DNA of 64,000 nt from Allosalinactinospora lopnorensis (GTDB taxonomy: Bacteria > Actinomycetota > Actinomycetes > Streptosporangiales > Streptosporangiaceae), in contig NZ_LAJC01000019.1 in assembly GCF_000981225.1 (NCBI RefSeq), forward strand, positions 1 through 64,000, read 5' to 3'. The notes under the pieces are model-generated. The model did no database searches. It saw nothing but the letters and a program-made list of their open reading frames with translations, and was not told where the DNA came from. The first letter of the stretch is position 1. Every line of letters starts with the position of its first letter. A program made the position numbers and the translations under genes. This document shows positions 1 to 64,000 of the stretch, one piece after another.

Positions 1-37
1 CCGCCCCGGCCGTGGCGCGGTGGAACAGCCGGGGCGG
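1..37 (-). terminator. hairpin downstream of rskA
   Basis: Bases 1-10 (ccgccccggc) and 28-37 (gccggggcgg) are perfect 10-base inverted arms around a 17-base loop. The hairpin lies about 58 bases past the rskA stop and could end the sigK-rskA transcript. No T-run follows, as is common in high-GC actinomycetes. The window edge hides what lies beyond. Confidence 0.45.
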
Positions 38-94
38 GCTCCGGGGGCGGCGTCCAGGACCCGCCCTCTGGCGCCGCTTCGGGGCGGAGCCGTA

Positions 95-840
95 TCAGAG
101 TTCCACCTTCATCGGCTCCTCGCTGGGCTCGGGCATGCCGTAGTCGGGCTCCAGCGAGATCCCGATCTGCTCGCTGGAACCCAGCTCCTTGGACATACCG
201 CTGAGCATCCCCTCCGACTGCTCCTCCAGCATTCCCCCGGAACGCATGCCGCCGTCGCTGACCAGCCACATCTGGTAGGCCATCCCGTCGGGTGCTTCGG
301 GCAGGCCCTCGACCACGATCATCACGGAGTCCTTCTGCTCGGAGGCGAAGACGGTCGCCCGCGCGTCGCTGCGCGCGACCGAAGCCTCCTTCATCCTGGC
401 GTCGGAGGCCATGAGCAGTGCCTCGACCTCGGCGGTGTTCGTGCGCATCTCCTCCATGCGCTGGCTCATCGCCAGGTTCAGCCGCCCATGGCGACGGCCA
501 GGAGCAGACATGCCGCCGCGACGAGCCAAGGCAGCACCCGGTGGCGCCGGGACAGTGAGGTGACCGTGGCCGGTCCCCGGGACGGCGCCTTCTCAGCGGT
601 CTCCGGCGGCAGTTGCCGGACATTCGGAACGGACGAGCGCAGATTCCGCCAGACGTGTTCGCCCGGGGGGTGGGCCTCGGCGTAGGCCAGCCGCACCGCT
701 GTCGCGCGGAACTCCGCCAGGTCGCGGTGGCAGTCCTCGCACTCGGCCAGATGCTCTTCGGCCCGGGCCTGCTCCTCGGTGGTCAGCGCGTTGACCGCAT
801 AGCCGGCGGTCAGCCCGTGGACCTCGTTGTCCGTGCTCAT
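95..840 (-). pseudogene. rskA: anti-sigma-K factor RskA, frameshifted
   Basis: This is a membrane anti-sigma factor that would hold SigK at the membrane until it is released. The N-terminal frame (840 to 478) starts MSTDNEVHGL and carries a zinc-finger anti-sigma motif, HLAECEDCHRDL (His-x3-Cys-x2-Cys). A single membrane segment around residues 103-118 (LPWLVAAACLLLAVAMGG) follows, then a stop. The RskA C-terminal domain continues in another frame from about position 482 to 95 and includes AYQMWLVSDGG and a Met-rich stretch ending in MKVEL. One missing base at about 482-486 explains the break: GGC GGC TGA would read GGC GGC CTG AAC. Its ATG overlaps the sigK stop by four bases, so the two are translationally coupled. 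A sequencing error is more likely than true loss. Confidence 0.85.
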
Positions 841-1451
841 ATGCCCACCCCCAGGCAGTCCCGCAGCTTGACCAGACCGTCCCGCAGTCGGCCCTTCACG
901 GTGGTCAACGGAACCCGCAGCAGTTCAGCGGCCTCGCGCTGGGTATAGCCGGTGTAGTAGGTCAGCCGGACGACCTCGCTTTGCATCTCGGTGAGCCGCC
1001 GCAGGCAGCGCCGCACCTTCTCCCGCTCCAACCGATGCTCGACCTGGTCGGGCACATCATCGGCGGGGGATGCCTCGGGAACCAACTGGCCGACCCGCTC
1101 CATGCGGCTGGTCGCCGCCTGCTCGGAGCGGACCCGGTCGACCGCTCGGCGGTGTGCGACGGTGAGGACCCAGGAGCGCACCCCGCCGCGTTCCGCGTCG
1201 AAGCGCGCGGCCAGCCGCCAGATCTCCGTGAAAACCTCCTGGGTCACTTCCTCGGCCTGGGCCCGGTCCACGAGTATCCGCTGCGCCAGCCCGAACACCG
1301 GTCCGGAGAGCTCACGGTAGACGCTCTCGAAGGCGTCCAGGTCGCCAAGGGCGGTCCGGCGCAGCAGATCGCCCAGGTCGTCCGGCGGCCCATCCTCCCC
1401 GGTGATCCCGAACGGGAGGTCCGCTAATGGTGCCCGCTCCGCCTGTTCCAC
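837..1451 (-). CDS. sigK: ECF sigma factor SigK
   Basis: This is a 204-residue extracytoplasmic-function sigma factor. Region 2 (about residues 35-105) contains DAFESVYRELSGPVFGLA and the core-binding AEEVTQEVFTEIW. Region 4 (about 140-200) contains the helix-turn-helix YTQREAAELLRVPLTTVKGR. The start is GTG with AGGGG seven bases upstream. It overlaps rskA by ATGA, the usual sigma/anti-sigma arrangement. SigK of mycobacteria and streptomycetes answers redox or envelope signals through RskA. The divergent oxidoreductase and lipoprotein genes are the natural candidate targets here, but that is inference from position only. Confidence 0.9.
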   Translation of the reverse strand: MEQAERAPLADLPFGITGEDGPPDDLGDLLRRTALGDLDAFESVYRELSGPVFGLAQRILVDRAQAEEVTQEVFTEIWRLAARFDAERGGVRSWVLTVAHRRAVDRVRSEQAATSRMERVGQLVPEASPADDVPDQVEHRLEREKVRRCLRRLTEMQSEVVRLTYYTGYTQREAAELLRVPLTTVKGRLRDGLVKLRDCLGVGI

Positions 1452-1632
1452 CGTCTCACCCCTGCCGCTGCGCTCTTGTCCATGTCCACTGTTTCATTCG
1501 GAGCCGCGAAGCGGAGGGCGACACCGGTGCCGGAATTCTTTCCGCGAGGCCAGGAGTTACCGATTCGTGATGCGTGGGAGGTCGCCCCGGCGGGTGCGGT
1601 ACCGAAACAGGGGTGTGTCAGAGCAGCAGAGC

Positions 1633-3261
1633 ATGTCGAGGAAGAACGCGGCGGGCGGCCCGCGACCCCGCCCGGTGACCGCCGCCCTGTGCGGGGTCGT
1701 CGCAGCGGGCGCGGGTCTGGCCGTCGCCGAGGTCGCCGGGGCGCTGACCAAACCGGAGGCGACACCCCTGCTCGCCGTCGGGGCCACGGTCATTGATCTG
1801 GTCCCGCGGCCGTTGAAGGAACTGGCGATCACGCTCTTCGGCACGGCCGACAAGGCGGTGCTGCTGGCGGGGATGGCCGTGGTTCTGGCCGCCTTCGCGG
1901 GGGCCACCGGTGTCATGGCGCGGAGCCGGCGCCCGCTCGGGGACGCCGGGATCGCGCTGTTCGGGACCATCGGTGCCGTCGCGGCACTCACCAGGCCCGA
2001 GGGCGGCCCTTTGGACGTGCTGCCCTCCGTCCTCGGAGCGGGAGCAGCGATCGCGGTGCTGCGCCTCCTGCTGAGAGTGGCGCCGGGGACACCGGGACCG
2101 GCCGGCGCCGCTTCCGACCCCGACACCGGCGGCCGGACCGAGGAGGCCGAAACTCCCGCGCCCGGCGAATTCGACCGGCGGCGGTTCGTTCTGCTGGCGA
2201 GCTCCGCCGCCGCGCTCTCCGCCGCCGGCGGCCTGGGCGCGCGCTGGTACGCCTCGTCCCGGCTGGAGGTCGCCCGGGCGAACAATGCGGTGCGCCTTCC
2301 CCGGCCGGCGTCCCCTGCGGCCCCGTTGCCGGACGAGGCCGAACTCGACGTGGCCGGCCTGGATCCGTTCTTCACCCCGAACGACGACTTCTACCGGATC
2401 GACACCGCTCTCTCGGTGCCGCAGATCGACGCCACGACCTGGCGGCTGCGGATCCACGGCCGCGGGATCACCGAACGCGAGTACACCTTCGACGACCTGC
2501 TGAACCGGTCCGATCTCATGGAGCGCGACATCACGCTGGCGTGCGTGTCGAACCCGGTGGGCGGCTCCTATATCGGCAACGCGCGCTGGATCGGTGTTCC
2601 ACTGGCGGCGCTGCTACAGGAGGCGGGCGTCCGCCCGCCCGGCGACGGCGGCCCGGCCGACCAGCTCGTTTCGCGCTCCCATGACGGCATGAGCATCGGC
2701 ACACCCGTGGCCGACGTTATGGACGGCCGGGACGCGATGCTCGCGCTCGGTATGAACGGGCGGCCGCTTCCCGGCAGGCACGGTTTCCCGGTGCGCATGG
2801 TCGTTCCCGGCCTCTACGGCTACGTGTCGGCGTGCAAGTGGCTGGTGGAGCTCGAACTGACCACGTTCGACGCCTTCGACGCCTACTGGGTCCCCCGGGG
2901 ATGGGCGGAGCAGGCCCCGATCAAACCCCAGTCGCGCATCGATACCCCCCACGAGGGGGGCACGGTCGAGGCCGGGACGGTTCCGGTGGCCGGAGTGGCC
3001 TGGGCGCAGCACGTCGGGGTGCAGGCGGTCGAGCTCCGGGTGGACGACGGCCCCTGGCAGGAGGCCCGCCTCGCGGCCGAGGACACGGCCGACACCTGGC
3101 GGCAGTGGGTGTTCGAATGGGAGGCCGAACCAGGCGAGCACCGACTGACCGTCCGAACGACCGACCGCGACGGGCAGACCCAGACCGCGCGCGCCTCGAA
3201 CCCCGCGCCCGACGGGGCGACGGGCCAGCACGCGGTCGACGTGACGGTCGCGGGCCGATGA
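1633..3261 (+). CDS. membrane-anchored molybdopterin-dependent oxidoreductase (sulfite oxidase/YedY family)
   Basis: This is a protein of about 542 residues. The N-terminal 140 residues hold several hydrophobic segments (for example TAALCGVVAAGAGLAVAEVA and AVLLAGMAVVLAAFAGATGV). A linker leads to a Tat-like DRRRFVLLASSAAALSAAGG stretch, and then the catalytic domain. Sulfite-oxidase-fold features include ITLACVSNPVGG (probable molybdenum-ligand Cys), LPGRHGFPVRMVVPGLYGY, and a C-terminal Mo-co dimerisation domain (about 445-542). It probably acts on an extracytoplasmic substrate, possibly oxidised methionine or sulfur compounds; the substrate cannot be read from sequence. The ATG at 1633 was chosen because the family N-terminus begins near it; GTG at 1615 is an in-frame alternative. 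It is divergent from sigK. Confidence 0.85.
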   Translation: MSRKNAAGGPRPRPVTAALCGVVAAGAGLAVAEVAGALTKPEATPLLAVGATVIDLVPRPLKELAITLFGTADKAVLLAGMAVVLAAFAGATGVMARSRRPLGDAGIALFGTIGAVAALTRPEGGPLDVLPSVLGAGAAIAVLRLLLRVAPGTPGPAGAASDPDTGGRTEEAETPAPGEFDRRRFVLLASSAAALSAAGGLGARWYASSRLEVARANNAVRLPRPASPAAPLPDEAELDVAGLDPFFTPNDDFYRIDTALSVPQIDATTWRLRIHGRGITEREYTFDDLLNRSDLMERDITLACVSNPVGGSYIGNARWIGVPLAALLQEAGVRPPGDGGPADQLVSRSHDGMSIGTPVADVMDGRDAMLALGMNGRPLPGRHGFPVRMVVPGLYGYVSACKWLVELELTTFDAFDAYWVPRGWAEQAPIKPQSRIDTPHEGGTVEAGTVPVAGVAWAQHVGVQAVELRVDDGPWQEARLAAEDTADTWRQWVFEWEAEPGEHRLTVRTTDRDGQTQTARASNPAPDGATGQHAVDVTVAGR

Positions 3262-3379
3262 GCGTCGCAGGACGCTCCCGAGACGCCGCACGGAGCCTCT
3301 CCGTGCGGAGGTGGTGGACGCCGCCGCGTACCCACCGCATCTGCAAGTCCGAGGAACACCGGAAGAGGAGGAGTGACGG

Positions 3380-3625
3380 ATGTCCGCTGAGACGCTGAAC
3401 CTGCTGCGCCGCCTGGCCGTCGCCGGGAGTGCGGCCGTGCTCATCGCGCTGCCCCTGGCCGCCTGCGACAACGAAACGGGGGGCGAGGAGGTCCAAACCG
3501 AGGAGGACGCAGAAACGAACGACGACTCCATGGACGAGATGGAGGACGACGGTTCCATGGACGGCATGGAGGAAGGCGACGAGTCCATGGAGGACGGCGA
3601 GGAGGAGACGGAGGGCGACGGGTAA
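3380..3625 (+). CDS. small, highly acidic Met-containing lipoprotein
   Basis: This 81-residue protein has a strong ribosome binding site (GGAGGA, 3366-3371) before the ATG. A lipoprotein signal ends in LPLAAC, with the lipidated Cys at residue 29. The mature 53 residues contain 27 Asp/Glu, no Lys or Arg, and five Met in a loose SMDxME pattern. No domain is recognised. It follows the molybdopterin oxidoreductase by about 118 bases and may share its promoter. Binding of divalent or soft metal ions, or an oxidisable Met role, is speculative. It could also be a remnant of a larger lipoprotein. Confidence 0.7.
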   Translation: MSAETLNLLRRLAVAGSAAVLIALPLAACDNETGGEEVQTEEDAETNDDSMDEMEDDGSMDGMEEGDESMEDGEEETEGDG

Positions 3626-3671
3626 ACCGGGCGCCGCCCTCTCCACGCCGGAGGCGCGGGGGAAAGCGGGT

Positions 3672-3697
3672 CGCGGGGCCGCCGCGTCGGCCCCGCG
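3672..3697 (+). terminator. perfect 10-bp hairpin
   Basis: The arms cgcggggccg (3672-3681) and cggccccgcg (3688-3697) pair perfectly around a six-base loop. The hairpin sits between the acidic lipoprotein gene and the ROK gene and probably ends the oxidoreductase-lipoprotein transcript. Confidence 0.6.
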
Positions 3698-3793
3698 TAC
3701 CTTGAAGCGCCGGGGGCATCGGGCTCCTGTGTCTTCAAGCCTTGTAAGCTCGCTTCAACCAGCGCCATCGGGCGAGGAGGAAGGGGGCGGGCC

Positions 3794-4972
3794 GTGGCCG
3801 ACGTCGAGGCGGTACCGGGCACGCAGGCGGCACTGCGCCGGGCGAACCAGCGGCGTGTCATCGAGGCACTGCGTTCCAGTGGGACCCTCACTCAGGCCGA
3901 GATCGCGCGCGCAACGGGGCTGTCCGCCGCGAGCATCTCCAATATCGTTCGCGACCTGCGTGAATGCGGGACCGTGTCCGTGCGCGAGACTTCGTCGAAC
4001 GGCCGGCGTGCCCGCGGGGTCACACTGGTGCGGCCACCGGGCACGGTCATCGGGATCGATTTCGCGCCGACGCGGATCACGGCCGCGCTCGGCGACGGCC
4101 AGGGGACGGTGCTGGCCAGGGAGTCGATCGGTTACGATGTCGCCGCCGATCCGGAGCGCGGGGTGCGGCGCGCGGTGTGGCTCACCGAGACGCTGCTCGG
4201 CGGCGCGCGCACGGACCGCTCGATGGTCACGGCCATGGGCGTAGCGCTTCCAACGCCCATCGATGTCACGACCGGTGAGATCGGGAGCGTGTCCTGCTTC
4301 CCCCGTTGGTTCGGCTTCCGTCCCGCAGAAGCCCTCTCCGAGCGCCTCGGCCTGCCGGTGGTCGCCGAGAACGACGCGAACCTGTGCGCTTTGGAGGAGG
4401 CCCGGGCAGGTGGCGGACGTGGTCTGGAACATGTCATCTACCTGCGGCTCTCGCACGGTGTAGGGGCCGGGATCATCGTGGCCGGCCGGCTGCTGCGGGG
4501 AGCGGGCGGTACAGCGGGGGAGATCGGCCATATGGGGCTGGACGAGCGGGGGCAGGTGTGCCGGTGCGGCAACCGCGGCTGCCTGGAGACCATCGCGGGC
4601 GCCCCGTATCTGCTCGACATGCTGCCGCGGCACGACGACTCCGCCGGCCCGGCGACTCTCGCCGAGATGGTCGATGCCGCGGTCGCGTCGGATCCGGGGT
4701 CCCGGCGGATCATCGCCGAGGCCGGCTCGGCGCTGGGACGGGCGACCGCGCTCATCGCCAACCTCGTGAATCCGGAGCTGGTGATCATCGGCGGAGAGCT
4801 GGCGGGAGCCGGGGAGCTGCTGCTGGAGCCGATGCGGCGTTCGATGGAACTGGGAACGCTCGGTAGCGCGCTGTCCGATCTGAAGATCGTCCAAGGGGAG
4901 CTCGGGGAGGACGCGGCGCTATTGGGGGCGTTGCGCCTGGCCACGGCGTCGGTGGAGGAGTCGGCGCGGTAA
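3794..4972 (+). CDS. ROK-family transcriptional regulator
   Basis: This 392-residue protein joins an N-terminal winged helix-turn-helix (about residues 20-65, TLTQAEIARATGLSAASISN) to a ROK sugar-kinase-like domain. The ROK motifs are VIGIDFAPTRITAAL, the active-site-like ENDANLCA, and the zinc motif GEIGHMGLDERGQVCRCGNRGCLE region with three Cys and one His. The GTG start has a strong GAGGAGGAAGG site upstream. ROK repressors of this type (XylR/NagC) control adjacent sugar-uptake genes. The xylF-like operon begins 250 bases downstream on the same strand, so it is the likely local regulator. The effector sugar is inferred from that context. Confidence 0.88.
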   Translation: MADVEAVPGTQAALRRANQRRVIEALRSSGTLTQAEIARATGLSAASISNIVRDLRECGTVSVRETSSNGRRARGVTLVRPPGTVIGIDFAPTRITAALGDGQGTVLARESIGYDVAADPERGVRRAVWLTETLLGGARTDRSMVTAMGVALPTPIDVTTGEIGSVSCFPRWFGFRPAEALSERLGLPVVAENDANLCALEEARAGGGRGLEHVIYLRLSHGVGAGIIVAGRLLRGAGGTAGEIGHMGLDERGQVCRCGNRGCLETIAGAPYLLDMLPRHDDSAGPATLAEMVDAAVASDPGSRRIIAEAGSALGRATALIANLVNPELVIIGGELAGAGELLLEPMRRSMELGTLGSALSDLKIVQGELGEDAALLGALRLATASVEESAR

Positions 4973-5054
4973 AAGGCCGGGTAAAGATCCCCGCACGCCG
5001 CGGGAGCGCGCCCTCCGCCTTCCTCGCTGTGACCTGCAGACTTTTATTTCACGG

Positions 5055-5107
5055 CTTGAACCCAATGCTCGTAACGTTTCGGTTATGCATTCAAGGGTTG
5101 ACGTCAA
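5055..5107 (+). promoter_or_regulatory. candidate operator region before xylF
   Basis: The 250-base gap before xylF contains a perfect 10-base palindrome TTGACGTCAA (5098-5107) and inverted arms CTTGAA (5055-5060) / TTCAAG (5090-5095). Either could bind the adjacent ROK regulator. No convincing -10 element was found at the right distance. No other sites are supported in 4973-5222 apart from the xylF ribosome binding site. Confidence 0.35.
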
Positions 5108-5222
5108 TGTCACAGCGCGTTTGACTTCACGCGACCGATACACCGGCGTCATCCCGTATCCGCAGCGGCGCGCCAGCCGTCCGCGAGGCCGTCCGGTGGT
5201 CACCGACAGGAGGTCGAAGTCG

Positions 5223-6353
5223 TTGAATACGCGAAGTGGATTCGTGCACCGTACGGCGGTCAGCACCGCTGCGGCACTGGCACTGCTGGCCGCCGGGTGT
5301 GGTGCCACCACCGGCGGCGATGCCGGCGGTGAGGCAAGTGTCGAGGAGGGCTTCAACGTCGGTCTACTGCTCCCGGAGTCAAAGACCGCGCGTTACGAGA
5401 AGTTCGACAAGCCCTACTTCGAAGAGGCCCTCAAAGAGCTGTGCGAGAACTGCACGCTCTCCTACCAGAACGCCGACCAGGAGACCGCCAAGCAGCAGGC
5501 CCAAGCCGATGCCATGCTGACCGAGGGGATCGACGTGATGGTGCTGGACGCCGTCGACGCCGAATCCGCCGCCAGCATCGTCAGCAATGCCAAGAGCCAG
5601 GGCGTGCCCGTGGTCGCCTACGACCGCCTCGCCGAGGGCGGCGTCGACTACTACGTCTCCTTCGACAACAAGACCGTCGGCAAGACCCAGGGCGAGGCAC
5701 TCCTCGAGGCGTTGGAAGAGGAGAACACGGTCAACGACGGCGAGGTCGTCGTGATCCACGGAGCGCCGACCGACCCCAACGCCGCCGACTTCAAGGCCGG
5801 CGTCATGGAGGTCCTCAAGGGCCACGTCGATATAGGTGCCGAGTACGACACCCCGGACTGGTCGCCGGACAAGGCCCAGGAACAGATGGAGGGCGCCATC
5901 ACCTCCGTCGGAGCCGACGACATCGTCGGCGTCTACTCCGCCAACGACGGCATGGCCGCCGGAATCGTCGCCGGGCTGAAGAGCGCGGGTGTGGAGGACC
6001 TGCCCCCCATCACGGGTCAGGACGCCGAGATCGCGGGCATCCAGCGCATCATCTCCGGCGAGCAGTACATGACCGTGTACAAGGCGATCCGCCCGGAGGC
6101 CGAGGTCGCCGCCGGGATGGCGGTCGCCGCTGCCACGGGCGAGGAGTACAAGGGCGACGACGAAAAAGGGCTCACCGAGGTCGAGGACGGCAGCGGAGAG
6201 ACCGTCAAGGCGGTGCTGCTGGAGCCGATCGCCGTCACGGAGGAGAACGTGGAGGACACGGTCGTCTCCGATGGCTTCTACAGCATCGAGGAGATCTGCA
6301 CCGACCGCTACGCCAGCACCGACTTCTGCAAGACCGCCAACGGCGAGCAGTAA
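5223..6353 (+). CDS. xylF: xylose-type ABC transporter substrate-binding lipoprotein
   Basis: This extracytoplasmic sugar-binding protein of about 376 residues belongs to the periplasmic-binding-protein/LacI family. TTG at 5223 was chosen because AGGAGG (5208-5213) lies nine bases upstream and the next residues form a lipoprotein signal ending in LLAAGC (Cys26). XylF-like motifs are LLLPESKTARYEKFDKPYF, MLTEGIDVMVLDAVDAESA, VPVVAYDRLAEGGVDYYVSF and GQDAEIAGIQRIISGEQYM. It heads an operon with the ATPase and permease genes. Xylose is the family expectation; no xylose isomerase or kinase gene is adjacent. Confidence 0.88.
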   Translation: MNTRSGFVHRTAVSTAAALALLAAGCGATTGGDAGGEASVEEGFNVGLLLPESKTARYEKFDKPYFEEALKELCENCTLSYQNADQETAKQQAQADAMLTEGIDVMVLDAVDAESAASIVSNAKSQGVPVVAYDRLAEGGVDYYVSFDNKTVGKTQGEALLEALEEENTVNDGEVVVIHGAPTDPNAADFKAGVMEVLKGHVDIGAEYDTPDWSPDKAQEQMEGAITSVGADDIVGVYSANDGMAAGIVAGLKSAGVEDLPPITGQDAEIAGIQRIISGEQYMTVYKAIRPEAEVAAGMAVAAATGEEYKGDDEKGLTEVEDGSGETVKAVLLEPIAVTEENVEDTVVSDGFYSIEEICTDRYASTDFCKTANGEQ

Positions 6354-6482
6354 CCCGCGCCAGCGGGGTGGGGCCGGCCCGGCCGGCCCCACCCCGGGAA
6401 AGCCACTGCGCGCCGACCCGCCTTACACGGCCGTACCACCCCGAGCCATCCCGCTGCGGGCGGAACCTGAGGAAAAGCACTG

Positions 6483-7268
6483 ATGAGCAAACCGGTCCTG
6501 GAACTGTCCGGGATATCCAAAAGATTCGGCGCCGTCCAGGCGCTCAGCGAGGTGGACCTGCAGGTCGCCCCGGGGGAAGTCGTCGCCCTGCTGGGCGACA
6601 ACGGTGCCGGGAAGTCCACCCTGGTGAAGGTCATCGCCGGGGTGAACCCGGCCGATAGCGGCACCATCAAATGGGAGAACCACCCGGTGACGATCTCCAA
6701 GCCGGGCGACGCCCAGCGTCTAGGGATCGCGACCATCTACCAGGACCTCGCGCTCTGTGACAACCTGGACATCGTCGCGAACCTGTTCCTGGGCTCGGAG
6801 CGGACGGTTCTCGGCACCCTCGACGAGCTGGAGATGGAGCGGCGCGCCCAGACGCTGCTCGACTCCCTGTCGGTGAAGATGCCCAGCCTGCGGGTCCCGG
6901 TGGCCTCTCTCTCCGGAGGACAGCGGCAGATCATCGCGATCGCCCGTTCGCTGCTGGGCGACCCCAAGGTCGTCATGCTGGACGAGCCCACGGCGGCGCT
7001 CGGCGTGGCCCAGACCGCGCAGGTGCTCGACCTGATCGAGCGGCTCCGGGACCAAGGGCTCGGCGTCGTGCTGATCAGCCACAACATGGCCGATGTGCGG
7101 GCGGTCGCCGATCGCGCGGCGGTCCTGCGGCTGGGACGCAACGCCGGGGACTTCCCCGTCCAGGAGACCAGCTACGAGGAGATCGTGGCGGCCATCACCG
7201 GTGCCGCGGACAACCCCGTCGCACGGCGATCCGGGCGCGTCTCCGTGTCCGGAACGGAGGAGGAGTGA
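6483..7268 (+). CDS. xylG: sugar ABC transporter ATP-binding protein (XylG/FrcA-like, single domain)
   Basis: This 261-residue cytoplasmic ATPase energises the XylF/XylH importer. Walker A is GDNGAGKST, the signature is LSGGQRQIIAIARSL, Walker B is VVMLDEPTAALG, and the H-loop is VVLISHNMADV. It has only one nucleotide-binding domain, unlike the 500-residue two-domain RhaT-type ATPase elsewhere in the window, so it should work as a homodimer. Its TGA overlaps the permease ATG by one base (TGATG). Confidence 0.9.
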   Translation: MSKPVLELSGISKRFGAVQALSEVDLQVAPGEVVALLGDNGAGKSTLVKVIAGVNPADSGTIKWENHPVTISKPGDAQRLGIATIYQDLALCDNLDIVANLFLGSERTVLGTLDELEMERRAQTLLDSLSVKMPSLRVPVASLSGGQRQIIAIARSLLGDPKVVMLDEPTAALGVAQTAQVLDLIERLRDQGLGVVLISHNMADVRAVADRAAVLRLGRNAGDFPVQETSYEEIVAAITGAADNPVARRSGRVSVSGTEEE

Positions 7269-8529
7269 TGGCCCAGCAGACACCCGTTTCCCCCGGACAC
7301 GACGCCGCGAACGCGCCCGCGCCGGATCCGCGGCTGATCGTCTCCGTCACCTCGCCCCGCGGCCTCGTCGAAGCCGGGATGCGCCGGATCCGCGGCGGTG
7401 AACTCGGGCCGATTCCGGTGATCGTCGGGCTCATCGTCATCTGCATCGTCTTCCAGTCCCTGCACGAGAGGTTCCTCTCGGCGCAGAACCTGTCCAACCT
7501 CACCGTGCAGATCGCCGCCGTCGGGCTGATGTCGACCGGTGTGATCATGGTGCTGCTGCTGGGCGAGATCGACCTGTCGATCGGCTCTGTAGCCGGCGTC
7601 TCCGCCGCGGTGCTGGCGGTCCTCGCCGTCCGGCAGGGCCTGCCGGAATGGTTCGCGATCGCGGCGGCTGTCGGCACCGGGCTGGTCATCGGCATCATCC
7701 ACGGAACGATCTTCGCGAAGGTCGGCGTCCCGGCGTTCGTCGTCACCCTGGCCGGGTTGCTGGGCTGGCAGGGTGCGCAGCTCTACCTGCTCGGTGACGC
7801 CGGCACGATCAACGTCAGCGACAGCGGTGCGATCGCCTACCTGACCCAGACCTACTTCGTTCCCGTGGTCGGCTGGGGCATCGCCGCGGTCGCCATCGGG
7901 GTATACCTCGCCACCACTCTCGTAGGGGAGCAGCGGCGCGCCGCCGCCGGGTTGTCGGCGAAGCCCGGGGCGAGGTCCTCTTCCGCACCGCTCTGCTGGC
8001 GGTTCCCGTCTTCGCGGCGGTCGCGGTCCTGAACCAGTTCAAGGGGGTGCCCCTGGCATTCCTGATCTTCGTCGGATTCGTTGTGGCCTTCGACCTCATG
8101 CTGCGCAAGACCCGCTACGGGCGGATGGTGTACGCGGTGGGCGGCAGTGCCGAAGGGGCGCGCCGGGCCGGCATCAACGTCGACCTCATCCGGATATCGG
8201 TGTTCGGCCTGGCTTCGATGCTGGCCGCCGCCGGCGGTGTCCTCATGGTCTCGCGCTCCTTCTCCGCCAGTTTGGACACGGCCGCCGGCGAGGAGCTGAT
8301 GATGGCGATCGCTGCCGCGGTGATCGGCGGCACCAGCCTCTTCGGCGGTCGCGGCAACGCCTACTCGGCGCTGCTGGGCGGACTCGTCCTGGGCGCGATC
8401 ACCTCGGGCCTGTACCTGATCCAGATGGACTCCTCGGTCCGGTTCATGATCACGGCCATGGTGCTGCTGATCGCCGTCACCCTGGACGCGATGTCCCGGC
8501 GCAGCCGCAAGACGCACGCCCGAGGTTGA
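7268..8529 (+). pseudogene. xylH: sugar ABC transporter permease (XylH-like), frameshifted
   Basis: This is a CUT2-family permease of about 420 residues. The first frame (7268 to about 7965) shows the typical MVLLLGEIDLSIGSVAG motif and runs into junk after LVGEQRRAAAGLSA. The downstream frame restores GEVLFRTALLAVPVFAAVAV and continues with RYGRMVYAVGGSAEGARRAG and GGTSLFGGRGNAYSALLGG to the stop at 8529. Adding one C to aagcccgggg (7961-7970) joins the two perfectly, so a homopolymer deletion is the likely cause. With that fixed it is a normal multi-pass inner-membrane permease ending the xylFGH operon. Confidence 0.88.
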
Positions 8530-8595
8530 CCGTCCCCCCGAACCCGGCCGCGCCGCCGAACACTCCCACTCCCCGGTGCGCGCGACCGGAACCGA

Positions 8596-8629
8596 GGCGC
8601 CCCCGGAGACCCTCCCCTCCGGGGGCGCC
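8596..8629 (+). terminator. terminator of the xylFGH operon
   Basis: Perfect 13-base arms ggcgcccccggag (8596-8608) and ctccgggggcgcc (8617-8629) flank an eight-base loop. The hairpin lies 66 bases after the permease stop. Confidence 0.75.
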
Positions 8630-9118
8630 TTCGCGTGCGCTGTGCGCTCCGGTCCGGTGCGGCGAGGAGGCCCGCGGTACCCCGCGGCGCCGCTTCCCTT
8701 CTCTAGTACCTCTCTAATGGCGTACCAACGTTGTTCAGATGTTCGCGCGCCATCATCGCTGGTGGACCGGCCCTTCTGTCTCGGGGGAGTGTTGACCGAT
8801 GGGAATTCAGAGCCGACCGCACGAGACCGGTGTCGGCGACGTGATCGCGCTGGGTCCGCCGGATCGCGGCGAGTCCGAGGTGGAACCGCGGGCCCCGGAG
8901 AGCACGGCGCCGGACGCTGGAAAGGTGGCGATAACCGAGGTGACCGCCTCCGCGCCCCCTGGCACTGGCGGATCCCCGGCCTGGTGGAGGCCGTATCGAC
9001 GGGGTGACCGCAGAGGCGTGCCCCGTTCCGGGGGACCGGTGGACCCCTGGAGGAAAAGCATCCGGTCCTCCTACCTCTTAATCCCTACTGGGTTAGGGGA
9101 GATATACGCTGCCGATCC
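8630..9118. other. 489-base stretch without a supported gene
   Basis: A frame from ATG 8799 (preceded by GGGGGAG) reads through 9143, but its composition is proline/arginine-rich filler, it matches nothing known to me, and it overlaps the TSUP start. It could be a long untranslated leader of the TSUP gene. No riboswitch consensus could be matched with confidence. Confidence 0.4.
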
Positions 9119-9838
9119 ATGCCGGATCTCTCGTTCTTCCTGATCGCCGGGCTCGCCGTACTGGCCGGAGCGGCGGTGCAAAGCAGTGTCGGCCTGGGGC
9201 TCGGACTCGTGGCCGCGCCGGTGATCTCCTTCCTGGAACCGGCACTCATGCCGGGCTCGATGCTCATCGCGACGATCGCGCTTCCGGCGCTCAGCATGGT
9301 CCGGGAATGGCGGCACATCGACTGGCACGGCCTGACCTGGGGCCTTCCGGGGCGTGTCCCCGGTTCGCTCGCCGGGGCGTGGGTGGTGGCCGTATTGGGT
9401 CCGGAGATGCTGGGGGCGGCCGTTGGGGTCATGGTGCTCATCGCCGTGGTCCTGTCCCTCTGGTCGGTGCGGGTGCGTATCACCCCGGGCTCTCTGATGG
9501 CGGCCGGGACGCTGTCGGGAGTCACCGGTACCGCGACATCGATCGGCGGACCGCCGATCGCCCTGCTCTACCAGCACGAACCCGCCCCCAAAATACGCGG
9601 CACGCTCGCCGGGTTCTTCCTGTTCGGCGCGGTGATCTCGCTCGGCGTGCTGGCCGCTGCCGGCCAGCTGTCCGCTGCCGAGGTCCAGGCGGGGCTGCTG
9701 TTCGTTCCGGTCGTCGTCGCGGGGTTCATGGCGGGGAGCCCGCTGCGCCGGATCGTCGACGTGGGCCGGATGCGCGTAGCCCTGGTCACCGTGGTGACGG
9801 TCTCCGGTCTGGCGTTGGTCGCCCGCTCGCTGCTCTGA
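9119..9838 (+). CDS. TauE/SafE (TSUP) family membrane exporter
   Basis: This 239-residue protein has about seven to eight hydrophobic segments. The two half-repeats typical of TSUP carriers are visible: GAAVQSSVGLGLGLVAAPV near the N-terminus and GTLSGVTGTATSIGGPPIAL in the middle. The family moves sulfite, sulfoacetate or other small organosulfur anions across the inner membrane; the substrate here is unknown. The gene stands alone between the xyl operon and mug. Confidence 0.85.
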   Translation: MPDLSFFLIAGLAVLAGAAVQSSVGLGLGLVAAPVISFLEPALMPGSMLIATIALPALSMVREWRHIDWHGLTWGLPGRVPGSLAGAWVVAVLGPEMLGAAVGVMVLIAVVLSLWSVRVRITPGSLMAAGTLSGVTGTATSIGGPPIALLYQHEPAPKIRGTLAGFFLFGAVISLGVLAAAGQLSAAEVQAGLLFVPVVVAGFMAGSPLRRIVDVGRMRVALVTVVTVSGLALVARSLL

Positions 9839-9859
9839 TCCGGGTAGGCTGCGAGTGCG

Positions 9860-10423
9860 ATGTCGAGACCGACAAAGGACCAGCTGGCGGCCGCACACGG
9901 CGTGACGATCCCTGATGTCATCGCCCCAGGGCTCGATGTGCTCTTCTGCGGTATCAACCCCGGCCTGTACTCCGGCTACACCGGTCACCACTTCGCCCGG
10001 CCCGGGAACAGGTTCTGGCCCGCACTGCACCGCGCGGGTTTCACCCCGCGGCGGCTGGCCCCCTCGGAACAGCACCTGCTGCCGCGGTGGGGCCTCGGTA
10101 TCACCAACCTGGTTCCCCGGGCCACAGCGGGCGCCGATGAGCTCACGGCGGACGAGCTGCGTGAGGGCGGCGAAGCCCTCACCCGCAGGGTGGCCGAGTT
10201 CCGCCCCGCTGTGCTGGCGGTGCTCGGTGTAACGGCCTACCGCCAGGCATTCGGCCGTCAGCGCGCCCGTATCGGCCCCCAGTCGGACGAGGTCGCCGGG
10301 ATCCCGGTATGGGTGCTGCCCAACCCCAGCGGCCTGAACGCGCAGTGGAGCGCGGACGCCATCGCGGGCGAATTGGAACGGCTGCGGAACCGGAACTGGG
10401 AGCCGGTGATCGAAGACGGATAA
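9860..10423 (+). CDS. mug: G/U mismatch-specific DNA glycosylase
   Basis: This 187-residue protein of the uracil-DNA glycosylase superfamily removes uracil or thymine opposite guanine. The water-activating motif is GINPGLYSGYTGHHFA (family GINPG) and the DNA-intercalation motif is LPNPSGLNA. Other conserved features are PGNRFWPALHRAG and GLGITNLVPR. The length and start are normal for the family. It begins 21 bases after the TSUP stop, possibly co-transcribed, though no functional link is evident. Confidence 0.9.
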   Translation: MSRPTKDQLAAAHGVTIPDVIAPGLDVLFCGINPGLYSGYTGHHFARPGNRFWPALHRAGFTPRRLAPSEQHLLPRWGLGITNLVPRATAGADELTADELREGGEALTRRVAEFRPAVLAVLGVTAYRQAFGRQRARIGPQSDEVAGIPVWVLPNPSGLNAQWSADAIAGELERLRNRNWEPVIEDG

Positions 10424-10584
10424 CGGGTAAGGCGTCCGCGCTATGGGTCACGTCCGAGATATGTTCGGGTAAACGCGCTTCATAGGACTCATAAACTCAG
10501 AGCTGGTCAGTGCGCGCCGTGCTGGGAGCAGGCCGGGGACGCGCACTCGGTTCGCACGCACGCTGGATGAGGGGAATGACGAGG

Positions 10585-12501
10585 GTGACGCTGCTCGAGT
10601 CGATGCACAGCCCGGACGACGTAAAGAAACTCTCCGCCGAGCAGATCCCACGGTTGGCGGGAGAGATCCGGGAATTCCTCGTCTCCGAGCTCTCGCGGAC
10701 CGGTGGGCATGTGGGCCCCAATCTCGGTGTCGTCGAGCTGACCATCGCTTTGCACCGCGTCTTCGACTCGCCGCGCGAGCCGATCCTGTTCGACACCGGA
10801 CACCAGTCATACGTGCACAAGATCCTCACCGGCCGGCACGACTTCTCCCGGCTGCGCAGCGAAGGCGGACTCTCCGGCTACCCCGCGCGCGCCGAGTCCG
10901 AGCACGACTTCATCGAGAACTCGCACGCCTCCACCGCGATCTCCTACGCCGACGGCCTGGCCAAGGCCAACGAGCTCCAGGGGCACGGCGACCGCGCGGT
11001 CGCCGCGGTCATCGGCGACGGCGCCCTCACCGGCGGCATGGCCTGGGAGGCGGTGAACAACATCGCCTTGGGTGAGAACCGCCGCGTCGTCATCGTCGTC
11101 AACGACAACGGCCGCTCCTACTCGCCGACCATGGGCGGCCTCGCCGACCACCTGGCCTCGTTGCGGCTGTCGCAGAGCTACGAGCACGCGCTCGACTTCG
11201 CCAAGACCACGCTCAACCGCACTCCCGTGGTCGGCCAGCCCCTCTACGACGCCCTGCACGGGCTGAAGAAGGGGATCAAGGACGCCATACAGCCCCAGAT
11301 GATGTTCGAGGACCTGGGGCTGAAGTACCTGGGGCCGATCGACGGCCACGACACGCAGATGGTGGAGAAGGCGCTGCGGCGGGCGCGCGACTTCGGCGGG
11401 CCGGTGATCGTGCACTGCCTGACCCAGAAGGGCAAGGGGTACGCCCCGGCCGAGAACCACGAGGTGGACCAGTTCCACGCGACCGGTGTCTTCGACGCCG
11501 AGACCGGCGAGTCGGAGCCCAAGTCGGGCGGTGTGGAATGGACGAAGGTCTTCAGCGAGGAGATGGTCGCCCTCGGCGCCGAGCGCGAGGACCTCGTGGC
11601 CATCACCGCCGCCATGCTGCACCCCACCGGACTGGCCGCGTTCGCCGATGCCTACCCCGACCGCATCTACGACGTCGGCATCGCCGAGCAGCACGCCGCC
11701 ACCTCCGCCACCGGTCTTGCGATGGGCGGGGTGCACCCCGTGGTCGCCGTGTACGCGACCTTTCTGAACCGGTGCTTCGACCAGGTGCTCATGGACGCCG
11801 CCCTGCACCGCCAAGGGGTCACCTTCTGCCTGGACCGCGCCGGGATCACCGGCACGGACGGCCCCAGCCACAACGGCATGTGGGACCTGTCCATCCTGCA
11901 GGTGGTGCCCGGGCTGCGGCTCGCCGTGCCGCGCGACGCCGTCCGGTTGCGCGAGGAGTTGCGCGAGGCCGTCGAGGTCGACGACGCCCCCACCGTGCTG
12001 CGCTACCCCAAGGGCGCTGCCGCCGCCGAGACCCCGGCGATCGGCCACATCGGCTCGATGGACGTGCTGCGCCGCGCCACACGGGGCGGCCACTCCGAGG
12101 ACCTGCTGCTGGTCGCGGTCGGCGCGATGGCCGAGACCTGCTGCGAGGTCGCCGACCGCATGGCCGCCCAGGGCCTCGGGGTCACCGTCATCGACCCCCG
12201 CTGGGTCAAGCCCCTCGACGGCGCGCTCGTCGAGGAGGCGGCCCGCTACCGTGTTGTCGCCGTCGTCGAGGACAACGGCCGGGTGGGTGCCGTCGGCGAC
12301 GCCGTGGCCCGCGCCCTGCGCGACGCCGAACTGGACATCCCCGTCCGCACCTACGGTGTCGAGCAGGAGTTCCTGGAGCACGGCAAGCGCGACGGCATCC
12401 TCGCCGAGATGGGACTGACTCCGCAAGACCTCGCCCGCAGGCTCACCGAGACCGTTTCCCGCCGCGCCGAGAAGTCCCTGGAGGACGAACCCGCCAATTG
12501 A
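10585..12501 (+). CDS. dxs: 1-deoxy-D-xylulose-5-phosphate synthase
   Basis: This enzyme condenses pyruvate and glyceraldehyde 3-phosphate with thiamine diphosphate in the first step of the MEP isoprenoid pathway. It has 638 residues. The ThDP motif is GDGALTGG through [12 protein letters not shown] (about residues 150-185). The pyrimidine-binding domain shows [18 protein letters not shown] and [22 protein letters not shown] at 10585 was chosen because it gives the family N-terminus [10 protein letters not shown] and has GAGGGG (10569-10574) ten bases upstream; ATG 10576 lies too close to that site. Confidence 0.96.
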
Positions 12502-12588
12502 GGCCGGATGCCACCGGGGCCGGTCCGTCCCCTCCCGGGGAGCGGCCGGCCCGCGCCCCGGCTTCTCGCCGGTACGGCGGGGCGGTGG

Positions 12589-12762
12589 TCAGGCCACAAG
12601 CGAGGCTGCGGCCAAGACCACCGTCACGGCGGCCAGGACGACGACCGCGCGGTTCAGCTCGGCCGGCAGCGGTCCACCGCGCGTCTGCACGGTTCCCCAG
12701 ATCAGGACCACACCGGTCGTGAGCAGGGTGACGATCATCAGCGCGAGAAAGAGTTCCGACAT
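12589..12762 (-). CDS. small two-segment membrane protein
   Basis: This 57-residue protein has two hydrophobic stretches, SELFLALMIVTLLTTGVVLI and LNRAVVVLAAVTVVLAAASLV, joined by a short polar loop. The ATG has AAGGGGGACC just upstream. It lies between dxs (convergent) and fprA (divergent). No family is recognised; it may be one of the many small actinobacterial membrane proteins. Confidence 0.6.
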   Translation of the reverse strand: MSELFLALMIVTLLTTGVVLIWGTVQTRGGPLPAELNRAVVVLAAVTVVLAAASLVA

Positions 12763-12874
12763 CGGTCCCCCTTGGTCCGGTCCCGCGGAGAGTGAGGCGT
12801 CTGCCCCATCATCTCTTTTCCGATGCGTCGCGGGACAGCGGACCGCGGTGCGCGTGATGGGTGAGAATGGGAGT

Positions 12875-14251
12875 ATGAGCTCTCTCACCCCCCTGCGCGT
12901 CGCGGTGATCGGATCCGGCCCCGCGGGAATCTACGCGGCCGACGCCCTCACCCGGCAGAACCGCGAGACGGTGGCCGTGGATGTGCTGGACCGGCTGCCC
13001 ACCCCCTACGGGCTGGTGCGTTACGGTGTCGCGCCCGACCACACCAAGATCAAGGGAGTGGCCCGGACGCTGCGCGGCGTCTTGGAGCATCCGGGGGTGC
13101 GCTTCATCGGGGGAGTGGAGTTCGGTCGGCACATCGGCCGCGACGACCTGGCCCGCGCCTACGACGCCGTCATCTACGCCACCGGCGCCAGCGTCGACAG
13201 GCGGCTCGACGTCCCCGGAGAGGACCTGGCGGGCAGTGTCGCGGCCACCGACTTCGTGAACTGGTACTGCGGCCACCCCGACACCGAGGTGGAGCGCTTT
13301 CTACTGGACACGGAGGAGGTCGCGGTCGTCGGTGCCGGAAACGTCGCGCTGGACGTCACACGCATCCTCGCCAAGAGCGCGGAGGAACTGAGCGCCACCG
13401 ACATCCCGCAGCCGATGCTGGACGTCCTCGCGGCCAGCAAGATCCGCCGGATCCATCTGCTGGCCCGCAGGGGCCCGCTCCAGGCCAAGTTCACCGCGCC
13501 CGAGCTCAAGGATCTCGGTGCGCTGGACAACGCCGATGTCGTCGTGCGTCCCGAGCAGGTCGACATCGACCCCAACAGCGAGGCGATGCTGGGGGCCGCC
13601 CGCGCAGCGCGGACCAACCTGAGGATCCTCAGGGAATGGGCGGAGCGGCCCTTTGAAGGCAAACCGCGCCGCATCGACCTGCGGTTCTGGACGCGGCCGG
13701 TCGCCATCCTGGGCGAGGACCGCGTCACGGGGCTACGCGTCGAGAACACCACGCTCGACACCGAGGGGCGCCTGGTGGGCACTGGTGAACACGAGACGCT
13801 CGACGTCGGGATGGTGTTCCGCTCCATCGGCTACATGGGCGTCCCGCTGGCCGGTGTCCCGTTCGACGGGACCGCGCGGACCGTCCCCCACACCGGTGGC
13901 CGGGTACTGGGCTCCGGCGGGAACGTGCTTCCCGGCCAGTACGCGGCCGGCTGGATCAAGCGCGGAGCCACGGGGGTGATCGGCACGAACAAGTCCGACG
14001 CCGCGGCCACGGTGCGCGCCCTGCTCGACGACGCGCCGGAGCTGAGGGCCGCGCGAGGCGGGGCCGAGCCGGAGCCCGTGGAGCAGGTTCTCCAAGGCTC
14101 CGGTGCCATCGTCAGCGACTACGCGGACTGGCTGGCCATCGACGCGGCCGAGGCCGACCGCGCCGCGGCGCTGGGCCGGGGCGAGCGGGTGAAGCTGCTC
14201 GGCTGGGACGAGTTCTACGACGCCATGGGGGCGCTCCGCGCGAACGGCTGA
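12875..14251 (+). CDS. fprA: ferredoxin/flavodoxin-NADP+ reductase, FprA type
   Basis: This 458-residue FAD enzyme of the adrenodoxin-reductase/glutathione-reductase-like class passes electrons between NADPH and ferredoxin. The FAD motif VAVIGSGPAGIYAADAL is at residues 9-25. RLPTPYGLVRYGVAPDHTKI and the NADP motif VVGAGNVALDVTRIL follow. The C-terminal PGQYAAGWIKRGATGVIGTN is typical. ATG 12875 was chosen for GGGAG just upstream and because the FAD motif follows directly. It probably feeds electrons to cytochromes P450 or Fe-S enzymes; no partner gene is adjacent. Confidence 0.93.
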   Translation: MSSLTPLRVAVIGSGPAGIYAADALTRQNRETVAVDVLDRLPTPYGLVRYGVAPDHTKIKGVARTLRGVLEHPGVRFIGGVEFGRHIGRDDLARAYDAVIYATGASVDRRLDVPGEDLAGSVAATDFVNWYCGHPDTEVERFLLDTEEVAVVGAGNVALDVTRILAKSAEELSATDIPQPMLDVLAASKIRRIHLLARRGPLQAKFTAPELKDLGALDNADVVVRPEQVDIDPNSEAMLGAARAARTNLRILREWAERPFEGKPRRIDLRFWTRPVAILGEDRVTGLRVENTTLDTEGRLVGTGEHETLDVGMVFRSIGYMGVPLAGVPFDGTARTVPHTGGRVLGSGGNVLPGQYAAGWIKRGATGVIGTNKSDAAATVRALLDDAPELRAARGGAEPEPVEQVLQGSGAIVSDYADWLAIDAAEADRAAALGRGERVKLLGWDEFYDAMGALRANG

Positions 14252-14297
14252 CCTCGGGACTCAGGGCCGGCGGCAGCCGCCGCGCAGGCCGCGCAGC

Positions 14298-15335
14298 TCA
14301 GCGCACCAGCGACGGAGCCGCGCCGTAGGTGTTGCAGCTCTCCAGGGAGTCCTGCGAGCGCCCCTGGTCGAACCAGTGCTGGCGGTTGCGGGCGCTGCCA
14401 TGGGTGGGCAGGTCGTTCCCTCCGTTCAGAAACCGGTTGATCTCGTTGAGCTCACCGGTGTCGAAGACGCCGATCCCCTGCATCGCCATGCCGCCCAGGC
14501 ATTCGGCCTGCAACTCGGTGCGGCGGAGGGCCTCCAGCGCTTCCAGCTCCGACGAGGCGTCGACCTCCATCTCGGCCGCCTTGTCCAGAATGCCGGAGGC
14601 CTGCTGGACGTGGTGCCCGTACTCGTGCCCCAGCAGAGCGGACCAGACGCCCTCCTGCCGGTCGTCCGGGATGTTCTCGGCGAGCTCGGTGACGTTGGGC
14701 AGCACCACAGTAATGCTGAGCTTCTCCCCCTCGTAGTAGGCCAGGGTCACGCCCTCCTGGATGCCGGTGTCGGGGTTCTGCTCGGTGACGTGGAACGAGG
14801 GGGTGTCCGTGCGCAGGCCGAGATCCTCCAGGTGCGGCTGCCAGAACTCGTCCAGGCAGAGCCCGATCTCCTGGCTGAAGGCCTCCCAGGAGTCGGCCGA
14901 GGACGTGTCGAGGTCGGGGAGGTCGCAGCTGCCCGTCGACGGTGCCGACATCTCGTAGAGCGGGTGCTCCTCGAGGTCGAGGTCGAGCGGGGACGGCGGC
15001 CGGTCCAGCCGCGAGTCGAAGTGCGTCGACGGATCCTCGGCCGTGGCCGCGGGCTCGGCCGAGCCCGCGGAGTTCATGAGCAGGGCGAAACTGATCAGCA
15101 GAGCGACCAGAGCGGCGAGCATCGAGCCGCCCACGGATCCCCAGACCGCGGTGGGCGAACGCCGCCTCGGTGGGGGCGGGGGCGGGAACGGATGGCCGTG
15201 CGGCGGGATCCGGGCATAGGGGGCGGGGCCACCGGTGTGCTGCGCAGGGGGCGCCAGACCGTGCGGTGCGGTTCCGGGGGGCCGACCTCGGGGAGGGCCG
15301 GGCATCTGCTGCTCACCGCCAGGGGTGGTGTCCAA
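14298..15335 (-). CDS. putative neutral zinc metallopeptidase (YpfJ family), membrane-anchored
   Basis: This 345-residue protein has a proline-rich cytoplasmic leader (1-60), one membrane segment (about 65-88, GSMLAALVALLISFALLM) and an extracellular catalytic domain. The zinc-binding motif is HEYGH at 237-241. Conserved context includes QAECLGGMAMQGIG and the final GNDLPTHGSARNRQHWFDQG. The start is TTG with AAGGA upstream. The natural substrate of this family is not established. It is convergent with fprA. Confidence 0.85.
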   Translation of the reverse strand: MDTTPGGEQQMPGPPRGRPPGTAPHGLAPPAQHTGGPAPYARIPPHGHPFPPPPPPRRRSPTAVWGSVGGSMLAALVALLISFALLMNSAGSAEPAATAEDPSTHFDSRLDRPPSPLDLDLEEHPLYEMSAPSTGSCDLPDLDTSSADSWEAFSQEIGLCLDEFWQPHLEDLGLRTDTPSFHVTEQNPDTGIQEGVTLAYYEGEKLSITVVLPNVTELAENIPDDRQEGVWSALLGHEYGHHVQQASGILDKAAEMEVDASSELEALEALRRTELQAECLGGMAMQGIGVFDTGELNEINRFLNGGNDLPTHGSARNRQHWFDQGRSQDSLESCNTYGAAPSLVR

Positions 15336-15445
15336 GGGGCGATCCTTCTGTTGTACTCCGCGGGGGTAAGCGTGAGGATCAACCTATTCGGACATGTGGC
15401 GGGAAGGTAGCGCGATGCCTCCACGCCCGTGGCCGGAATCAGACG

Positions 15446-16204
15446 TCAGGGGGCGCGATACGTCACACCCAGCCCCTCCAGGATGTCGCGGAGCTCCGCT
15501 TCGAAGAGCGGCTCCATGTCGTCCATGACCACCGAGAGGTGCTGGAAGACCTCCATACAGACCAGGCCGTAGAGGCGCACCCAGCAGGACATCATGACGT
15601 GCAGCGCACCGTTGGAGGCGTTGTCGGTGGTGAACCCGGTCCTTTCGGCGAACGCCTCCAGCTGGCGGCGGAGAGCGGGGGAGATCCCGTCCTCATCGGG
15701 AGGGGTGAAGCGCCGTTCCTCCAGCAACCGGTCGAAGAGGGCGAAGAACGTCGCGGCGAAGCGCCGGCCGGCCTCGATAGCGGGGCTGCCGCGCGGCCGG
15801 TCGTACTGCGGGCCGAACAGCAGGGCGAACTCCGCGCGGTTGGCCAGCGCCCAGGTGCGGAAGGCGCGCAGCGCCGCGTGCAGGCGGCCGTCGACGTCGT
15901 CGGGCGGAAGCGACTCCTCGGCGCTGCCGACCGCCTCGGCGAGTTCGTTGTAGAAGTCGGCCTTGAGCGAGACCACCAGGTCGTCGAGGCTGGCGAAGTA
16001 ACGGTAGAGACCGGGGGCCGTCATTCCCATCTCGCGGGCGATGGCGCGCAGCGAAACACCGCTCGCTCCGTGCTCGCTCAGATTCCGGCGCGCGATCCCC
16101 TTGATCTCGCGGAGTGTGGCCTCGCGGACACGCTCACGCCGGGACGGAGCCGTGCCCGCTGGCGCCTCCCCGCTGAGCCGCACCGATGCTCCCTGTTTCG
16201 CCAC
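15446..16204 (-). CDS. TetR-family regulator with WHG-type C-terminal domain
   Basis: This 252-residue repressor has an N-terminal helix-turn-helix at about residues 45-75 (VSLRAIAREMGMTAPGLYRY) and a long C-terminal ligand/dimer domain. The GTG start has AAGGAAG five bases upstream. It stands alone, so its target is probably its own promoter or an unlinked gene. In 16205-16421 no gene or clear operator was found. Confidence 0.88.
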   Translation of the reverse strand: MAKQGASVRLSGEAPAGTAPSRRERVREATLREIKGIARRNLSEHGASGVSLRAIAREMGMTAPGLYRYFASLDDLVVSLKADFYNELAEAVGSAEESLPPDDVDGRLHAALRAFRTWALANRAEFALLFGPQYDRPRGSPAIEAGRRFAATFFALFDRLLEERRFTPPDEDGISPALRRQLEAFAERTGFTTDNASNGALHVMMSCWVRLYGLVCMEVFQHLSVVMDDMEPLFEAELRDILEGLGVTYRAP

Positions 16205-16421
16205 GGGTCTTCCTTATTGCGCTTGTCGCTGGAACGGATATGCCCCGCATCGCGCTGACAGCGACAGAAGCGCGGTCCAGCGAGTTGTGCAGTGCCAGCG
16301 CCGGTACCGGTCGGCCTGTGCGCACCGGCCCGACTCTATCCGCCCAACGCTAACAGCAGGCGAAGGGCGATTTCCGCCGGCGGAACCGGGCGGGCGTGCT
16401 GCCCGATGCCGGGACCCGGCC

Positions 16422-17876
16422 TCATTCCAGGCCGAGCCGGGCGGCAGCCGCGTCCCATGCCGTCCGGTCCCCGCTCGGGCTGTGATGCCGCAGTTCCTGG
16501 GTGTCGTGGACTAGCCGGCGCAGGCCGGCGAGATCCGCCGCGGCGCCGTGGGCGCGCGCCTGGACGATGATGTTGCCGATGGCGGTGGCCTCCACCGGGC
16601 CGGCGACCACGGGAAGGCCGAGGGCATCGGCGGTCCACTGGCACAGCAGCTCGTTGCGGGCACCCCCGCCCACTAGGTGCACGACCTCGATGTCCCGACC
16701 GGCCAGCGCAGCGGCGCGGCGCAGGGTGGCGCGGTGGGCCAGAGCCAGGCTCTCCAGCACGCAGCGCAGCAGTTCCCCGCGACCATCGGGCGCCGGCTGC
16801 CCGGTCTCCCGGCAGTACCCGGCGATCCGGGAGGGGATGTCTCCGGGAGACAGGAACCGGGAGTCGCCGGCGTCGATCAGCGAGGCGAACGGCGCGGCGC
16901 GGGCGGCGTCGGCGAGCAGCGCGGGGAGCGCGTCGTCGCGCAGGTCCCAGGCGCGCAGGCTCTCCTGGACCAGCCACAGGCCCATGATGTTGCGCAGGAA
17001 GCGGTTCGTACCGTCGATCCCGAGCTCGTTGGTGAAGCGTGCGGCGCGTGCGGCGCCGGTGGTGATGGGGCCGGGCAGCTCCAGCCCGGCCAGGGACCAG
17101 GTGCCGCAGGAGATGTAGCCGAACCGCCCGGTGAGCGCGGGCACGGCGGCGACGGCCGAAGCGGTGTCGTGTGAGGCGACGGCCGTTACCTCGGTGTCGG
17201 CCAGCCCGGTTTCCTCCGCGGCGTCGGGAAGGAGGGGGCCGATCCGTTGTCCGGGATGCCGCAATGCGGGCAGCAGCGAAAGGGGGATGCCGGCGGCCTC
17301 GGCCAGGGAAGCGGACCAGCGGCGAGTGCGGACGTCGAGGAGGCCGGTCGTGGAGGCGTTGGTGACCTCCGCGCCCCGCTGGCCGGTGAGCCAGTAGGCG
17401 AGCAGGTCGGGGATGAGGAGCAGGGTGGCGGCGGCGTCCAGTTGCGGGCCGCCCCGGGCGGCGGCGAGCTGGAAGAGCGTGTTGAACGGCAGGAACTGCA
17501 GCCCGTTCGCCGCGTACAGGGCCTGGGGGCCGAAAGCGTCGGTGACCGCGTGGGCCACGCCCTCGGTGCGGCCGTCGCGGTGGTGGTGGGGCAGACCGAG
17601 CAGGGCCCCGGTCGCGTCGAGCAGTCCGTAGTCGACCCCCCACGAGTCGACCCCGACCGAGACCGGGGCGTGCGCGGCGGCCGCCCGCAGGCCGTCGAGG
17701 ACCTCCCGGTACAGTCCGGGAGCATTCCAGTGCAGGCCGCTCGGCAGCCGGACCGGGTGGTTGCCGAAGCGGTGGACCTCCGCCAGCCGCAGTTCGGCGC
17801 GGCCTACACGACCGGTGATGACGCGGCCGCTGGAGGCGCCGAGGTCGACGGCAGTGAAGGTGGCGGTGTGGGGCAC
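16422..17876 (-). CDS. rhaB: rhamnulokinase
   Basis: This FGGY-family kinase of 484 residues phosphorylates L-rhamnulose with ATP. N-terminal motifs are FTAVDLGASSGRVI and VGVDSWGVDYGLLD. The second domain shows ISCGTWSLAGLE and VHLVGGGARNELLCQWTADA (ATP site). GTG at 17876 starts right before the conserved strand and has GAAAGG upstream. It is the last gene of the rhamnose island, separated from rhaD by 257 gene-free bases that could hold a second promoter; no operator copy was seen there. Confidence 0.92.
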   Translation of the reverse strand: MPHTATFTAVDLGASSGRVITGRVGRAELRLAEVHRFGNHPVRLPSGLHWNAPGLYREVLDGLRAAAAHAPVSVGVDSWGVDYGLLDATGALLGLPHHHRDGRTEGVAHAVTDAFGPQALYAANGLQFLPFNTLFQLAAARGGPQLDAAATLLLIPDLLAYWLTGQRGAEVTNASTTGLLDVRTRRWSASLAEAAGIPLSLLPALRHPGQRIGPLLPDAAEETGLADTEVTAVASHDTASAVAAVPALTGRFGYISCGTWSLAGLELPGPITTGAARAARFTNELGIDGTNRFLRNIMGLWLVQESLRAWDLRDDALPALLADAARAAPFASLIDAGDSRFLSPGDIPSRIAGYCRETGQPAPDGRGELLRCVLESLALAHRATLRRAAALAGRDIEVVHLVGGGARNELLCQWTADALGLPVVAGPVEATAIGNIIVQARAHGAAADLAGLRRLVHDTQELRHHSPSGDRTAWDAAAARLGLE

Positions 17877-18133
17877 GGAACGGCCTTTCTGCTTGCGGCC
17901 GCCGGTCCTGGGACCTCCTCCCGGCGCGGGAACGCCCGGGACCGGCGTGGCCTTTCGCCGTCCACACGTGCGGGGTTTCCGTGGCACAGGAGCGGCGTGA
18001 TCGGGTTGGCTGGAATCAGGGGGTCCCCCACACCGGCCGCACCCTGTCTGCGTGCGGGGCCGGTGCCTCGTGGTGCCCGATTCCGTCGGTTCGCCGGTGA
18101 ACCCGTGGGTCTCGGGGCGCGGGGCCGGGGGAG

Positions 18134-20188
18134 TCAGCGCAGGAACGCCGCCGCCACTCCCGCGTCGACGGGAATGTGCAGGCCGGTGGTGTGGCTGAGC
18201 TCCCCGCAGGTCAGGGCGTAGACAGCGTTGGCGACGTGTTCCGGGAGCACCTCGCGTTTGAGCAGGGTGCGCTGGGCGTAGAAGGCGCCCAGTTCCTCTT
18301 CGGGCACCCCGTAGAGGGCTGCGCGCTCGGCACCCCAGCCGCCGGCGAAGATGCCGGAACCGCGCACGACCCCGTCGGGGTTCACGCCGTTGACCCGGAT
18401 CCCGTACTCGCCCAGCTCGGCGGCGAGCAGCCTGACCTGGTGGGCCTGGTCGGCTTTCGCCGCGCCGTAGGCGATGTTGTTCGGGCCGGCGAAGACGCCG
18501 TTCTTACTGGAGACGTACACGATGTCGCCGCCCATCCCCTGGTCGATCAGGATCCGGGCGGCCTCACGCGCGACCAGGAACGAGCCGCGCGCCATCACGC
18601 CGTGCTGCAGGTCCCAGTCCTCCTCCGTGGTCTCCAGCAGCGGTTTGGAGATCGACAGGCCCGCGTTGTTGACCACCAGGTCCACCCCGCCGAAGGCGAG
18701 CACGGCCGAGCGGAGGGCGGCCGATACCTCGGCGGGGTCGGTGACGTCCGCGGCGACCGGCACCGCCACATCGCCGCCGCCGAGTTCGCCGGCGACCGCG
18801 GCCGCCCGCTCGGCGTCCCTGTCGGCCACCACCACACAGGCTCCCTCGGCGGCGAGCCGGCGTGCGGTGTACCTGCCGATGCCCGATCCGCCACCGGTCA
18901 CCAGGGCGACCCGGGCGGCCAGTGGTTTCGGTTCCGGCCTGCGGCGCAGCTTGGCCTCCTCCAGCGCCCAGTACTCGATGCGGAACTTCTCCGACTCCGG
19001 GATGGGCGCGTACTCCGAGAGCGTCTCCGCGCCGCGCATGACGTTGATCGCGTTGACGTAGAACTCGCCCGCCACGCGGGCCGTCTGCTTGTCCGCCCCG
19101 AAGGAGAACATGCCGACGCCGGGGACCAGCACGATGGCCGGATCGGCGCCCCGTATCGGAGGCGAGTCCGCCGCGGCGTGCCGCTCGTAGTAGCCGCGGT
19201 AGTCCTCGCGGTACCCGGCGTGCAGTTCCCGCAGCCGCGCCGCCGCCTCCTCCAGCGGGGCGTCCGGCGCCGTGTCGAGGACCAGGGGGCGCACCTTGGT
19301 GCGCAGGAAGTGGTCGGGGCAGGAGGTTCCCAGTGCGGCGAGGCGAGGGTGCTCGGCGCGCGAGACGAAGTCCAGCACCTCCCCGGAGTCGTTGTAGTGG
19401 CCCACCTGCGGCCGGTCGGTGGAGGCCAGACCGCGCGCAATGGGCAGCAGCGCGGCCGCGCGCTCATGCCGCTGCGCCTCGGGGAGTGCCGCGTGGCCGT
19501 CGATGACCTCTCCGAAAGGGTGTGGTCGCGCGGCGCCGCGCTCGGCGATGAACCGCTCGGCGGTACGGATGATCTCCAGCGAACTCGACTCGCACTCCTC
19601 GCTGGTCGCCCCCCACGCGGTGATGCCGTGCCCGCCCAGGACCACCCCGATCGCGCCCGGGTTCTCACGCTTGATCTCGGCGATGTCCAGGCCGAGCTGG
19701 AAACCGGGGCGCCGCCAGGGTACCCACGCCACCCGGTCGCCGAAGCATTCGGCGGTGAGCTTCTCGCCGCCGGCGGCGCAGGCCAGTGCGATCCCGGAGT
19801 CGGGGTGCAGGTGGTCGACGTGCGCGGCCTCGACCAGCCCGTGCATCGCCGTGTCGATGGACGGCGCTGCGCCGCCCTTGCCGTGCGCGCAGTAGTCGAA
19901 CGCCGCGACCATCTCGTCCTCGCGGTTGACGCCCGGGTAGACCCCGGTGAGCGCCCGCAGCCGGTCCAGCCGCAGCACCGCCAGCCCGGACTCGCGCAGC
20001 GTCCCCAGGTCGCCGCCGGATCCCTTGACCCACATCAGCTCCACGGGGCCGCCTGTGACCGGGTCGGTGGCCTCGCCTTTCGCCGAGGCGTTGCCGCCGG
20101 CGTAGTTCGTGTTGCGCGGATCCGCCCCCAGCCGGTGCGAGCGTTCCAGCAGCGCCGCCACCTGGGGGCGGGTCGTCTGTTCGGTCAT
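18134..20188 (-). CDS. rhaD: bifunctional rhamnulose-1-phosphate aldolase / lactaldehyde dehydrogenase (short-chain)
   Basis: This 684-residue fusion cleaves rhamnulose 1-phosphate to dihydroxyacetone phosphate and L-lactaldehyde, and its second domain should oxidise or reduce the aldehyde. Residues about 1-390 form the class II aldolase (NTNYAGGNASAKGE, zinc ligands in HVDHLHPDSG and GHGITAWG). Residues about 425-684 form a short-chain dehydrogenase with VALVTGGGSGIGRYTARRLA and catalytic YGAAKAD. ATG 20188 follows GGAGAGGACAG. This two-domain form (also called RhaEW) is usual in actinobacteria. It lies 44 bases after rhaI. Confidence 0.92.
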   Translation of the reverse strand: MTEQTTRPQVAALLERSHRLGADPRNTNYAGGNASAKGEATDPVTGGPVELMWVKGSGGDLGTLRESGLAVLRLDRLRALTGVYPGVNREDEMVAAFDYCAHGKGGAAPSIDTAMHGLVEAAHVDHLHPDSGIALACAAGGEKLTAECFGDRVAWVPWRRPGFQLGLDIAEIKRENPGAIGVVLGGHGITAWGATSEECESSSLEIIRTAERFIAERGAARPHPFGEVIDGHAALPEAQRHERAAALLPIARGLASTDRPQVGHYNDSGEVLDFVSRAEHPRLAALGTSCPDHFLRTKVRPLVLDTAPDAPLEEAAARLRELHAGYREDYRGYYERHAAADSPPIRGADPAIVLVPGVGMFSFGADKQTARVAGEFYVNAINVMRGAETLSEYAPIPESEKFRIEYWALEEAKLRRRPEPKPLAARVALVTGGGSGIGRYTARRLAAEGACVVVADRDAERAAAVAGELGGGDVAVPVAADVTDPAEVSAALRSAVLAFGGVDLVVNNAGLSISKPLLETTEEDWDLQHGVMARGSFLVAREAARILIDQGMGGDIVYVSSKNGVFAGPNNIAYGAAKADQAHQVRLLAAELGEYGIRVNGVNPDGVVRGSGIFAGGWGAERAALYGVPEEELGAFYAQRTLLKREVLPEHVANAVYALTCGELSHTTGLHIPVDAGVAAAFLR

Positions 20189-20232
20189 TCTGTCCTCTCC
20201 TGTCTCCGGTGCCGGTCGGTGCGTGCGCCGGT

Positions 20233-21399
20233 TCAGGCGCCCCACCCGGCCGGCTGCCCGCCGACCCGGTCGGCGGAGATCCTCTCCAGGTAGCCGGAGC
20301 GCTCGAACGCCCTCATCGGGTCGGGATCCAGGCCGAGGCCCGTGCGGAGGTCGGCGAGCAGGGGGCGGACGTCGGTGTTGTAGGCGTCCATCAGCACCGC
20401 GTTCGCGCCCAGCACGTCTCCGGAGCGCTGGGCGGCGGACAGGGCGCCGGTGTCCACGAGCAGGGCTTTGGCCGTGGCCTCTTGGACGTTGAGCACCGAG
20501 CGGATCTGCCCGGGGATCTTGGGCTCGATGTTGTGGCACTGGTCGAGCATGAACGCGATCCCCGCACCCCGGTCCAGGCCCCCTCCGCGCACCACCTCGC
20601 GCATGATCCGGAACAGCTGGAAGGGGTCGGCGGCGCCCACCATGAGGTCGTCGTCGGCGTAGAAGCGGGAGTTGAAGTCGAAGCCGCCGAGCTTTCCCTC
20701 GCGGAGCAGGAACGCGACGATGAACTCGATGTTGGTGCCCGGAGCGTGGTGCCCGGTGTCCACCACGACCTGTGCCCTGGCGCCGAGCGTGCGGCAGTGG
20801 GCGTAGGCCGTCCCCCAGTCCGGAACGTCGGTGGTGTAGAACGCCGGCTCGAACAGCTTGTACTCCAGCAGCATGCGCTGGTTCCCGCTGAGCCGGGCGC
20901 GGACGGCCTCCAGTGCCTCGGCGAGCCTGTCCTGGCGGGCCGCGATGTCGTCCTGCCCGGGGTAGTTGGTGCCGTCGGCGAACCACAGCTTCAGGTCGCG
21001 CGAACCCGTGGCGTCCATGACGTCGACGCAGTGGAGCAGATGGTCCAGGGCCTTGCGGCGCACACGCGGCTCGGGGTTGGTGACGCTGCCCAGCCGGTAG
21101 TCGTCGTCCTGGAAGACATTGGCGTTGATCGTGCCGATCCGGATACCCAGCTCCTCGGCGCGGGCGGCGAGCACGCCGTAGTCGCCGACCTCGTCCCAGG
21201 GGATGTGCAGGGCAACGCTCGGGGCGATGCCGGTGTAGCGGTGCACCTGCGCGGCGTCGGCGAGCTTCTCCTCCGGGGTGCGCGGCACCCCGGGCTGGCC
21301 GAACACCTTGAACCGGGTTCCGCTGTTGCCGAACGCCCAGGACGGGAGTTCGATGGCCTGGTGCCGGAGCGCGGAGGCGACGGCGTCGGGGATGGACAT
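20233..21399 (-). CDS. rhaI: L-rhamnose isomerase (RhaI type)
   Basis: This TIM-barrel isomerase of 388 residues converts L-rhamnose to L-rhamnulose. Family features are ELPSWAFGNSGTRFKVFGQP, the metal-binding LEYKLFEPAFYTTDVPDWG, VVVDTGHHAPGTNIEFI and FDFNSRFYADDDL. The ATG follows AAAGGAG. It sits between the mutarotase and aldolase genes as the second enzymatic step. It is the RhaI type common in Pseudomonas and actinobacteria, not the E. coli RhaA type. Confidence 0.93.
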   Translation of the reverse strand: MSIPDAVASALRHQAIELPSWAFGNSGTRFKVFGQPGVPRTPEEKLADAAQVHRYTGIAPSVALHIPWDEVGDYGVLAARAEELGIRIGTINANVFQDDDYRLGSVTNPEPRVRRKALDHLLHCVDVMDATGSRDLKLWFADGTNYPGQDDIAARQDRLAEALEAVRARLSGNQRMLLEYKLFEPAFYTTDVPDWGTAYAHCRTLGARAQVVVDTGHHAPGTNIEFIVAFLLREGKLGGFDFNSRFYADDDLMVGAADPFQLFRIMREVVRGGGLDRGAGIAFMLDQCHNIEPKIPGQIRSVLNVQEATAKALLVDTGALSAAQRSGDVLGANAVLMDAYNTDVRPLLADLRTGLGLDPDPMRAFERSGYLERISADRVGGQPAGWGA

Positions 21400-21440
21400 G
21401 AGCGGGACTCCTTTGCCGGGTCGGATCGGGCGGCGGGGCG

Positions 21441-21758
21441 TCATTCCAGGTGGAAGAGTTCGGTCAGGGGAGCCATGCCCTCGTCCGGCCGCCCGTCGAG
21501 TTCCTCGAAGAAGGGGGCCATCTCGGCCTGCCACCGGGCGTTGACGTCGGTACGCGCCATCGCCGCCTTCGCCGCGGCGAAGTCCTGCGTCTCCAGGTAG
21601 CCGACGAGCAGTCCGTCGTCGCGGCAGAACAGCGAGTAGTTGCGCCACCCGGCTTCTCGCAGGGCCGCCAGCATCTCTGGCCACACGGCGGCGTGGCGCT
21701 CGCGGTACTCGGACAGCCGGTCCTGCCGCACCTTCAGCAGGAAACAGACGCGCTGCAT
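21441..21758 (-). CDS. rhaM: L-rhamnose mutarotase
   Basis: This 105-residue dimeric alpha/beta-barrel protein interconverts rhamnose anomers to feed the isomerase. Diagnostic segments are MQRVCFLLKVRQDRLSEYRE, HAAVWPEMLAALREAGWRNY and LVGYLETQDF. ATG 21758 has GGGAGGAGGGG directly upstream, which rules out the longer reading. It lies between rhaS and rhaI. Confidence 0.93.
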   Translation of the reverse strand: MQRVCFLLKVRQDRLSEYRERHAAVWPEMLAALREAGWRNYSLFCRDDGLLVGYLETQDFAAAKAAMARTDVNARWQAEMAPFFEELDGRPDEGMAPLTELFHLE

Positions 21759-21812
21759 GTCCCCTCCTCCCACGCGCACGGCCGATGGGGGCGGAGCCGC
21801 CCCGCGGGCCCC

Positions 21813-22886
21813 TCAGAAATCGAAGTCATCGACGTTGTCCTCGTTGAAGACCGTGGGCGGGCCGAGGACGATCTCGCCGTTCTCCCCGATCCGGTACTCA
21901 CCGAGCTCTCCCGCCTCGAAGGTCTCCCCCTCGGCTCCGGTGATCCGCCCGGCAGCCAGCGCGGCGCCCGCGTAGCCGGCCAGGTAGCCCAGCTCACCGG
22001 GGTCCCACAGCGCGAACTCCTCGACGGTGCCGTCCTTCACGTACTCGCTCATCTGGTTCGGCTCGCCCAGACCGGTCAGCCCGACCTCGCCCTTGTAGTC
22101 CGAGCCGCTCAGGTAGCGGGCCGCGGCGGCGAGGCCCACGGTCGTGGGGGAGACGACGGCTTCGAGGTCGGGATGGCTCTGCAGCAGTCCCTGCATCTCG
22201 TCGAAGGACTTCTGGTCCTCGTCGTTGCCGTAGACGGTGTCGACCACCTCGATCCCGGAGTACTCGTCCTTCTCGAGTTCCGCCTCCATCAGCTCCAGCC
22301 AGGTGTTCTGGTTCGTGGCGTTGGGGGTGGCCGACAAGAACGCGATCTCGCCGTCCCCGCCGATCTGCTCGGCGACCATCTCGATCTGCGTCCGCGCAAT
22401 GTCCTCGGCCGTGGCCTGGTTGATGAAGACATCGCGGCAGTCGGGGTCGGTATCGGAGTCGTAGCTGACGATCACCGCTCCCGCCTGCTTGGCCTGCCCG
22501 AGAGCGCTGCACACGGCGTTGGGGTCGTTGGCCGCGATGGCGATGACGTCGCTGCCCTGCTGGCTGAGCGTGTTGATGTAGCTGACCTGTGAGGACGCGG
22601 TGGCCTCGGAGGGGCCGACCTGTTTGAACTCGCCCCCGACCTCGGCCGCCGCCTCCTTACCGCCGTCGCCGGCGATGGTCATGTAGGGGTTGTTGAGCTG
22701 TTTCGGCAGGAACGCGATCTCCAGGCCCTCGGGTATCTCGGCGTTCGGGTCGGCCTCACCGGCCGGGCCGCCGGCACCGCTGTCGTCGGTGTCGCCGCGG
22801 GTGGTGCCACCGCAGGACGCTGAGGTCAGCACCAGCCCCGCGATGGCCGCGGTGGCCGCGCCGTATCTGATCAGGGTCGGCAGCAT
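21813..22886 (-). CDS. rhaS: rhamnose ABC transporter substrate-binding lipoprotein
   Basis: This 357-residue binding protein has a lipoprotein signal ending TSASC (Cys25). The periplasmic-binding fold includes EIAFLPKQLNNPYMTIAGDG equivalents (IAFLPKQLNNPYM), VIAIAANDPNAVCSALGQA and VSPTTVGLAAAARYL. It starts seven bases after the rhaQ stop. Rhamnose specificity is inferred from its place between the rhaTPQ transporter genes and rhaM. Confidence 0.9.
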   Translation of the reverse strand: MLPTLIRYGAATAAIAGLVLTSASCGGTTRGDTDDSGAGGPAGEADPNAEIPEGLEIAFLPKQLNNPYMTIAGDGGKEAAAEVGGEFKQVGPSEATASSQVSYINTLSQQGSDVIAIAANDPNAVCSALGQAKQAGAVIVSYDSDTDPDCRDVFINQATAEDIARTQIEMVAEQIGGDGEIAFLSATPNATNQNTWLELMEAELEKDEYSGIEVVDTVYGNDEDQKSFDEMQGLLQSHPDLEAVVSPTTVGLAAAARYLSGSDYKGEVGLTGLGEPNQMSEYVKDGTVEEFALWDPGELGYLAGYAGAALAAGRITGAEGETFEAGELGEYRIGENGEIVLGPPTVFNEDNVDDFDF

Positions 22887-22893
22887 GGGAGGA

Positions 22894-23966
22894 TCACCCC
22901 TTGTCGTGTGGGACGGAAGACGGGTGCGGGTTCCGGTAGAGAGGCGGCGCGGGCCGCCGCATTCGCGCGACGGCGTTCGGGAGCACCACGGAGAGGACGA
23001 GCAGCAGCCCGGTGACGATGTTCAGTACGTCGGAGGAGACATCGGCGAGCTGGAGCGCATTGCGGATCGTGCCCAGCAGCAGCACGCCGCCGATGACCCC
23101 GGGCAGCGTGCCCCTGCCGCCGAAGATCGACACTCCGCCGAGGAGGACGGCGGCGACCACCGACAGTTCGAGCCCGAAGGCGTTGTCGGCCCGCGCGCTG
23201 CCGTACTGCAGCGTCCAGAACACTCCGGCCAGCGACGCCACGGTTCCTGAGGCCACGAAGAGCCACAACTTGGTGCGGCGCACGGGGATGCCGGAGAAGC
23301 GGGCCGCTTCGGCACTGCTGCCGAGGGCGTAGAGCGAGCGCCCGACCGGGGTGGCGTGCAGCAGCACACCGAACACCGCCGCGAGCGCGGCGATCAGCAG
23401 GGCGACCCAGGGAAGGGGGGTTCCCACCACGCGCTCGGTCGCCCCGGTGGTCCAGGAGATCGGGAAGTCGGCGACGGCCCGGTCGCCCAGGACCACGTAG
23501 GCCAGGCCCCGGTACAGCGCCAGGGTTCCGATGGTGACCGCCAGCGACGGCAGCCCGGCGAGTGTCACCAGCAGCCCGTTGACCGCGCCCAGCGCCGCGC
23601 CCAGCAGCAGGCACAGCGGACGATGGTCTCCAGGGGGACCCCCATGACCCACAACTGGCCCATGGCGGCGCTGGTCAGTCCCAGTGTGCTGGCGACGCTC
23701 AGGTCGATCTCGCCGGTGATGACGATCAGGGTCATGGGCAGCGCGATCAGCGCGACCGCCGCGACGTCCAGGATCAGGAACCCGCCGTTGCGCCCGGTGG
23801 CGAACCCCTCGACGAAGAGGGACGCGGCGAGGACCGACACGAGCAGCGCGCCGATGACGGACCCCCCTCGGCTGTTCAGCGCCGACCGGGGCGCTCGCCG
23901 CCGTCCTCGCGGGCGCCGCGCGGCGGCGGAGCCGCCGGCGGGTGGCGTGCGGACATCAGGCGCCAC
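22894..23966 (-). pseudogene. rhaQ: rhamnose ABC transporter permease RhaQ, frameshifted
   Basis: This is a CUT2 permease of about 357 residues. The first frame begins at GTG 23966 (GAGGAGG eight bases upstream, overlapping the rhaP stop by 11 bases) and carries TLIVITGEIDLSVASTLGL. It fails after MGVPLETIV. The second frame continues with PLCLLLGAALGAVNGLLVTL, SLYALGSSAEAARFSGIP and GVSIFGGRGTLPGVIGG to the stop at 22894. One missing base near 23612-23616 accounts for the shift. With it restored the permease is full length. Confidence 0.88.
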
Positions 23967-24996
23967 GGGATCCACCTCCTCGGAGCCGGCGGGCGGTACG
24001 CAGCGCCAGGAGCCGGTCCAGACCGATCGCGACCAGAATGAGCAGGCCCACGATCGCCTGCTGCCAGAAGGCGTCGACGCGCAGGACGGGCAGGGCGGCG
24101 CCGATCGTGGTGAGGAGCAGCGCCCCCAGGGCGGCGCCGTACACGGTGCCGCTGCCGCCGAAGATCGCCACACCGCCCACCACGGCGGCCGCGACGACCT
24201 CCAGTTCCAGCCCGGTGCCGACCGTGGCGTCGACGGTGCCGAACCGCGCCGCGTAGAGCACCCCCGCCAATCCGGCGAGCGAGCCGTTGACCACGAAGGG
24301 GATGAAGACGCGGCGGTCCACCGGTATGCCGGCGAGCCGGGCCGCGTGCGGATCGGATCCCACGGCGTAGAGTTCGCGCCCGCTGCGATAGGAGCTCAGG
24401 CACCAGCCGGCCGCCAGGACCACGGCGAGCGCGAGGAGCGCGGGCACCGGGAGTCCCAGCACCGTGGCGCGGCCGATCCCCAGGAACGCGGGCGGCATGT
24501 CCGCGGCGTTGATCTGTCGTCCGGAGGCCCACCAGTGGTCGATGCCGCGGAAGATGTAGAGCGTGCCCAGGGTGACCACCAGCGCCGGAACCCGTGTGGC
24601 CGCCACGAGCAGCCCATTGACCAGCCCGCACGCGGTACCCACCAGCACTCCGGCCAGCGCGGCCAGCGGTACCGGCAGGCCGGGGAACGACACGAACAGG
24701 ACGCCCACGGCGAACGCCGACAGGCCCAGCACCGAGCCGACGGACAGGTCCACGTTGCGGGTGATGAGGACCATCGACTGGCCGACCGCGAGGATGGTCA
24801 GCAGGGTCGCGCCAAGCAGCAGGTCGCGGACGTTCTGCGCCATCAGGAAGCCGGGGTTGTACAGCGTGGTGACCGCGACCAGCAGCACAAGGGCGAGAAG
24901 GATGCCGAGCTCGCGCACCTGGCGGACCCGCCGGCCGGTGCGAGGCTTCCCGGAGCCGTCCCTCTGAACGGGTGCCTCGCCGACAGGGGCGCTCAC
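23956..24996 (-). CDS. rhaP: rhamnose ABC transporter permease RhaP
   Basis: This 346-residue CUT2 inner-membrane permease pairs with RhaQ. Motifs include [36 protein letters not shown] and [22 protein letters not shown] at 24996 overlaps the rhaT stop as GTGA, so the two are translationally coupled. It is intact, unlike rhaQ. Confidence 0.92.
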
Positions 24997-26513
24997 CCGG
25001 ACACCTCCATTGCGCGGGTCGTCGCGGCATGCATGACGGACTCCTCCGTCGCCTCTTCGCGGGAGAGTTCGGCGGTGATCCGCCCCTCGGACATGACCAG
25101 CACGCGGTCGGCCATGCCGAGTACCTCTGGCAGCTCGCTGGAGACCATGACGACGGCGATTCCCTGTCCGGCCAGGCGCGATAGCAGCCGGTGGACCTCG
25201 GCCTTGGTGCCCACGTCGATGCCGCGGGTGGGTTCGTCGACGATGAGCACACGCGGTTCGGTGGCCAGCCACTTGGCGAGCACGACCTTCTGCTGGTTGC
25301 CGCCGGAGAGCGTGGCGACCGGCTCCGTGAGCGAGCCGGCCTTGACCTGGAGGCGCTCGATCCAGAACCGGGCCGCCTGCTCTTCGGCGCGGCGGCGCAG
25401 CAGGCCGAAACGGCTCAGCGCCCAGCGGCGGGTAAGTGTCGCGTTGCGACCGGTCGAGAGCTCCATGACCAGGCCCTGGTTGCGGCGGTCCTCCGGTACC
25501 AGCGCGACACCGGCGGCCATGGCGGCGGCAGGGCGGCCCGGAGGCAGGAGCGAGCCGGCTATGCGCACTGTCCCGGAGTCGTAGCGGTCGACGCCGAAGA
25601 GAGCCCGGACCACTTCGCTGCGCCCGGCCCCCACCAGGCCGGCCAGTGCGACGATCTCTCCCACACGGACCCTGAACCCGACATCGGAGAAGACGCCGGC
25701 GCGGGTCAGCACCTCGACCTCGAGGACGGTCCGGCCCTTCTCGGTGTCCTCCTTCGGGAAGAGGGTGTCCACATCGCGTCCCACCATGCGGCGGACCACC
25801 GCGTCCATGCTCAGGTCCGATACGGGGTCGGTGGAGATGTGCCGGCCGTCGCGCATGACGGTGATCCGGTCGCACAGGGCGAACACCTCGTCGAAGCGGT
25901 GCGAGATGAACACGACCGCCGTGCCCCTGTCCCGCAGTGACCGCGCGATCGCGAACAGCCGGTCCACCTCGGTTCCGGACAGCGCCGCGGTCGGTTCGTC
26001 CATGACCAGTACCCGGGCGTCGAAGGACAGCGCTTTGGCGATCTCGACCAGTTGCTGGTCGGCGATCGACAGGCCGCGGGCGGGCCGGTCCGGTGCGATG
26101 CGCACACTGAGGCGGGCGAACAACCGGTCGCATTCGGCGTGCATGGCCGCGCGGTCGATGCGGCGGCCCCGCGCGAGCGGCTGCCGTCCCATGAAGATGT
26201 TCTCGGCCACGGAGAGGTCGGGAAAGAGGGTGGGTTCCTGGTGGATCACGGCGACGCCGGCCCGCTGGGCGTCCGCGGGGGCGGAGAAATACACGGGGGT
26301 TCCGGCGACCTCGATGTGCCCCGCGTCCGGACGGTGCACGCCCGCGACCGCTTTCACCAGAGTGGACTTGCCGGCTCCGTTCTCGCCGCACAGTGCGTGG
26401 ACCTCGCCCGCGCACACGTCCAGGGACACGCCCTGGAGGGCGTGGACCGTGCCGAAGGATTTGGTCACCCCCACCAGAGACAGGAGCGGAGGCGGTTGGG
26501 GGTGAGCGGTCAC
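24993..26513 (-). CDS. rhaT: rhamnose ABC transporter ATP-binding protein, two-domain
   Basis: This 506-residue tandem ATPase heads the rhamnose transport operon. The first domain has Walker [10 protein letters not shown], signature [15 protein letters not shown] and Walker [12 protein letters not shown]. The second domain has the degenerate P-loop [10 protein letters not shown], signature [15 protein letters not shown] and [11 protein letters not shown], as is usual for CUT2 ATPases. The GTG start has GAAGGAGGG upstream. Its promoter and LacI-type operator lie at 26551-26606. Confidence 0.93.
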
Positions 26514-26550
26514 GGCGCCCTCCTTCGAACGGAGAGCCGTCGTCGACGGC

Positions 26551-26705
26551 GTTTAAAAAACGTTTTAATCAACGGTGACGTTAGATGTCTCACTCGATTC
26601 CGTCAAGGGGGGCGAGGTCGTAAGGGGGCAGGAAGCCGGTTACTGGAATCCGCTCGCTGTGCACGGCCGTTGCTATACTTGGCTATTGACACGTTTTAAT
26701 CGACG
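26551..26705. promoter_or_regulatory. paired operator sites for the divergent LacI-type regulator
   Basis: Site 1 contains the perfect palindrome AAAACGTTTT (26557-26566), inside wider TTAAAA/TTTTAA arms. The string cgttttaatc-a-acg (26561-26574) recurs as cgttttaatc-g-acg (26692-26705) with one mismatch in 14. Site 1 covers the rhaT transcription start; site 2 is 28 bases before the regulator start, which suggests autoregulation. The AACGTT centre is typical of LacI-family operators. A TATACT at 26674-26679 may be the -10 for the regulator. Confidence 0.65.
26578..26606 (-). promoter_or_regulatory. promoter of the rha operon
   Basis: Read on the minus strand, TTGACG (26606-26601) and TAACGT (26583-26578) are separated by exactly 17 bases, a good -35/-10 pair about 65 bases before rhaT. 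The operator palindrome at 26557-26566 falls immediately downstream of the -10, where a bound repressor would block initiation. Confidence 0.6.
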
Positions 26706-26741
26706 TGAACGTCCCGATCCCTCGAGTCCGGAGTGACGCCG

Positions 26742-27788
26742 TTGCCCGAGAGTGAAGACGACAGCCGGTCCGTCGGTATCAGTGACGTCGCGGCCCGGGC
26801 GGGGGTGTCACCCGGAACGGTCTCCAATGTGCTGAACCGCCCGGAACGGGTCGCCGAGCCCACGCGGCGGCGCGTCGAACAGGCCGTCCGGGAGCTCGAC
26901 TACGTGCCCAACTCCTGGGGGCGCAGCCTCCGATCCGGCCGGAGCGACTCCGTGGGCCTACTCGTCCTGGACGTCACCAACCCCTTCTTCACCGAGGTGG
27001 CGCGCGGTGTCGAGGACGTGGCGAGCGAGGAGGGACTGGCGGTGGTCCTGCTCAACTCCGCGGAACGGCAGGACCGCCAGCAGCGCTCCGTGCGGCTGCT
27101 CGCCGAGCAGCGGGCGGCCGGCGCGGTCGTCATGCCCGTCGACGGGGGTGTCGACGATCTTCTCTGGCTGCGGAAGCAGGGCGTGCCGTGGGTACTGCTG
27201 GACCGCGGCGACGTCGGAGCCGATGTCGCCTGCAGCGTGGCCGTCGACAACCACGCGGGCGGGATGGCCGCCGGGCGGCACCTGGTCGGCCTTGGACACG
27301 AGCGCGTGATCTATCTCAGCGGTCCTTCGCGGCTGGAACAGTGCCGCGCCCGCCTGGCGGGCCTGCGCGCCGCCCTGGAAGAGGCCGGCATCGACCCCGA
27401 CGGGGCGGTCCGCCCGGTCTTCACCGAGCAGCTCAACGCCGAGTCCGGGGAGAAGGCGGTGGAAGAGCTCCTGGCCGGCGGGCCGAAACGGCGGCCCCAG
27501 GCGGTGTTCTGCGCCAACGACCAGCTCGCCCTCGGGGTGCTCAAAGGGCTCGGCGGGCGGGGGCTCGGCGTCCCCCAGGACCTGTCGGTCGTGGGCTACG
27601 ACGATGTCGGGTTCGCCGGTCTGCTCCACCCCGGTCTCACAACGGTGGCCCAGCCCAAGTACGAGATCGGCCGGGCCGCCATGCGGCTGCTCCTGTCGGA
27701 GCTCAACGAGACCGGACACCGGCACGAACGCCTGCGGTTCGCTCCGGAGCTGATCGTCCGGGGCTCCACGGCCGCCTACCGCGGGTGA
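26742..27788 (+). CDS. LacI-family regulator of rhamnose genes
   Basis: This repressor of about 348 residues has an N-terminal LacI helix-turn-helix (ISDVAARAGVSPGTVSNVLN) with the hinge helix in YVPNSWGRSLRSGRSDSVG. A sugar-binding domain follows (LLVLDVTNPFFTEVARGVED, GLTTVAQPKYEIGRAAMRLL). TTG at 26742 was chosen because GGAG (26730-26733) is eight bases upstream; GTG at 26733 is an alternative. It is divergent from rhaT with operators between, so control of the rha island by rhamnose or a derived ligand is likely. Confidence 0.9.
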   Translation: MPESEDDSRSVGISDVAARAGVSPGTVSNVLNRPERVAEPTRRRVEQAVRELDYVPNSWGRSLRSGRSDSVGLLVLDVTNPFFTEVARGVEDVASEEGLAVVLLNSAERQDRQQRSVRLLAEQRAAGAVVMPVDGGVDDLLWLRKQGVPWVLLDRGDVGADVACSVAVDNHAGGMAAGRHLVGLGHERVIYLSGPSRLEQCRARLAGLRAALEEAGIDPDGAVRPVFTEQLNAESGEKAVEELLAGGPKRRPQAVFCANDQLALGVLKGLGGRGLGVPQDLSVVGYDDVGFAGLLHPGLTTVAQPKYEIGRAAMRLLLSELNETGHRHERLRFAPELIVRGSTAAYRG

Positions 27789-27841
27789 CCGTCCTTCGGT
27801 GGCAGGCGCGCGCCGGGCCCGGCCGGGGGAGCCGCCCGCCG

Positions 27842-27879
27842 CCTCCCCGGCACCCGGCCGGTTCGCCTCGCCGGGGAGG
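27842..27879. terminator. convergent hairpin after the LacI-type gene
   Basis: Perfect arms cctccccggc (27842-27851) and gccggggagg (27870-27879) flank an 18-base loop. It lies between two convergent genes and could serve both. Confidence 0.6.
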
Positions 27880-27884
27880 CCGGG

Positions 27885-29884
27885 TCAGCAGGCGGGCCCC
27901 GGTTCGGAAAGGAGCGGCCGGAACCGGTCGACCAGCCCGGCCACCGCCTCGGGGGCGAGGACGCCGTCGCTCACCAGTACGACGAGGCGACGGCGGACCT
28001 CCTGGCCGGCAGGGACCGGCAGCGGCCGGTCCCAGGCCAGGGCGGTCCCGACCCCCGGATACTCCGCCGCGCGCAGGAACCACGGATCGCGCACCGGGCC
28101 GGACTGCAGAAAGCACAACGTCCAGGGCTCCCCGCGGGGAGAGCTTCCGGCCATCGCCAGCCACTCCGCAGTGGATCCGTGCAGGGCGTGTTCGCCGTCG
28201 AGTCCCGGGCCGAAGCAGTGCGGCACCGTTTCGGAGACGGGCGCCCGCCAGAAGAAGCCCCCGTAACCGGCCCCGGGGCGCCCATTGGTCGCCTGAGAGC
28301 CGATGACCAGTTCCTCACCGCTTGTGTTGCGGAGCCGGGTGGCGAGTTCCAGCGCCCAGGTGCCGGCCTCGACGTCGATCCTCGCCGCCGTCCGCTCCTC
28401 GCGGATCAGTTCCGCGCCCTTGGGAGAGAGCCAGGAGAGTTCCTCGACGAGCAGGCCGTCCTCGTCGCCCAGCCACGCGACGTGCTCCTGGCGGCCGTGG
28501 TTGGGCAGCAGCACCGAGCCGCGGTCGCGCGTGAACGTGCGCCCGCCCCAGAAGCTCACCCCGGACACGTCGGCGACGGCGACACCGGCCCCCAGATGGT
28601 GCAGGTGGTCGTCGGGCATCTCCTCGGTCACCGTGGCCCCGGCGAAGGTGCGCACCGGATGCAGGTAGGGGCGGGGCGACAGCTTCGGATCGATCCCGGC
28701 CCCGTCCCTGTGCACCGCGAGGGCCGCACCGCCGGCGTCCTCGGCAGCGCGCAGTGCTCGTCGGGCGGCCCAGGGAACACCGAGTTCGGAGTACAGGGCC
28801 ACATGCTCGGCGCTGGCCGCCACCGCCTCCTCCACCCCGGTGACGACCCGCCGGATACCGTTCTCGTCGGAGAGGACGCTCTGGTCGGCGGGCGGGATGG
28901 GGCGCGGCTCGGGAGCGAGGCGCACCGCTTCCATAACGGACATGAAGCCGGTGACCGAGTCCGGCGGGCACAGCAGTGGAGCATCCGAGCGCAGGTGCGC
29001 GACCAGGTTCTCCAGCAGGCCGGTGCAGGGGTGCACGGTGCTGACCGGTGCCCGGCCGGGACGCTCCAGGGTGAGGGTGTCGGTCTTGTAGGCCACCGTG
29101 AGCCTGCCCGCTGTGCCGTGCACGATCAGCTCCGGGGTCGAGTTCTCGGCCGCGCACAGCGTGGCCGCGATGCTGATCGGGAGACCCGTCGCGGTGCGCA
29201 GGCGCAGGCACGAGGTGTCGTCGCTCTCGATCTCGTGGGCGCGGAACAGCTCGACCTCGATATCGGCGGCGGGAGCTCCCCGGCCCCGGCCAGGGCCAGG
29301 GCGGTGGCCACCATATGGGCGAAGGGGTTGGTCAGTGCCCCGTCGACCACATCGTGGCCGTCCATACGCCGCCGCCCTGCCCACACGGAGCGTTTGTAGT
29401 AGGCCGTCGTACGTACCCACCTCCCTTTTCCGGAGATCCCGCGCACATCGCCGATCGTGCCTTCGGCGATCAGCTCCCGTGCGGCGGGCACCGCCGAGGA
29501 CCCCAGACTCTGGAACCCGACCTGGCAGGCCGCGCCGTGCGCCCGCAGAGCCGCGCGGAGCTCCTCGAACTCGGCCAGGGACGCGGTGGGCGGCTTCTCC
29601 AGGAACAGGTGCGACCCGTGCTCAAGCGCCGTACGGGCCAGCGGCAGGTGGGTGTGGATCGGAGTCGCCACGAGGGTGACCTCGGCACCGGTGCGCTTCA
29701 GCAGCGCGCCGAGGTCACGGTCGTACTCCACCGCCCCGAGCCCCGTCGAGAGCTCCTGGTCCGGAGGGACCAGGTCGCAGATACCGACCAGCCGTGCCCG
29801 GCCCTGCTCGCCCAGCCGGCGCAGCTCGGCCAGATGCGACCGCCCGTGCCCGTTGACCCCGGCCACCACGACCGGGACGGCCAT
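27885..29884 (-). pseudogene. Gfo/Idh/MocA oxidoreductase fused to a PmoA-like (DUF6807) domain, frameshifted
   Basis: The first frame starts at ATG 29884 (TGATG overlap with the upstream gene). It encodes an NAD(P)-binding N-terminus (VPVVVAGVNGHGRSHLAELR), the Gfo/Idh motif LFLEKPPTASLAEFEEL, and GRRRMDGHDVVDGALTNPFAHM. It breaks after ALAGAGELP. The second frame continues with ADIEVELFRAHEIESDD and then a distinct C-terminal domain (about residues 375-666) with MPDDHLHHLGAGVAVADVSG and FFWRAPVSETVPHCFGPGLDG, as in PmoA-family proteins. One base missing near 29273-29277 joins them into about 666 residues. It is probably a sugar or sugar-acid dehydrogenase of a carbohydrate pathway; the substrate is unknown. 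Confidence 0.75.
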
Positions 29885-31237
29885 CACCCGCGCTCCAGAA
29901 GGTCCGAGATCCGCTCGGGACGCCCTGATGCGATGGACGCGTTCGCGGCCAGCCCGGTCAGGAGCGCGTCGCTGCCGTCCTCGTGGTCGGCGCGGGTGTC
30001 GTCGTCGAAGCCTCCCAGCAGCGCTTCGAGCATCCGCGCATCGCCCCCGCCGTGGCTGCCCGGTCCCGTGGCGACGGGGATGTCCTCGGCCGGCTTCCAG
30101 TGCCGGCGCAGCAGCAGCGCCGCCGTGGTCTCCTCCTTGGTGGGGGGCATGCCGCGCACCGGTGTGCGGCCCGCCGTGCTCGATGTGGTGTCGGGGAACT
30201 CCGTGACGTCGAGTTCCAGCCGGCCCCGGCTGCCGGTGATGGCGACCCGGTAGCCTCCCAGGGGGAGTAGGCCACGAGGTGGTAGCTGAGCTTGGCACCG
30301 GAGTCGTAGCGTACCAGCGCCGACATGTCGTCCTCGATCGTGATACCGGGGCCGAAGACATTGAGGTCGCGCCGGTAGCCGTCCTCATGCTCGGCGTCCA
30401 GATACAGCGCTCGCATGTCGGGGCTGTCGTCCAGGTGCACCGCGAAGGGGTCCGCCTCCGCCGAGGTGGCGCCGTGGCTTCGCTCGTAGTCGCGGGCCAG
30501 GCCGCGCCGGCGTCCGTTCTCTTCGCCGTAGAAGAACAGGTCGCCCCAGGCGAACACCTCTTCGGGCCGGGCGCCGGTCCACCAGTTGACCAGGTCGAAG
30601 TGGTGGCTGGCCTTGTGCACCAGCAGCCCGCCCGACTGGTGCTTGTCGCGGTGCCAGCGGCGGAAGTAGTCGGCGCCGTGCCGCAGGTCGAGCAGCCATT
30701 CGAAGTGCACCGACCCGACGTCGCCGATGGCCCCTTCGGCGACCAGCTCGCGTACCCGCTGGTGAACGGGGTTGTAGCGGTAGTTGAAACCGACGGTGAC
30801 CCGGCCCGTCGAGCTCTGTTGGGCGGCGTGGATGCGGCGGCAGCCTCCAGGTCGGCGGTCATCGGCTTCTCGGTGATCACATCCCGGCCGGCCCGCAGCG
30901 CCGCCTCGATGTAGTCGGCGTGCGTGCGGTCGACCGTGCAGCAGATGACCTCGTCGACCTTCTCCGCTTCGAGCATCCGGGCGAAGGCGTCGGGGGAGTA
31001 GGTGGGAACCGAGGGGTATCCGGCCTGGGTGATGAGTGCGTTGTGGGCCTGCATCCGTGTCCGGCTGGAGTCGCACAGCGCGACCAGGTTCCCGTGATGG
31101 GCGTGCGTCCCGGTCAGGGCTTTGGTGTAGAGCCGGGCGCGGGATCCGGTGCCGACGATGGCGAACCGGCGCTTCGCCGTTTCGGGGGTGTCCGTGGTCG
31201 CGGGGTCAGGTGCTGGAGAGAAGGATGAAGTGGTCAC
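29884..31237 (-). pseudogene. Gfo/Idh/MocA-family oxidoreductase, two frameshifts
   Basis: This is a predicted NAD(P)-dependent sugar dehydrogenase of about 450 residues. Frame 1 starts at GTG 31237 with RRFAIVGTGSRARLYTKAL and reaches DVITEKPMTADLEAA. Frame 2 carries the family C-terminal fold (GRVTVGFNYRYNPVHQRVRE, GGLLVHKASHHFDLVNWWTG). Frame 3 ends in MPPTKEETTAALLLRR to the stop. Single missing bases at about 30848-30854 and 30254-30262 restore the reading frame both times. It precedes and is coupled to the fused oxidoreductase gene, and is divergent from a CUT1 transporter with shared operators upstream. Family members often act on inositols, glucuronides or alpha-linked sugars; no specific call is possible. 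Confidence 0.8.
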
Positions 31238-31246
31238 ACACCGAAT

Positions 31247-31467
31247 GGTAAGCGCTTACCCAGGCTTTGGGTAGAGGCGGGGGGAGGGTTCGGGGAGTGC
31301 GCTTACCGAGGGTGTGGACCAGGTTTTACCTGCACCGAATGGCCCATGAGTACCCATACCAGGGCATTTGGGGGCCTGGCCTGGGTCACAACAGGGTTTC
31401 GTGCCGTTGACACCTCTGCTTGCGCGCTGTTAAAAAGCCTGATTGTACCCTTTGGATAGCGCTTACC
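31247..31467. promoter_or_regulatory. GGTAAGCGCTTACC operators between divergent sugar genes
   Basis: A perfect 14-base palindrome GGTAAGCGCTTACC occupies 31247-31260, ten bases before the minus-strand oxidoreductase start. A near copy, GGATAGCGCTTACC, is at 31454-31467 before the transporter genes, and a half site, GTGCGCTTACC, is at 31297-31307. These are LacI-family-type operators. They differ from the AACGTT sites near rhaT, so a different repressor, absent from this window, probably controls this locus. Confidence 0.75.
31407..31436 (+). promoter_or_regulatory. promoter of the CUT1 transporter operon
   Basis: TTGACA at 31407-31412 is followed 18 bases later by TAAAAA (31431-31436), or by TTAAAA with a 17-base spacer. 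The operator copy at 31454-31467 starts about 18 bases after the -10, a position where binding would block transcription. The leader to the first permease gene is then about 175 bases. Confidence 0.55.
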
Positions 31468-31619
31468 AAGGAAGGTGCTGTTGACGCGGACGTGGCGTTC
31501 CGCACAGTCAGCACCATCGAGCGCGCCGAACGACCTCGAACAGATCGGTGGTTCCCCACGATGTCCCCACCCGCAGGTGCCACGGCGCCCCTTCCCCGCG
31601 GCGGACGGCGAGCGTGACC

Positions 31620-32564
31620 ATGCTGCTGCGGCGAGACAGAACCGGGGCCGCCGACACCGAGTCCGCCGCCCCCGTACACAACAGATCCATCAGGCGCCGG
31701 GACTCCCTGGCCGCCTATGCCTTCCTCGCTCCCTGGTTCCTAGGGCTGTTCTGCATCACCATCGGCCCGATCCTGGCGTCGCTGTACTTCTCCTTCACCG
31801 ACTACAGCCTGATCGGGGACCCGCAGTGGGTCGGTCTGGACAACTACCGGGAGATGCTCGGCGACGCGCGGTTGCACAGCGCGCTCAAGGTGACCTTCAC
31901 CTACGTCTTCGTCTCGGTCCCCCTCCAACTGGCGATGGCGCTCGCGCTGGCCATGGTCCTGGACCGGGGCGTCCGCGGCCTGCCGATCTACCGATCGGTC
32001 TACTACCTGCCCTCGCTACTGGGCGCCAGCGTGGCCATCGCCATCCTCTGGCGTCGCGTGTTCGGGGCCAACGGCCTGATCAACCAGGTGCTGGCCTTCT
32101 TCGGGATCCAGGGCGAAGGCTGGGTCTCCCACCCCGACTACGCGCTCGGCACTCTGATCGTGCTGAACGTCTGGACGTTCGGCGCGCCCATGGTCATCTT
32201 CCTCGCGGGCCTGCGTCAGCTTCCCGCGATGTACTACGAGGCGGCCAGCGTCGACGGAGCGAGCCCCGTCCGTCGGTTCTGGACGATCACCCTCCCGCTG
32301 CTGACGCCGATCATCTTCTTCAACCTGGTGCTGCAGATGATCAACGCCTTCCAGACCTTCACCCAGGCCTTCATCGTCAGCTCGGGCTCGGGCGGTCCGT
32401 CCGATTCCACCTTGTTCTACACGCTCTACCTCTACCAGCAGGGGTTCGGCTCATTCGATATGGGCTACGCGTCGGCGATGGCGTGGCTGCTCCTGCTGAT
32501 CATCGCGGGGTTCACCGCGGTGAACTTCTTCGCGGCAAAGTACTGGGTTTTCTATGGTGACTGA
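31620..32564 (+). CDS. sugar ABC transporter permease, CUT1 (MalF-like)
   Basis: This permease of about 314 residues has six membrane segments, beginning AAYAFLAPWFLGLFCITIGP. The cytoplasmic EAA loop reads YYEAASVDGASPVRRFWTITLP. ATG 31620 or GTG 31614 may be the start; the region before RRRDSLAAYAFLAP is not conserved. It overlaps the next permease by 11 bases. Together with the following permease and binding protein it forms an importer for oligosaccharides or sugar derivatives. Confidence 0.9.
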   Translation: MLLRRDRTGAADTESAAPVHNRSIRRRDSLAAYAFLAPWFLGLFCITIGPILASLYFSFTDYSLIGDPQWVGLDNYREMLGDARLHSALKVTFTYVFVSVPLQLAMALALAMVLDRGVRGLPIYRSVYYLPSLLGASVAIAILWRRVFGANGLINQVLAFFGIQGEGWVSHPDYALGTLIVLNVWTFGAPMVIFLAGLRQLPAMYYEAASVDGASPVRRFWTITLPLLTPIIFFNLVLQMINAFQTFTQAFIVSSGSGGPSDSTLFYTLYLYQQGFGSFDMGYASAMAWLLLLIIAGFTAVNFFAAKYWVFYGD

Positions 32565-33441
32565 TTCACGGCGCTCCACGCCGTCCACTGCCGGCGACGT
32601 GCGCACCACACCGCGCGGACACCTGCGCCGGGCGCTCATTCACGCCGGGCTGATCGGGTTCGGGCTGGTCATGCTCTACCCGCTGCTGTGGATGGTCTCC
32701 AGCTCGTTCAAGCCGACCGAGGAGATCTTCCGCGAGCCCGGCCTGATCCCCTCCACCTTCACCCCGAGCAACTACAGCGACGGCTGGACCGCCCTGCAGC
32801 ATCCCTTCCACCACTACATGATCAACTCGCTGATCGTGGTCGCCGGGGCCGTCGTGGGCAACCTGCTGGCCTGCTCCATGGCCGCCTACGCGTTCGCCCG
32901 CCTGGAGTTCCGCGGGAAGAAGCTCTTCTTCGCGATCATGCTGATGACGATCATGCTCCCGATCCACGTGGTGATCGTCCCGCAGTACATCCTGTTCGCG
33001 GGACTGGACTGGATCAACACCTTCTACCCGCTGATCGTCCCCAAGCTGCTGGCCACCGACGCCTTCTTCGTCTTTCTGATGGTGCAGTTCATCCGCGGCC
33101 TGCCTCGGGACCTGGACGAGGCCGCGCGGATCGACGGCTGCGGGCACGCGCGGATCTTCCTGCGGATCATCCTGCCGTTGTCCATGCCCGCCCTGGCCAC
33201 CACGGCGATCTTCACCTTCATCTGGACCTGGAACGACTTCTTCGGCCAGCTGATCTTCCTCACGGACCCGGACATGTACACCGTCCCCGTCGCCCTGCGC
33301 ACGTTCGTCGACTCGACGAGCCAGACCTCGTGGGGGCCGCTCTTCGCGATGTCGGCCGTAGCGCTGGGGCCGATCTTCGGGTTCTTCCTGGCCGGGCAGC
33401 GCTACCTGGTCAAAGGCATCGCAACAACCGGCATCAAATAA
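32554..33441 (+). CDS. sugar ABC transporter permease, CUT1 (MalG-like)
   Basis: This 295-residue permease has six hydrophobic segments (for example IHAGLIGFGLVMLYPLLWMV). The EAA loop is LDEAARIDGCGHARIFLRIILP. It ends in the usual QRYLVKGIATTGIK. No ATPase gene is nearby, so the system probably uses a shared MsiK-type ATPase, as many actinobacterial CUT1 importers do; that is inference. Confidence 0.92.
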   Translation: MVTDSRRSTPSTAGDVRTTPRGHLRRALIHAGLIGFGLVMLYPLLWMVSSSFKPTEEIFREPGLIPSTFTPSNYSDGWTALQHPFHHYMINSLIVVAGAVVGNLLACSMAAYAFARLEFRGKKLFFAIMLMTIMLPIHVVIVPQYILFAGLDWINTFYPLIVPKLLATDAFFVFLMVQFIRGLPRDLDEAARIDGCGHARIFLRIILPLSMPALATTAIFTFIWTWNDFFGQLIFLTDPDMYTVPVALRTFVDSTSQTSWGPLFAMSAVALGPIFGFFLAGQRYLVKGIATTGIK

Positions 33442-33459
33442 CCGAAAGGACCCTGCGAA

Positions 33460-34794
33460 ATGCGATCTGAATCCCCCAACACCCCACGGGTCGGCCGCCG
33501 ATCGCGGCGGAGGTCCCTCCGGCCCGCCGCCCCGGTGGCGGTGCTGGCCGCGCTGACCATGGCGGTCTCCGGCTGCGGAGGCGGCGGCAGCGACGACGGG
33601 ACAGTGCAGCTGCGCTTCTCCTGGTGGGGAGCTGACGAGCGGCACGCGGTCACCCAGGAGGTCATCGAACGCTTCGAGGCCAAGCACCCGGACATCGCGA
33701 TCCAGCCCGACTACACCGACTGGGACTCCTACTGGGACCGGCTGGCGACCAGCAGCGCCGCAGGGGACGCTCCCGACATCATCCAGCACGACCAGCAGTA
33801 CCTGCGCGACTACGCCGGCCGCAACGCGCTGCTGGACCTCAGTGAGTACGGCGACCAGCTGGACCTCTCCGAGATTGACGAGCTCGTGCTGCCCACCGGG
33901 GAGCTTGAGGGCGGTCAGTTCGCCGTTCCCAGTGGTGTCAACGCCTTCGCGCTGGTCGCCGACCCCGAGGCGTTCGAGGAGGCCGGGGTCGACATGCCCG
34001 ACGACGAGACATGGACCTGGGACGACTACGTCGACACGACGATCGAGATATCGGAGGGGACGGACGGCGAGGTCGTCGGCGCGCAGAACTACGGCTTCAA
34101 CACCGCCAGCTTCGAGATCTTCGCCCGCCAGCACGGCGAATCGCTCTACACCGAGGACGGGACGGTCGGCTACTCCGACTCGACCCTCGCCGAGTGGTGG
34201 GAATACTCCGCGGAGGCCCGTGAGGGCGGCGGGGAGCACAGCGCCGCCGAGAGTATCGAGATCAACGCAGGCGGCCCCGACCAGTCGGTGGTGGCCACCA
34301 ACAGCGGGGCGATGGCCGGATTCTGGTCGAACCAGGTCGGGGACCTCTCCGAGACCGCGGACCGCGGACTGGAACTGCTGCGCTGGCCCGGGGAGAGCGA
34401 GAACGAGCAGCCGGGGACGTTCTTCAAGCCGGCCATGTACTACACGATCTCCTCCGACACCGACCACCCGGAGGAGGCGGCGACATTCGTGGACTTCCTG
34501 GTCAACGACAGCGAAGCCGCGGAGCTCATCCTCGCCGACCGGGGCCTGCCCGCCAACCTCACGCTCCGGGACGAGATCAAGGACGAGCTCTCGGAGGGCG
34601 ACGCCAAGGGCGCGGAGTTCCTGGAGGAGATCGCCGATGACGTCCAGCCCGCCGACCCGGCGCCGCCCCAGGGAGCGGGCGAGGTCGTCGACATCGTCAA
34701 GCGGGTCAACGAGGACGTCCTGCACGGATCCATCACCCCCGAGGAGGCGGCCGAGACCTTCACAGAGGAGGTGAAGGCCACGATCGGCGGTTGA
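33460..34794 (+). CDS. extracellular sugar-binding lipoprotein of the CUT1 transporter
   Basis: This 444-residue solute-binding protein of the MalE/UgpB type has an Arg-rich N-region (RRSRRRSLRP) and a lipoprotein signal ending in AVSGC (Cys39). Mature features include LRFSWWGADERHAVTQEVIE, APDIIQHDQQYLRDYAG and TFFKPAMYYTISSDTDHPEE. It lies 18 bases after the MalG-like permease. The ligand is not predictable; the divergent Gfo/Idh genes suggest a sugar or uronate-type compound. Confidence 0.9.
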   Translation: MRSESPNTPRVGRRSRRRSLRPAAPVAVLAALTMAVSGCGGGGSDDGTVQLRFSWWGADERHAVTQEVIERFEAKHPDIAIQPDYTDWDSYWDRLATSSAAGDAPDIIQHDQQYLRDYAGRNALLDLSEYGDQLDLSEIDELVLPTGELEGGQFAVPSGVNAFALVADPEAFEEAGVDMPDDETWTWDDYVDTTIEISEGTDGEVVGAQNYGFNTASFEIFARQHGESLYTEDGTVGYSDSTLAEWWEYSAEAREGGGEHSAAESIEINAGGPDQSVVATNSGAMAGFWSNQVGDLSETADRGLELLRWPGESENEQPGTFFKPAMYYTISSDTDHPEEAATFVDFLVNDSEAAELILADRGLPANLTLRDEIKDELSEGDAKGAEFLEEIADDVQPADPAPPQGAGEVVDIVKRVNEDVLHGSITPEEAAETFTEEVKATIGG

Positions 34795-34816
34795 TCCGCC
34801 GCTCCTCGGAGTACCC

Positions 34817-34846
34817 GCCGCCCCGCGTGCCCCCGCGCGGGGCGGC
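34817..34846 (+). terminator. terminator of the CUT1 operon
   Basis: Perfect 11-base arms gccgccccgcg (34817-34827) and cgcggggcggc (34836-34846) surround an eight-base loop, 22 bases after the binding-protein stop. A short T-rich tail (tgctgtttc) follows. Confidence 0.75.
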
Positions 34847-34928
34847 GTGCTGTTTCGGGCCGTACCCGGCACACCCCGCGGCTTCCTCCGGCGCCCCGGG
34901 AGCGTGCGCCGTGGCCGGGCATGCGTCA

Positions 34929-34953
34929 CGTCACATTGACGTGTGTGAACACA
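34929..34953 (+). promoter_or_regulatory. two adjacent inverted repeats before the MmpL gene
   Basis: CGTCA-CAT-TGACG (34929-34941) is followed at once by TGTGT-GA-ACACA (34942-34953). The first includes a TTGACG that could serve as a -35, with TTTAGT (34960-34965) 18 bases later as a weak -10. They may be operators for an unlinked repressor of the exporter. Confidence 0.35.
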
Positions 34954-35056
34954 GTGCGCTTTAGTTTACGCTGTATCCGCGCCTGTCGGCGGCGCGGTCC
35001 CGCGCGCCCGGCACGGCGCCGTTTCTTTCACGCCACCATAATGCGAGGGCGGTCCC

Positions 35057-37270
35057 ATGTTCGCGAGCCTCGGCCTGTTCAGCCATCGTGCGCGTGCCTG
35101 GGTACTGGCGGCGAGCGCGCTCTTCGTCGCTTTCGCGGCGGTATGGGGCACCGGCGTCTTCGCGACGGTCAGCGACGGCGGTTTCGAGGACCCCGGTGCC
35201 GAGTCCACCCGGGCGGGCGAACTCCTGGAGGAGGAGCTCGGTCACGACGACGCCGATGTCATCGCGGTCTACCGGAGCCTCGAACTGGAGATCGACAACC
35301 AGATGTTCGCCTTCTCCGTCCAGCAGATGCTCGACGACCTGCCGGAGGAGAAGGTCACCTCGGTCACCAGCTACCTCGACGACGGGCTGACCGATCGCGA
35401 ACGGGGTGTGCTCATCTCGGAGGACCGCAAGGCCACCTACGTCCCGATCACCCTGGAAGGCGACGGCAAGGAGGAACGCCTGGCCGCCTTCGAGGAGATC
35501 GAGGACGACCTCACCGCCGGCCAGATGGACAGCTATCTCGGCGGCCCGATCCCGCTGGAGGCGGAGCTGTCGGAGAAGGCCGAGGGCGACGTCATCCGCG
35601 CCGAACTGCTCTCGCTGCCGCTGCTGCTCGTGCTGCTCGTGGCGATCTTCCGCGGGGTGACGGCCGCGCTGATGCCCCTCGCCGTCGGCGGTCTGGCGAT
35701 TCTCGGCTCCCTGACGGTGCTGCGCGCCCTCGCCTACACCACCGAGGTCTCGGTGTTCGCGATCAACGTCGCCACCATCCTGGGCCTCGGGCTGGCCATC
35801 GACTACGGCCTGTTCATCGTGAGCCGGTACAGGGAGGAGCTCGCCCGGGGCGGCGACATCGGGGCGGCGCTGCAGCGCACGCTGGCCACAGCGGGGCGCA
35901 CCGTCGCCTTCTCCGGTGTCACCGTGATGATCGCCTTCGCCGGGCTGCTGTTCTTCCCGCAGCCGATCATGCGCTCGATCGGGTTCGGCGGGATCGCGGT
36001 CGTGCTGTTCGATATCCTCGCAGCGATCGTGGTGCTGCCGGCGCTGCTGTCGGTCATCGGCCGCCGGATCGACGCGCTGCCGCTGCCGTTCGCCCGGCGG
36101 ACGCTCACCGGGACCGCCGCCGCCCGGACCGGCCCCTGGGCGCGGTTCGCACGCCATGTCATGCGGCGGCCCGTGCTCTACCTGCTCGTGGTCGGGGCGA
36201 CGCTCATGGTGTTCGCCTCGGCGCTTCTCCAGAGCGACCTGGGCTCGACCGACCACCGCTACCTGCCTGAGGACGCGGACAGCCGGATCGCCACCGAATC
36301 GCTGAAGGAGGACTTCCCGGCCGGCGGTATCGGCCGGCTGAACGTCGCGGTGACCGGCGACGTCAGTACCGGGGCACTGGAGGACTACACCGCGGACCTC
36401 GCGGACCTCGACGGTGTGGAGGACGCGGCCGTGGCGCGCACCGGCGACGGAACCGCGCACATCACGGTGGCCTACGAGGGCGAGGTCGACGACCGGGCGA
36501 CCGGCGACCTCGTGCGCGGCATACGCGATCAGCCGGTTCCCAGCGGCGCCGACGAGGTCCTGGTGGGTGGCATGGCGGCTCAGCAGACCGATAACGTCGA
36601 CGCCATCGTCGACGCCATACCGGCGACACTGGTCTTCGTCACCGCTGTGACCTTCGTGCTGCTCTTCCTCGCGTTCGGCTCGGTGCTGCTGCCGCTGAAG
36701 GCGGTGCTGATGGGGTTTCTGTCCCTCGGCGCCTCCCTCGGCGTCGTGATCTGGGGTTTCCAGGAGGGGCACCTGGCGCCGGTCCTGGGCTTCGACGCGG
36801 TGGGAACGATCGACCCCACCTATCCCGTCCTGATCCTCATCGTGGCGTTCGGGCTCGCGATGGACTACGAGCTCTTCCTGCTCAGCCGGGTGCGCGAGGA
36901 GTACCTGCGTACCGGGGACAACGCGCGGTCGGTCGCGGCGGGCCTGCAACGGACCGGGAGCATCATCACCAGCGCGGCGCTGCTGCTCGTTGTGGTACTC
37001 GCGACAATGGGGCTGTCGGACCTGCTGTTCCTCCAGATCACCGGGATCGGCCTGGCCGTGGCGGTCGCGGTGGACGCGACACTGGTGCGCGCGATCCTCG
37101 TTCCCGCCGCGATGCGGCTACTCGGCCCCGCCAACTGGTGGCTCCCCGGTCCGCTGCGCAGGCTGCACGACCGGCTCGGCATCACCGAAGGCGAGGAGGC
37201 GGCCTCGGGGGAGGAGAACGGCGCCGCGCCGAGCCCGAGGGAGGAGCGGCAGGTCGCGCCAATGGGCTGA
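35057..37270 (+). CDS. MmpL-family (MMPL/RND) membrane transporter
   Basis: This 737-residue protein has the duplicated RND-like architecture: one N-terminal membrane segment, a large extracytoplasmic loop, five membrane segments, then a second set. The family proton-relay-like motifs GLAIDYGLFIVSRYREEL and GLAMDYELFLLSRVREEY each lie in the fourth segment of a half. MmpL proteins export lipids, glycolipids or lipophilic compounds. No lipid biosynthetic genes are adjacent, so the cargo is unknown. GAGGG lies eight bases before the ATG. Confidence 0.9.
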   Translation: MFASLGLFSHRARAWVLAASALFVAFAAVWGTGVFATVSDGGFEDPGAESTRAGELLEEELGHDDADVIAVYRSLELEIDNQMFAFSVQQMLDDLPEEKVTSVTSYLDDGLTDRERGVLISEDRKATYVPITLEGDGKEERLAAFEEIEDDLTAGQMDSYLGGPIPLEAELSEKAEGDVIRAELLSLPLLLVLLVAIFRGVTAALMPLAVGGLAILGSLTVLRALAYTTEVSVFAINVATILGLGLAIDYGLFIVSRYREELARGGDIGAALQRTLATAGRTVAFSGVTVMIAFAGLLFFPQPIMRSIGFGGIAVVLFDILAAIVVLPALLSVIGRRIDALPLPFARRTLTGTAAARTGPWARFARHVMRRPVLYLLVVGATLMVFASALLQSDLGSTDHRYLPEDADSRIATESLKEDFPAGGIGRLNVAVTGDVSTGALEDYTADLADLDGVEDAAVARTGDGTAHITVAYEGEVDDRATGDLVRGIRDQPVPSGADEVLVGGMAAQQTDNVDAIVDAIPATLVFVTAVTFVLLFLAFGSVLLPLKAVLMGFLSLGASLGVVIWGFQEGHLAPVLGFDAVGTIDPTYPVLILIVAFGLAMDYELFLLSRVREEYLRTGDNARSVAAGLQRTGSIITSAALLLVVVLATMGLSDLLFLQITGIGLAVAVAVDATLVRAILVPAAMRLLGPANWWLPGPLRRLHDRLGITEGEEAASGEENGAAPSPREERQVAPMG

Positions 37271-37271
37271 A

Positions 37272-37299
37272 GCGCTCCGGCGCGACTCACGCGGAGCGC
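37272..37299. terminator. convergent hairpin after the MmpL gene
   Basis: Arms gcgctccg (37272-37279) and cggagcgc (37292-37299) pair perfectly over eight bases. The right arm lies within the last codons of the convergent gene. Confidence 0.4.
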
Positions 37300-37847
37300 G
37301 CCCGCGGGAGCCTGCGGTCGTCGAAGGCCAGCCCGGGCCGGTGCCTGCGGGCCTCGGCGACGATCTCCTCGACGGCGCGGTCCCAGGTCGAGCGGATTCG
37401 CACGGAGTAAGGGGGCTCCCACGGCGCCGGCGGGTGGAAGGGGCGCTCGGCCTCGCCGCGCGGGACGAACACCAGATGATGCAGCAGCATGGGGTCGCCG
37501 CGGCGCAGGACCACCTGGGTGGCCGCCCGGATGAGTTCGACGTCCTCCCAGGGCAGGAAGACGTCCTCGGAGGACGGGCGCGGCCACGGGGCGACCAGGC
37601 GCACCCCCGCCCCGTCCAGCACCAGCACGGGGCGGCGGGAGAGGAGGGGAGCGGCGGACAGCAGGCCGCCCCCGCCGAACAACAGGAGCGCCACCAGTCC
37701 GAGCAGTGCGTCGCCCCTGGCCTCGCCGCGCACGATCAGCGCGATCCCGGCGACCGAGAAGACCAGGCAGGCTATGAACAGCCACACCCCGTTCCAGGTC
37801 ATCTGGAACCGGTGGGTGACGGTGAACGGTCCGGCTGCCCCTGCCAT
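37287..37847 (-). CDS. hypothetical protein with two membrane segments
   Basis: This 186-residue protein has two hydrophobic segments near the N-terminus (WLFIACLVFSVAGIALIVRG and LLGLVALLLFGGGGLLSAAP). A cytoplasmic domain follows, reminiscent of the beta-rich bacterial PH-like fold (PVLVLDGAGVRLVAPWPR, DVFLPWEDVELIRA). The function is not recognised. It is transcribed away from fadB and converges with mmpL. Confidence 0.7.
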   Translation of the reverse strand: MAGAAGPFTVTHRFQMTWNGVWLFIACLVFSVAGIALIVRGEARGDALLGLVALLLFGGGGLLSAAPLLSRRPVLVLDGAGVRLVAPWPRPSSEDVFLPWEDVELIRAATQVVLRRGDPMLLHHLVFVPRGEAERPFHPPAPWEPPYSVRIRSTWDRAVEEIVAEARRHRPGLAFDDRRLPRARSA

Positions 37848-37868
37848 ATTCCAACCATAGAACGGCTG

Positions 37869-37897
37869 CGGCTCCGGGCCTCACCGGCCCGGAGCCG
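37869..37897 (-). terminator. terminator after fadB
   Basis: Perfect 12-base arms cggctccgggcc (37869-37880) and ggcccggagccg (37886-37897) enclose a five-base loop, 23 bases past the fadB stop on the minus strand. Confidence 0.75.
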
Positions 37898-37920
37898 AGT
37901 CGCGTTGAAAAATCCGCCGA

Positions 37921-40023
37921 CTAGACCGCCTTCGGGCCGTCAGGGTGGAAAAGAGTCCCGTTCACCTTCTGGGAGACCCCGCTCCTGTCCAGGTACGGGG
38001 TGATCCCGCCGAGGTGGAACGGCCACCCGGCGCCGGTGATCAGGCACAGGTCGATGTCGGCGGGCTCGGCCACCACGCCCTCGTCGAGCATGATCCTGAT
38101 CTCGCGGGCCAGCGCCTCCAGCGCGCGGTTCAGGATCTGCTCCTCGGTCGACGGGTTGTCGCCGCCGGAGAACATCTCCTTGATCTCGGGGTCGAGCTGG
38201 AAGTCCGGGCCGAAGAGCTCCGTCTTACCGGATTCGACCAGCGTGCGCTGCTGTTCTGAGATACGGAACCGTTCCGGGAAGGCGGCGTTGAGCGTCTCCG
38301 AGACGTGCAGCGCGACGGCCGGGCCGACGAGCTGCAACAGCATCAGCGGAGACATCGGCAGGCCGAGCGGGGCCACGGCGCGGTCGGCGACCTCGGGCTC
38401 GGTCCCCTCCGCGACCGCGCTCAGCACTTCGCCCATGAACAGCGTGAGCAGCCGGTTGACCACGAACGCCGGGGCGTCCTTGCACAGCACCGCGCTTTTC
38501 TTCAGGGTCTTCGCGGTGCTGAAGGCCGTGGCGAGGGTGGCGTCGTCGGTCTTCTCGCCGCGGATGATCTCCAGCAGTGGGAGAACGGCGACGGGGTTGA
38601 AGAAGTGGAAACCGACCACGCGCTCGGGGTGGCGCAGCTTGCTCGCCATCTCGGTGATGGACAGCGAGGAGGTGTTGGTCGCCAGGACCGCCTCGGGCGA
38701 GACGACCTCCTCGACCTCGGCGAAGACCCGCTGCTTGATCTCCATCTTCTCGAAGACCGCCTCGATGACGAAGTCGGCGTCAAAGAAGGCGTCCTTGCTC
38801 AGCGATCCCGCCACCAGGCTCTTGAGCCGGCCGGCCTTGTCAGCGGACACCCGGCCCTTGGCGAGCAGCTTGTCGACCTCGCCGTGGACGTAGGCGACCC
38901 CCTTGTCCAGGCGGTCCTGGTCCAGGTCGGTCAGCACGACCGGGACCTCCAGGCGCCGAGCGAACAGCAGGGCGAGCTGGCCGGCCATGAGCCCCGCGCC
39001 GGCGACGCCGACCTTGGTGACCGGGCGGGCCAGTTCCTTGCCGGGAGCGCCGGCGGGCCTGCGGGCGCGCTTCTGGGTCAGGTCGAAGGCATACAGCCCA
39101 GCCTTGAGCTGGTCGGACATGATCAGATCGGCGAGGGCGTCATCCTCGGCGGCGAAACCCTCGTCGCGAGTGCGGTGGCGGGCCTTGTCGACCAGTTCCA
39201 GCGCGCGCACCGGGGCCGGTGCGGCGCCGCGCAGCTTGCCCTCGACCTGGAACCGGGCGTTGTTCACCGCCTGGGTCCAGGCCTCCTCCTTGTCGACCTC
39301 CGGCCGCCGCACGGAGATGTCGCCGTTGACGACCCTGGCCGCCCAGCGCAGGGACTCCTCGACGAAGTCGGCCGGCTCGAACATCGCGTCGGCGATGCCC
39401 ATCTTGTACACCTGCGGACCCTTGATCGTCTTGTTCTGGGCCAGCGGGTTGTCGATGATGAGCTTGAGCGCCTGCTCAGCACCGATGAGGTTGGGCAGCA
39501 GGTAGGTGCCGCCCCAGCCCGGAACCAGCCCCAGGAAGGTCTCCGGCAGCGCGAACGCCGGAACGCCGGAGGAGATGGTGCGGTACGTGCAGTGCAGCGC
39601 GACCTCGACGCCACCGCCCATGGCCGCGCCGTTGACGAGCGCGAACGTGGGCACGCTGAGCTCGCCGAGTTTGCGGAAGGCGTCGTGGCCCAGCTTGCCG
39701 ATCGTGTGCGCCTGCTCGTGGTTCTCGATCCTCGGTACACCGGTGAGGTCGGCGCCGACCGCGAAGATGAAGGGCTTGCCGGTGACGGCCACGGCGGCGA
39801 TGTCGGTGCGCGCCGCGGCGGCGTCGATGGCCTCGCTGAGACTGGTCAGCCCGCCGGGGCCGAACGTGTTGGGTTTCGTGTGGTCGTGCCCGTTGTCCAG
39901 GGTGATCAGGACAGCGGTGCCCGCGCCGTACGGGAGTTCCACGTCGCGCGCGAAGGCCTTGGTGACGACCTCGTCGGCGAACAACTCCGCTGACGGTTGG
40001 GGAGCATCGGTCGGGGTGCTCAA
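37921..40023 (-). CDS. fadB: 3-hydroxyacyl-CoA dehydrogenase / enoyl-CoA hydratase, trifunctional alpha subunit
   Basis: This 700-residue beta-oxidation enzyme hydrates enoyl-CoA and oxidises the 3-hydroxyacyl-CoA. The N-terminal crotonase domain (about 1-300) shows FIFAVGADLTGVPRI, NGAAMGGGVEVALHC and GLVPGWGGTYLLPN. The dehydrogenase NAD-binding motif is VGVAGAGLMAGQLALLFA, and the C-terminal part includes VVGFHFFNPVAVLPLLEII. The Rossmann motif GAGLMA departs slightly from the usual GxGxMG. The TTG start has AAGGAA upstream. It follows the thiolase gene by 106 bases, forming the usual fadAB pair. Confidence 0.93.
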   Translation of the reverse strand: MSTPTDAPQPSAELFADEVVTKAFARDVELPYGAGTAVLITLDNGHDHTKPNTFGPGGLTSLSEAIDAAAARTDIAAVAVTGKPFIFAVGADLTGVPRIENHEQAHTIGKLGHDAFRKLGELSVPTFALVNGAAMGGGVEVALHCTYRTISSGVPAFALPETFLGLVPGWGGTYLLPNLIGAEQALKLIIDNPLAQNKTIKGPQVYKMGIADAMFEPADFVEESLRWAARVVNGDISVRRPEVDKEEAWTQAVNNARFQVEGKLRGAAPAPVRALELVDKARHRTRDEGFAAEDDALADLIMSDQLKAGLYAFDLTQKRARRPAGAPGKELARPVTKVGVAGAGLMAGQLALLFARRLEVPVVLTDLDQDRLDKGVAYVHGEVDKLLAKGRVSADKAGRLKSLVAGSLSKDAFFDADFVIEAVFEKMEIKQRVFAEVEEVVSPEAVLATNTSSLSITEMASKLRHPERVVGFHFFNPVAVLPLLEIIRGEKTDDATLATAFSTAKTLKKSAVLCKDAPAFVVNRLLTLFMGEVLSAVAEGTEPEVADRAVAPLGLPMSPLMLLQLVGPAVALHVSETLNAAFPERFRISEQQRTLVESGKTELFGPDFQLDPEIKEMFSGGDNPSTEEQILNRALEALAREIRIMLDEGVVAEPADIDLCLITGAGWPFHLGGITPYLDRSGVSQKVNGTLFHPDGPKAV

Positions 40024-40129
40024 CTTGGCGTTCCTTCCCAGTTCGTGTTCGCTGCGCCCATCGCGCCCACTGCGCGGCCGGCCGGGAGCCCGGACTTCGA
40101 TGTCGCGGCCGCCGCGACCGCACGCGGCG

Positions 40130-41311
40130 TCACACCCGCTCCCAGAGAACGGTCCCGCCCATTCCCATGCCCACGCACATGGTCGTGATGCCGTAGCGGA
40201 CGTCGGGCCGCTCGGCGAAGTGCCGGGAGAGCTGGGTCATCAGTCGAACACCGGAGGAGGCCAGCGGGTGCCCCAGCGCAATCGCGCCGCCCCACGGGTT
40301 GACGCGCTCGTCGTCGTCGGCGATCCCGAAGTGCTCCAGGAAGGCCAGTACCTGAACGGCGAACGCCTCGTTGATCTCGACGAGGCCGATGTCGTCCATG
40401 GTGAGGCCCTGGCGTTCGAGCAGCTTCTCGGTGGCGGGAACCGGGCCGACCCCCATGACCTCCGGCTCCACACCGGCGAAGGAGAAGTCCACCAGGCGCA
40501 TCCGGGCCTCAAGGCCGAGCTCGGCGGCGGTGTCCTCGGCCGCGATGAGGGCACCGGTGGCGCCGTCGTTCAGACCGGCGGCGTTGCCCGGGGTGACGTT
40601 GCCGTGCGGGCGGAACGGGGTTTTCAGCCCGGCCAGCGATTCCAACGTGGTGCCGGGGCGCGGCGGTTCGTCCGCGGTGGCCAGGCCGTAGCCCTCCTCG
40701 GTGGAGCGCACCAGCATCTCCACCAGGTCCTCCTGGATCTTGCCGTCGGCGTAGGCCTTGGCGACCTTCTCCTGGCTGCGCACCGCGAACGCGTCGGCGC
40801 GCTCCTTGGTGATGCTGGGGAAGCGGTCGTGCAGGTTCTCCGCGGTGTTGCCCATGACCAGGGCGGAGGGGTCCACGAGCTGCTCGGAGAGGAAGCGCGG
40901 GTTGGGGTCGACGCCCTCGCCCATCGGGTGCCGGCCCATGTGCTCGACACCGCCCGCGATGACGACGTCGTAGGCGCCGAAGGAGATGCTGGCGCTGGTG
41001 GTGGTCACAGCGGTCATCGCGCCGGCGCACATGCGGTCGATCGCGTAACCGGGCACGCTGCGCGGCAGGCCGGCCAAGAGGGCGGCGCTGCGGCCGATCG
41101 TCAGCCCCTGGTCGCCGATCTGGGTGGTGGCGGCGATGGCGACCTCGTCGATGCGCGCCGGCGGCAGGCCGGGATTGCGGCGCAGCAGCTCACGGATGAC
41201 CCGGACCACGAGGTCATCGGCGCGCGTCTCGGCGTAGAGGCCCTTGCCGGCCTTGCCGAACGGGGTCCGCGCCCCGTCGACAAACACGACATCGCGGGCA
41301 GTTCGCGGCAC
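40130..41311 (-). CDS. fadA: acetyl-CoA acyltransferase (thiolase)
   Basis: This 393-residue thiolase cleaves 3-ketoacyl-CoA in the last beta-oxidation step. The acylation Cys is in YAIDRMCAGAMTAVTTTS, and the C-terminal signature is NPWGGAIALGHPLASSGVR with catalytic TTMCVGMGMGGT. GTG at 41311 was chosen because GGAGGGG lies six bases before it; the longer reading upstream is not conserved. It is first in the pair with fadB. Confidence 0.94.
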   Translation of the reverse strand: MPRTARDVVFVDGARTPFGKAGKGLYAETRADDLVVRVIRELLRRNPGLPPARIDEVAIAATTQIGDQGLTIGRSAALLAGLPRSVPGYAIDRMCAGAMTAVTTTSASISFGAYDVVIAGGVEHMGRHPMGEGVDPNPRFLSEQLVDPSALVMGNTAENLHDRFPSITKERADAFAVRSQEKVAKAYADGKIQEDLVEMLVRSTEEGYGLATADEPPRPGTTLESLAGLKTPFRPHGNVTPGNAAGLNDGATGALIAAEDTAAELGLEARMRLVDFSFAGVEPEVMGVGPVPATEKLLERQGLTMDDIGLVEINEAFAVQVLAFLEHFGIADDDERVNPWGGAIALGHPLASSGVRLMTQLSRHFAERPDVRYGITTMCVGMGMGGTVLWERV

Positions 41312-41444
41312 GATTGCCCCCTCCTTCTCCAGCGGATAGCTAGCTTGACCCCTCCATGCTACTCGCCAGTAACTAGTGCCGCGAGCCCGGTGGGGCCGAG
41401 CCGGAGAAAGCGTCGAAGTGCCGCGGAGCACGGGGTCCGAAGAG

Positions 41445-42321
41445 TCAGAACAGCGCCGCCGCGTCGCGGTGCCGACCCGCGGCGCTCAGCGCGCCGGCGA
41501 GGTCGCGGCGCATCTTCATGGTGAGCACCCGGATCTCAGGATCGCCTGCGGCGGCCAGGCCGCCGCGGTAGGCCGCCTGGAGCGTCTCCACCGCCTCGGA
41601 TACCTGCCCGGCCTGGGTGCAGGTGCGGCCGAGTCGGTGGTGGATCACCAGTGTGTCGTGGTGACGGGAGCCCAGGCGGCGCTGGCGCTGGGCGAGCACG
41701 ATGCGCAACTGCTGGACGGTGTCGTTGTACCGGCCTGCCGAGGCGAACGCCATGCTGAGGCCGATGCGCAGGTTCTCCCGCTCCTCCGGTGCCGCGGAGT
41801 CTTCCAGGGCCTGCTCGAAGTGCGCGATCGCGGCGTCGGGCCGGTTGCTCCTGCGGTAGCACTGCGCCAGCCGGGTACGCGCCGCCACTGTGTCGCCCGC
41901 TGTGGACCCCAGGTTCTTATCCCGGTGGCGCAGCAGGCTCTCCCACTGCCCGGAGCGTCGTCGTAGCGGCCCGCGTCCTCATAGCTCCAGGCGAGGTTCT
42001 CCCGGATGACGTCCGTCTGCGGGTGGTCGTCGCCGAAAGTCGCCGCAGCGTCGGTCAGCACCAACTCGAACTGGGCTATGGCCGCCGAGCGCCGGCCGAT
42101 CTGGCGTACTTGCTCGCCAGGTTGTTGCGGGCGGTGATACTGCGCGGGTCCGTCGAGCCGCGCGCCTCGATGCTCTCCTGCAGGATCCGTTCCAGAGCCG
42201 CGGCGCGCATGGCCGGCGTCTCCCCGTGCCCGGCCCCGTCCGTCGGGCGGTGGCGTACTTCGTCCTCCGTGTCGGCGGTCCACAGGCCGCTTTTGCGCAG
42301 CAGTGTCCGCCACACCGACAT
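41445..42321 (-). pseudogene. tetratricopeptide-repeat protein, two frameshifts
   Basis: This is a TPR protein of about 292 residues. Frame 1 starts at ATG 42321 (MSVWRTLLRKSGLW) and reaches ITARNNLASKYA. Frame 2 supplies QIGRRSAAIAQFELVLTDA and IRENLAWSYEDAGRYDD. Frame 3 supplies RSGQWESLLRHRDKNLGS and several repeats to the stop (LAQCYRRSNRPDAAIAHFEQ, RLGRTCTQAGQVSEAVETL). Single missing bases at about 42102-42106 and 41958-41964 restore each join. Such proteins, often of the NB-ARC/SARP-associated kind, act as scaffolds; nothing here defines a partner. Confidence 0.75.
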
Positions 42322-42511
42322 CGGATTCACCGTCCCTGCGCGACCGGGTGCCCCACTCCGCGGGCTCCTGCCCTCCCGTATCAATATCAGCACGATTCCA
42401 TAACATAAACCGTTCCATGGGGGTGAACGTGTCCGCGGCGCGTGTGCGATCCGCGTGAAATACGCCACTTGTACGATTTATGAGCCGGTGGGGGTTTGGA
42501 GCGGCCCCAGA

Positions 42512-43780
42512 TTACCCGTGCGCCGTGTGCAGAGCCTCGCCCAGGGCCTCCGCGGTTAGCGCGACCTGCCATTCCCGGACGTTGTTGTCACGGAGGTGCT
42601 CGGCGACGGCGTCGGTGGTGATCGTCGATGGAGGTGCCCACGCCAGCCGGCGCACGGCGTCGGGCTGCAGCAGGTTCTCGGTGGGCATGGCGACACGCTC
42701 CGCGATCGCGCTCACGGTCTCCCGGGCCGCCTCCAGGCGGCTCGCGGCCTCCGGGTCCCGGTCGGCCCAGCGGTTGGTGGGCGGGGGGCCGTCACCCGGC
42801 ACGCTGGGCTGGGGGAGCTCGGGGACGGGCATGTCGCGCACCCGGTCGATCGCCTTGATCCACACCGGGACGTAGCGGCGGGCCAGCCGCATACTGAACG
42901 GCTTGATCGCGGCGAGTTCCTGCGCCGTCCGCGGCATGGCCGTCGCGGCCTCGACGATCCCGGAGTCCGGCAGCACCCGACCCGGTGACATGTCGCGCTC
43001 CCGGGCGATGCGGTCGCGCTCCAGCCATATCTCCCGGACCGCTCCGAGCGCGCGCTGGTTGCGCACCTTGTGGATTCCCGAGGTGCGCCGCCACGGATCG
43101 GGGCGCGGCTCCTTGGGCGGGGTGGCCAGCACAGCGGCGAACTCCTCGCGCGCCCACTCCAGCTTCTCGGCCTCGTCCAGCTCGGCCTCGAGCGCGTCGC
43201 GCAGGTCGATCAGGATCTCCACGTCCAGTGCCGCATAACAGAGCCAGTCCTCCGGAAGCGGCCGGGTGGACCAGTCCACCGCCGAGTGCTCCTTGGCCAG
43301 CCGCAGCCCGAGGACGCGCTCGGCCATGGAGCCCAGGCCCACGCGCTGGTAACCGAGCAGCCGGCCGGCCAGCTCGGTGTCGAACAGCCGGTCCGGGCGC
43401 AGATGGAGCTCGCTCAGGCAGGGCAGGTCCTGGTGCGCGGCGTGCAACACCATCTCGGCGCCGGCGAAGGCGGCGTCGAGATCGGTCAGGTCCGGGCAGG
43501 CGACCGGGTCGATCAGGGCCGATCCGGCGCCGGCGCGGCGTAGCTGGACCAGGTAGGCGCGCTGACCGTAGCGGTACCCCGACGCGCGTTCGGCATCGAC
43601 CGCGACCGGGCCCGCCGCGCTCCCGAACGTTTCGACCACGCGGGCCAGGTGCGCCTCGTCGGAGACGACCGGCGGCACCCCCTCGCGAGGCGCGCTCAGC
43701 AGAGGGGCCTCCTTGCCCGCATGGTCCCGCGGAGCTCCGGGCTCTGGGTCATCTGTCTTGGAGTTCAGCACGTTCGCCAC
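42512..43780 (-). CDS. rnd: ribonuclease D (3'-5' exonuclease with HRDC domain)
   Basis: This 422-residue DEDD exonuclease acts on tRNA and other stable RNA 3' ends. The DxE motif is VAVDAERASGYRYGQRAYLV, the second Asp is in LHAAHQDLPCL, and the third motif is YAALDVEILIDLRDAL. An HRDC domain follows (about 225-310). GTG at 43780 gives the 30-odd variable residues expected before PLLSAPREGVPPVV; GTG 43771 is an alternative. It follows DUF3000, as in many actinobacteria. Confidence 0.9.
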   Translation of the reverse strand: MANVLNSKTDDPEPGAPRDHAGKEAPLLSAPREGVPPVVSDEAHLARVVETFGSAAGPVAVDAERASGYRYGQRAYLVQLRRAGAGSALIDPVACPDLTDLDAAFAGAEMVLHAAHQDLPCLSELHLRPDRLFDTELAGRLLGYQRVGLGSMAERVLGLRLAKEHSAVDWSTRPLPEDWLCYAALDVEILIDLRDALEAELDEAEKLEWAREEFAAVLATPPKEPRPDPWRRTSGIHKVRNQRALGAVREIWLERDRIARERDMSPGRVLPDSGIVEAATAMPRTAQELAAIKPFSMRLARRYVPVWIKAIDRVRDMPVPELPQPSVPGDGPPPTNRWADRDPEAASRLEAARETVSAIAERVAMPTENLLQPDAVRRLAWAPPSTITTDAVAEHLRDNNVREWQVALTAEALGEALHTAHG

Positions 43781-43853
43781 GGCACCACGGTATGCGCTTC
43801 GGACACCGGGCATGTGCTTCCGGGGCGTAAAGTGCATGCGCAGAGCCCGGCCC

Positions 43854-44435
43854 TCAGTCACCGGTGCGCTGGCGGTGCTGCGAGATGTCGGCGACATCGA
43901 CCGGCGGCAGGCCCGCGGCGGAGGACAGCAGCGCGAGCCACGCCTCCATGTGTCCGGACAGGTCCTCCGAGGTCGGTGACCAGGAGGCCCGCAGCTCCAG
44001 CTCGGTCGTCATGGGCTGGTCCGCCTTGGCCGCGAACCCCTCTGTGGTCGCCCGCGTGACCGTGCCGCTCAGAGTGTGGTGCTCGGCGTTCCTCGTGCTG
44101 AGCGCATCGGTCAGCCAACTCCAGGCGACCTGCCCCAGCAGCGGATCGCCGGCGATCTCCGCTTCGAGATCGGCGCTCACATAGGCGACCACCCGGAAAG
44201 GACCGGGCCAGTCCCGCGTCCCCTCCGGATCGTAGAGCACGATCAACCGGCCCAGTGCGACATCGTTGTCATCGATGTGGACGCTCGCTGACATGGCGAT
44301 GGCGTAGGGCGCGAGGCGCTGCGGAGCGGGGATGTCCTCGACCACGACCTCGGGGCGGACCGTGGCCGCGCGCAGACTCTCGACCGCTCGCCGGAACGCG
44401 GGAGGCGCGTCATCGACCCTACCGAGAGGGGGCAT
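43854..44435 (-). CDS. DUF3000 family protein
   Basis: This is a 193-residue conserved actinobacterial protein of unknown function. Family segments are PPAFRRAVESLRAATVRPEV, VEDIPAPQRLAPYAIAMSA, GRLIVLYDPEGTRDWPGPFR and YVSADLEAEIAGDPLLGQVAWSW. ATG 44435 was chosen because it gives the usual family length; ATG 44480 with AAGG upstream is an alternative. It lies between rnd and the divergent hemE, the common actinobacterial arrangement. Confidence 0.88.
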   Translation of the reverse strand: MPPLGRVDDAPPAFRRAVESLRAATVRPEVVVEDIPAPQRLAPYAIAMSASVHIDDNDVALGRLIVLYDPEGTRDWPGPFRVVAYVSADLEAEIAGDPLLGQVAWSWLTDALSTRNAEHHTLSGTVTRATTEGFAAKADQPMTTELELRASWSPTSEDLSGHMEAWLALLSSAAGLPPVDVADISQHRQRTGD

Positions 44436-44775
44436 GATGGAAACGTCAGCCTTAATCTTGTAATTGAGCACTTCGCGCATAAAGCCTTGGCGTCCCGGTC
44501 CGTGGAATGCGGGCACGGGACACCGCGACCCCGCCAACGTGACGGATCCGCCGATGCGGGCGGGTGCACGGCGACGGGCACTCCTCGACGGTGGCACGAT
44601 TCACCGGCGCGCTCGCGGAGTTTTTCCGGCGTGTCGGCGTTTTGCGGGGATCCTGGACTCCCTCTGCGACGAAGTCGGTACGAAGAACAACTGTAGCCTT
44701 CGTCGGTGGCCGAAGCAGGCCAGCACGCTACGCTTTCGCCCCCAACCGGTGTCCGACACATGGCACGATCGGGGT
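44436..44775. other. 340-base divergent intergenic region before hemE
   Basis: This is the shared upstream region of DUF3000 and hemE. If DUF3000 begins at 44480, the first 45 bases are coding. I find no convincing promoter pair, hairpin or small gene in the rest. Confidence 0.4.
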
Positions 44776-45813
44776 GTGACCCTGACACTGCAAGAATCTC
44801 CGTTTCTCCGCGCCTGCCGGCGCCTGCCGGTGTCCCGTACACCGGTGTGGTTCATGCGCCAGGCCGGACGATCGCTGCCCGAGTACCGCAAGGTCCGCGC
44901 TGACGTGCCGATGCTGGAGGCGTGCGCGCGGCCCGACATGATCGTCGAGATCACGATGCAGCCGGTCCGCCGTTACGACGTCGATGCCGCCATTTACTTC
45001 AGCGACATCGTCGTGCCGCTGAAGGCCATCGGACTCGACCTGGACATCAAGACCGGGATCGGCCCCGTCATAGCCGATCCGATCCGGAACGCCGACGCCG
45101 TCAAGCGGCTGCGCGAGCTCGAACCCGATGACGTCCCCTATGTGACCGAGGCGGTCGGCCGCCTCGTCGAGGAACTCGACGGGCGGCCGCTCATCGGCTT
45201 CGCGGGCGGGCCGTTCACCCTCGCCTCGTACCTGATCGAGGGAGGGCCGTCGAAGAACCACGAGCACACCAAGGCCCTGATGTACGGCGCCCCCGAGCTC
45301 TGGGGCGATCTGATGCGGCGCCTGTCAAGGATCACCCTGGAGTTCCTCAAGGTGCAGATCGAGGCAGGGGCGAGCGCCGTGCAGCTGTTCGACTCCTGGG
45401 TCGGCGCGCTGAGCGCTGAGGACTACCGCGCATCGGTACTGCCGCACACGTCCTGGATCTTCGAACAGCTGGGTGGGCTGGACGTGCCGCGCATCCACTT
45501 CGGCGTGGGAACCGGCGAGCTGCTCGGCCTGCTCAGCGAGGCCGGGGCGGACGTTGTGGGCGTGGACTGGCGGGTGCCGCTCGACAAGGCGGCCCAGCGC
45601 GTCCAGCCGGGCACGGCGCTGCAGGGCAACCTCGACCCGGCGATGCTCTTCGCTCCGTGGGAGGCCGTCGCCGAACGCGCCCGCGACGTCCTCGACCGGG
45701 GCCGCGCCGCCGAGGGACACATCTTCAACCTCGGCCACGGTGTGCTTCCCAACACCGACCCGGAGATGCTCGCCCGCCTCACCCACTTCGTGCACGAGCA
45801 GACCGAGCAGTAG
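44776..45813 (+). CDS. hemE: uroporphyrinogen decarboxylase
   Basis: This 345-residue enzyme removes four carboxyl groups from uroporphyrinogen III to give coproporphyrinogen III. The signature [19 protein letters not shown] lies near residue 25, with catalytic Asp in [13 protein letters not shown], and [26 protein letters not shown] and [14 protein letters not shown] follow. GTG 44776 gives the standard N-terminus. The downstream hemY and hemQ genes on the same strand complete the coproporphyrin-dependent heme route. Confidence 0.95.
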
Positions 45814-45907
45814 GCCGCTCTCGGCGCGGCCCGGAACAGAGCGGGCGAAGCGGAACCGGAGCGCGACAGGCGCCCTCTCCCGCCGCGCAGCGGGGCATCC
45901 GCGGCTG

Positions 45908-46924
45908 TCAGTCCTCCCGGGAGGGCGGCTGGTCGTCGCCGCCGTCCGCGCTGTCCGTCCCGGTGCCGCCGTCGCCCGCGGCCACCGGTTCCGCCGCGGG
46001 GGCGGGTCGACCGGAGACGCGGCGCCGCAGCCACAGCACCACGGGAGCGCCCGCGACGGCGGCGACACCGAGGAACGGCAGGGTCCAGCCGGCGACGACC
46101 GCCAGGCCTTGGGCCGCCGTTGCCAGGGCCCGCCACCCCCTGACGAGCCCGCCGGTGAAGCCGATCGAATCGCTCTCCTGCTCCGCCAGGTAGGAGTCCG
46201 GCGGCAGCAGTGAGAGGTTCACGGTGCCGAACGTCGTGCTGTCCTGCAGCGCCTGCTGCCGGGCCTGCAGCGCCTCCAGTTCCTGCTGGCGGTTGCTGAT
46301 CTCGGACTCCACGGCCAGGACGTCCTCGACGCTGTCGGCCTCGTCGAGCAGTTCACGCAGCCGGTCGAGCGTCGCCTCCGCCGACTCCACCCGGCTGTCG
46401 ACATCGGCGACCTCCTCGGTGACGTCATCGACCTTGCGCTGCAGGTCGGCCTGCGTGCCGAGGTCGCCGAGGTCGTCCAGTGCCTCCTCGTAGCGGTCCG
46501 CGGGGATCTTCAGGGTGAGCGACGCGCGCGGCCCCTCCCCGGTCTCGGTGCCGATGTTCTCCGCGGCGACGTGGCCGCCGGCGTCGCCGACCCACTCCTT
46601 GGCGTCGTCGGCCGCCGCCTCGACCTCGGTGACCTCCACGGTGAGTTCCGCGGTGTGCACCACCGCGCGCTCGCGGGCGTCGACCTCGGAGCCGGCGACC
46701 GCGGCGTCTCCACCGGCATCTCCATCCGCCCCGCCCTCCGCCTCCGGGGCGGCCGGGCCGTTCTCGGCGGCCGTGTCCCTTTCGGGGGCGGCCCCGTCCG
46801 CGTCGCTGACAGCCTGCTGCTCCGACGTGCTGGAGCAGCCGGCGAGCAGGAGTGCTGCCAGGATCGGGGTGACAGCCGCGGCGATCAGGCGGCTCGTTCC
46901 GCGTGGGGGTGCTGAGATATCCAC
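45908..46924 (-). CDS. DUF4349 lipoprotein with coiled coil and C-terminal membrane segment
   Basis: This protein of about 338 residues has a lipoprotein signal ending LLLAGC (Cys30), an acidic alanine-rich linker and the DUF4349 core (about 80-260). The core includes HTAELTVEVTEVEAAADDAK, ASLTLKIPADRYEEALDDLG and a long coiled coil near VDSRVESAEATLDRLRELLD. A membrane segment follows (about 285-310, WTLPFLGVAAVAGAPVVLWL). GTG 46924 was chosen because GGAGG is upstream and the signal follows. The function is unknown; an envelope role is likely. It sits antisense between hemE and hemY. Confidence 0.85.
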   Translation of the reverse strand: MDISAPPRGTSRLIAAAVTPILAALLLAGCSSTSEQQAVSDADGAAPERDTAAENGPAAPEAEGGADGDAGGDAAVAGSEVDARERAVVHTAELTVEVTEVEAAADDAKEWVGDAGGHVAAENIGTETGEGPRASLTLKIPADRYEEALDDLGDLGTQADLQRKVDDVTEEVADVDSRVESAEATLDRLRELLDEADSVEDVLAVESEISNRQQELEALQARQQALQDSTTFGTVNLSLLPPDSYLAEQESDSIGFTGGLVRGWRALATAAQGLAVVAGWTLPFLGVAAVAGAPVVLWLRRRVSGRPAPAAEPVAAGDGGTGTDSADGGDDQPPSRED

Positions 46925-47075
46925 GTGCCCTCCGACGTGACGGTGTTCACCCGAGTTGCACCCGGCGAGTAACACCTTGGTCACGAGGGTCGGCGGGGCC
47001 GCGGCGCGGTCTCGGCCCCGCGCGCTGATACGGGGGTGGGCCGCGGTACTCCGCTGGATCTGGAAAGCTGGAAGC

Positions 47076-48536
47076 ATGCAGACGAAACCGCACGTCGCGG
47101 TGGTCGGCGGCGGTGTGGCCGGGCTGACCGCCGCCTACCGTCTCACCAGGGCCGGAGCCGAGGTCACCGTGTTGGAGGCCGCCCCGCGCCTCGGGGGCAA
47201 ACTCGACGTCTCGCCAGTGGCGGGGGTCCCGGTCGACTCCGGGGCGGAGTCGGTGCTCACGCGGCGCCCGGAGGCACTCGACCTCATCGCCGAACTGGGC
47301 CTGGACGATCGGCTCGAGTACCCCGCCCCCGCTCCGGCGGCCCTCTACAGCAGGGGGCGGCTGCGCTCGTTCCCTGACGGCCAGGTGATGGGCGTGCCCG
47401 GGAGTCTCTCCGGCCTGGTCCGCAGCGGTGTGCTCTCCTGGGCGGGCACCCTGCGTGCGGCCCGCGACCTCGTCTGGCCGCGCACGTCGGTGAGCGGTGA
47501 TGTCTCCGTCGGCGGTTTCATCGGCGCACGCTTGGGGCCTGAGGTCGTCGATCGTCTGGTGGAGCCGATGCTCGGCGGCGTCTACGCGGGACGGGCCGAC
47601 CGGCTCTCGCTGGAGGCCACCCTGCCGCAGATCGCCCCTGCTGCGCGCGAGGAGCGCTCGCTGATGAGGGCCGTGCGCACCGCCAAGGCGCAGCAGGCCG
47701 CGTCGGCGACCGGGACGGGCCCGGTGTTCGCCACGCTGCGCGGCGGCCTGGCGCCTCTCATCGACCGGCTGGCCGAGCGGAGCGGTGCGCGGATCGAGAC
47801 CTCGGCCACCGTCCGCGCGCTCACCGCCGCCGGCGACTCCTGGACGCTCACCGTCGGACGCGCCAACGACCCGCGCCATGTCACCGCCGACGGTGTTGTG
47901 CTGGCCTGCCCCGCGCCCGCGACCGCCCGGCTACTGCGTCCGGTGGTCCCCGCGGCGGCCGACGAGCTGTCCGCTATCGACTACGCGAGCATGGCCGTCG
48001 TGACGCTGGCCTACCCCGCGGCGGCCTTCGCGCGGCCGCCCTCCAGCAGCGGTTTCCTGGTGTCGGCCAGGGAGAACCGCTCCGTCAAGGCCGTCACGTT
48101 CAGCAGCGTCAAGTGGCCGTGGCTGGCCGCGGAGCTGCGGGCGGCGCACCCGGACACCGAGCTGGTCGTGGTGCGCTGCTCGATCGGGCGGTTCGGCGAG
48201 GAGGCCGTCCTTCAGCGCTCCGACGCCGATCTGGCCGATCTGGCCGCCGGCGATCTCAGCGGTATCTGCGGCGTCTCCGGGCCGCCCGCCGACCAGAGGG
48301 TCACCCGGTGGGGCGGCGGTCTGCCCCAGTACACGGTCGACCACCGGCAACGGGTCGCCCGGGCACGCGCGGCGGTCGCCGCCCGACCCGGCCTCGCGCT
48401 GTGTGGGGCCGCCTACGACGGTGTGGGGATCCCAGCCTGCATCGCCGGAGCCACCGAGGCCGCCCGCGGGCTCGTCCCCAGCCGGTCCGCCGGCGGCGCA
48501 CGTCAACCATCCACGAAGCAAGGGAGCCATACGTGA
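47076..48536 (+). CDS. hemY: coproporphyrinogen III oxidase, HemY/CgoX type
   Basis: This 486-residue FAD enzyme oxidises coproporphyrinogen III to coproporphyrin III in actinobacteria (older name: protoporphyrinogen oxidase HemG/HemY). The FAD motif [21 protein letters not shown] begins at residue 8 (cited here in part), with [20 protein letters not shown] and the C-terminal FAD motif [17 protein letters not shown]. Its TGA overlaps the hemQ GTG, so translation is coupled. Assignment as coproporphyrin type rests on the actinobacterial pathway and the coupled hemQ. Confidence 0.92.
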
Positions 48537-49261
48537 CCACGGGAGAGCGCAACCACGACACCCCCGAACCGGAGGAGCTCAACCAGCTCATCCGCTACAC
48601 CATGTGGTCGGTGTTCAGGGCGGGGGACCTCTCCGGTGTCGAGCGGACCGCCGCCGCGGACGAGCTCACCGCGCTGTTCGACGGTGGCGCCGAGAAGGGC
48701 GTCACGACCCGCGGCTGCTACGACATCCAGGGGTTCCGGGCCGACGCCGACATGATGTTCTGGTGGATCAGCCACAGCCCCGAGAGGCTGCAGGAGACCT
48801 ACTCCTCGTTCCGCCGCACGCGGCTGGGCCGCGCGGCCCAGCCGGTGTGGTCGGCGATGGGCGTGCACCGTCCGGCCGAATTCAACCGCGCCCACGTCCC
48901 GGCGTTCCTGGCGGGCGAGGAACCGCGCGACTACCTCTGCGTCTACCCGTTCGTGCGCTCCTACGAGTGGTACCTGCTGCCCGACGACGAGCGGCGGAGC
49001 ATGCTCGCCGAGCACGGCAAGATGGCCGCCGGGTTCGCCGACGTCCGGGCCAACACCGTCTCCACCTTCGGGCTCAGCGACTACGAGTGGCTTCTCGCCT
49101 TCGAGGCGGGGGAGCTGCACCGCATCGTCGACCTGATGCGGCACCTGCGCGGTGCGCAGGCCCGCCGGCACACCCGGCTGGAGGTTCCGTTCTACACCGG
49201 CCGCCGGTACAGCGCCGCGGAGCTGTTGGAGGCGCTGGGCGCCGGCGTGGCGCCGAGATAG
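48533..49261 (+). CDS. hemQ: coproheme decarboxylase (HemQ/ChdC)
   Basis: This 242-residue member of the chlorite-dismutase family converts coproheme to heme b. Family motifs are [55 protein letters not shown] (with the catalytic Tyr region) and [19 protein letters not shown] (heme-ligand His region). GTG 48533 has AGGGAG six bases upstream and overlaps the hemY stop (GTGA). Confidence 0.95.
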
Positions 49262-49310
49262 GGGCCACGACCGTCGCGGTGTGCCCACTGAGAAGGCTGT
49301 GAGGGCGCTT

Positions 49311-49339
49311 CCGGGCCCGTCCCCGCGGGACGGGCCCGG
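49311..49339. terminator. convergent terminator between hemQ and pssA
   Basis: Perfect 13-base arms ccgggcccgtccc (49311-49323) and gggacgggcccgg (49327-49339) have a three-base loop. Being symmetric, the hairpin can act for both converging transcripts. Confidence 0.75.
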
Positions 49340-49369
49340 TCCGTGCCCGCCAAGGCTCCTCGTTTCGCC

Positions 49370-50206
49370 TCAGCCGCCCTGCGTGCTTGGCAGGGGCAGG
49401 TCCTCCTCGTCCTCGCCCCGGCCGTGGCGCCGTGTCACGACGACGTAGAACGGGATGACCAGGACGAGCATCAGCACCAGGCTCGACCCGGAGTAGAGCA
49501 GCGCTGTGCCGGCGGGGGCGTCGACCGCCCACGCGGTCAGGCAGGCCACACTGCCCAGGATCCAGGCCAGCACGGTGAAGGCCAGCCGTCCCCGCGGCTT
49601 CGGGTACTCGATACGGCTGACCATCAGCCACGCGATCACCAGGACAGCGGCGGCACCCAGATAGACGGGAGGGTCGAGAAGCACGATCGTGATGACGGCC
49701 ATGGCCCCGAAGGGGCTGGGAAGCCCGGTGAAGTAGCTGTCGCCCGGTGCCTGGCAGGAGAAGCGCGCCAGGCGCACCACCACAGCGAGCAGCACGGCCG
49801 CCGCCGCGATGATCGGGGCGGCCCCGCCGTCGCCGGCCATCGTGCCCCAGACGACGACGAAGAACGCGGGCGCGAACCCGAAGCTGATCACGTCGGCCAG
49901 GTTGTCCAGTTCGGCTCCCATGCCGCTGCCGCCGAGCTTGCGCGCCACGCGCCCGTCGAAAAGGTCGCATGCCGCGGCGATCAGCAGCAGGATGACGGCC
50001 GTCGCGACGGTGTTGCGTTCCATCGGTCCCTGGAGGCCCGCCGAGAGCTGCGCGGACTGGGCGGCCGCCAGCTGCCACACCGCCATGAAGCCGCACAGCG
50101 CGTTGCCGAGGGTGAAGTAGTCGGCCACCGCAAGCCGGGTGCGGGGAACGGGCTCTCCCGCGTTCGCGAGGGCAGGGTCCACGAAGCCCCCGTCAGTCGT
50201 CGTCAA
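49370..50206 (-). CDS. pssA: CDP-diacylglycerol-serine O-phosphatidyltransferase
   Basis: This 278-residue integral membrane enzyme makes phosphatidylserine. The CDP-alcohol phosphatidyltransferase motif (D-G-x2-A-R-x8-G-x3-D-x3-D) is seen as DGRVARKLGGSGMGAELDNL with the final Asp just after. About seven hydrophobic segments follow. The TTG start at 50206 has GGAGAAA upstream and overlaps psd by 14 bases; GTG at 50179 is possible. With psd it makes phosphatidylethanolamine. Confidence 0.92.
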   Translation of the reverse strand: MTTTDGGFVDPALANAGEPVPRTRLAVADYFTLGNALCGFMAVWQLAAAQSAQLSAGLQGPMERNTVATAVILLLIAAACDLFDGRVARKLGGSGMGAELDNLADVISFGFAPAFFVVVWGTMAGDGGAAPIIAAAAVLLAVVVRLARFSCQAPGDSYFTGLPSPFGAMAVITIVLLDPPVYLGAAAVLVIAWLMVSRIEYPKPRGRLAFTVLAWILGSVACLTAWAVDAPAGTALLYSGSSLVLMLVLVIPFYVVVTRRHGRGEDEEDLPLPSTQGG

Positions 50207-50846
50207 GGCGGGTTTCTCCGGCGCGGACCTGCTGCCCGGTCTCCACCGCCGGGGCGATCCCGGCCGGAAGGTAGACGTCGACCCGCGACCCGAACCGGAT
50301 GAGCCCGATCCTCTCGCCCTTTTCCACCTTCTGCCCCGCAGTGAGATACGGGACGATACGCCGGACCATCGCGCCGGCGATTTGAACGACCGTGATCTCA
50401 CCGATCTCGGTTTCGAAGGTCCAGATGACGCGTTCATTACGCTCGCTGTCCTTGTCGAATGCGGGACGGAAACCCCCCGGACGATGCTCTACCCCGGTCA
50501 CTGTTCCCGCAAGTGGCGCACGGTTGACGTGCACGTTGAGCGGGTTCATGAAGACCGCCACCCGGGTGCGGCCGTCAGGTTGGGCGTCGACGCTCTGCAC
50601 GACACCGTCAGCGGCGGAGAGAACCCGTCCGGTGGCCGGGCCGCGATCGGGGTCGCGGAAGAACCAGACCATACCGGCCGCCAGCCCGACCGCGGGCACG
50701 GCCAGAGCGGTGCGCAGCCGCGATCCGCGACCCGTGAGGACCGCGGCGCCGGCGATGGCGAACGCGGGGACGAGCCACGGAGCGGAACCGCGGGCCATGC
50801 GGACGGTCGGCCGGGGCGAGGCGGTGGAGTATGAGTGGTCGGTCAT
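50193..50846 (-). CDS. psd: phosphatidylserine decarboxylase, short form
   Basis: This 217-residue pyruvoyl-dependent decarboxylase turns phosphatidylserine into phosphatidylethanolamine. Motifs are FFRDPDRGPATGRVLSAADG, FMNPLNVHVNRAPLAGTV and the autocleavage region GLIRFGSRVDVYLP, where the Ser becomes the pyruvoyl group. An N-terminal hydrophobic region (about 22-60) anchors it. It is the short class common in actinobacteria and precedes pssA in a coupled pair. Confidence 0.93.
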   Translation of the reverse strand: MTDHSYSTASPRPTVRMARGSAPWLVPAFAIAGAAVLTGRGSRLRTALAVPAVGLAAGMVWFFRDPDRGPATGRVLSAADGVVQSVDAQPDGRTRVAVFMNPLNVHVNRAPLAGTVTGVEHRPGGFRPAFDKDSERNERVIWTFETEIGEITVVQIAGAMVRRIVPYLTAGQKVEKGERIGLIRFGSRVDVYLPAGIAPAVETGQQVRAGETRLDDD

Positions 50847-51019
50847 CGGGAGCTTTCGTCGAAGAGCCTTACATGGCTGGTGGACCTTCGAGCGGGCGGG
50901 CACGGTGGGAACGCGGGCCTCGAAGGGGGCGAGTCGGACGGGCCACGCAGGCGGCGAACGCGCAGGCGTGATGCGTGGCTCCCGGACAACGGTGCCCATG
51001 AAGGAGGATGCTATGCCAC

Positions 51020-51433
51020 TTAGTCGTATGCCTCCAGGGTGAGAGCCACGGAATTGATGCAGTAGCGGTCGTCGGTGGGGGTGGGATAGCCCTCACCGTG
51101 GAACACGTGACCGAGATGGGAATCGCAGCGTGCGCAGCGAACCTCGGTACGTATCATGCCAAGTGCCCGGTCCTCGTGCAGCGTCACCGCGTCCGTGTCC
51201 GCGGGATCGTGGAAACTCGGCCAGCCGCAATGCGACTCGAACTTCTCGGCGGAGCGGAAGAGTTCGGCGCCGCACGCCCTGCACCGGTAGACGCCGACGG
51301 TGTCCGTCGAGACGTAGTCGCCGCTCCACGGCTGTTCCGTGGCACCCCGGCGCAGCACAGCGTACTCTTCCGGAGCGAGCCGCTCGCGCCACTCCTTTTC
51401 GGTCTTGGGAACCGGAGTCATCGCTTCGTCCAT
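51020..51433 (-). CDS. msrB: peptide-methionine (R)-S-oxide reductase
   Basis: This 137-residue enzyme reduces methionine-R-sulfoxide in proteins. Structural zinc Cys pairs are C51/C54 (CRACG) and C100/C103 (CARCDSHLGHVF). The catalytic Cys is C125 in DDRYCINSVAL. ESHCGWPSF is also conserved. ATG 51433 is used; ATG 51421 is a possible shorter start. It stands alone. Confidence 0.94.
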   Translation of the reverse strand: MDEAMTPVPKTEKEWRERLAPEEYAVLRRGATEQPWSGDYVSTDTVGVYRCRACGAELFRSAEKFESHCGWPSFHDPADTDAVTLHEDRALGMIRTEVRCARCDSHLGHVFHGEGYPTPTDDRYCINSVALTLEAYD

Positions 51434-51612
51434 GGTACGGACGCTACCCGCAGTCTCCGGACGCGCCGCCCGCGCCCCTCCGCTGACCTCCGGTTCGGCG
51501 GGGCGAACGCCGTCCGATGGATAGATGTCCCTATATTCGCCTTTGAGAAGTTCGCTTCCGATCTTGCCGGGTAGGGGGACCACAGGGCTACAGGCAGTCG
51601 GGAGAAGTGGCG

Positions 51613-52071
51613 ATGCTCGTTACGTATCGGCAGCCGTTGAGTTTGGGGCACCGGCAGTCGTTGCGCGTTGGATGGGCGCAATACTGCCGTCTATGGTTGG
51701 ATCATCACACCATTCGATTCCGTGAGGGACTGCGCCCCGTGTGGCTCTTCCTCACCGGGATCGCGACCGAAATCCGATGGGTCGTCGCGCTCACCGCCGC
51801 AGCCACGGCGACGCGCATCGACCGGGCGCGGCCGCGCCCGTTGAGTGACGAGAAGCTCCTGTGGTTGATGCTGGCGATCGGTGCCGGAGCACTGGTCGTC
51901 GCCTCCATGCTGGGGCTCGCCCTGTCGGAGTGGGCAATGAGCCGGACCGGGGACGTGGTCCCCGCAGCGGGCGGGGCGGTCGCTGTGGGCGCCGCGTTCC
52001 TCGGCTTGTTGTACCTGGTCTTCGCCTCCAAGGACAGGAAGACCAAGAGGGTCTCGAACGAGGAGGACTAG
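51613..52071 (+). CDS. hypothetical membrane protein
   Basis: This 152-residue protein has probable hydrophobic segments at about 45-65, 82-105 (LWLMLAIGAGALVVASMLGL) and 118-135 (GAAFLGLLYLVFA), and a basic, acidic-ended tail. GGAGAAG lies six bases before the ATG. It is divergent from msrB. No family is recognised. Confidence 0.6.
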   Translation: MLVTYRQPLSLGHRQSLRVGWAQYCRLWLDHHTIRFREGLRPVWLFLTGIATEIRWVVALTAAATATRIDRARPRPLSDEKLLWLMLAIGAGALVVASMLGLALSEWAMSRTGDVVPAAGGAVAVGAAFLGLLYLVFASKDRKTKRVSNEED

Positions 52072-52097
52072 CGCCGGGAAGCACAGGCGCATAACGG

Positions 52098-52124
52098 CGG
52101 GCCGGGGCCGTCCTCCCCGGCCCG
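52098..52124. terminator. convergent hairpin
   Basis: Arms cgggccgggg (52098-52107) and ccccggcccg (52115-52124) pair perfectly around seven bases. It lies 27 bases after the membrane-protein stop. The rest of 52125-52286 is gene-free. Confidence 0.65.
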
Positions 52125-52286
52125 TCCGCGTTTACGGCCCTCCCGCGAGCCGCCGGACGCCCTCCGGGACAGAGCGCGAGCCGTTCCGCGGCCCGGCCGC
52201 CCCGTCCCCGCCGGCGGGCCCCCACCGATCGCCGGCCGGAAACCCCGCTGCCGCCGGACCCCGTCCTGCCCGGGCGGCTGCCGCGG

Positions 52287-53054
52287 TCAGGCGTCGAAGT
52301 CGTACTGCAGGACGTAGGCGGCGCCGTCCAGCGTCATCTCGTTCAGCTCGACCGGTACGTGTTCCGCGGTCAGCGCCGTGCGCAGCACGTCCAGGACCGG
52401 AGTGCCGGCGCTGAGCTGCAGGTCCTCGGTCTCCGCGGGGGTGGGCATCCGGACCCGGATCTCCTCGGTGAAGTGGGCCGGGGCGTGGCCCAGTTCGGCC
52501 AGCCGGGCGTAGATGCCGCCGGGACCGGTGTCGATCTCGGTGACCGCGGTTCCGGCCACGAGTTTCGCGGGCAGATAGGACGTCGCCAGCTGAATGGGGC
52601 GCCCGTCCAGGCGGTACCGGCGCCGCCGTTCCACGACCCGCTCATCCGCGGACAGGTCCAGCGCGCGTGACACATGCTCGGCCGCGGGGACCTCGCGCAC
52701 CGTGATGTTGTCGGTCTCGAAGTCGCGGTCGGCGGCATCGGTCTGCCAGATGGCCCGCCCGGCGCCCCACAGCTCCCGGGAGAGGCGCCGGGGGCCGTGC
52801 CGCCGCAACGGGCGGAACGCGCGTACGTAGATCCCCGAACCCCGGATGGGGACCACGATGCCTTCGTTGATAAGGACCGAAAGGGCCTGGCGGGCGGTGG
52901 CTCGGGCGACCCCGTACTGTTTCATCAGGTCGTTCTCGCCAGGGACCCGGTCTCCGTCCGAAAGTTCACCGGAGGCGATGGCGGAGCGTACGGCCTCGGC
53001 GATTTCGCGGTATACCGGAGGGGAATCGTTTTCGGACGTCGGCACTGCGTTCAT
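52287..53054 (-). CDS. GntR-family regulator, HutC/UTRA type
   Basis: This 255-residue protein has an N-terminal winged helix-turn-helix (about 15-75, LMKQYGVARATARQALSVLI) and a C-terminal UTRA effector domain (about 100-245, with VVERRRRYRLDGRPIQLATS and LNEMTLDGAAYVLQYDF). The ligand is unknown. Its upstream region, 53055-53291, holds no gene and presumably its promoter. Confidence 0.88.
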   Translation of the reverse strand: MNAVPTSENDSPPVYREIAEAVRSAIASGELSDGDRVPGENDLMKQYGVARATARQALSVLINEGIVVPIRGSGIYVRAFRPLRRHGPRRLSRELWGAGRAIWQTDAADRDFETDNITVREVPAAEHVSRALDLSADERVVERRRRYRLDGRPIQLATSYLPAKLVAGTAVTEIDTGPGGIYARLAELGHAPAHFTEEIRVRMPTPAETEDLQLSAGTPVLDVLRTALTAEHVPVELNEMTLDGAAYVLQYDFDA

Positions 53055-53291
53055 CCTCTCGCCCGGAATGCGTCGTCACACTGATCGAGTCGTCCTCGGT
53101 CGGTCATTCCCAGCTCGGGACTGTGTTTTTCGGGGGCGAATACTGGTCCGTTCCATTACTTACCCGATTGCGATGAGGGAGGGCCGACGTCGGCGGTACA
53201 CTCCGGGTATGTCCGGTTGCCGGATGTTTTATGCGTGGTTCACGGACATCCGAAATCGGCCATAGGCGTGCCCTGCCGAAAGAGAAGCAGG

Positions 53292-54056
53292 TCAGTCGCG
53301 TTTCGTATAGCGCAGGAACAGGGAGCTCTCCGACTCCAGGAGATGGCCGAGTTCCAGGTTTTGGGCGTGTGAGGGGACGTTCCCGGCCACGATCCGAGAG
53401 GGGCCCGGCCCTGTCAGGTGCGGACTCACCGTCAGGCACAGCTCGTCGAGAAGCCCGGCGGAGGTGAATTCGGCCAGCAGGTGCGGCCCGCCTTCGGTGA
53501 GCACCCGGAACAGCCCGCGCTCCGCCAGAGCCGCCATGGCCTTCTCGGGGCGCACCGAGTCGTCGCCGGCCAGGACGACCTCGGAGCTGCGTGCGGCCGC
53601 GCGGCGCCGCGCGGCGGGCGCGGACTCGGTGGTGAGGACGATCGTGCGCGCGTCCTCAGGCGCCTCTGCCAGCAGGGCGGGGTTGAGGTCCAGGGTGCGG
53701 GTGACCACGGCGACCGGAGGGGTCGCGGTGCGGCCCTCCCGCAGCCGTCCCCAGACCTCGCGAGGGCGCACCGGGCGGTACCCCTCGATCCGGGCCGTCC
53801 CGGCCCCGGCGAGCACGACGTCGCACAGCCCTCTAAGGATCCCCATGGCGGTGCGGTCGGCGGCTGAGGAGAGGTCCCTGCTGCGCCCAGAGGGGCCCCA
53901 GGCCCCGCCATCAGCGCTGGCGATCATGTTGGCGCGCAGCCAGGGCCGGTTCAGAACGGCGGGGTAGGCGTAGGCGGTCGCGAGGTCGACGTCCGGGGCT
54001 GGGTGCGGCAGCAGCGCGCGGAAGTGCGGTGCGCCCGAATCGGCGAGAGAGCTCAT
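53292..54056 (-). CDS. RibD C-terminal-like pyrimidine/dihydrofolate-type reductase
   Basis: This 254-residue protein of the RibD reductase superfamily lacks the deaminase domain. Motifs are RPWLRANMIASADGGAWGPSG, GILRGLCDVVLAGAGTARIE and LFRVLTEGGPHLLAEFTSAG (cited in part). It could be a stand-alone 5-amino-6-ribosylamino-uracil phosphate reductase or a different NADPH reductase; no other riboflavin genes are adjacent. It starts 11 bases after glgX and is probably co-transcribed with it. Confidence 0.82.
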   Translation of the reverse strand: MSSLADSGAPHFRALLPHPAPDVDLATAYAYPAVLNRPWLRANMIASADGGAWGPSGRSRDLSSAADRTAMGILRGLCDVVLAGAGTARIEGYRPVRPREVWGRLREGRTATPPVAVVTRTLDLNPALLAEAPEDARTIVLTTESAPAARRRAAARSSEVVLAGDDSVRPEKAMAALAERGLFRVLTEGGPHLLAEFTSAGLLDELCLTVSPHLTGPGPSRIVAGNVPSHAQNLELGHLLESESSLFLRYTKRD

Positions 54057-54067
54057 GCTCCCCGACC

Positions 54068-56200
54068 CTAGACGCCCCCGGCGCCGGCCACCCTTCGGCG
54101 CGACACGCGTTTGAGCAGGACCAGTGCCCTGTCGACCACCCGCACCGTACCGGAGGCGGAAACGAGCGGGCGGCCGGCCACGTCGGGGTCGTTGGTGTCG
54201 AGGACGGTTTCCCACGTGGCGCCGTACGTGCGGCCGGGCACGGTGAAGTCCACGGCATCGGCGCCGCTGTTGAGCAGCATCAGGAAGGAGTCGTCGGACA
54301 CCCGTCTTCCGCGCAGATCGGGCTCGGTGATCGCGGCGCCGTTCAGGAAGACGCCCAGGGCCCGGCCGGCCGAGCCCCAGTCCTGCTCGCTCATCTGGCC
54401 GCCGTCAGGGCGCAGCCAGGCGATGTCGCGCAGCTCGCCGCCGCGGGGCGGGCGGCCCTGGAAGAACCGGCGGCGCCGGAACACCGGGTGCTCGCGGCGC
54501 AGCCGGGCCAGCCCGCGCACGAAGTCGAGCAAGTCCTCCTCCTCGGCGGCCTGCTTCCAGTCGACCCAGGAGATCTCGTTGTCCTGGCAGTAGGCGTTGT
54601 TGTTCCCTCCCTGGGTGCGGCTGATCTCGTCGCCGTGCGAGAGCATGACCACCCCCTGCGAGAGGAACAGCGTGGCCAGGAAGTTGCGCACCTGGCGGCG
54701 GCGGAGCGCGGCGACGTCGGGGTGTTCCGAGGGCCCCTCCACCCCGTGGTTCCACGAGCGGTTGTCGTCGGTGCCGTCGCGGTTGTTCTCGCCGTTGGCC
54801 TCGTTGTGCTTGTGTCCGTAGGTGACGAGGTCGGCGAGGGTGAACCCGTCGTGGCAGGTGACGAAGTTGACAGAGGCGACCGGGCGGCGGCCGTCCTCCT
54901 GGTAGAGGTCGCTGGAGCCGGTCAGCCGCGAGGCGAGCTCCGGGACCACCTCATGGCCGCGCCAGAAGTCGCGGACGGTGTCGCGGTACTTGCCGTTCCA
55001 CTCGCTCCACAACGGAGGGAAGTTGCCCACCTGGTACCCCCCCGGCCCGACGTCCCACGGCTCGGCGATCAGCTTCACCTGCGAGATCACCGGGTCCTGG
55101 TGGACGATGTCGAAGAACGTGCTGAGCCGGTCGACGTCGTGGAACTCCCGTGCGAGCGCCGAGGCCAGGTCGAACCGGAAACCGTCGACGTGCATCTCCG
55201 TCACCCAGTAGCGCAGCGAGTCCATGATGAGCTGCAACGAGTGCGGGTGGCGCACGTTGAGGCTGTTCCCGCAGCCCGTGTAGTCGAGGTAGTAGCGCTG
55301 GTCGTCGTCGCGCACCCGGTAGTAGCTGAGGTTGTCGATGCCCCGCAGCGAGAGGGTGGGCCCCATGTGGTCGCCCTCGGCGGTGTGGTTGTAGACGACG
55401 TCCAGCAGCACCTCGATCCCGGCCTCGTGCAGCGATTTCACCATGGCCTTGAACTCCTGGACCTGCTGGCCCTGGGAGCCGTTTGCGGCGTACCCGCTGT
55501 GCGGGGCGAGATAGGCCAGGGTGTTGTAGCCCCAGTAGTTCGTGAGCCCGTGTGCCACCATCGCGTGCTCGGGCACGAAGTGGTGGACCGGCATGAGCTC
55601 GACCGCGGTGACCCCGAGCGAGGTCAGGTAGTCGACCATCGCCGGGTGGGCCAGGCCGGCGTACGTGCCGCGCTGGTGGTCGGGGATGTCGGGGTGCCGC
55701 ATGGTCAGCCCGCGCACGTGCGCCTCGTAGATCACGGTCCTGTGGTACGGAACGCGCGGGCGGCTCTCATTGGCCCAGTCGAAGAATGGGCTCACGACCA
55801 CGCACTTGGGGACGTAGGGGGCGCTGTCGTGGGTGTTCTTGCGCGACGGCTCGTCGAAGTGGTAGCTGAACAGCGACTCGTGCCAGGTCAGTGTGCCGTC
55901 GATGGCCTTGGCGTAGGGGTCGGCGAGCAGTTTGGCCGGATTGCAGCGCAGGCCGTGCTCGGGAGCGTACGGCCCGTGCACCCGGTAACCGTACCGCTGG
56001 CCCGGGCCGACACCGGGAAGGTAGCCGTGCCAGACGAAGCCGTCGTTCTCGGTGAGGGGCACCGCGGTCTCGGTGCCGCCGTCGTCGAAGAGGCAGAGAT
56101 CCACGCGTTCGGCGGCCTCCGAGAACAACGAGAAGTTGGTGCCCGACCCGTCGTAGGTCGCACCGAGGGGGTACGGGGTACCCGGCCAGACTTCCACCAT
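54068..56200 (-). CDS. glgX: glycogen debranching enzyme GlgX
   Basis: This 710-residue isoamylase-type enzyme cleaves alpha-1,6 branches. The N-terminal carbohydrate-binding domain (about 1-140) contains PGTPYPLGATYDGSGTNFSL. The catalytic GH13 barrel shows VLLDVVYNHTAEGDH, MHVDGFRFDLASALAREF (nucleophile Asp), LIAEPWDVGPGGYQ (Glu) and NFVTCHDGFTLADLV. ATG 56200 was chosen over a TTG three codons upstream. It heads a two-gene operon with the RibD-like reductase. Confidence 0.95.
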   Translation of the reverse strand: MVEVWPGTPYPLGATYDGSGTNFSLFSEAAERVDLCLFDDGGTETAVPLTENDGFVWHGYLPGVGPGQRYGYRVHGPYAPEHGLRCNPAKLLADPYAKAIDGTLTWHESLFSYHFDEPSRKNTHDSAPYVPKCVVVSPFFDWANESRPRVPYHRTVIYEAHVRGLTMRHPDIPDHQRGTYAGLAHPAMVDYLTSLGVTAVELMPVHHFVPEHAMVAHGLTNYWGYNTLAYLAPHSGYAANGSQGQQVQEFKAMVKSLHEAGIEVLLDVVYNHTAEGDHMGPTLSLRGIDNLSYYRVRDDDQRYYLDYTGCGNSLNVRHPHSLQLIMDSLRYWVTEMHVDGFRFDLASALAREFHDVDRLSTFFDIVHQDPVISQVKLIAEPWDVGPGGYQVGNFPPLWSEWNGKYRDTVRDFWRGHEVVPELASRLTGSSDLYQEDGRRPVASVNFVTCHDGFTLADLVTYGHKHNEANGENNRDGTDDNRSWNHGVEGPSEHPDVAALRRRQVRNFLATLFLSQGVVMLSHGDEISRTQGGNNNAYCQDNEISWVDWKQAAEEEDLLDFVRGLARLRREHPVFRRRRFFQGRPPRGGELRDIAWLRPDGGQMSEQDWGSAGRALGVFLNGAAITEPDLRGRRVSDDSFLMLLNSGADAVDFTVPGRTYGATWETVLDTNDPDVAGRPLVSASGTVRVVDRALVLLKRVSRRRVAGAGGV

Positions 56201-56509
56201 GGACGCCAACGTCTCTGTGTCGCTCCGTTACATGACGAGAGGGTTCTTCCGCCCTGACCTGCTGAGTATTCCTCATCTCGCCGACCGGAACCGCAATCGT
56301 GTCCGCTTTCGGGGGCATTGTGGTGACAGGTCCGTGTCCCGCGGGCGCGACCGGACCGGAAACGGAGAAGCCGCCGACCGGTCCGCGGTCGGGCGGGCTG
56401 TCCGGAGCGTCCGGCCGGGGAGCCCGACCGGCGGCAAGGGGATCGGACGGAACCGCGCCCGCCCGATTCGGCGCCGGTCACGGCATAATCTGTTCCGTTT
56501 TCGGATTCT
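56201..56509. other. 309-base intergenic region between glgX and the acyl-CoA dehydrogenase gene
   Basis: This should contain the glgX promoter. No gene, clear -35/-10 pair or strong hairpin was found. Confidence 0.4.
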
Positions 56510-58150
56510 TCAGGATTCGGTGCCCCGCGGCCGGTTCCGGTCGATGATGGCTTTCGTGTCGATGCCGCGCGGCAGGGAGCCGAACACGCGGCCCCAGTCG
56601 CCGCTCAGACGCGAGGCGGTGAAGGCGTCGGAAACCGGTGCCGGGGCGTACCGGATCAGCAGGGACGCCTGGAGCGTGAGGGCCATCAGCTCCACCAGGC
56701 CGCGTGCGCGGAACTCGACGTCGTCCAGATCGCCGAATTCGGTCCTGAGCCGCTTGACGGCGCCGTCGAAGCGGGGGTCGGCGCCCTCGGCGCGGGCGAG
56801 CTCGGCCAGGAACGCCTCCACGGCGTCGGGCTGCCTGCCCATCGCGCGCAGCACGTCCAGCGCGGCCACGTTGCCCGAGCCCTCCCAGATGGAGTTCAGT
56901 GGGGATTCGCGGAACAGCCGCGGCATCCCCGACTCCTCGACGTAGCCGTTGCCGCCCAGGCACTCCAGCGCCTCGGCGGAGTGCGCCGGCAGCCGCTTGG
57001 TGACCCAGAACTTGCCTACGGCCACCGCCAGCCGGCGGAAGGCCGCCTCGGCCTCGTCGCCCCGGATCGCCCGGTCGGCGGCGCCGGCCAGGCGCATCAT
57101 CAGCGTCGTCGCCGCCTCCGACTCCAGGGCCAGGTCGGCGAGGACGTTGCGCATCAGCGGCTGGTCGATGAGGAGGGAGCCGAAGGCCGTACGCTGCGAG
57201 GCGTGGTGCACGGCCTGGAGCAGGCCGGCGCGCATCCCCGCGGCCGACCCGATGACGCAGTCCAGCCGGGTCCCGTTGACCATCTCGATGATGGTGCGCA
57301 CCCCCTTGCCCGGTTCACCCACCGGCCACGCCGCGGCCCCGTCGTACTCCAGCTCGGCGGAGGCGTTGGAGCGGTTGCCCAGCTTGTCCTTGAGCCGCTG
57401 GATGAGCAGCGCGTTGCGGGTGCCGTCCTCCAGCACGCGCGGCACCAGGAAGCAGGTGAGCCCTTCCGGGGCCTGGGCGAGGGTGAGCAAGACGTCGCCC
57501 ATCGGGGCGGAGGTGAACCACTTGTGGCCGGTCAGCCGGTAGCTCCCGTCGGCCGCGGGCACGGCGCGCGTGGTGTTCGCCCGGACATCGGAGCCGCCCT
57601 GCTTCTCGGTCATCGACATCCCGGCCAGCAGCCCCTGCTTGCCGAGCGGCGGACGCAGCCCGAAGTCGTAGACGCGCGCCGCCAGCAGCGGCTCGTAAGC
57701 CCGGGCGAGGTCGGGGGAGTGCCGCAGCGCGGGGATGGCCGCGTAGGTCATCGAGATCGGGCAGGCGTGCCCGTTCTCCACCTGCGACCAGGTGTAGAAC
57801 TTGGCGGCCCGGGCGACGTGCGCGCCCGGCCGGTCGTCGGCCCAGGGGGCGGCGTGCAGGCCGTGGCCGATGGCGGTGTCCAGCAGCACGTGCCACGAGG
57901 GGTGGAAGTCGACCTCGTCGATCCGGTGCCCGTAGCGGTCGTGCGTGCGCAGCGTCGGCTCGTTGGCGTTGGCCTGTTCGCCCCAGGAGCGGGCGCGCGC
58001 CGTCCCGGCGAGCCGCCCGAGTTCGTGCAGCTCCTCGGCCGCCCATCCGGCGCCCTCGCGCTTCAGTCCCTCGGTGAGGGCGTCCTCGGCGGCGACATCG
58101 TAGTCCTCCAGAGGGGAGGGCTGGTTGAACACCTCGTGGGTCGCGGGCAT
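56510..58150 (-). CDS. acyl-CoA dehydrogenase, AidB-like
   Basis: This 546-residue flavoprotein of the acyl-CoA dehydrogenase superfamily has the longer AidB-type N-terminus (EVFNQPSPLEDYDVAAEDAL and YTWSQVENGHACPISMTYAA). FAD-domain motifs are MSMTEKQGGSDVRANTT, YRLTGHKWFTSAPMGDV and LECLGGNGYVEESGMPRLFR. AidB proteins respond to alkylation damage in enteric bacteria, but most actinobacterial homologues have no tested role; a fatty or branched acyl-CoA substrate is possible. The gene is single and divergent from the peptide-methyltransferase locus. Confidence 0.88.
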   Translation of the reverse strand: MPATHEVFNQPSPLEDYDVAAEDALTEGLKREGAGWAAEELHELGRLAGTARARSWGEQANANEPTLRTHDRYGHRIDEVDFHPSWHVLLDTAIGHGLHAAPWADDRPGAHVARAAKFYTWSQVENGHACPISMTYAAIPALRHSPDLARAYEPLLAARVYDFGLRPPLGKQGLLAGMSMTEKQGGSDVRANTTRAVPAADGSYRLTGHKWFTSAPMGDVLLTLAQAPEGLTCFLVPRVLEDGTRNALLIQRLKDKLGNRSNASAELEYDGAAAWPVGEPGKGVRTIIEMVNGTRLDCVIGSAAGMRAGLLQAVHHASQRTAFGSLLIDQPLMRNVLADLALESEAATTLMMRLAGAADRAIRGDEAEAAFRRLAVAVGKFWVTKRLPAHSAEALECLGGNGYVEESGMPRLFRESPLNSIWEGSGNVAALDVLRAMGRQPDAVEAFLAELARAEGADPRFDGAVKRLRTEFGDLDDVEFRARGLVELMALTLQASLLIRYAPAPVSDAFTASRLSGDWGRVFGSLPRGIDTKAIIDRNRPRGTES

Positions 58151-58333
58151 GGGCGGTGCCGTCCTTTCCGAACAGGATTCGGTCCTGCCAGGCTAGCGCC
58201 TTCCCCGGGGCCGGCCGAAGTCGGTTCGCTGGTGCCCTGACCGCGGGTGGCCGTCTTTGGCCAGACCCGATGGCACACAGCGACCTGGCGATTACCATCG
58301 CCGCACAACGCCCCCAAGCTCTGGGAGGCCCTC

Positions 58334-58453
58334 GTGGGCAAACATGACGACAATTCCCGCTGGGACGGCCGGAAGGACAAGCCCCCGCCTCCGCCCACCC
58401 CCAACGACGGGGGAAGCGGCGGCGGCAAGCACGAACGAGATGACGACAAGTGA
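58334..58453 (+). CDS. candidate RiPP precursor peptide (imiditide-type)
   Basis: This 39-residue, strongly charged peptide starts at GTG 58334 with GGGAGG five bases upstream. It begins VGKHDDNSRWDGRKDK, continues with five prolines, and ends in a Gly-rich then charged tail. It has two Asp-Gly sites, at 11-12 (WDGR) and 25-26 (NDGG), which favour aspartimide formation. There are no Cys, and Ser/Thr are few, so lanthionine chemistry is unlikely. Its TGA overlaps the methyltransferase GTG (GTGA), tying the two together. Known imiditides are aspartimide-bearing peptides made by a lone isoaspartyl-methyltransferase homologue; assignment to that class is inference from layout and the DG sites. 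Confidence 0.65.
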   Translation: MGKHDDNSRWDGRKDKPPPPPTPNDGGSGGGKHERDDDK

Positions 58454-59580
58454 CCGACGCCCGCCACCTTCGGTCCCGCCTCGCCGGGGAGGTCCCCCCA
58501 GCGTGGCGGGACACCTTCCTCGCCGTTCCACGCCACATGTTCATCCCCGACACGATCTGGATCCGAGGCGACGACAACCGCCCTGCCCCGCTGCGCCGGG
58601 CCGATGCCCCCCAAGCGTGGCTGGAGGCCTGCTACGCCGACGCTCCCGTAGCGGTGCAGCTCGACGACGGCGACGGCAGCGGGCGCGGCTACGTCTCCTC
58701 GACAGCGTCCATGCCGCGCGTGGTCGCGATGATGTTGGAAGCCGCCGACCTCGCACCCGGGCTCCGGGTCCTGGAAGTCGGTACCGGAACCGGCTACAAC
58801 GCTGCGCTCCTGGCGTCCCTGGTGGGGACGCGCAACGTCACCACGATCGAGATCGACGCTGGTCTGGCCGAGCGGGCCAGGATCGCCCTGCGACGAGCCG
58901 GATGGCCGGTGGAGACCATCACCGGCGACGGCGAAGAGGGACACCCGGCGGGCGCCCCCTATGACCGGATCCTGGCGACTGCCGCCGTCCAGACCGTCCC
59001 GCACGCGTGGGTGGAGCAGACCCGGCCGGGCGGGCTCGTCGTTACCCCGTTCGGTACGGCGTTCCACAGCGGCGCGCTGCTGCATCTGCTGGTCCACGAC
59101 GACGCGACAGCGTCCGGGCGCTTCGGCGGGGACACCGCATTCATGTGGACCCGTGCCCAGCGCACCCCGCACGGCGTCGTGGAGGACCGGGTGTTGCCCG
59201 AGCACGACTACGCCGAAACGACCACCGACCTGCACCCCTACGAGCCGATGGGCGACTTCGACGCCTCATTCGCGATCGGTGTCCGCGTGCCCGGGATGAA
59301 GTCCACCCTGGTCTACGACGATGACGACCCCGGAACACAGCGCTACACCGTCTACCTGATGGATCCCACTACGGGATCGTGGACCTCCTGGCGGATCACG
59401 CCGCAGGCACCGGCGTACCGAGTGTGCCAGCACGGGCCGCGCCGACTGTTCGACGAGCTGGCCGCGGCCTACGAGTGGTGGCGGGACCTGGGCCGCCCGG
59501 CGCACGACCGGTTCGGCCTGACGGTCACCGCCTCGGGGCAGCGGCTGTGGATGGACGACCCCGCGAACACGGTGGGATAA
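58450..59580 (+). CDS. protein-L-isoaspartate O-methyltransferase homologue with C-terminal extension (RiPP type)
   Basis: This 376-residue protein has an N-terminal methyltransferase domain: RDTFLAVPRHMFIPDTIW, the substrate loop SSTASMPRVVAM (83-94), the SAM motif VLEVGTGTGYNAALL (107-121) and ILATAAVQTVPHAWVEQ. About 150 extra residues follow (FMWTRAQRTPHGVVEDR through VTASGQRLWMDDP) that housekeeping Pcm lacks. Extended homologues of this kind act on graspetides, lanthipeptides or imiditides, methylating Asp so that it closes to aspartimide. No ATP-grasp or lanthionine synthetase gene is nearby, so a lone-methyltransferase system fits best. Confidence 0.85.
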   Translation: MTDARHLRSRLAGEVPPAWRDTFLAVPRHMFIPDTIWIRGDDNRPAPLRRADAPQAWLEACYADAPVAVQLDDGDGSGRGYVSSTASMPRVVAMMLEAADLAPGLRVLEVGTGTGYNAALLASLVGTRNVTTIEIDAGLAERARIALRRAGWPVETITGDGEEGHPAGAPYDRILATAAVQTVPHAWVEQTRPGGLVVTPFGTAFHSGALLHLLVHDDATASGRFGGDTAFMWTRAQRTPHGVVEDRVLPEHDYAETTTDLHPYEPMGDFDASFAIGVRVPGMKSTLVYDDDDPGTQRYTVYLMDPTTGSWTSWRITPQAPAYRVCQHGPRRLFDELAAAYEWWRDLGRPAHDRFGLTVTASGQRLWMDDPANTVG

Positions 59581-59623
59581 GAGCGCCGACCGGGCGTGGC
59601 GCCCTCGATTCTTTCGCGCGGGG

Positions 59624-59877
59624 CTACACCTCGCCCTGCTTGAGGCCGCGCAGGAAGGCCAGCCACTCGGGGCGGGGAGGGTGAGGTGCCCGTGGTCAGG
59701 GTTCTTGGAGTCGCGCAGAGCGTGGACGGGGGAACCGTCGAGGTGAGGACCGGCCTCGACGCATTCGCCACTGCGGCTGGGGCTGTAATTACTCTTACGC
59801 CAGCCGGCCTCGACGCATTCGCCATGGCGGTCTGGGCTGTAGCTGCTCTTTAACCAGGTGAACTGCTCGTGTCTCAT
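59624..59877 (-). pseudogene. DUF397 protein with internal duplication, frameshifted
   Basis: This is a small DUF397 protein of about 84 residues, the usual partner of Scr1-type XRE regulators and related to BldB. The frame starts at ATG 59877 (ATGA overlap with the XRE gene) and shows KSSYSPDRHGECVEAG, KSNYSPSRSGECVEAG and VHALRDSKNPDHGHLTLPA. The end PEWLAFLRGLKQGEV and a TAG at 59624 lie in another frame. One C missing from a C-run at about 59671-59676 explains this. The first half of the domain is repeated in tandem (18 residues), which is unusual for this family. Confidence 0.8.
59750..59824 (-). repeat. in-frame 54-base tandem duplication inside the DUF397 gene
   Basis: The 21-base string ccggcctcgacgcattcgcc-a occurs at 59750-59770 and again at 59804-59824, offset by 54 bases (18 codons). 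The flanking halves are similar but diverged. The duplicated protein unit is the SSYSP...GECVEAG segment. Confidence 0.8.
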
Positions 59878-60722
59878 GACAGTTCCTTCTCAATCGCGGC
59901 GATGAACGCCGTGGACTCGGCCGCATCCAGGCAGCTCGTCTCAAGGCGATCGTACTGACCGGCGAATCGAAGGACGTCATTCGCCTCCAGGAATATGCTT
60001 CCTGCCGCAGAGTCTATGTAGACGACCTCGGGGAACGGATCCGCCATCTTGATCAATGCGAATGAGCCATCGGTACCCGGATACTCGCCGACGCTGAACG
60101 GCAGCACTCGGATTTCGATGTTGGGCTTGGCGGCCTCCGTCAGTAGTCGTTGTAGTTGTTCGCATATGACCTGTGGCCCACCGACCGGACGACGCAGTGC
60201 TGCTTCATCCAGGATGAGCTGTATTTCGGTTGGGCTATCCCGAGTCAGGATCTCCTGACGGGCCATCCGGACACCGACCCAGCGCTCGATCTGTCGAGCT
60301 GAGGCATCCGGATCACTGATCCGGATCAGGCGTTCCGCGTATTCGCCGGTCTGGAGGAGACCGGGGATCACCAGGGGGTTGAAGATCCGTAGCCGCTCGG
60401 CCCGATCTTCCAGCCACACGTAGTTGATCATGGTGGTGCCCTGGTAGTAGCGCTCCCACCAGCCGGTTTCGGCGATCTCTTCGGCGAGTTGGAGCATCTG
60501 GGCACGCTGGCTGGGGCCGTCCACGCCGTAGAAGTTCATCAGCGCCGTCACCTCGGCTCGGGTGATGGGCCAGGTTCCCGCTTCGAACCGGCTAAGCGTC
60601 GAGGTGCTGCGTTGGATGTAGTCCGCGGGTTCCTTCAAGGTCATGCTGTTCTCTTCGCGCAGCTCCTTGAGCATCTTGCCCAGCCACTGGGCGCGAAGCG
60701 TCCCCTTCGACTTGGCTGCCAT
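59874..60722 (-). CDS. XRE-family regulator, Scr1/WhiJ type (helix-turn-helix plus DUF5753)
   Basis: This 282-residue protein has an N-terminal helix-turn-helix (about 10-65, LKELREENSMTLKEPADYIQ and STSTLSRFEAGTWP) and a C-terminal DUF5753 domain (about 95-275, with FNPLVIPGLLQTGEYAERLI and LPFSVGEYPGTDGSFALIKM). ATG 60722 has GAGGG upstream. It is coupled to the DUF397 gene by ATGA. Such pairs are common in filamentous actinomycetes and include developmental regulators. Here it may control the peptide locus, but adjacency is the only support. Confidence 0.9.
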   Translation of the reverse strand: MAAKSKGTLRAQWLGKMLKELREENSMTLKEPADYIQRSTSTLSRFEAGTWPITRAEVTALMNFYGVDGPSQRAQMLQLAEEIAETGWWERYYQGTTMINYVWLEDRAERLRIFNPLVIPGLLQTGEYAERLIRISDPDASARQIERWVGVRMARQEILTRDSPTEIQLILDEAALRRPVGGPQVICEQLQRLLTEAAKPNIEIRVLPFSVGEYPGTDGSFALIKMADPFPEVVYIDSAAGSIFLEANDVLRFAGQYDRLETSCLDAAESTAFIAAIEKELS

Positions 60723-60944
60723 CAACCCTCATCCACAATTGCTCTAGGAATATCCCTGAAAATCTTGCGATCTTGATGGATGGGTGTCACTCCAGCAGCA
60801 CGTGAGTCAGATCTCACTAGGAGCCAGACCAAGAGAAGGCGGCGCCTTTGGACTGCCGCCACACAGACCACCGCCCGGGACGCTCTACGAGTTGGCCCTC
60901 TGCGCGCGTCCCGGGCGGTGCCAGAACAGGAGAGGGGAACCATC

Positions 60945-61313
60945 GTGCCCGATGTCCACGCACTCCCTACCCCGAGTATCCCCGAGGCGTGGGCCGGCGT
61001 CGACACCTCCATCGACGCCGAGACCCCGGAACTGCTCTCCCCGGAGCAGCTGGAGCGCTACGCCGCCACCGTGGCCGAGCTGCTAGGGGCCGCCGGCCTG
61101 AACGTCGAGACCGCCGCTGTTCAGGATGACTGCGCCGAACTGCGGATCAGCAACCCCCGCCTCGGACACGGCAACACCCTGGAACTGACCATCCGCGACG
61201 ACCGCAGCGCCGAATGGACCCTCGACGCCGGGGACGACCTTCTCGAAGCCACCCCCGCGCGCACGCTGGCCGCTCCCGCCGCCCGCGTGCTCACCGGTAC
61301 CACCGGCGGGTGA
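60945..61313 (+). CDS. hypothetical protein, divergent from the XRE gene
   Basis: This 122-residue acidic protein starts at GTG 60945 with GAGAGGGGA upstream. The N-terminus VPDVHALPTPSIPEAWAGVD is low in structure. The rest looks like a small alpha/beta domain (QLERYAATVAELLGAAGLNV, LELTIRDDRSAEWTLDAG). No family is recognised. It shares a 222-base upstream region with the XRE gene and may be its target. Confidence 0.65.
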   Translation: MPDVHALPTPSIPEAWAGVDTSIDAETPELLSPEQLERYAATVAELLGAAGLNVETAAVQDDCAELRISNPRLGHGNTLELTIRDDRSAEWTLDAGDDLLEATPARTLAAPAARVLTGTTGG

Positions 61314-61325
61314 GTCCGCTCGGTC

Positions 61326-61372
61326 GTGCTGTTATCGCCACCTTTCCGTCCGCGGGGTGGCGATAACAGCAC
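61326..61372. terminator. perfect 17-bp convergent hairpin
   Basis: Arms gtgctgttatcgccacc (61326-61342) and ggtggcgataacagcac (61356-61372) pair perfectly around 13 bases. It lies between a plus-strand hypothetical gene and the minus-strand cbiX-like gene. The arms are less GC-rich than other hairpins here. Confidence 0.75.
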
Positions 61373-61395
61373 GGTGGGCGGGCCGTCCGGCCGCC

Positions 61396-62178
61396 TCAGC
61401 GTGCCGCGGTGCCGGACAGCGGTACCCGGGCGAGCGCGCTGTCGTAGCGCTCCAGCACCACCCGGGCGAGCTCCGGTGCGTCGCCCAGGGCGGGGGAGAC
61501 GGCCGCGGCCCCCTCGGCGAACGCCTGGTCGGACACCCGGTCGGAGAAGAAGCCCGGCGCCAGCAGGTAGCTGGAGACCGCGACCCGGGCGGCCCCGGAC
61601 GCGCGCAGCCGCGCCACCGCCTCGCCGGGTGTGGGGGAGGCCGCCGAGGCGTAGGCAGGGACCACCTCGCGCCACGGGCCCCGTTCGGCGAGCCGTCCGG
61701 CGGCCTCCTCGATCACGGCGTTGGCCCCGGCGTCGCTGGAGCCCGCCGAGACCAGCACCAGCGCGGTACCGGGATCGGCCCGTACTCCGCTCTCGGCGAG
61801 GCGGCGCTGCACCGCGTCGAGCAGCAGCGGGTGCGGGCCCAGCGTGTCGCCGTAGCGGATGCGCAGCCACGGGCAGGAGCCCTGCACCCGGTCCAGCACC
61901 CGCGGCAGGTCGACCTTGCTGTGGAACGCCGAGGTCAGCAGGGCGGGCAGCACGACGATCTCACCCGCGCCCTCCGCGGCGAGGCCGGTGACGGCCTCCT
62001 CCACGCCGGGATCGACGTGGTCCAGGTAGGCCACCCGCACGTCCAGCTCCGGGCGCAGTCGCCGGACCCGCTCGAAGATCCGCTCGACCGCCCGCGACGA
62101 GCGCTCGTCCCGGCTGCCGTGCGCGACCGCGACCAGTGGGGTGCGGGCGCCGCCGCCCGGCTGTCCGCCGCCCGTCAC
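61396..62178 (-). CDS. sirohydrochlorin chelatase (CbiX/SirB-like)
   Basis: This 260-residue protein has two CbiX half-domains. The first starts LVAVAHGSRDERSSRAVERI with metal-site His and contains VVLPALLTSAFHSKVDLPRV. The second shows LVLVSAGSSDAGANAVIEEA and VAVSSYLLAPGFFSDRVSD. It should insert iron into sirohydrochlorin to make siroheme for the adjacent sulfite reductase; cobalt is the other option for this family. GTG 62178 overlaps the cysH stop (GTGA). Confidence 0.88.
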   Translation of the reverse strand: MTGGGQPGGGARTPLVAVAHGSRDERSSRAVERIFERVRRLRPELDVRVAYLDHVDPGVEEAVTGLAAEGAGEIVVLPALLTSAFHSKVDLPRVLDRVQGSCPWLRIRYGDTLGPHPLLLDAVQRRLAESGVRADPGTALVLVSAGSSDAGANAVIEEAAGRLAERGPWREVVPAYASAASPTPGEAVARLRASGAARVAVSSYLLAPGFFSDRVSDQAFAEGAAAVSPALGDAPELARVVLERYDSALARVPLSGTAAR

Positions 62179-62879
62179 AGGTGGATTCCGCACTCGGTCT
62201 TGCCCATCCCGGCCCAGCGCCCGCTGCGCGGGTCCTCTCCAGGGGCCACCGGCCGCGTGCACGGGGCGCAGCCGATCGAGGGGTAGCCGTCGTACTGGAG
62301 CGGGTTGACCAGGACGCTGTTCTCCTCCATGTAGGTGTCCACGTCCTCCTGGGTCCACCGCGCGATCGGGTTGACCTTGACCATTTTCTTGCGGGGGTCC
62401 CACTGCACCACACCGACGTTGCGCCGGGTCACCGCCTCGTCGCGGCGCAGTCCGCTGACCCAGGCGTCGTAGGGCTCCAGGGCGCGCTGCAGCGGCTCGA
62501 CCTTGCGCAGGTGGCAGCAGATCTCCGGGTTGCGGCCGTGCAGCCGCGGGCCGAGGTCGCGGTCCTGTTCGGCCACGCTGCGCTGCGGGGTCGCGTTGAT
62601 CAGGGTGATGTCATAGATCTGCTCGACCGCGTCGCGGGTGCCGATCGTCTCGGCGAAGTGGTAGCCGGTGTCGAGGAAGATCACGTCGATACCCGGCCGG
62701 ACCTTGGAGACCAGGTCGACCATGAGAGCGTCGGCCATCGAGGAGGTGAGGCACAGCCGGTCGCCGAAGGTGTCGGCGGCCCACTGGATGATCTCCTGCG
62801 GGCCGGCCTCCTCGAGTTCGGCCGCGGCCCGCTCCGCCAGGAGCTTCCCGTCCAGCTTGCTGTCCAGTGCGACGTTCAT
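62175..62879 (-). CDS. cysH: adenylyl-sulfate reductase (APS reductase)
   Basis: This 234-residue enzyme reduces activated sulfate to sulfite. The [4Fe-4S] ligands are C121/C122 (EICCHLRK) and C204/C207 (GCAPCTRP), which mark the APS-using type. The catalytic Cys is C230 in the C-terminal KTECGIHL. Other motifs are TSSMADALMVDLVSKV and FLDTGYHFAETIGTRD. It is coupled to the zinc-ribbon gene (ATGA) and to cbiX. Confidence 0.94.
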   Translation of the reverse strand: MNVALDSKLDGKLLAERAAAELEEAGPQEIIQWAADTFGDRLCLTSSMADALMVDLVSKVRPGIDVIFLDTGYHFAETIGTRDAVEQIYDITLINATPQRSVAEQDRDLGPRLHGRNPEICCHLRKVEPLQRALEPYDAWVSGLRRDEAVTRRNVGVVQWDPRKKMVKVNPIARWTQEDVDTYMEENSVLVNPLQYDGYPSIGCAPCTRPVAPGEDPRSGRWAGMGKTECGIHL

Positions 62880-63076
62880 GCGTTCCCACCCGTCCTATCC
62901 GTGCGCGCGTCCGCTATGGCGGCCGCGCGAAGTCCGACGAACTTGACCCGGAAGACCCGCGCGCAGGACATGCAGGCCCAGGCGTAGCCCGCGCCCTGCT
63001 CACCGTCGCCCTCGTGGGGCACCAGGTCCTCGTCACCGCAGTAGGGGCAGTAGTGCGGGGCCGCTCGCTCGCTCAT
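62876..63076 (-). CDS. small zinc-ribbon protein of the sulfur operon
   Basis: This 66-residue protein has two Cys pairs, C10/C13 (YCPYCGDEDLVPHE) and C35/C38 (ACMSCARVF), spaced to bind one zinc. It overlaps cysH by four bases and begins 20 bases after the sulfite reductase stop. Similar small proteins occur at this place in other actinobacterial sulfate-assimilation operons. Its function is unknown; a role in Fe-S or siroheme enzyme maturation or electron transfer is only a guess. Confidence 0.82.
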   Translation of the reverse strand: MSERAAPHYCPYCGDEDLVPHEGDGEQGAGYAWACMSCARVFRVKFVGLRAAAIADARTDRTGGNA

Positions 63077-63095
63077 CTCCGGGCTCCGTCCTCGC

Positions 63096-64000
63096 TCATT
63101 TGAGATCGCTGTCGTTCGCCCGCGTCACCCAGGTCGCGAACGCCTCGCCGTCCTCCTTGTCCTCCAGGTAGCGGCGGAGAACGCGTTCTATGTAATCGGG
63201 CAGTTCCTCGGCGGTGGTCTTGAGTCCGCGCACCTTGCGGCCGAAGGCGGCGTTCAGTCCCATGCCGCCGCCAAGGTGCACCTGGTAGCCCTCGACCTGC
63301 TCGCCGTCGGCGCCCGTGACCAGCTGGCCCTTCAGCCCGATGTCGGCGACCTGGATCCGGGCGCAGGAGTTGGGGCAGCCGTTGAGGTTGATGGTGACCG
63401 GCTCGGGGAAATCCGGCAGTCGCCGCTCCAGCTCGTCGATGAGGGAGGCGCCGCGGTCCTTGGTCTCGACGATGGCCAGCTTGCAGAACTCGATCCCGGT
63501 GCAGGCCATCGTCTGGCGGCGGAAGACGCTGGGCCGCACCTGCAGGTCCTCGGCCTCCAGGGCGGAGGTGATGGGGTCGACCTGCTCGTCGGCGACGTCG
63601 AGGATGACGAGCTTCTGGTCGGCCGTCGTGCGGATCCGGTCCGAGCCGTGCGCCTCGGCGATGTCGGCGATCCGGGAGAGCCGGGTGCCGGAGACCCGGC
63701 CCACCCGGGGGGCGAAGCCCACGTAGTTGCGGCCGTCGCGCTGGCGGTGCACACCGATGTGGTCCCTCTGCTGCCCGGGGGTGAGCTCCGGCTCCGGACC
63801 GTCGGGCAGCGCGTAGCCGAGGTACTCCTTCTCCAGCACCTCGCGGAACTTCTCCGGCCCCCAGTCCTTGACCAGGAACTTGATGCGCGCGCGGTGTCGC
63901 AGCCGGCGGTAGCCGTAGTCGCGGAAGACCGAGGTGACCCCGGCCCACACCTCGCTGAGCTGCTCGGGGCGGACGAAGGCGCCCAGCCGCTGGGCGAACA
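63096..64000 (-). CDS. ferredoxin-sulfite reductase, 5' part outside the window
   Basis: The last 300 residues or so are present; the gene runs off the right edge. It reduces sulfite to sulfide with siroheme and a [4Fe-4S] cluster. Cluster/siroheme ligands are the C-x5-C of TMACTGIEFCKLAIVE and the C-x3-C of LNGCPNSCARIQVADIG. Ferredoxin-type features include RYGYRRLRHRARIKFLVKDWG-like text near the visible start. A nitrite-reductase role is possible for the family, but cysH and cbiX next door favour sulfite. Confidence 0.92.
   Translation of the reverse strand, partial: FAQRLGAFVRPEQLSEVWAGVTSVFRDYGYRRLRHRARIKFLVKDWGPEKFREVLEKEYLGYALPDGPEPELTPGQQRDHIGVHRQRDGRNYVGFAPRVGRVSGTRLSRIADIAEAHGSDRIRTTADQKLVILDVADEQVDPITSALEAEDLQVRPSVFRRQTMACTGIEFCKLAIVETKDRGASLIDELERRLPDFPEPVTINLNGCPNSCARIQVADIGLKGQLVTGADGEQVEGYQVHLGGGMGLNAAFGRKVRGLKTTAEELPDYIERVLRRYLEDKEDGEAFATWVTRANDSDLK

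What the first reader, a model, noticed from the sequence alone, without database searches (positions are those of the whole stretch)
58334..60722. Candidate imiditide-type RiPP locus: DG-containing charged peptide coupled to an extended isoaspartyl methyltransferase
Seen: a 39-residue peptide gene with its own ribosome binding site, about half charged residues, five consecutive prolines and Asp-Gly at 11-12 and 25-26. Its stop overlaps the start of a 376-residue Pcm homologue that carries about 150 extra C-terminal residues. Known: extended Pcm homologues convert Asp to aspartimide in graspetides, some lanthipeptides and stand-alone imiditides. Inferred: with no ATP-grasp, LanM or protease gene present, this is a lone-methyltransferase peptide, modified most probably at D11 or D25. 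The exact peptide sequence and the XRE/DUF397 neighbour may define a new subgroup. Because the gene is under 150 bases, standard annotation would probably miss it.
Basis: partly seen in the sequence, partly recalled or inferred. Interest (0 to 1): 0.88.

Follow-up and report, generated by a model that had tools for sequence, protein, structure and literature searches.

The report
Two-gene imiditide (type I pamtide) locus
This stretch holds a tiny, highly charged peptide gene overlapping the start of a methyltransferase gene; relatives in many actinobacteria show it is a real member of a recently described peptide family (imiditides), in which one aspartate is bent into a ring, and they point to the eleventh residue as the one modified.

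Summary
[quoted passage not shown] The small gene is under selection as protein: among 343 genomes of the same family, 49 carry the related enzyme; 39 of 54 relative loci keep the peptide just upstream; close pairs mostly give dN/dS around 0.1; substitutions fall 106/73/329 on codon positions 1/2/3. It meets every testable definition of an imiditide/type I pamtide, a class reported in 2023 with over 1,400 clusters. So: a new member of a known kind, not a new kind.

Two refinements. (1) Asp11 is the only residue identical in all 39 aligned precursors (D25 in 24 of 39), so D11-G12 is the predicted aspartimide/isoAsp site. (2) The XRE/DUF397 neighbour does not define a subgroup: it is present at about half the related loci in varying order, also flanks other PAMT types (4 of 9 PAMT-like loci in this genome), and is already reported beside PAMT-containing graspetides. 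The association is still about eightfold above expectation and is the best lead. Product chemistry, processing, export and function are untested.

The parts
58323..58328 (+). ribosome-binding site GGGAGG of the precursor gene
   Evidence: sequence; relatives have similar purine-rich sites at the same place
58334..58453 (+). imiditide / type I pamtide precursor gene, 39 aa, GTG start
   Evidence: conserved upstream of related PAMTs, purifying selection
58364..58366 (+). codon of Asp11, predicted modified residue, followed by Gly12
   Evidence: only residue invariant in 39 of 39 aligned precursors, 13 of 13 representatives below 70% identity
58406..58408 (+). codon of Asp25, second Asp-Gly, judged less likely to be the site
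   Evidence: Asp in only 24 of 39 precursors
58450..59580 (+). PAMT (peptide L-aspartyl O-methyltransferase), 376 aa, start overlaps precursor stop (GTGA)
   Evidence: AlphaFold2 pLDDT 93.7; near full-length match to 1DL5
58774..58794 (+). SAM-binding motif EVGTGTG, residues 109-115
59212..59577 (+). C-terminal domain (about residues 255-376) with order strand-helix-four strands-helix
   Evidence: model secondary structure; same order as stated for PAMTs in PMC10787088
59479..59499 (+). WXXXGXP motif, WRDLGRP, residues 344-350
   Evidence: motif defined in PMC13001092
59624..59877 (-). DUF397 gene, two tandem N-terminal halves, reading frame broken near 59670; neighbour, not part of the minimal system
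59874..60722 (-). XRE regulator with DUF5753, overlaps the DUF397 start; possible regulator of the locus

Best explanation
The locus is a two-gene imiditide (type I pamtide) cluster. Shown here: a real, conserved 39-residue peptide gene overlapping the start of a PAMT gene. Inferred from characterised relatives: the PAMT binds the linear peptide through charged residues and its C-terminal domain, methylates the side chain of Asp11 with SAM, the backbone nitrogen of Gly12 displaces methanol to form an aspartimide (-18 Da), and this partly hydrolyses to isoAsp or Asp. Export, cleavage and biological role are unknown; no gene for them is linked.
For: Enzyme: PCMT/TIGR04188 match, SAM motif and WRDLGRP motif, confident model with C-terminal order strand-helix-four strands-helix; the PIMT with a C-terminal extension, T. 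maritima 1DL5, aligns over residues 7-371. Peptide: conserved upstream of 39 of 54 relatives, with overlap or short gap to the enzyme; dN 0.04-0.19 against dS 0.55 or more in the seven-member close group, substitutions 106/73/329 by codon position. Composition Gly 18%, Pro 15%, Asp 21% against 17, 17 and 10% for type I precursors (PMC10787088). Asp11 invariant, followed by Gly in 37 of 39. No ATP-grasp, Lan, protease or transporter among the neighbours scanned over 53.3-64 kb. Enzymes with this precursor type lie on one side of a branch (SH-aLRT 83) away from those with the other main precursor types.
Against: No chemistry was tested. The window peptide is near neutral (net -1, many relatives more acidic), whereas the review stresses strong positive charge in imiditides. 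Fourteen of 54 related enzymes lack an intact precursor nearby, some with only its tail left, so some PAMTs may act on something else or be decaying. Precursors in the alignment were picked by eye from candidate frames, though not by Asp11.
Confidence: 0.85

Rival explanations
1. Same system, but Asp25 (or both Asp11 and Asp25) is the modified residue.
For: Asp25-Gly26 sits a few residues before the Gly-rich KHER tail, as the PDGG site of another imiditide group does before GRHEK.
Against: Position 25 is Asp in 24 of 39 precursors and the whole stretch is missing or replaced in several that keep Asp11.
Confidence: 0.1
2. The enzyme is a protein-repair isoaspartyl methyltransferase (Pcm) and the small gene is an unrelated leader or regulatory peptide.
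For: The catalytic half is a PCMT domain matching repair enzymes.
Against: C-terminal PAMT domain and WXXXGXP motif; peptide and enzyme travel together in non-syntenic places: apart from XRE and DUF397, none of the window neighbours queried reappears at the 54 relative loci.
Confidence: 0.03
3. The locus is a graspetide or lanthipeptide maturation fragment whose primary enzyme is elsewhere.
For: Best NCBIfam name is the ATP-grasp-system methyltransferase TIGR04188, and this genome has a graspetide-like locus on contig C25.
Against: Below the family cutoff (313 of 380 bits); no such genes beside it; the precursor has no Cys and only three Ser/Thr; type I pamtide PAMTs act on linear peptides without a cyclase.
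Confidence: 0.02

Closest known systems
Imiditides / type I pamtides (NmaA-NmaM of Nonomuraea maritima, SpaA-SpaM of Streptomyces sparsogenes; PMC10787088, PMC13001092)
   Same: Two genes only; short Gly/Pro/Asp-rich charged precursor, conserved Asp near Gly/Pro, charged termini; PAMT with C-terminal domain and WXXXGXP.
   Different: Predicted site lies at residue 11, before the proline run, with only ten residues in front; NmaA tolerates loss of its first 20 residues and its modified Asp is followed by His. Peptide near neutral rather than strongly basic.
Cysimiditides / type II pamtides
   Same: Same enzyme family, same two-gene layout; also present in this genome (C41, likely C44).
   Different: Window peptide has no cysteine, so no zinc-binding CXXCXGXG pair.
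Graspimiditides (group 13 graspetides, TIGR04188)
   Same: Homologous methyltransferase; reported to co-occur with DUF397/DUF5753 (PMC13097080).
   Different: No ATP-grasp ligase; enzyme below the TIGR04188 cutoff.
Thermotoga maritima PIMT (1DL5)
   Same: Catalytic domain plus C-terminal extension, aligned over residues 7-371.
   Different: An isoaspartyl methyltransferase not described as RiPP-linked; 21-24% identity.

Membership tests
Imiditide / type I pamtide | precursor gene directly beside a PAMT gene, no other RiPP primary enzyme | tested here: met
Imiditide / type I pamtide | PAMT carries C-terminal domain over 100 aa with strand-helix-four strands-helix order | tested here: met
   against the description
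Imiditide / type I pamtide | WXXXGXP motif near the C-terminus | tested here: met
   WRDLGRP 344-350; definition
[quoted passage not shown]
   39 aa; Gly 18, Pro 15, Asp 21% (counted); Asp11 39/39; definition
Imiditide / type I pamtide | conserved charged residues at N and C termini of the precursor | tested here: met
   GKH at the start and KHER/KHEK near the end in most precursors (definition)
Imiditide / type I pamtide | enzyme converts one Asp to aspartimide/isoAsp in the linear precursor | not testable with these tools
   needs co-expression and mass spectrometry
Cysimiditide / type II pamtide | two CXXCXGXG motifs around the conserved Asp | tested here: not met
   no Cys in the peptide
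Graspimiditide | linked ATP-grasp ligase and TIGR04188 methyltransferase over cutoff | tested here: not met
   313 of 380 bits; no ATP-grasp gene among neighbours
XRE-DUF397 pair (Scr1/Scr2 type) | intact XRE (HTH + DUF5753) followed by intact DUF397 | tested here: not met
   XRE intact, DUF397 frame broken near 59670; a sequencing error cannot be excluded

The most novel reading that the evidence does not exclude
XRE-DUF397 pairs are the dedicated control circuit of PAMT-modified peptides in these actinobacteria, across imiditide, cysimiditide and graspetide types, with the modified peptide or its isoAsp form sensed by or acting on that circuit, so that imiditides would be internal signals rather than secreted products.
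Probability: 0.12. Interest if true: 0.65.

Novelty: new member of a known kind. Interest (0 to 1): 0.33.

Why it matters
Imiditides have no known function and few studied members. This locus supplies an aligned family of 39 short precursors with a single invariant Asp, which turns 'which Asp is modified and what recognises it' into a simple co-expression experiment. The strong statistical link between PAMT loci and XRE-DUF397 regulators gives a handle on when these clusters are expressed.

Tried and rejected
A scan of genome contigs with the enzyme as query found only two relatives; whole-genome searches were far better. Correlating peptide charge with the acidic loop of the enzyme gave nothing, and the loop could be extracted in only 10 loci (Spearman 0.18, p 0.63). 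The promoter scan found no sigma-70-like site; a terminator-like stem at 59592-59604 lies just after the enzyme, but such hits are expected by chance. XRE/DUF397 as a defining subgroup mark was rejected because DUF397 is absent from about half of the related loci. PDB matches barely cover the C-terminal domain except 1DL5; that is no sign of a new fold.

Full report
What is there. At 58334-58453 lies a 39-codon frame with a GTG start and a GGGAGG ribosome-binding site five bases upstream; its TGA overlaps the GTG of a 376-codon gene, 58450-59580. The peptide has Asp-Gly at 11-12 and 25-26, five prolines at 17-21, and 17 charged residues of 39. The enzyme matches PCMT (E 3e-33, residues 53-203) and, along almost its whole length, TIGR04188 with 313 bits, under that family's 380-bit cutoff. 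Upstream lie an AidB-like acyl-CoA dehydrogenase and a GlgX-like gene, downstream DUF397/XRE, CbiX, PAPS reductase and a sulfite/nitrite reductase; no RiPP primary enzyme, protease or transporter was found among those scanned.

Is the small gene real? Its open frame alone proves nothing in this GC-rich DNA: frame +1 is also open in 36 of 39 relatives. Conservation does. A search of 343 genomes of the same family found 49 with the enzyme at E below 1e-100, in 15 of 68 genera. I fetched 54 relative loci. Of these, 39 keep an intact peptide of the same design directly upstream, mostly starting M-G-K-H and mostly ending in KHER or KHEK plus a few residues (L105 and L106 carry the same peptide and are counted once in the alignment of 39, which includes the window). 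In the seven closest sequences dN is 0.04-0.19 while dS is 0.55 or more, and substitutions fall 106, 73 and 329 on codon positions one, two and three. Of the window neighbours queried, only XRE and DUF397 reappear at these loci, so the two genes travel as a cassette. In one genome three precursor-enzyme cassettes lie in a row (L080).

What is the enzyme? The AlphaFold2 model from a 52-sequence alignment is confident throughout (mean pLDDT 93.7, pTM 0.90). The catalytic half matches isoaspartyl methyltransferases (best Z 24). The one structure of that family matching residues 7-371 is T. maritima PIMT 1DL5, which has a C-terminal extension. After residue 255 the model runs strand, helix, four strands, helix, the order given for RiPP-associated PAMTs (PMC10787088). 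The WXXXGXP motif described for imiditide, graspimiditide and lassimiditide enzymes (PMC13001092) is WRDLGRP at 344-350, and the SAM motif is EVGTGTG at 109-115.

Which Asp? In the alignment of 39 precursors Asp11 is the only residue present in all; it is followed by Gly in 37 and Glu in two. After thinning to below 70% identity it is 13 of 13. Position 25 is Asp in 24 of 39, and some precursors lack that stretch entirely. Most other imiditide-like precursors in these genomes also carry an Asp-Gly (PDGG...; DGQ...HGGGGE; DGS...DPGKHEK). Enzymes with window-type precursors, together with two with odd precursors and some without, lie on one side of a branch with SH-aLRT 83 (quick tree). I therefore predict D11. 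Known mechanism (PMC10787088, PMC13001092): SAM-dependent methylation of Asp, spontaneous ring closure to aspartimide, hydrolysis mostly to isoAsp. These chemical steps are inferred here, not shown.

The regulator neighbour. The XRE gene overlaps the start of DUF397. The DUF397 frame in the window is broken near 59670: the N-terminal part reads in one frame and the C-terminal EWLAFLRGLKQGEV in another; a sequencing error cannot be excluded. In this genome 4 of 9 PAMT-like loci have a convergent DUF397-XRE pair immediately downstream, against about 0.5% expected per locus (P about 7e-8; approximate, from about 54 DUF397 genes and an assumed gene count). At relatives, 26 of 54 have DUF397 within about 4.5 kb where about 6% would be expected from genome density; relatives are not independent, so that probability should not be taken literally. 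The pair is not constant in place or direction and also accompanies other PAMT types; for group 13 graspetides the co-occurrence is already published (PMC13097080). XRE-DUF397 pairs regulate antibiotic production in Streptomyces (PMC10364602, PMC6262351; titles and abstracts). The association is real; what it does here is open.

Known or new? Imiditides, alias type I pamtides, were reported in 2023; 1,414 type I clusters were counted (PMC13001092). All testable defining features are met here. The early position of the site, before the proline run, and the near-neutral to acidic charge differ from what the review says of the studied members, but several conservation patterns were already noted in 2023, and I could not read the lists. 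New member of a known kind. Interest is moderate: solid, directly testable, not surprising.

Noticed in passing
window 59624-59877, minus strand: DUF397 gene has two tandem N-terminal halves and a frameshift near 59670 that separates its conserved C-terminal end.
   Followed up: partly
own genome contigs C63, C17, C56, C44, C41, C25, C27 (L130-L135, L001-L008): This genome carries at least eight PAMT-like genes: three with type I precursors (window included), at least one (C41, probably also C44) of zinc-ribbon type, one behind a graspetide-like ATP-grasp gene; several are damaged (in-frame TAG, internal deletion, frameshift).
   Followed up: partly
L134, right after the C44 enzyme: A frame starting MGKHGKEQDCGMCGGSGMATIVNDGKR lies downstream, not upstream, of its PAMT: a likely cysimiditide precursor in reversed gene order.
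   Followed up: no
L080 (G183 contig 70), relative positions 0 to +4700: Three tandem precursor-PAMT cassettes with three different precursor types, the middle enzyme apparently broken, followed by DUF397-XRE.
   Followed up: partly
L081, L088, L101, L111, L129: Decayed precursors: a frameshift in L081; elsewhere only the C-terminal tail remains in front of a PAMT, in L088 directly behind a DUF397 gene.
   Followed up: partly
many loci, XRE/DUF397: Strong statistical association of PAMT loci with XRE(DUF5753)-DUF397 pairs across precursor types; function unknown.
   Followed up: partly
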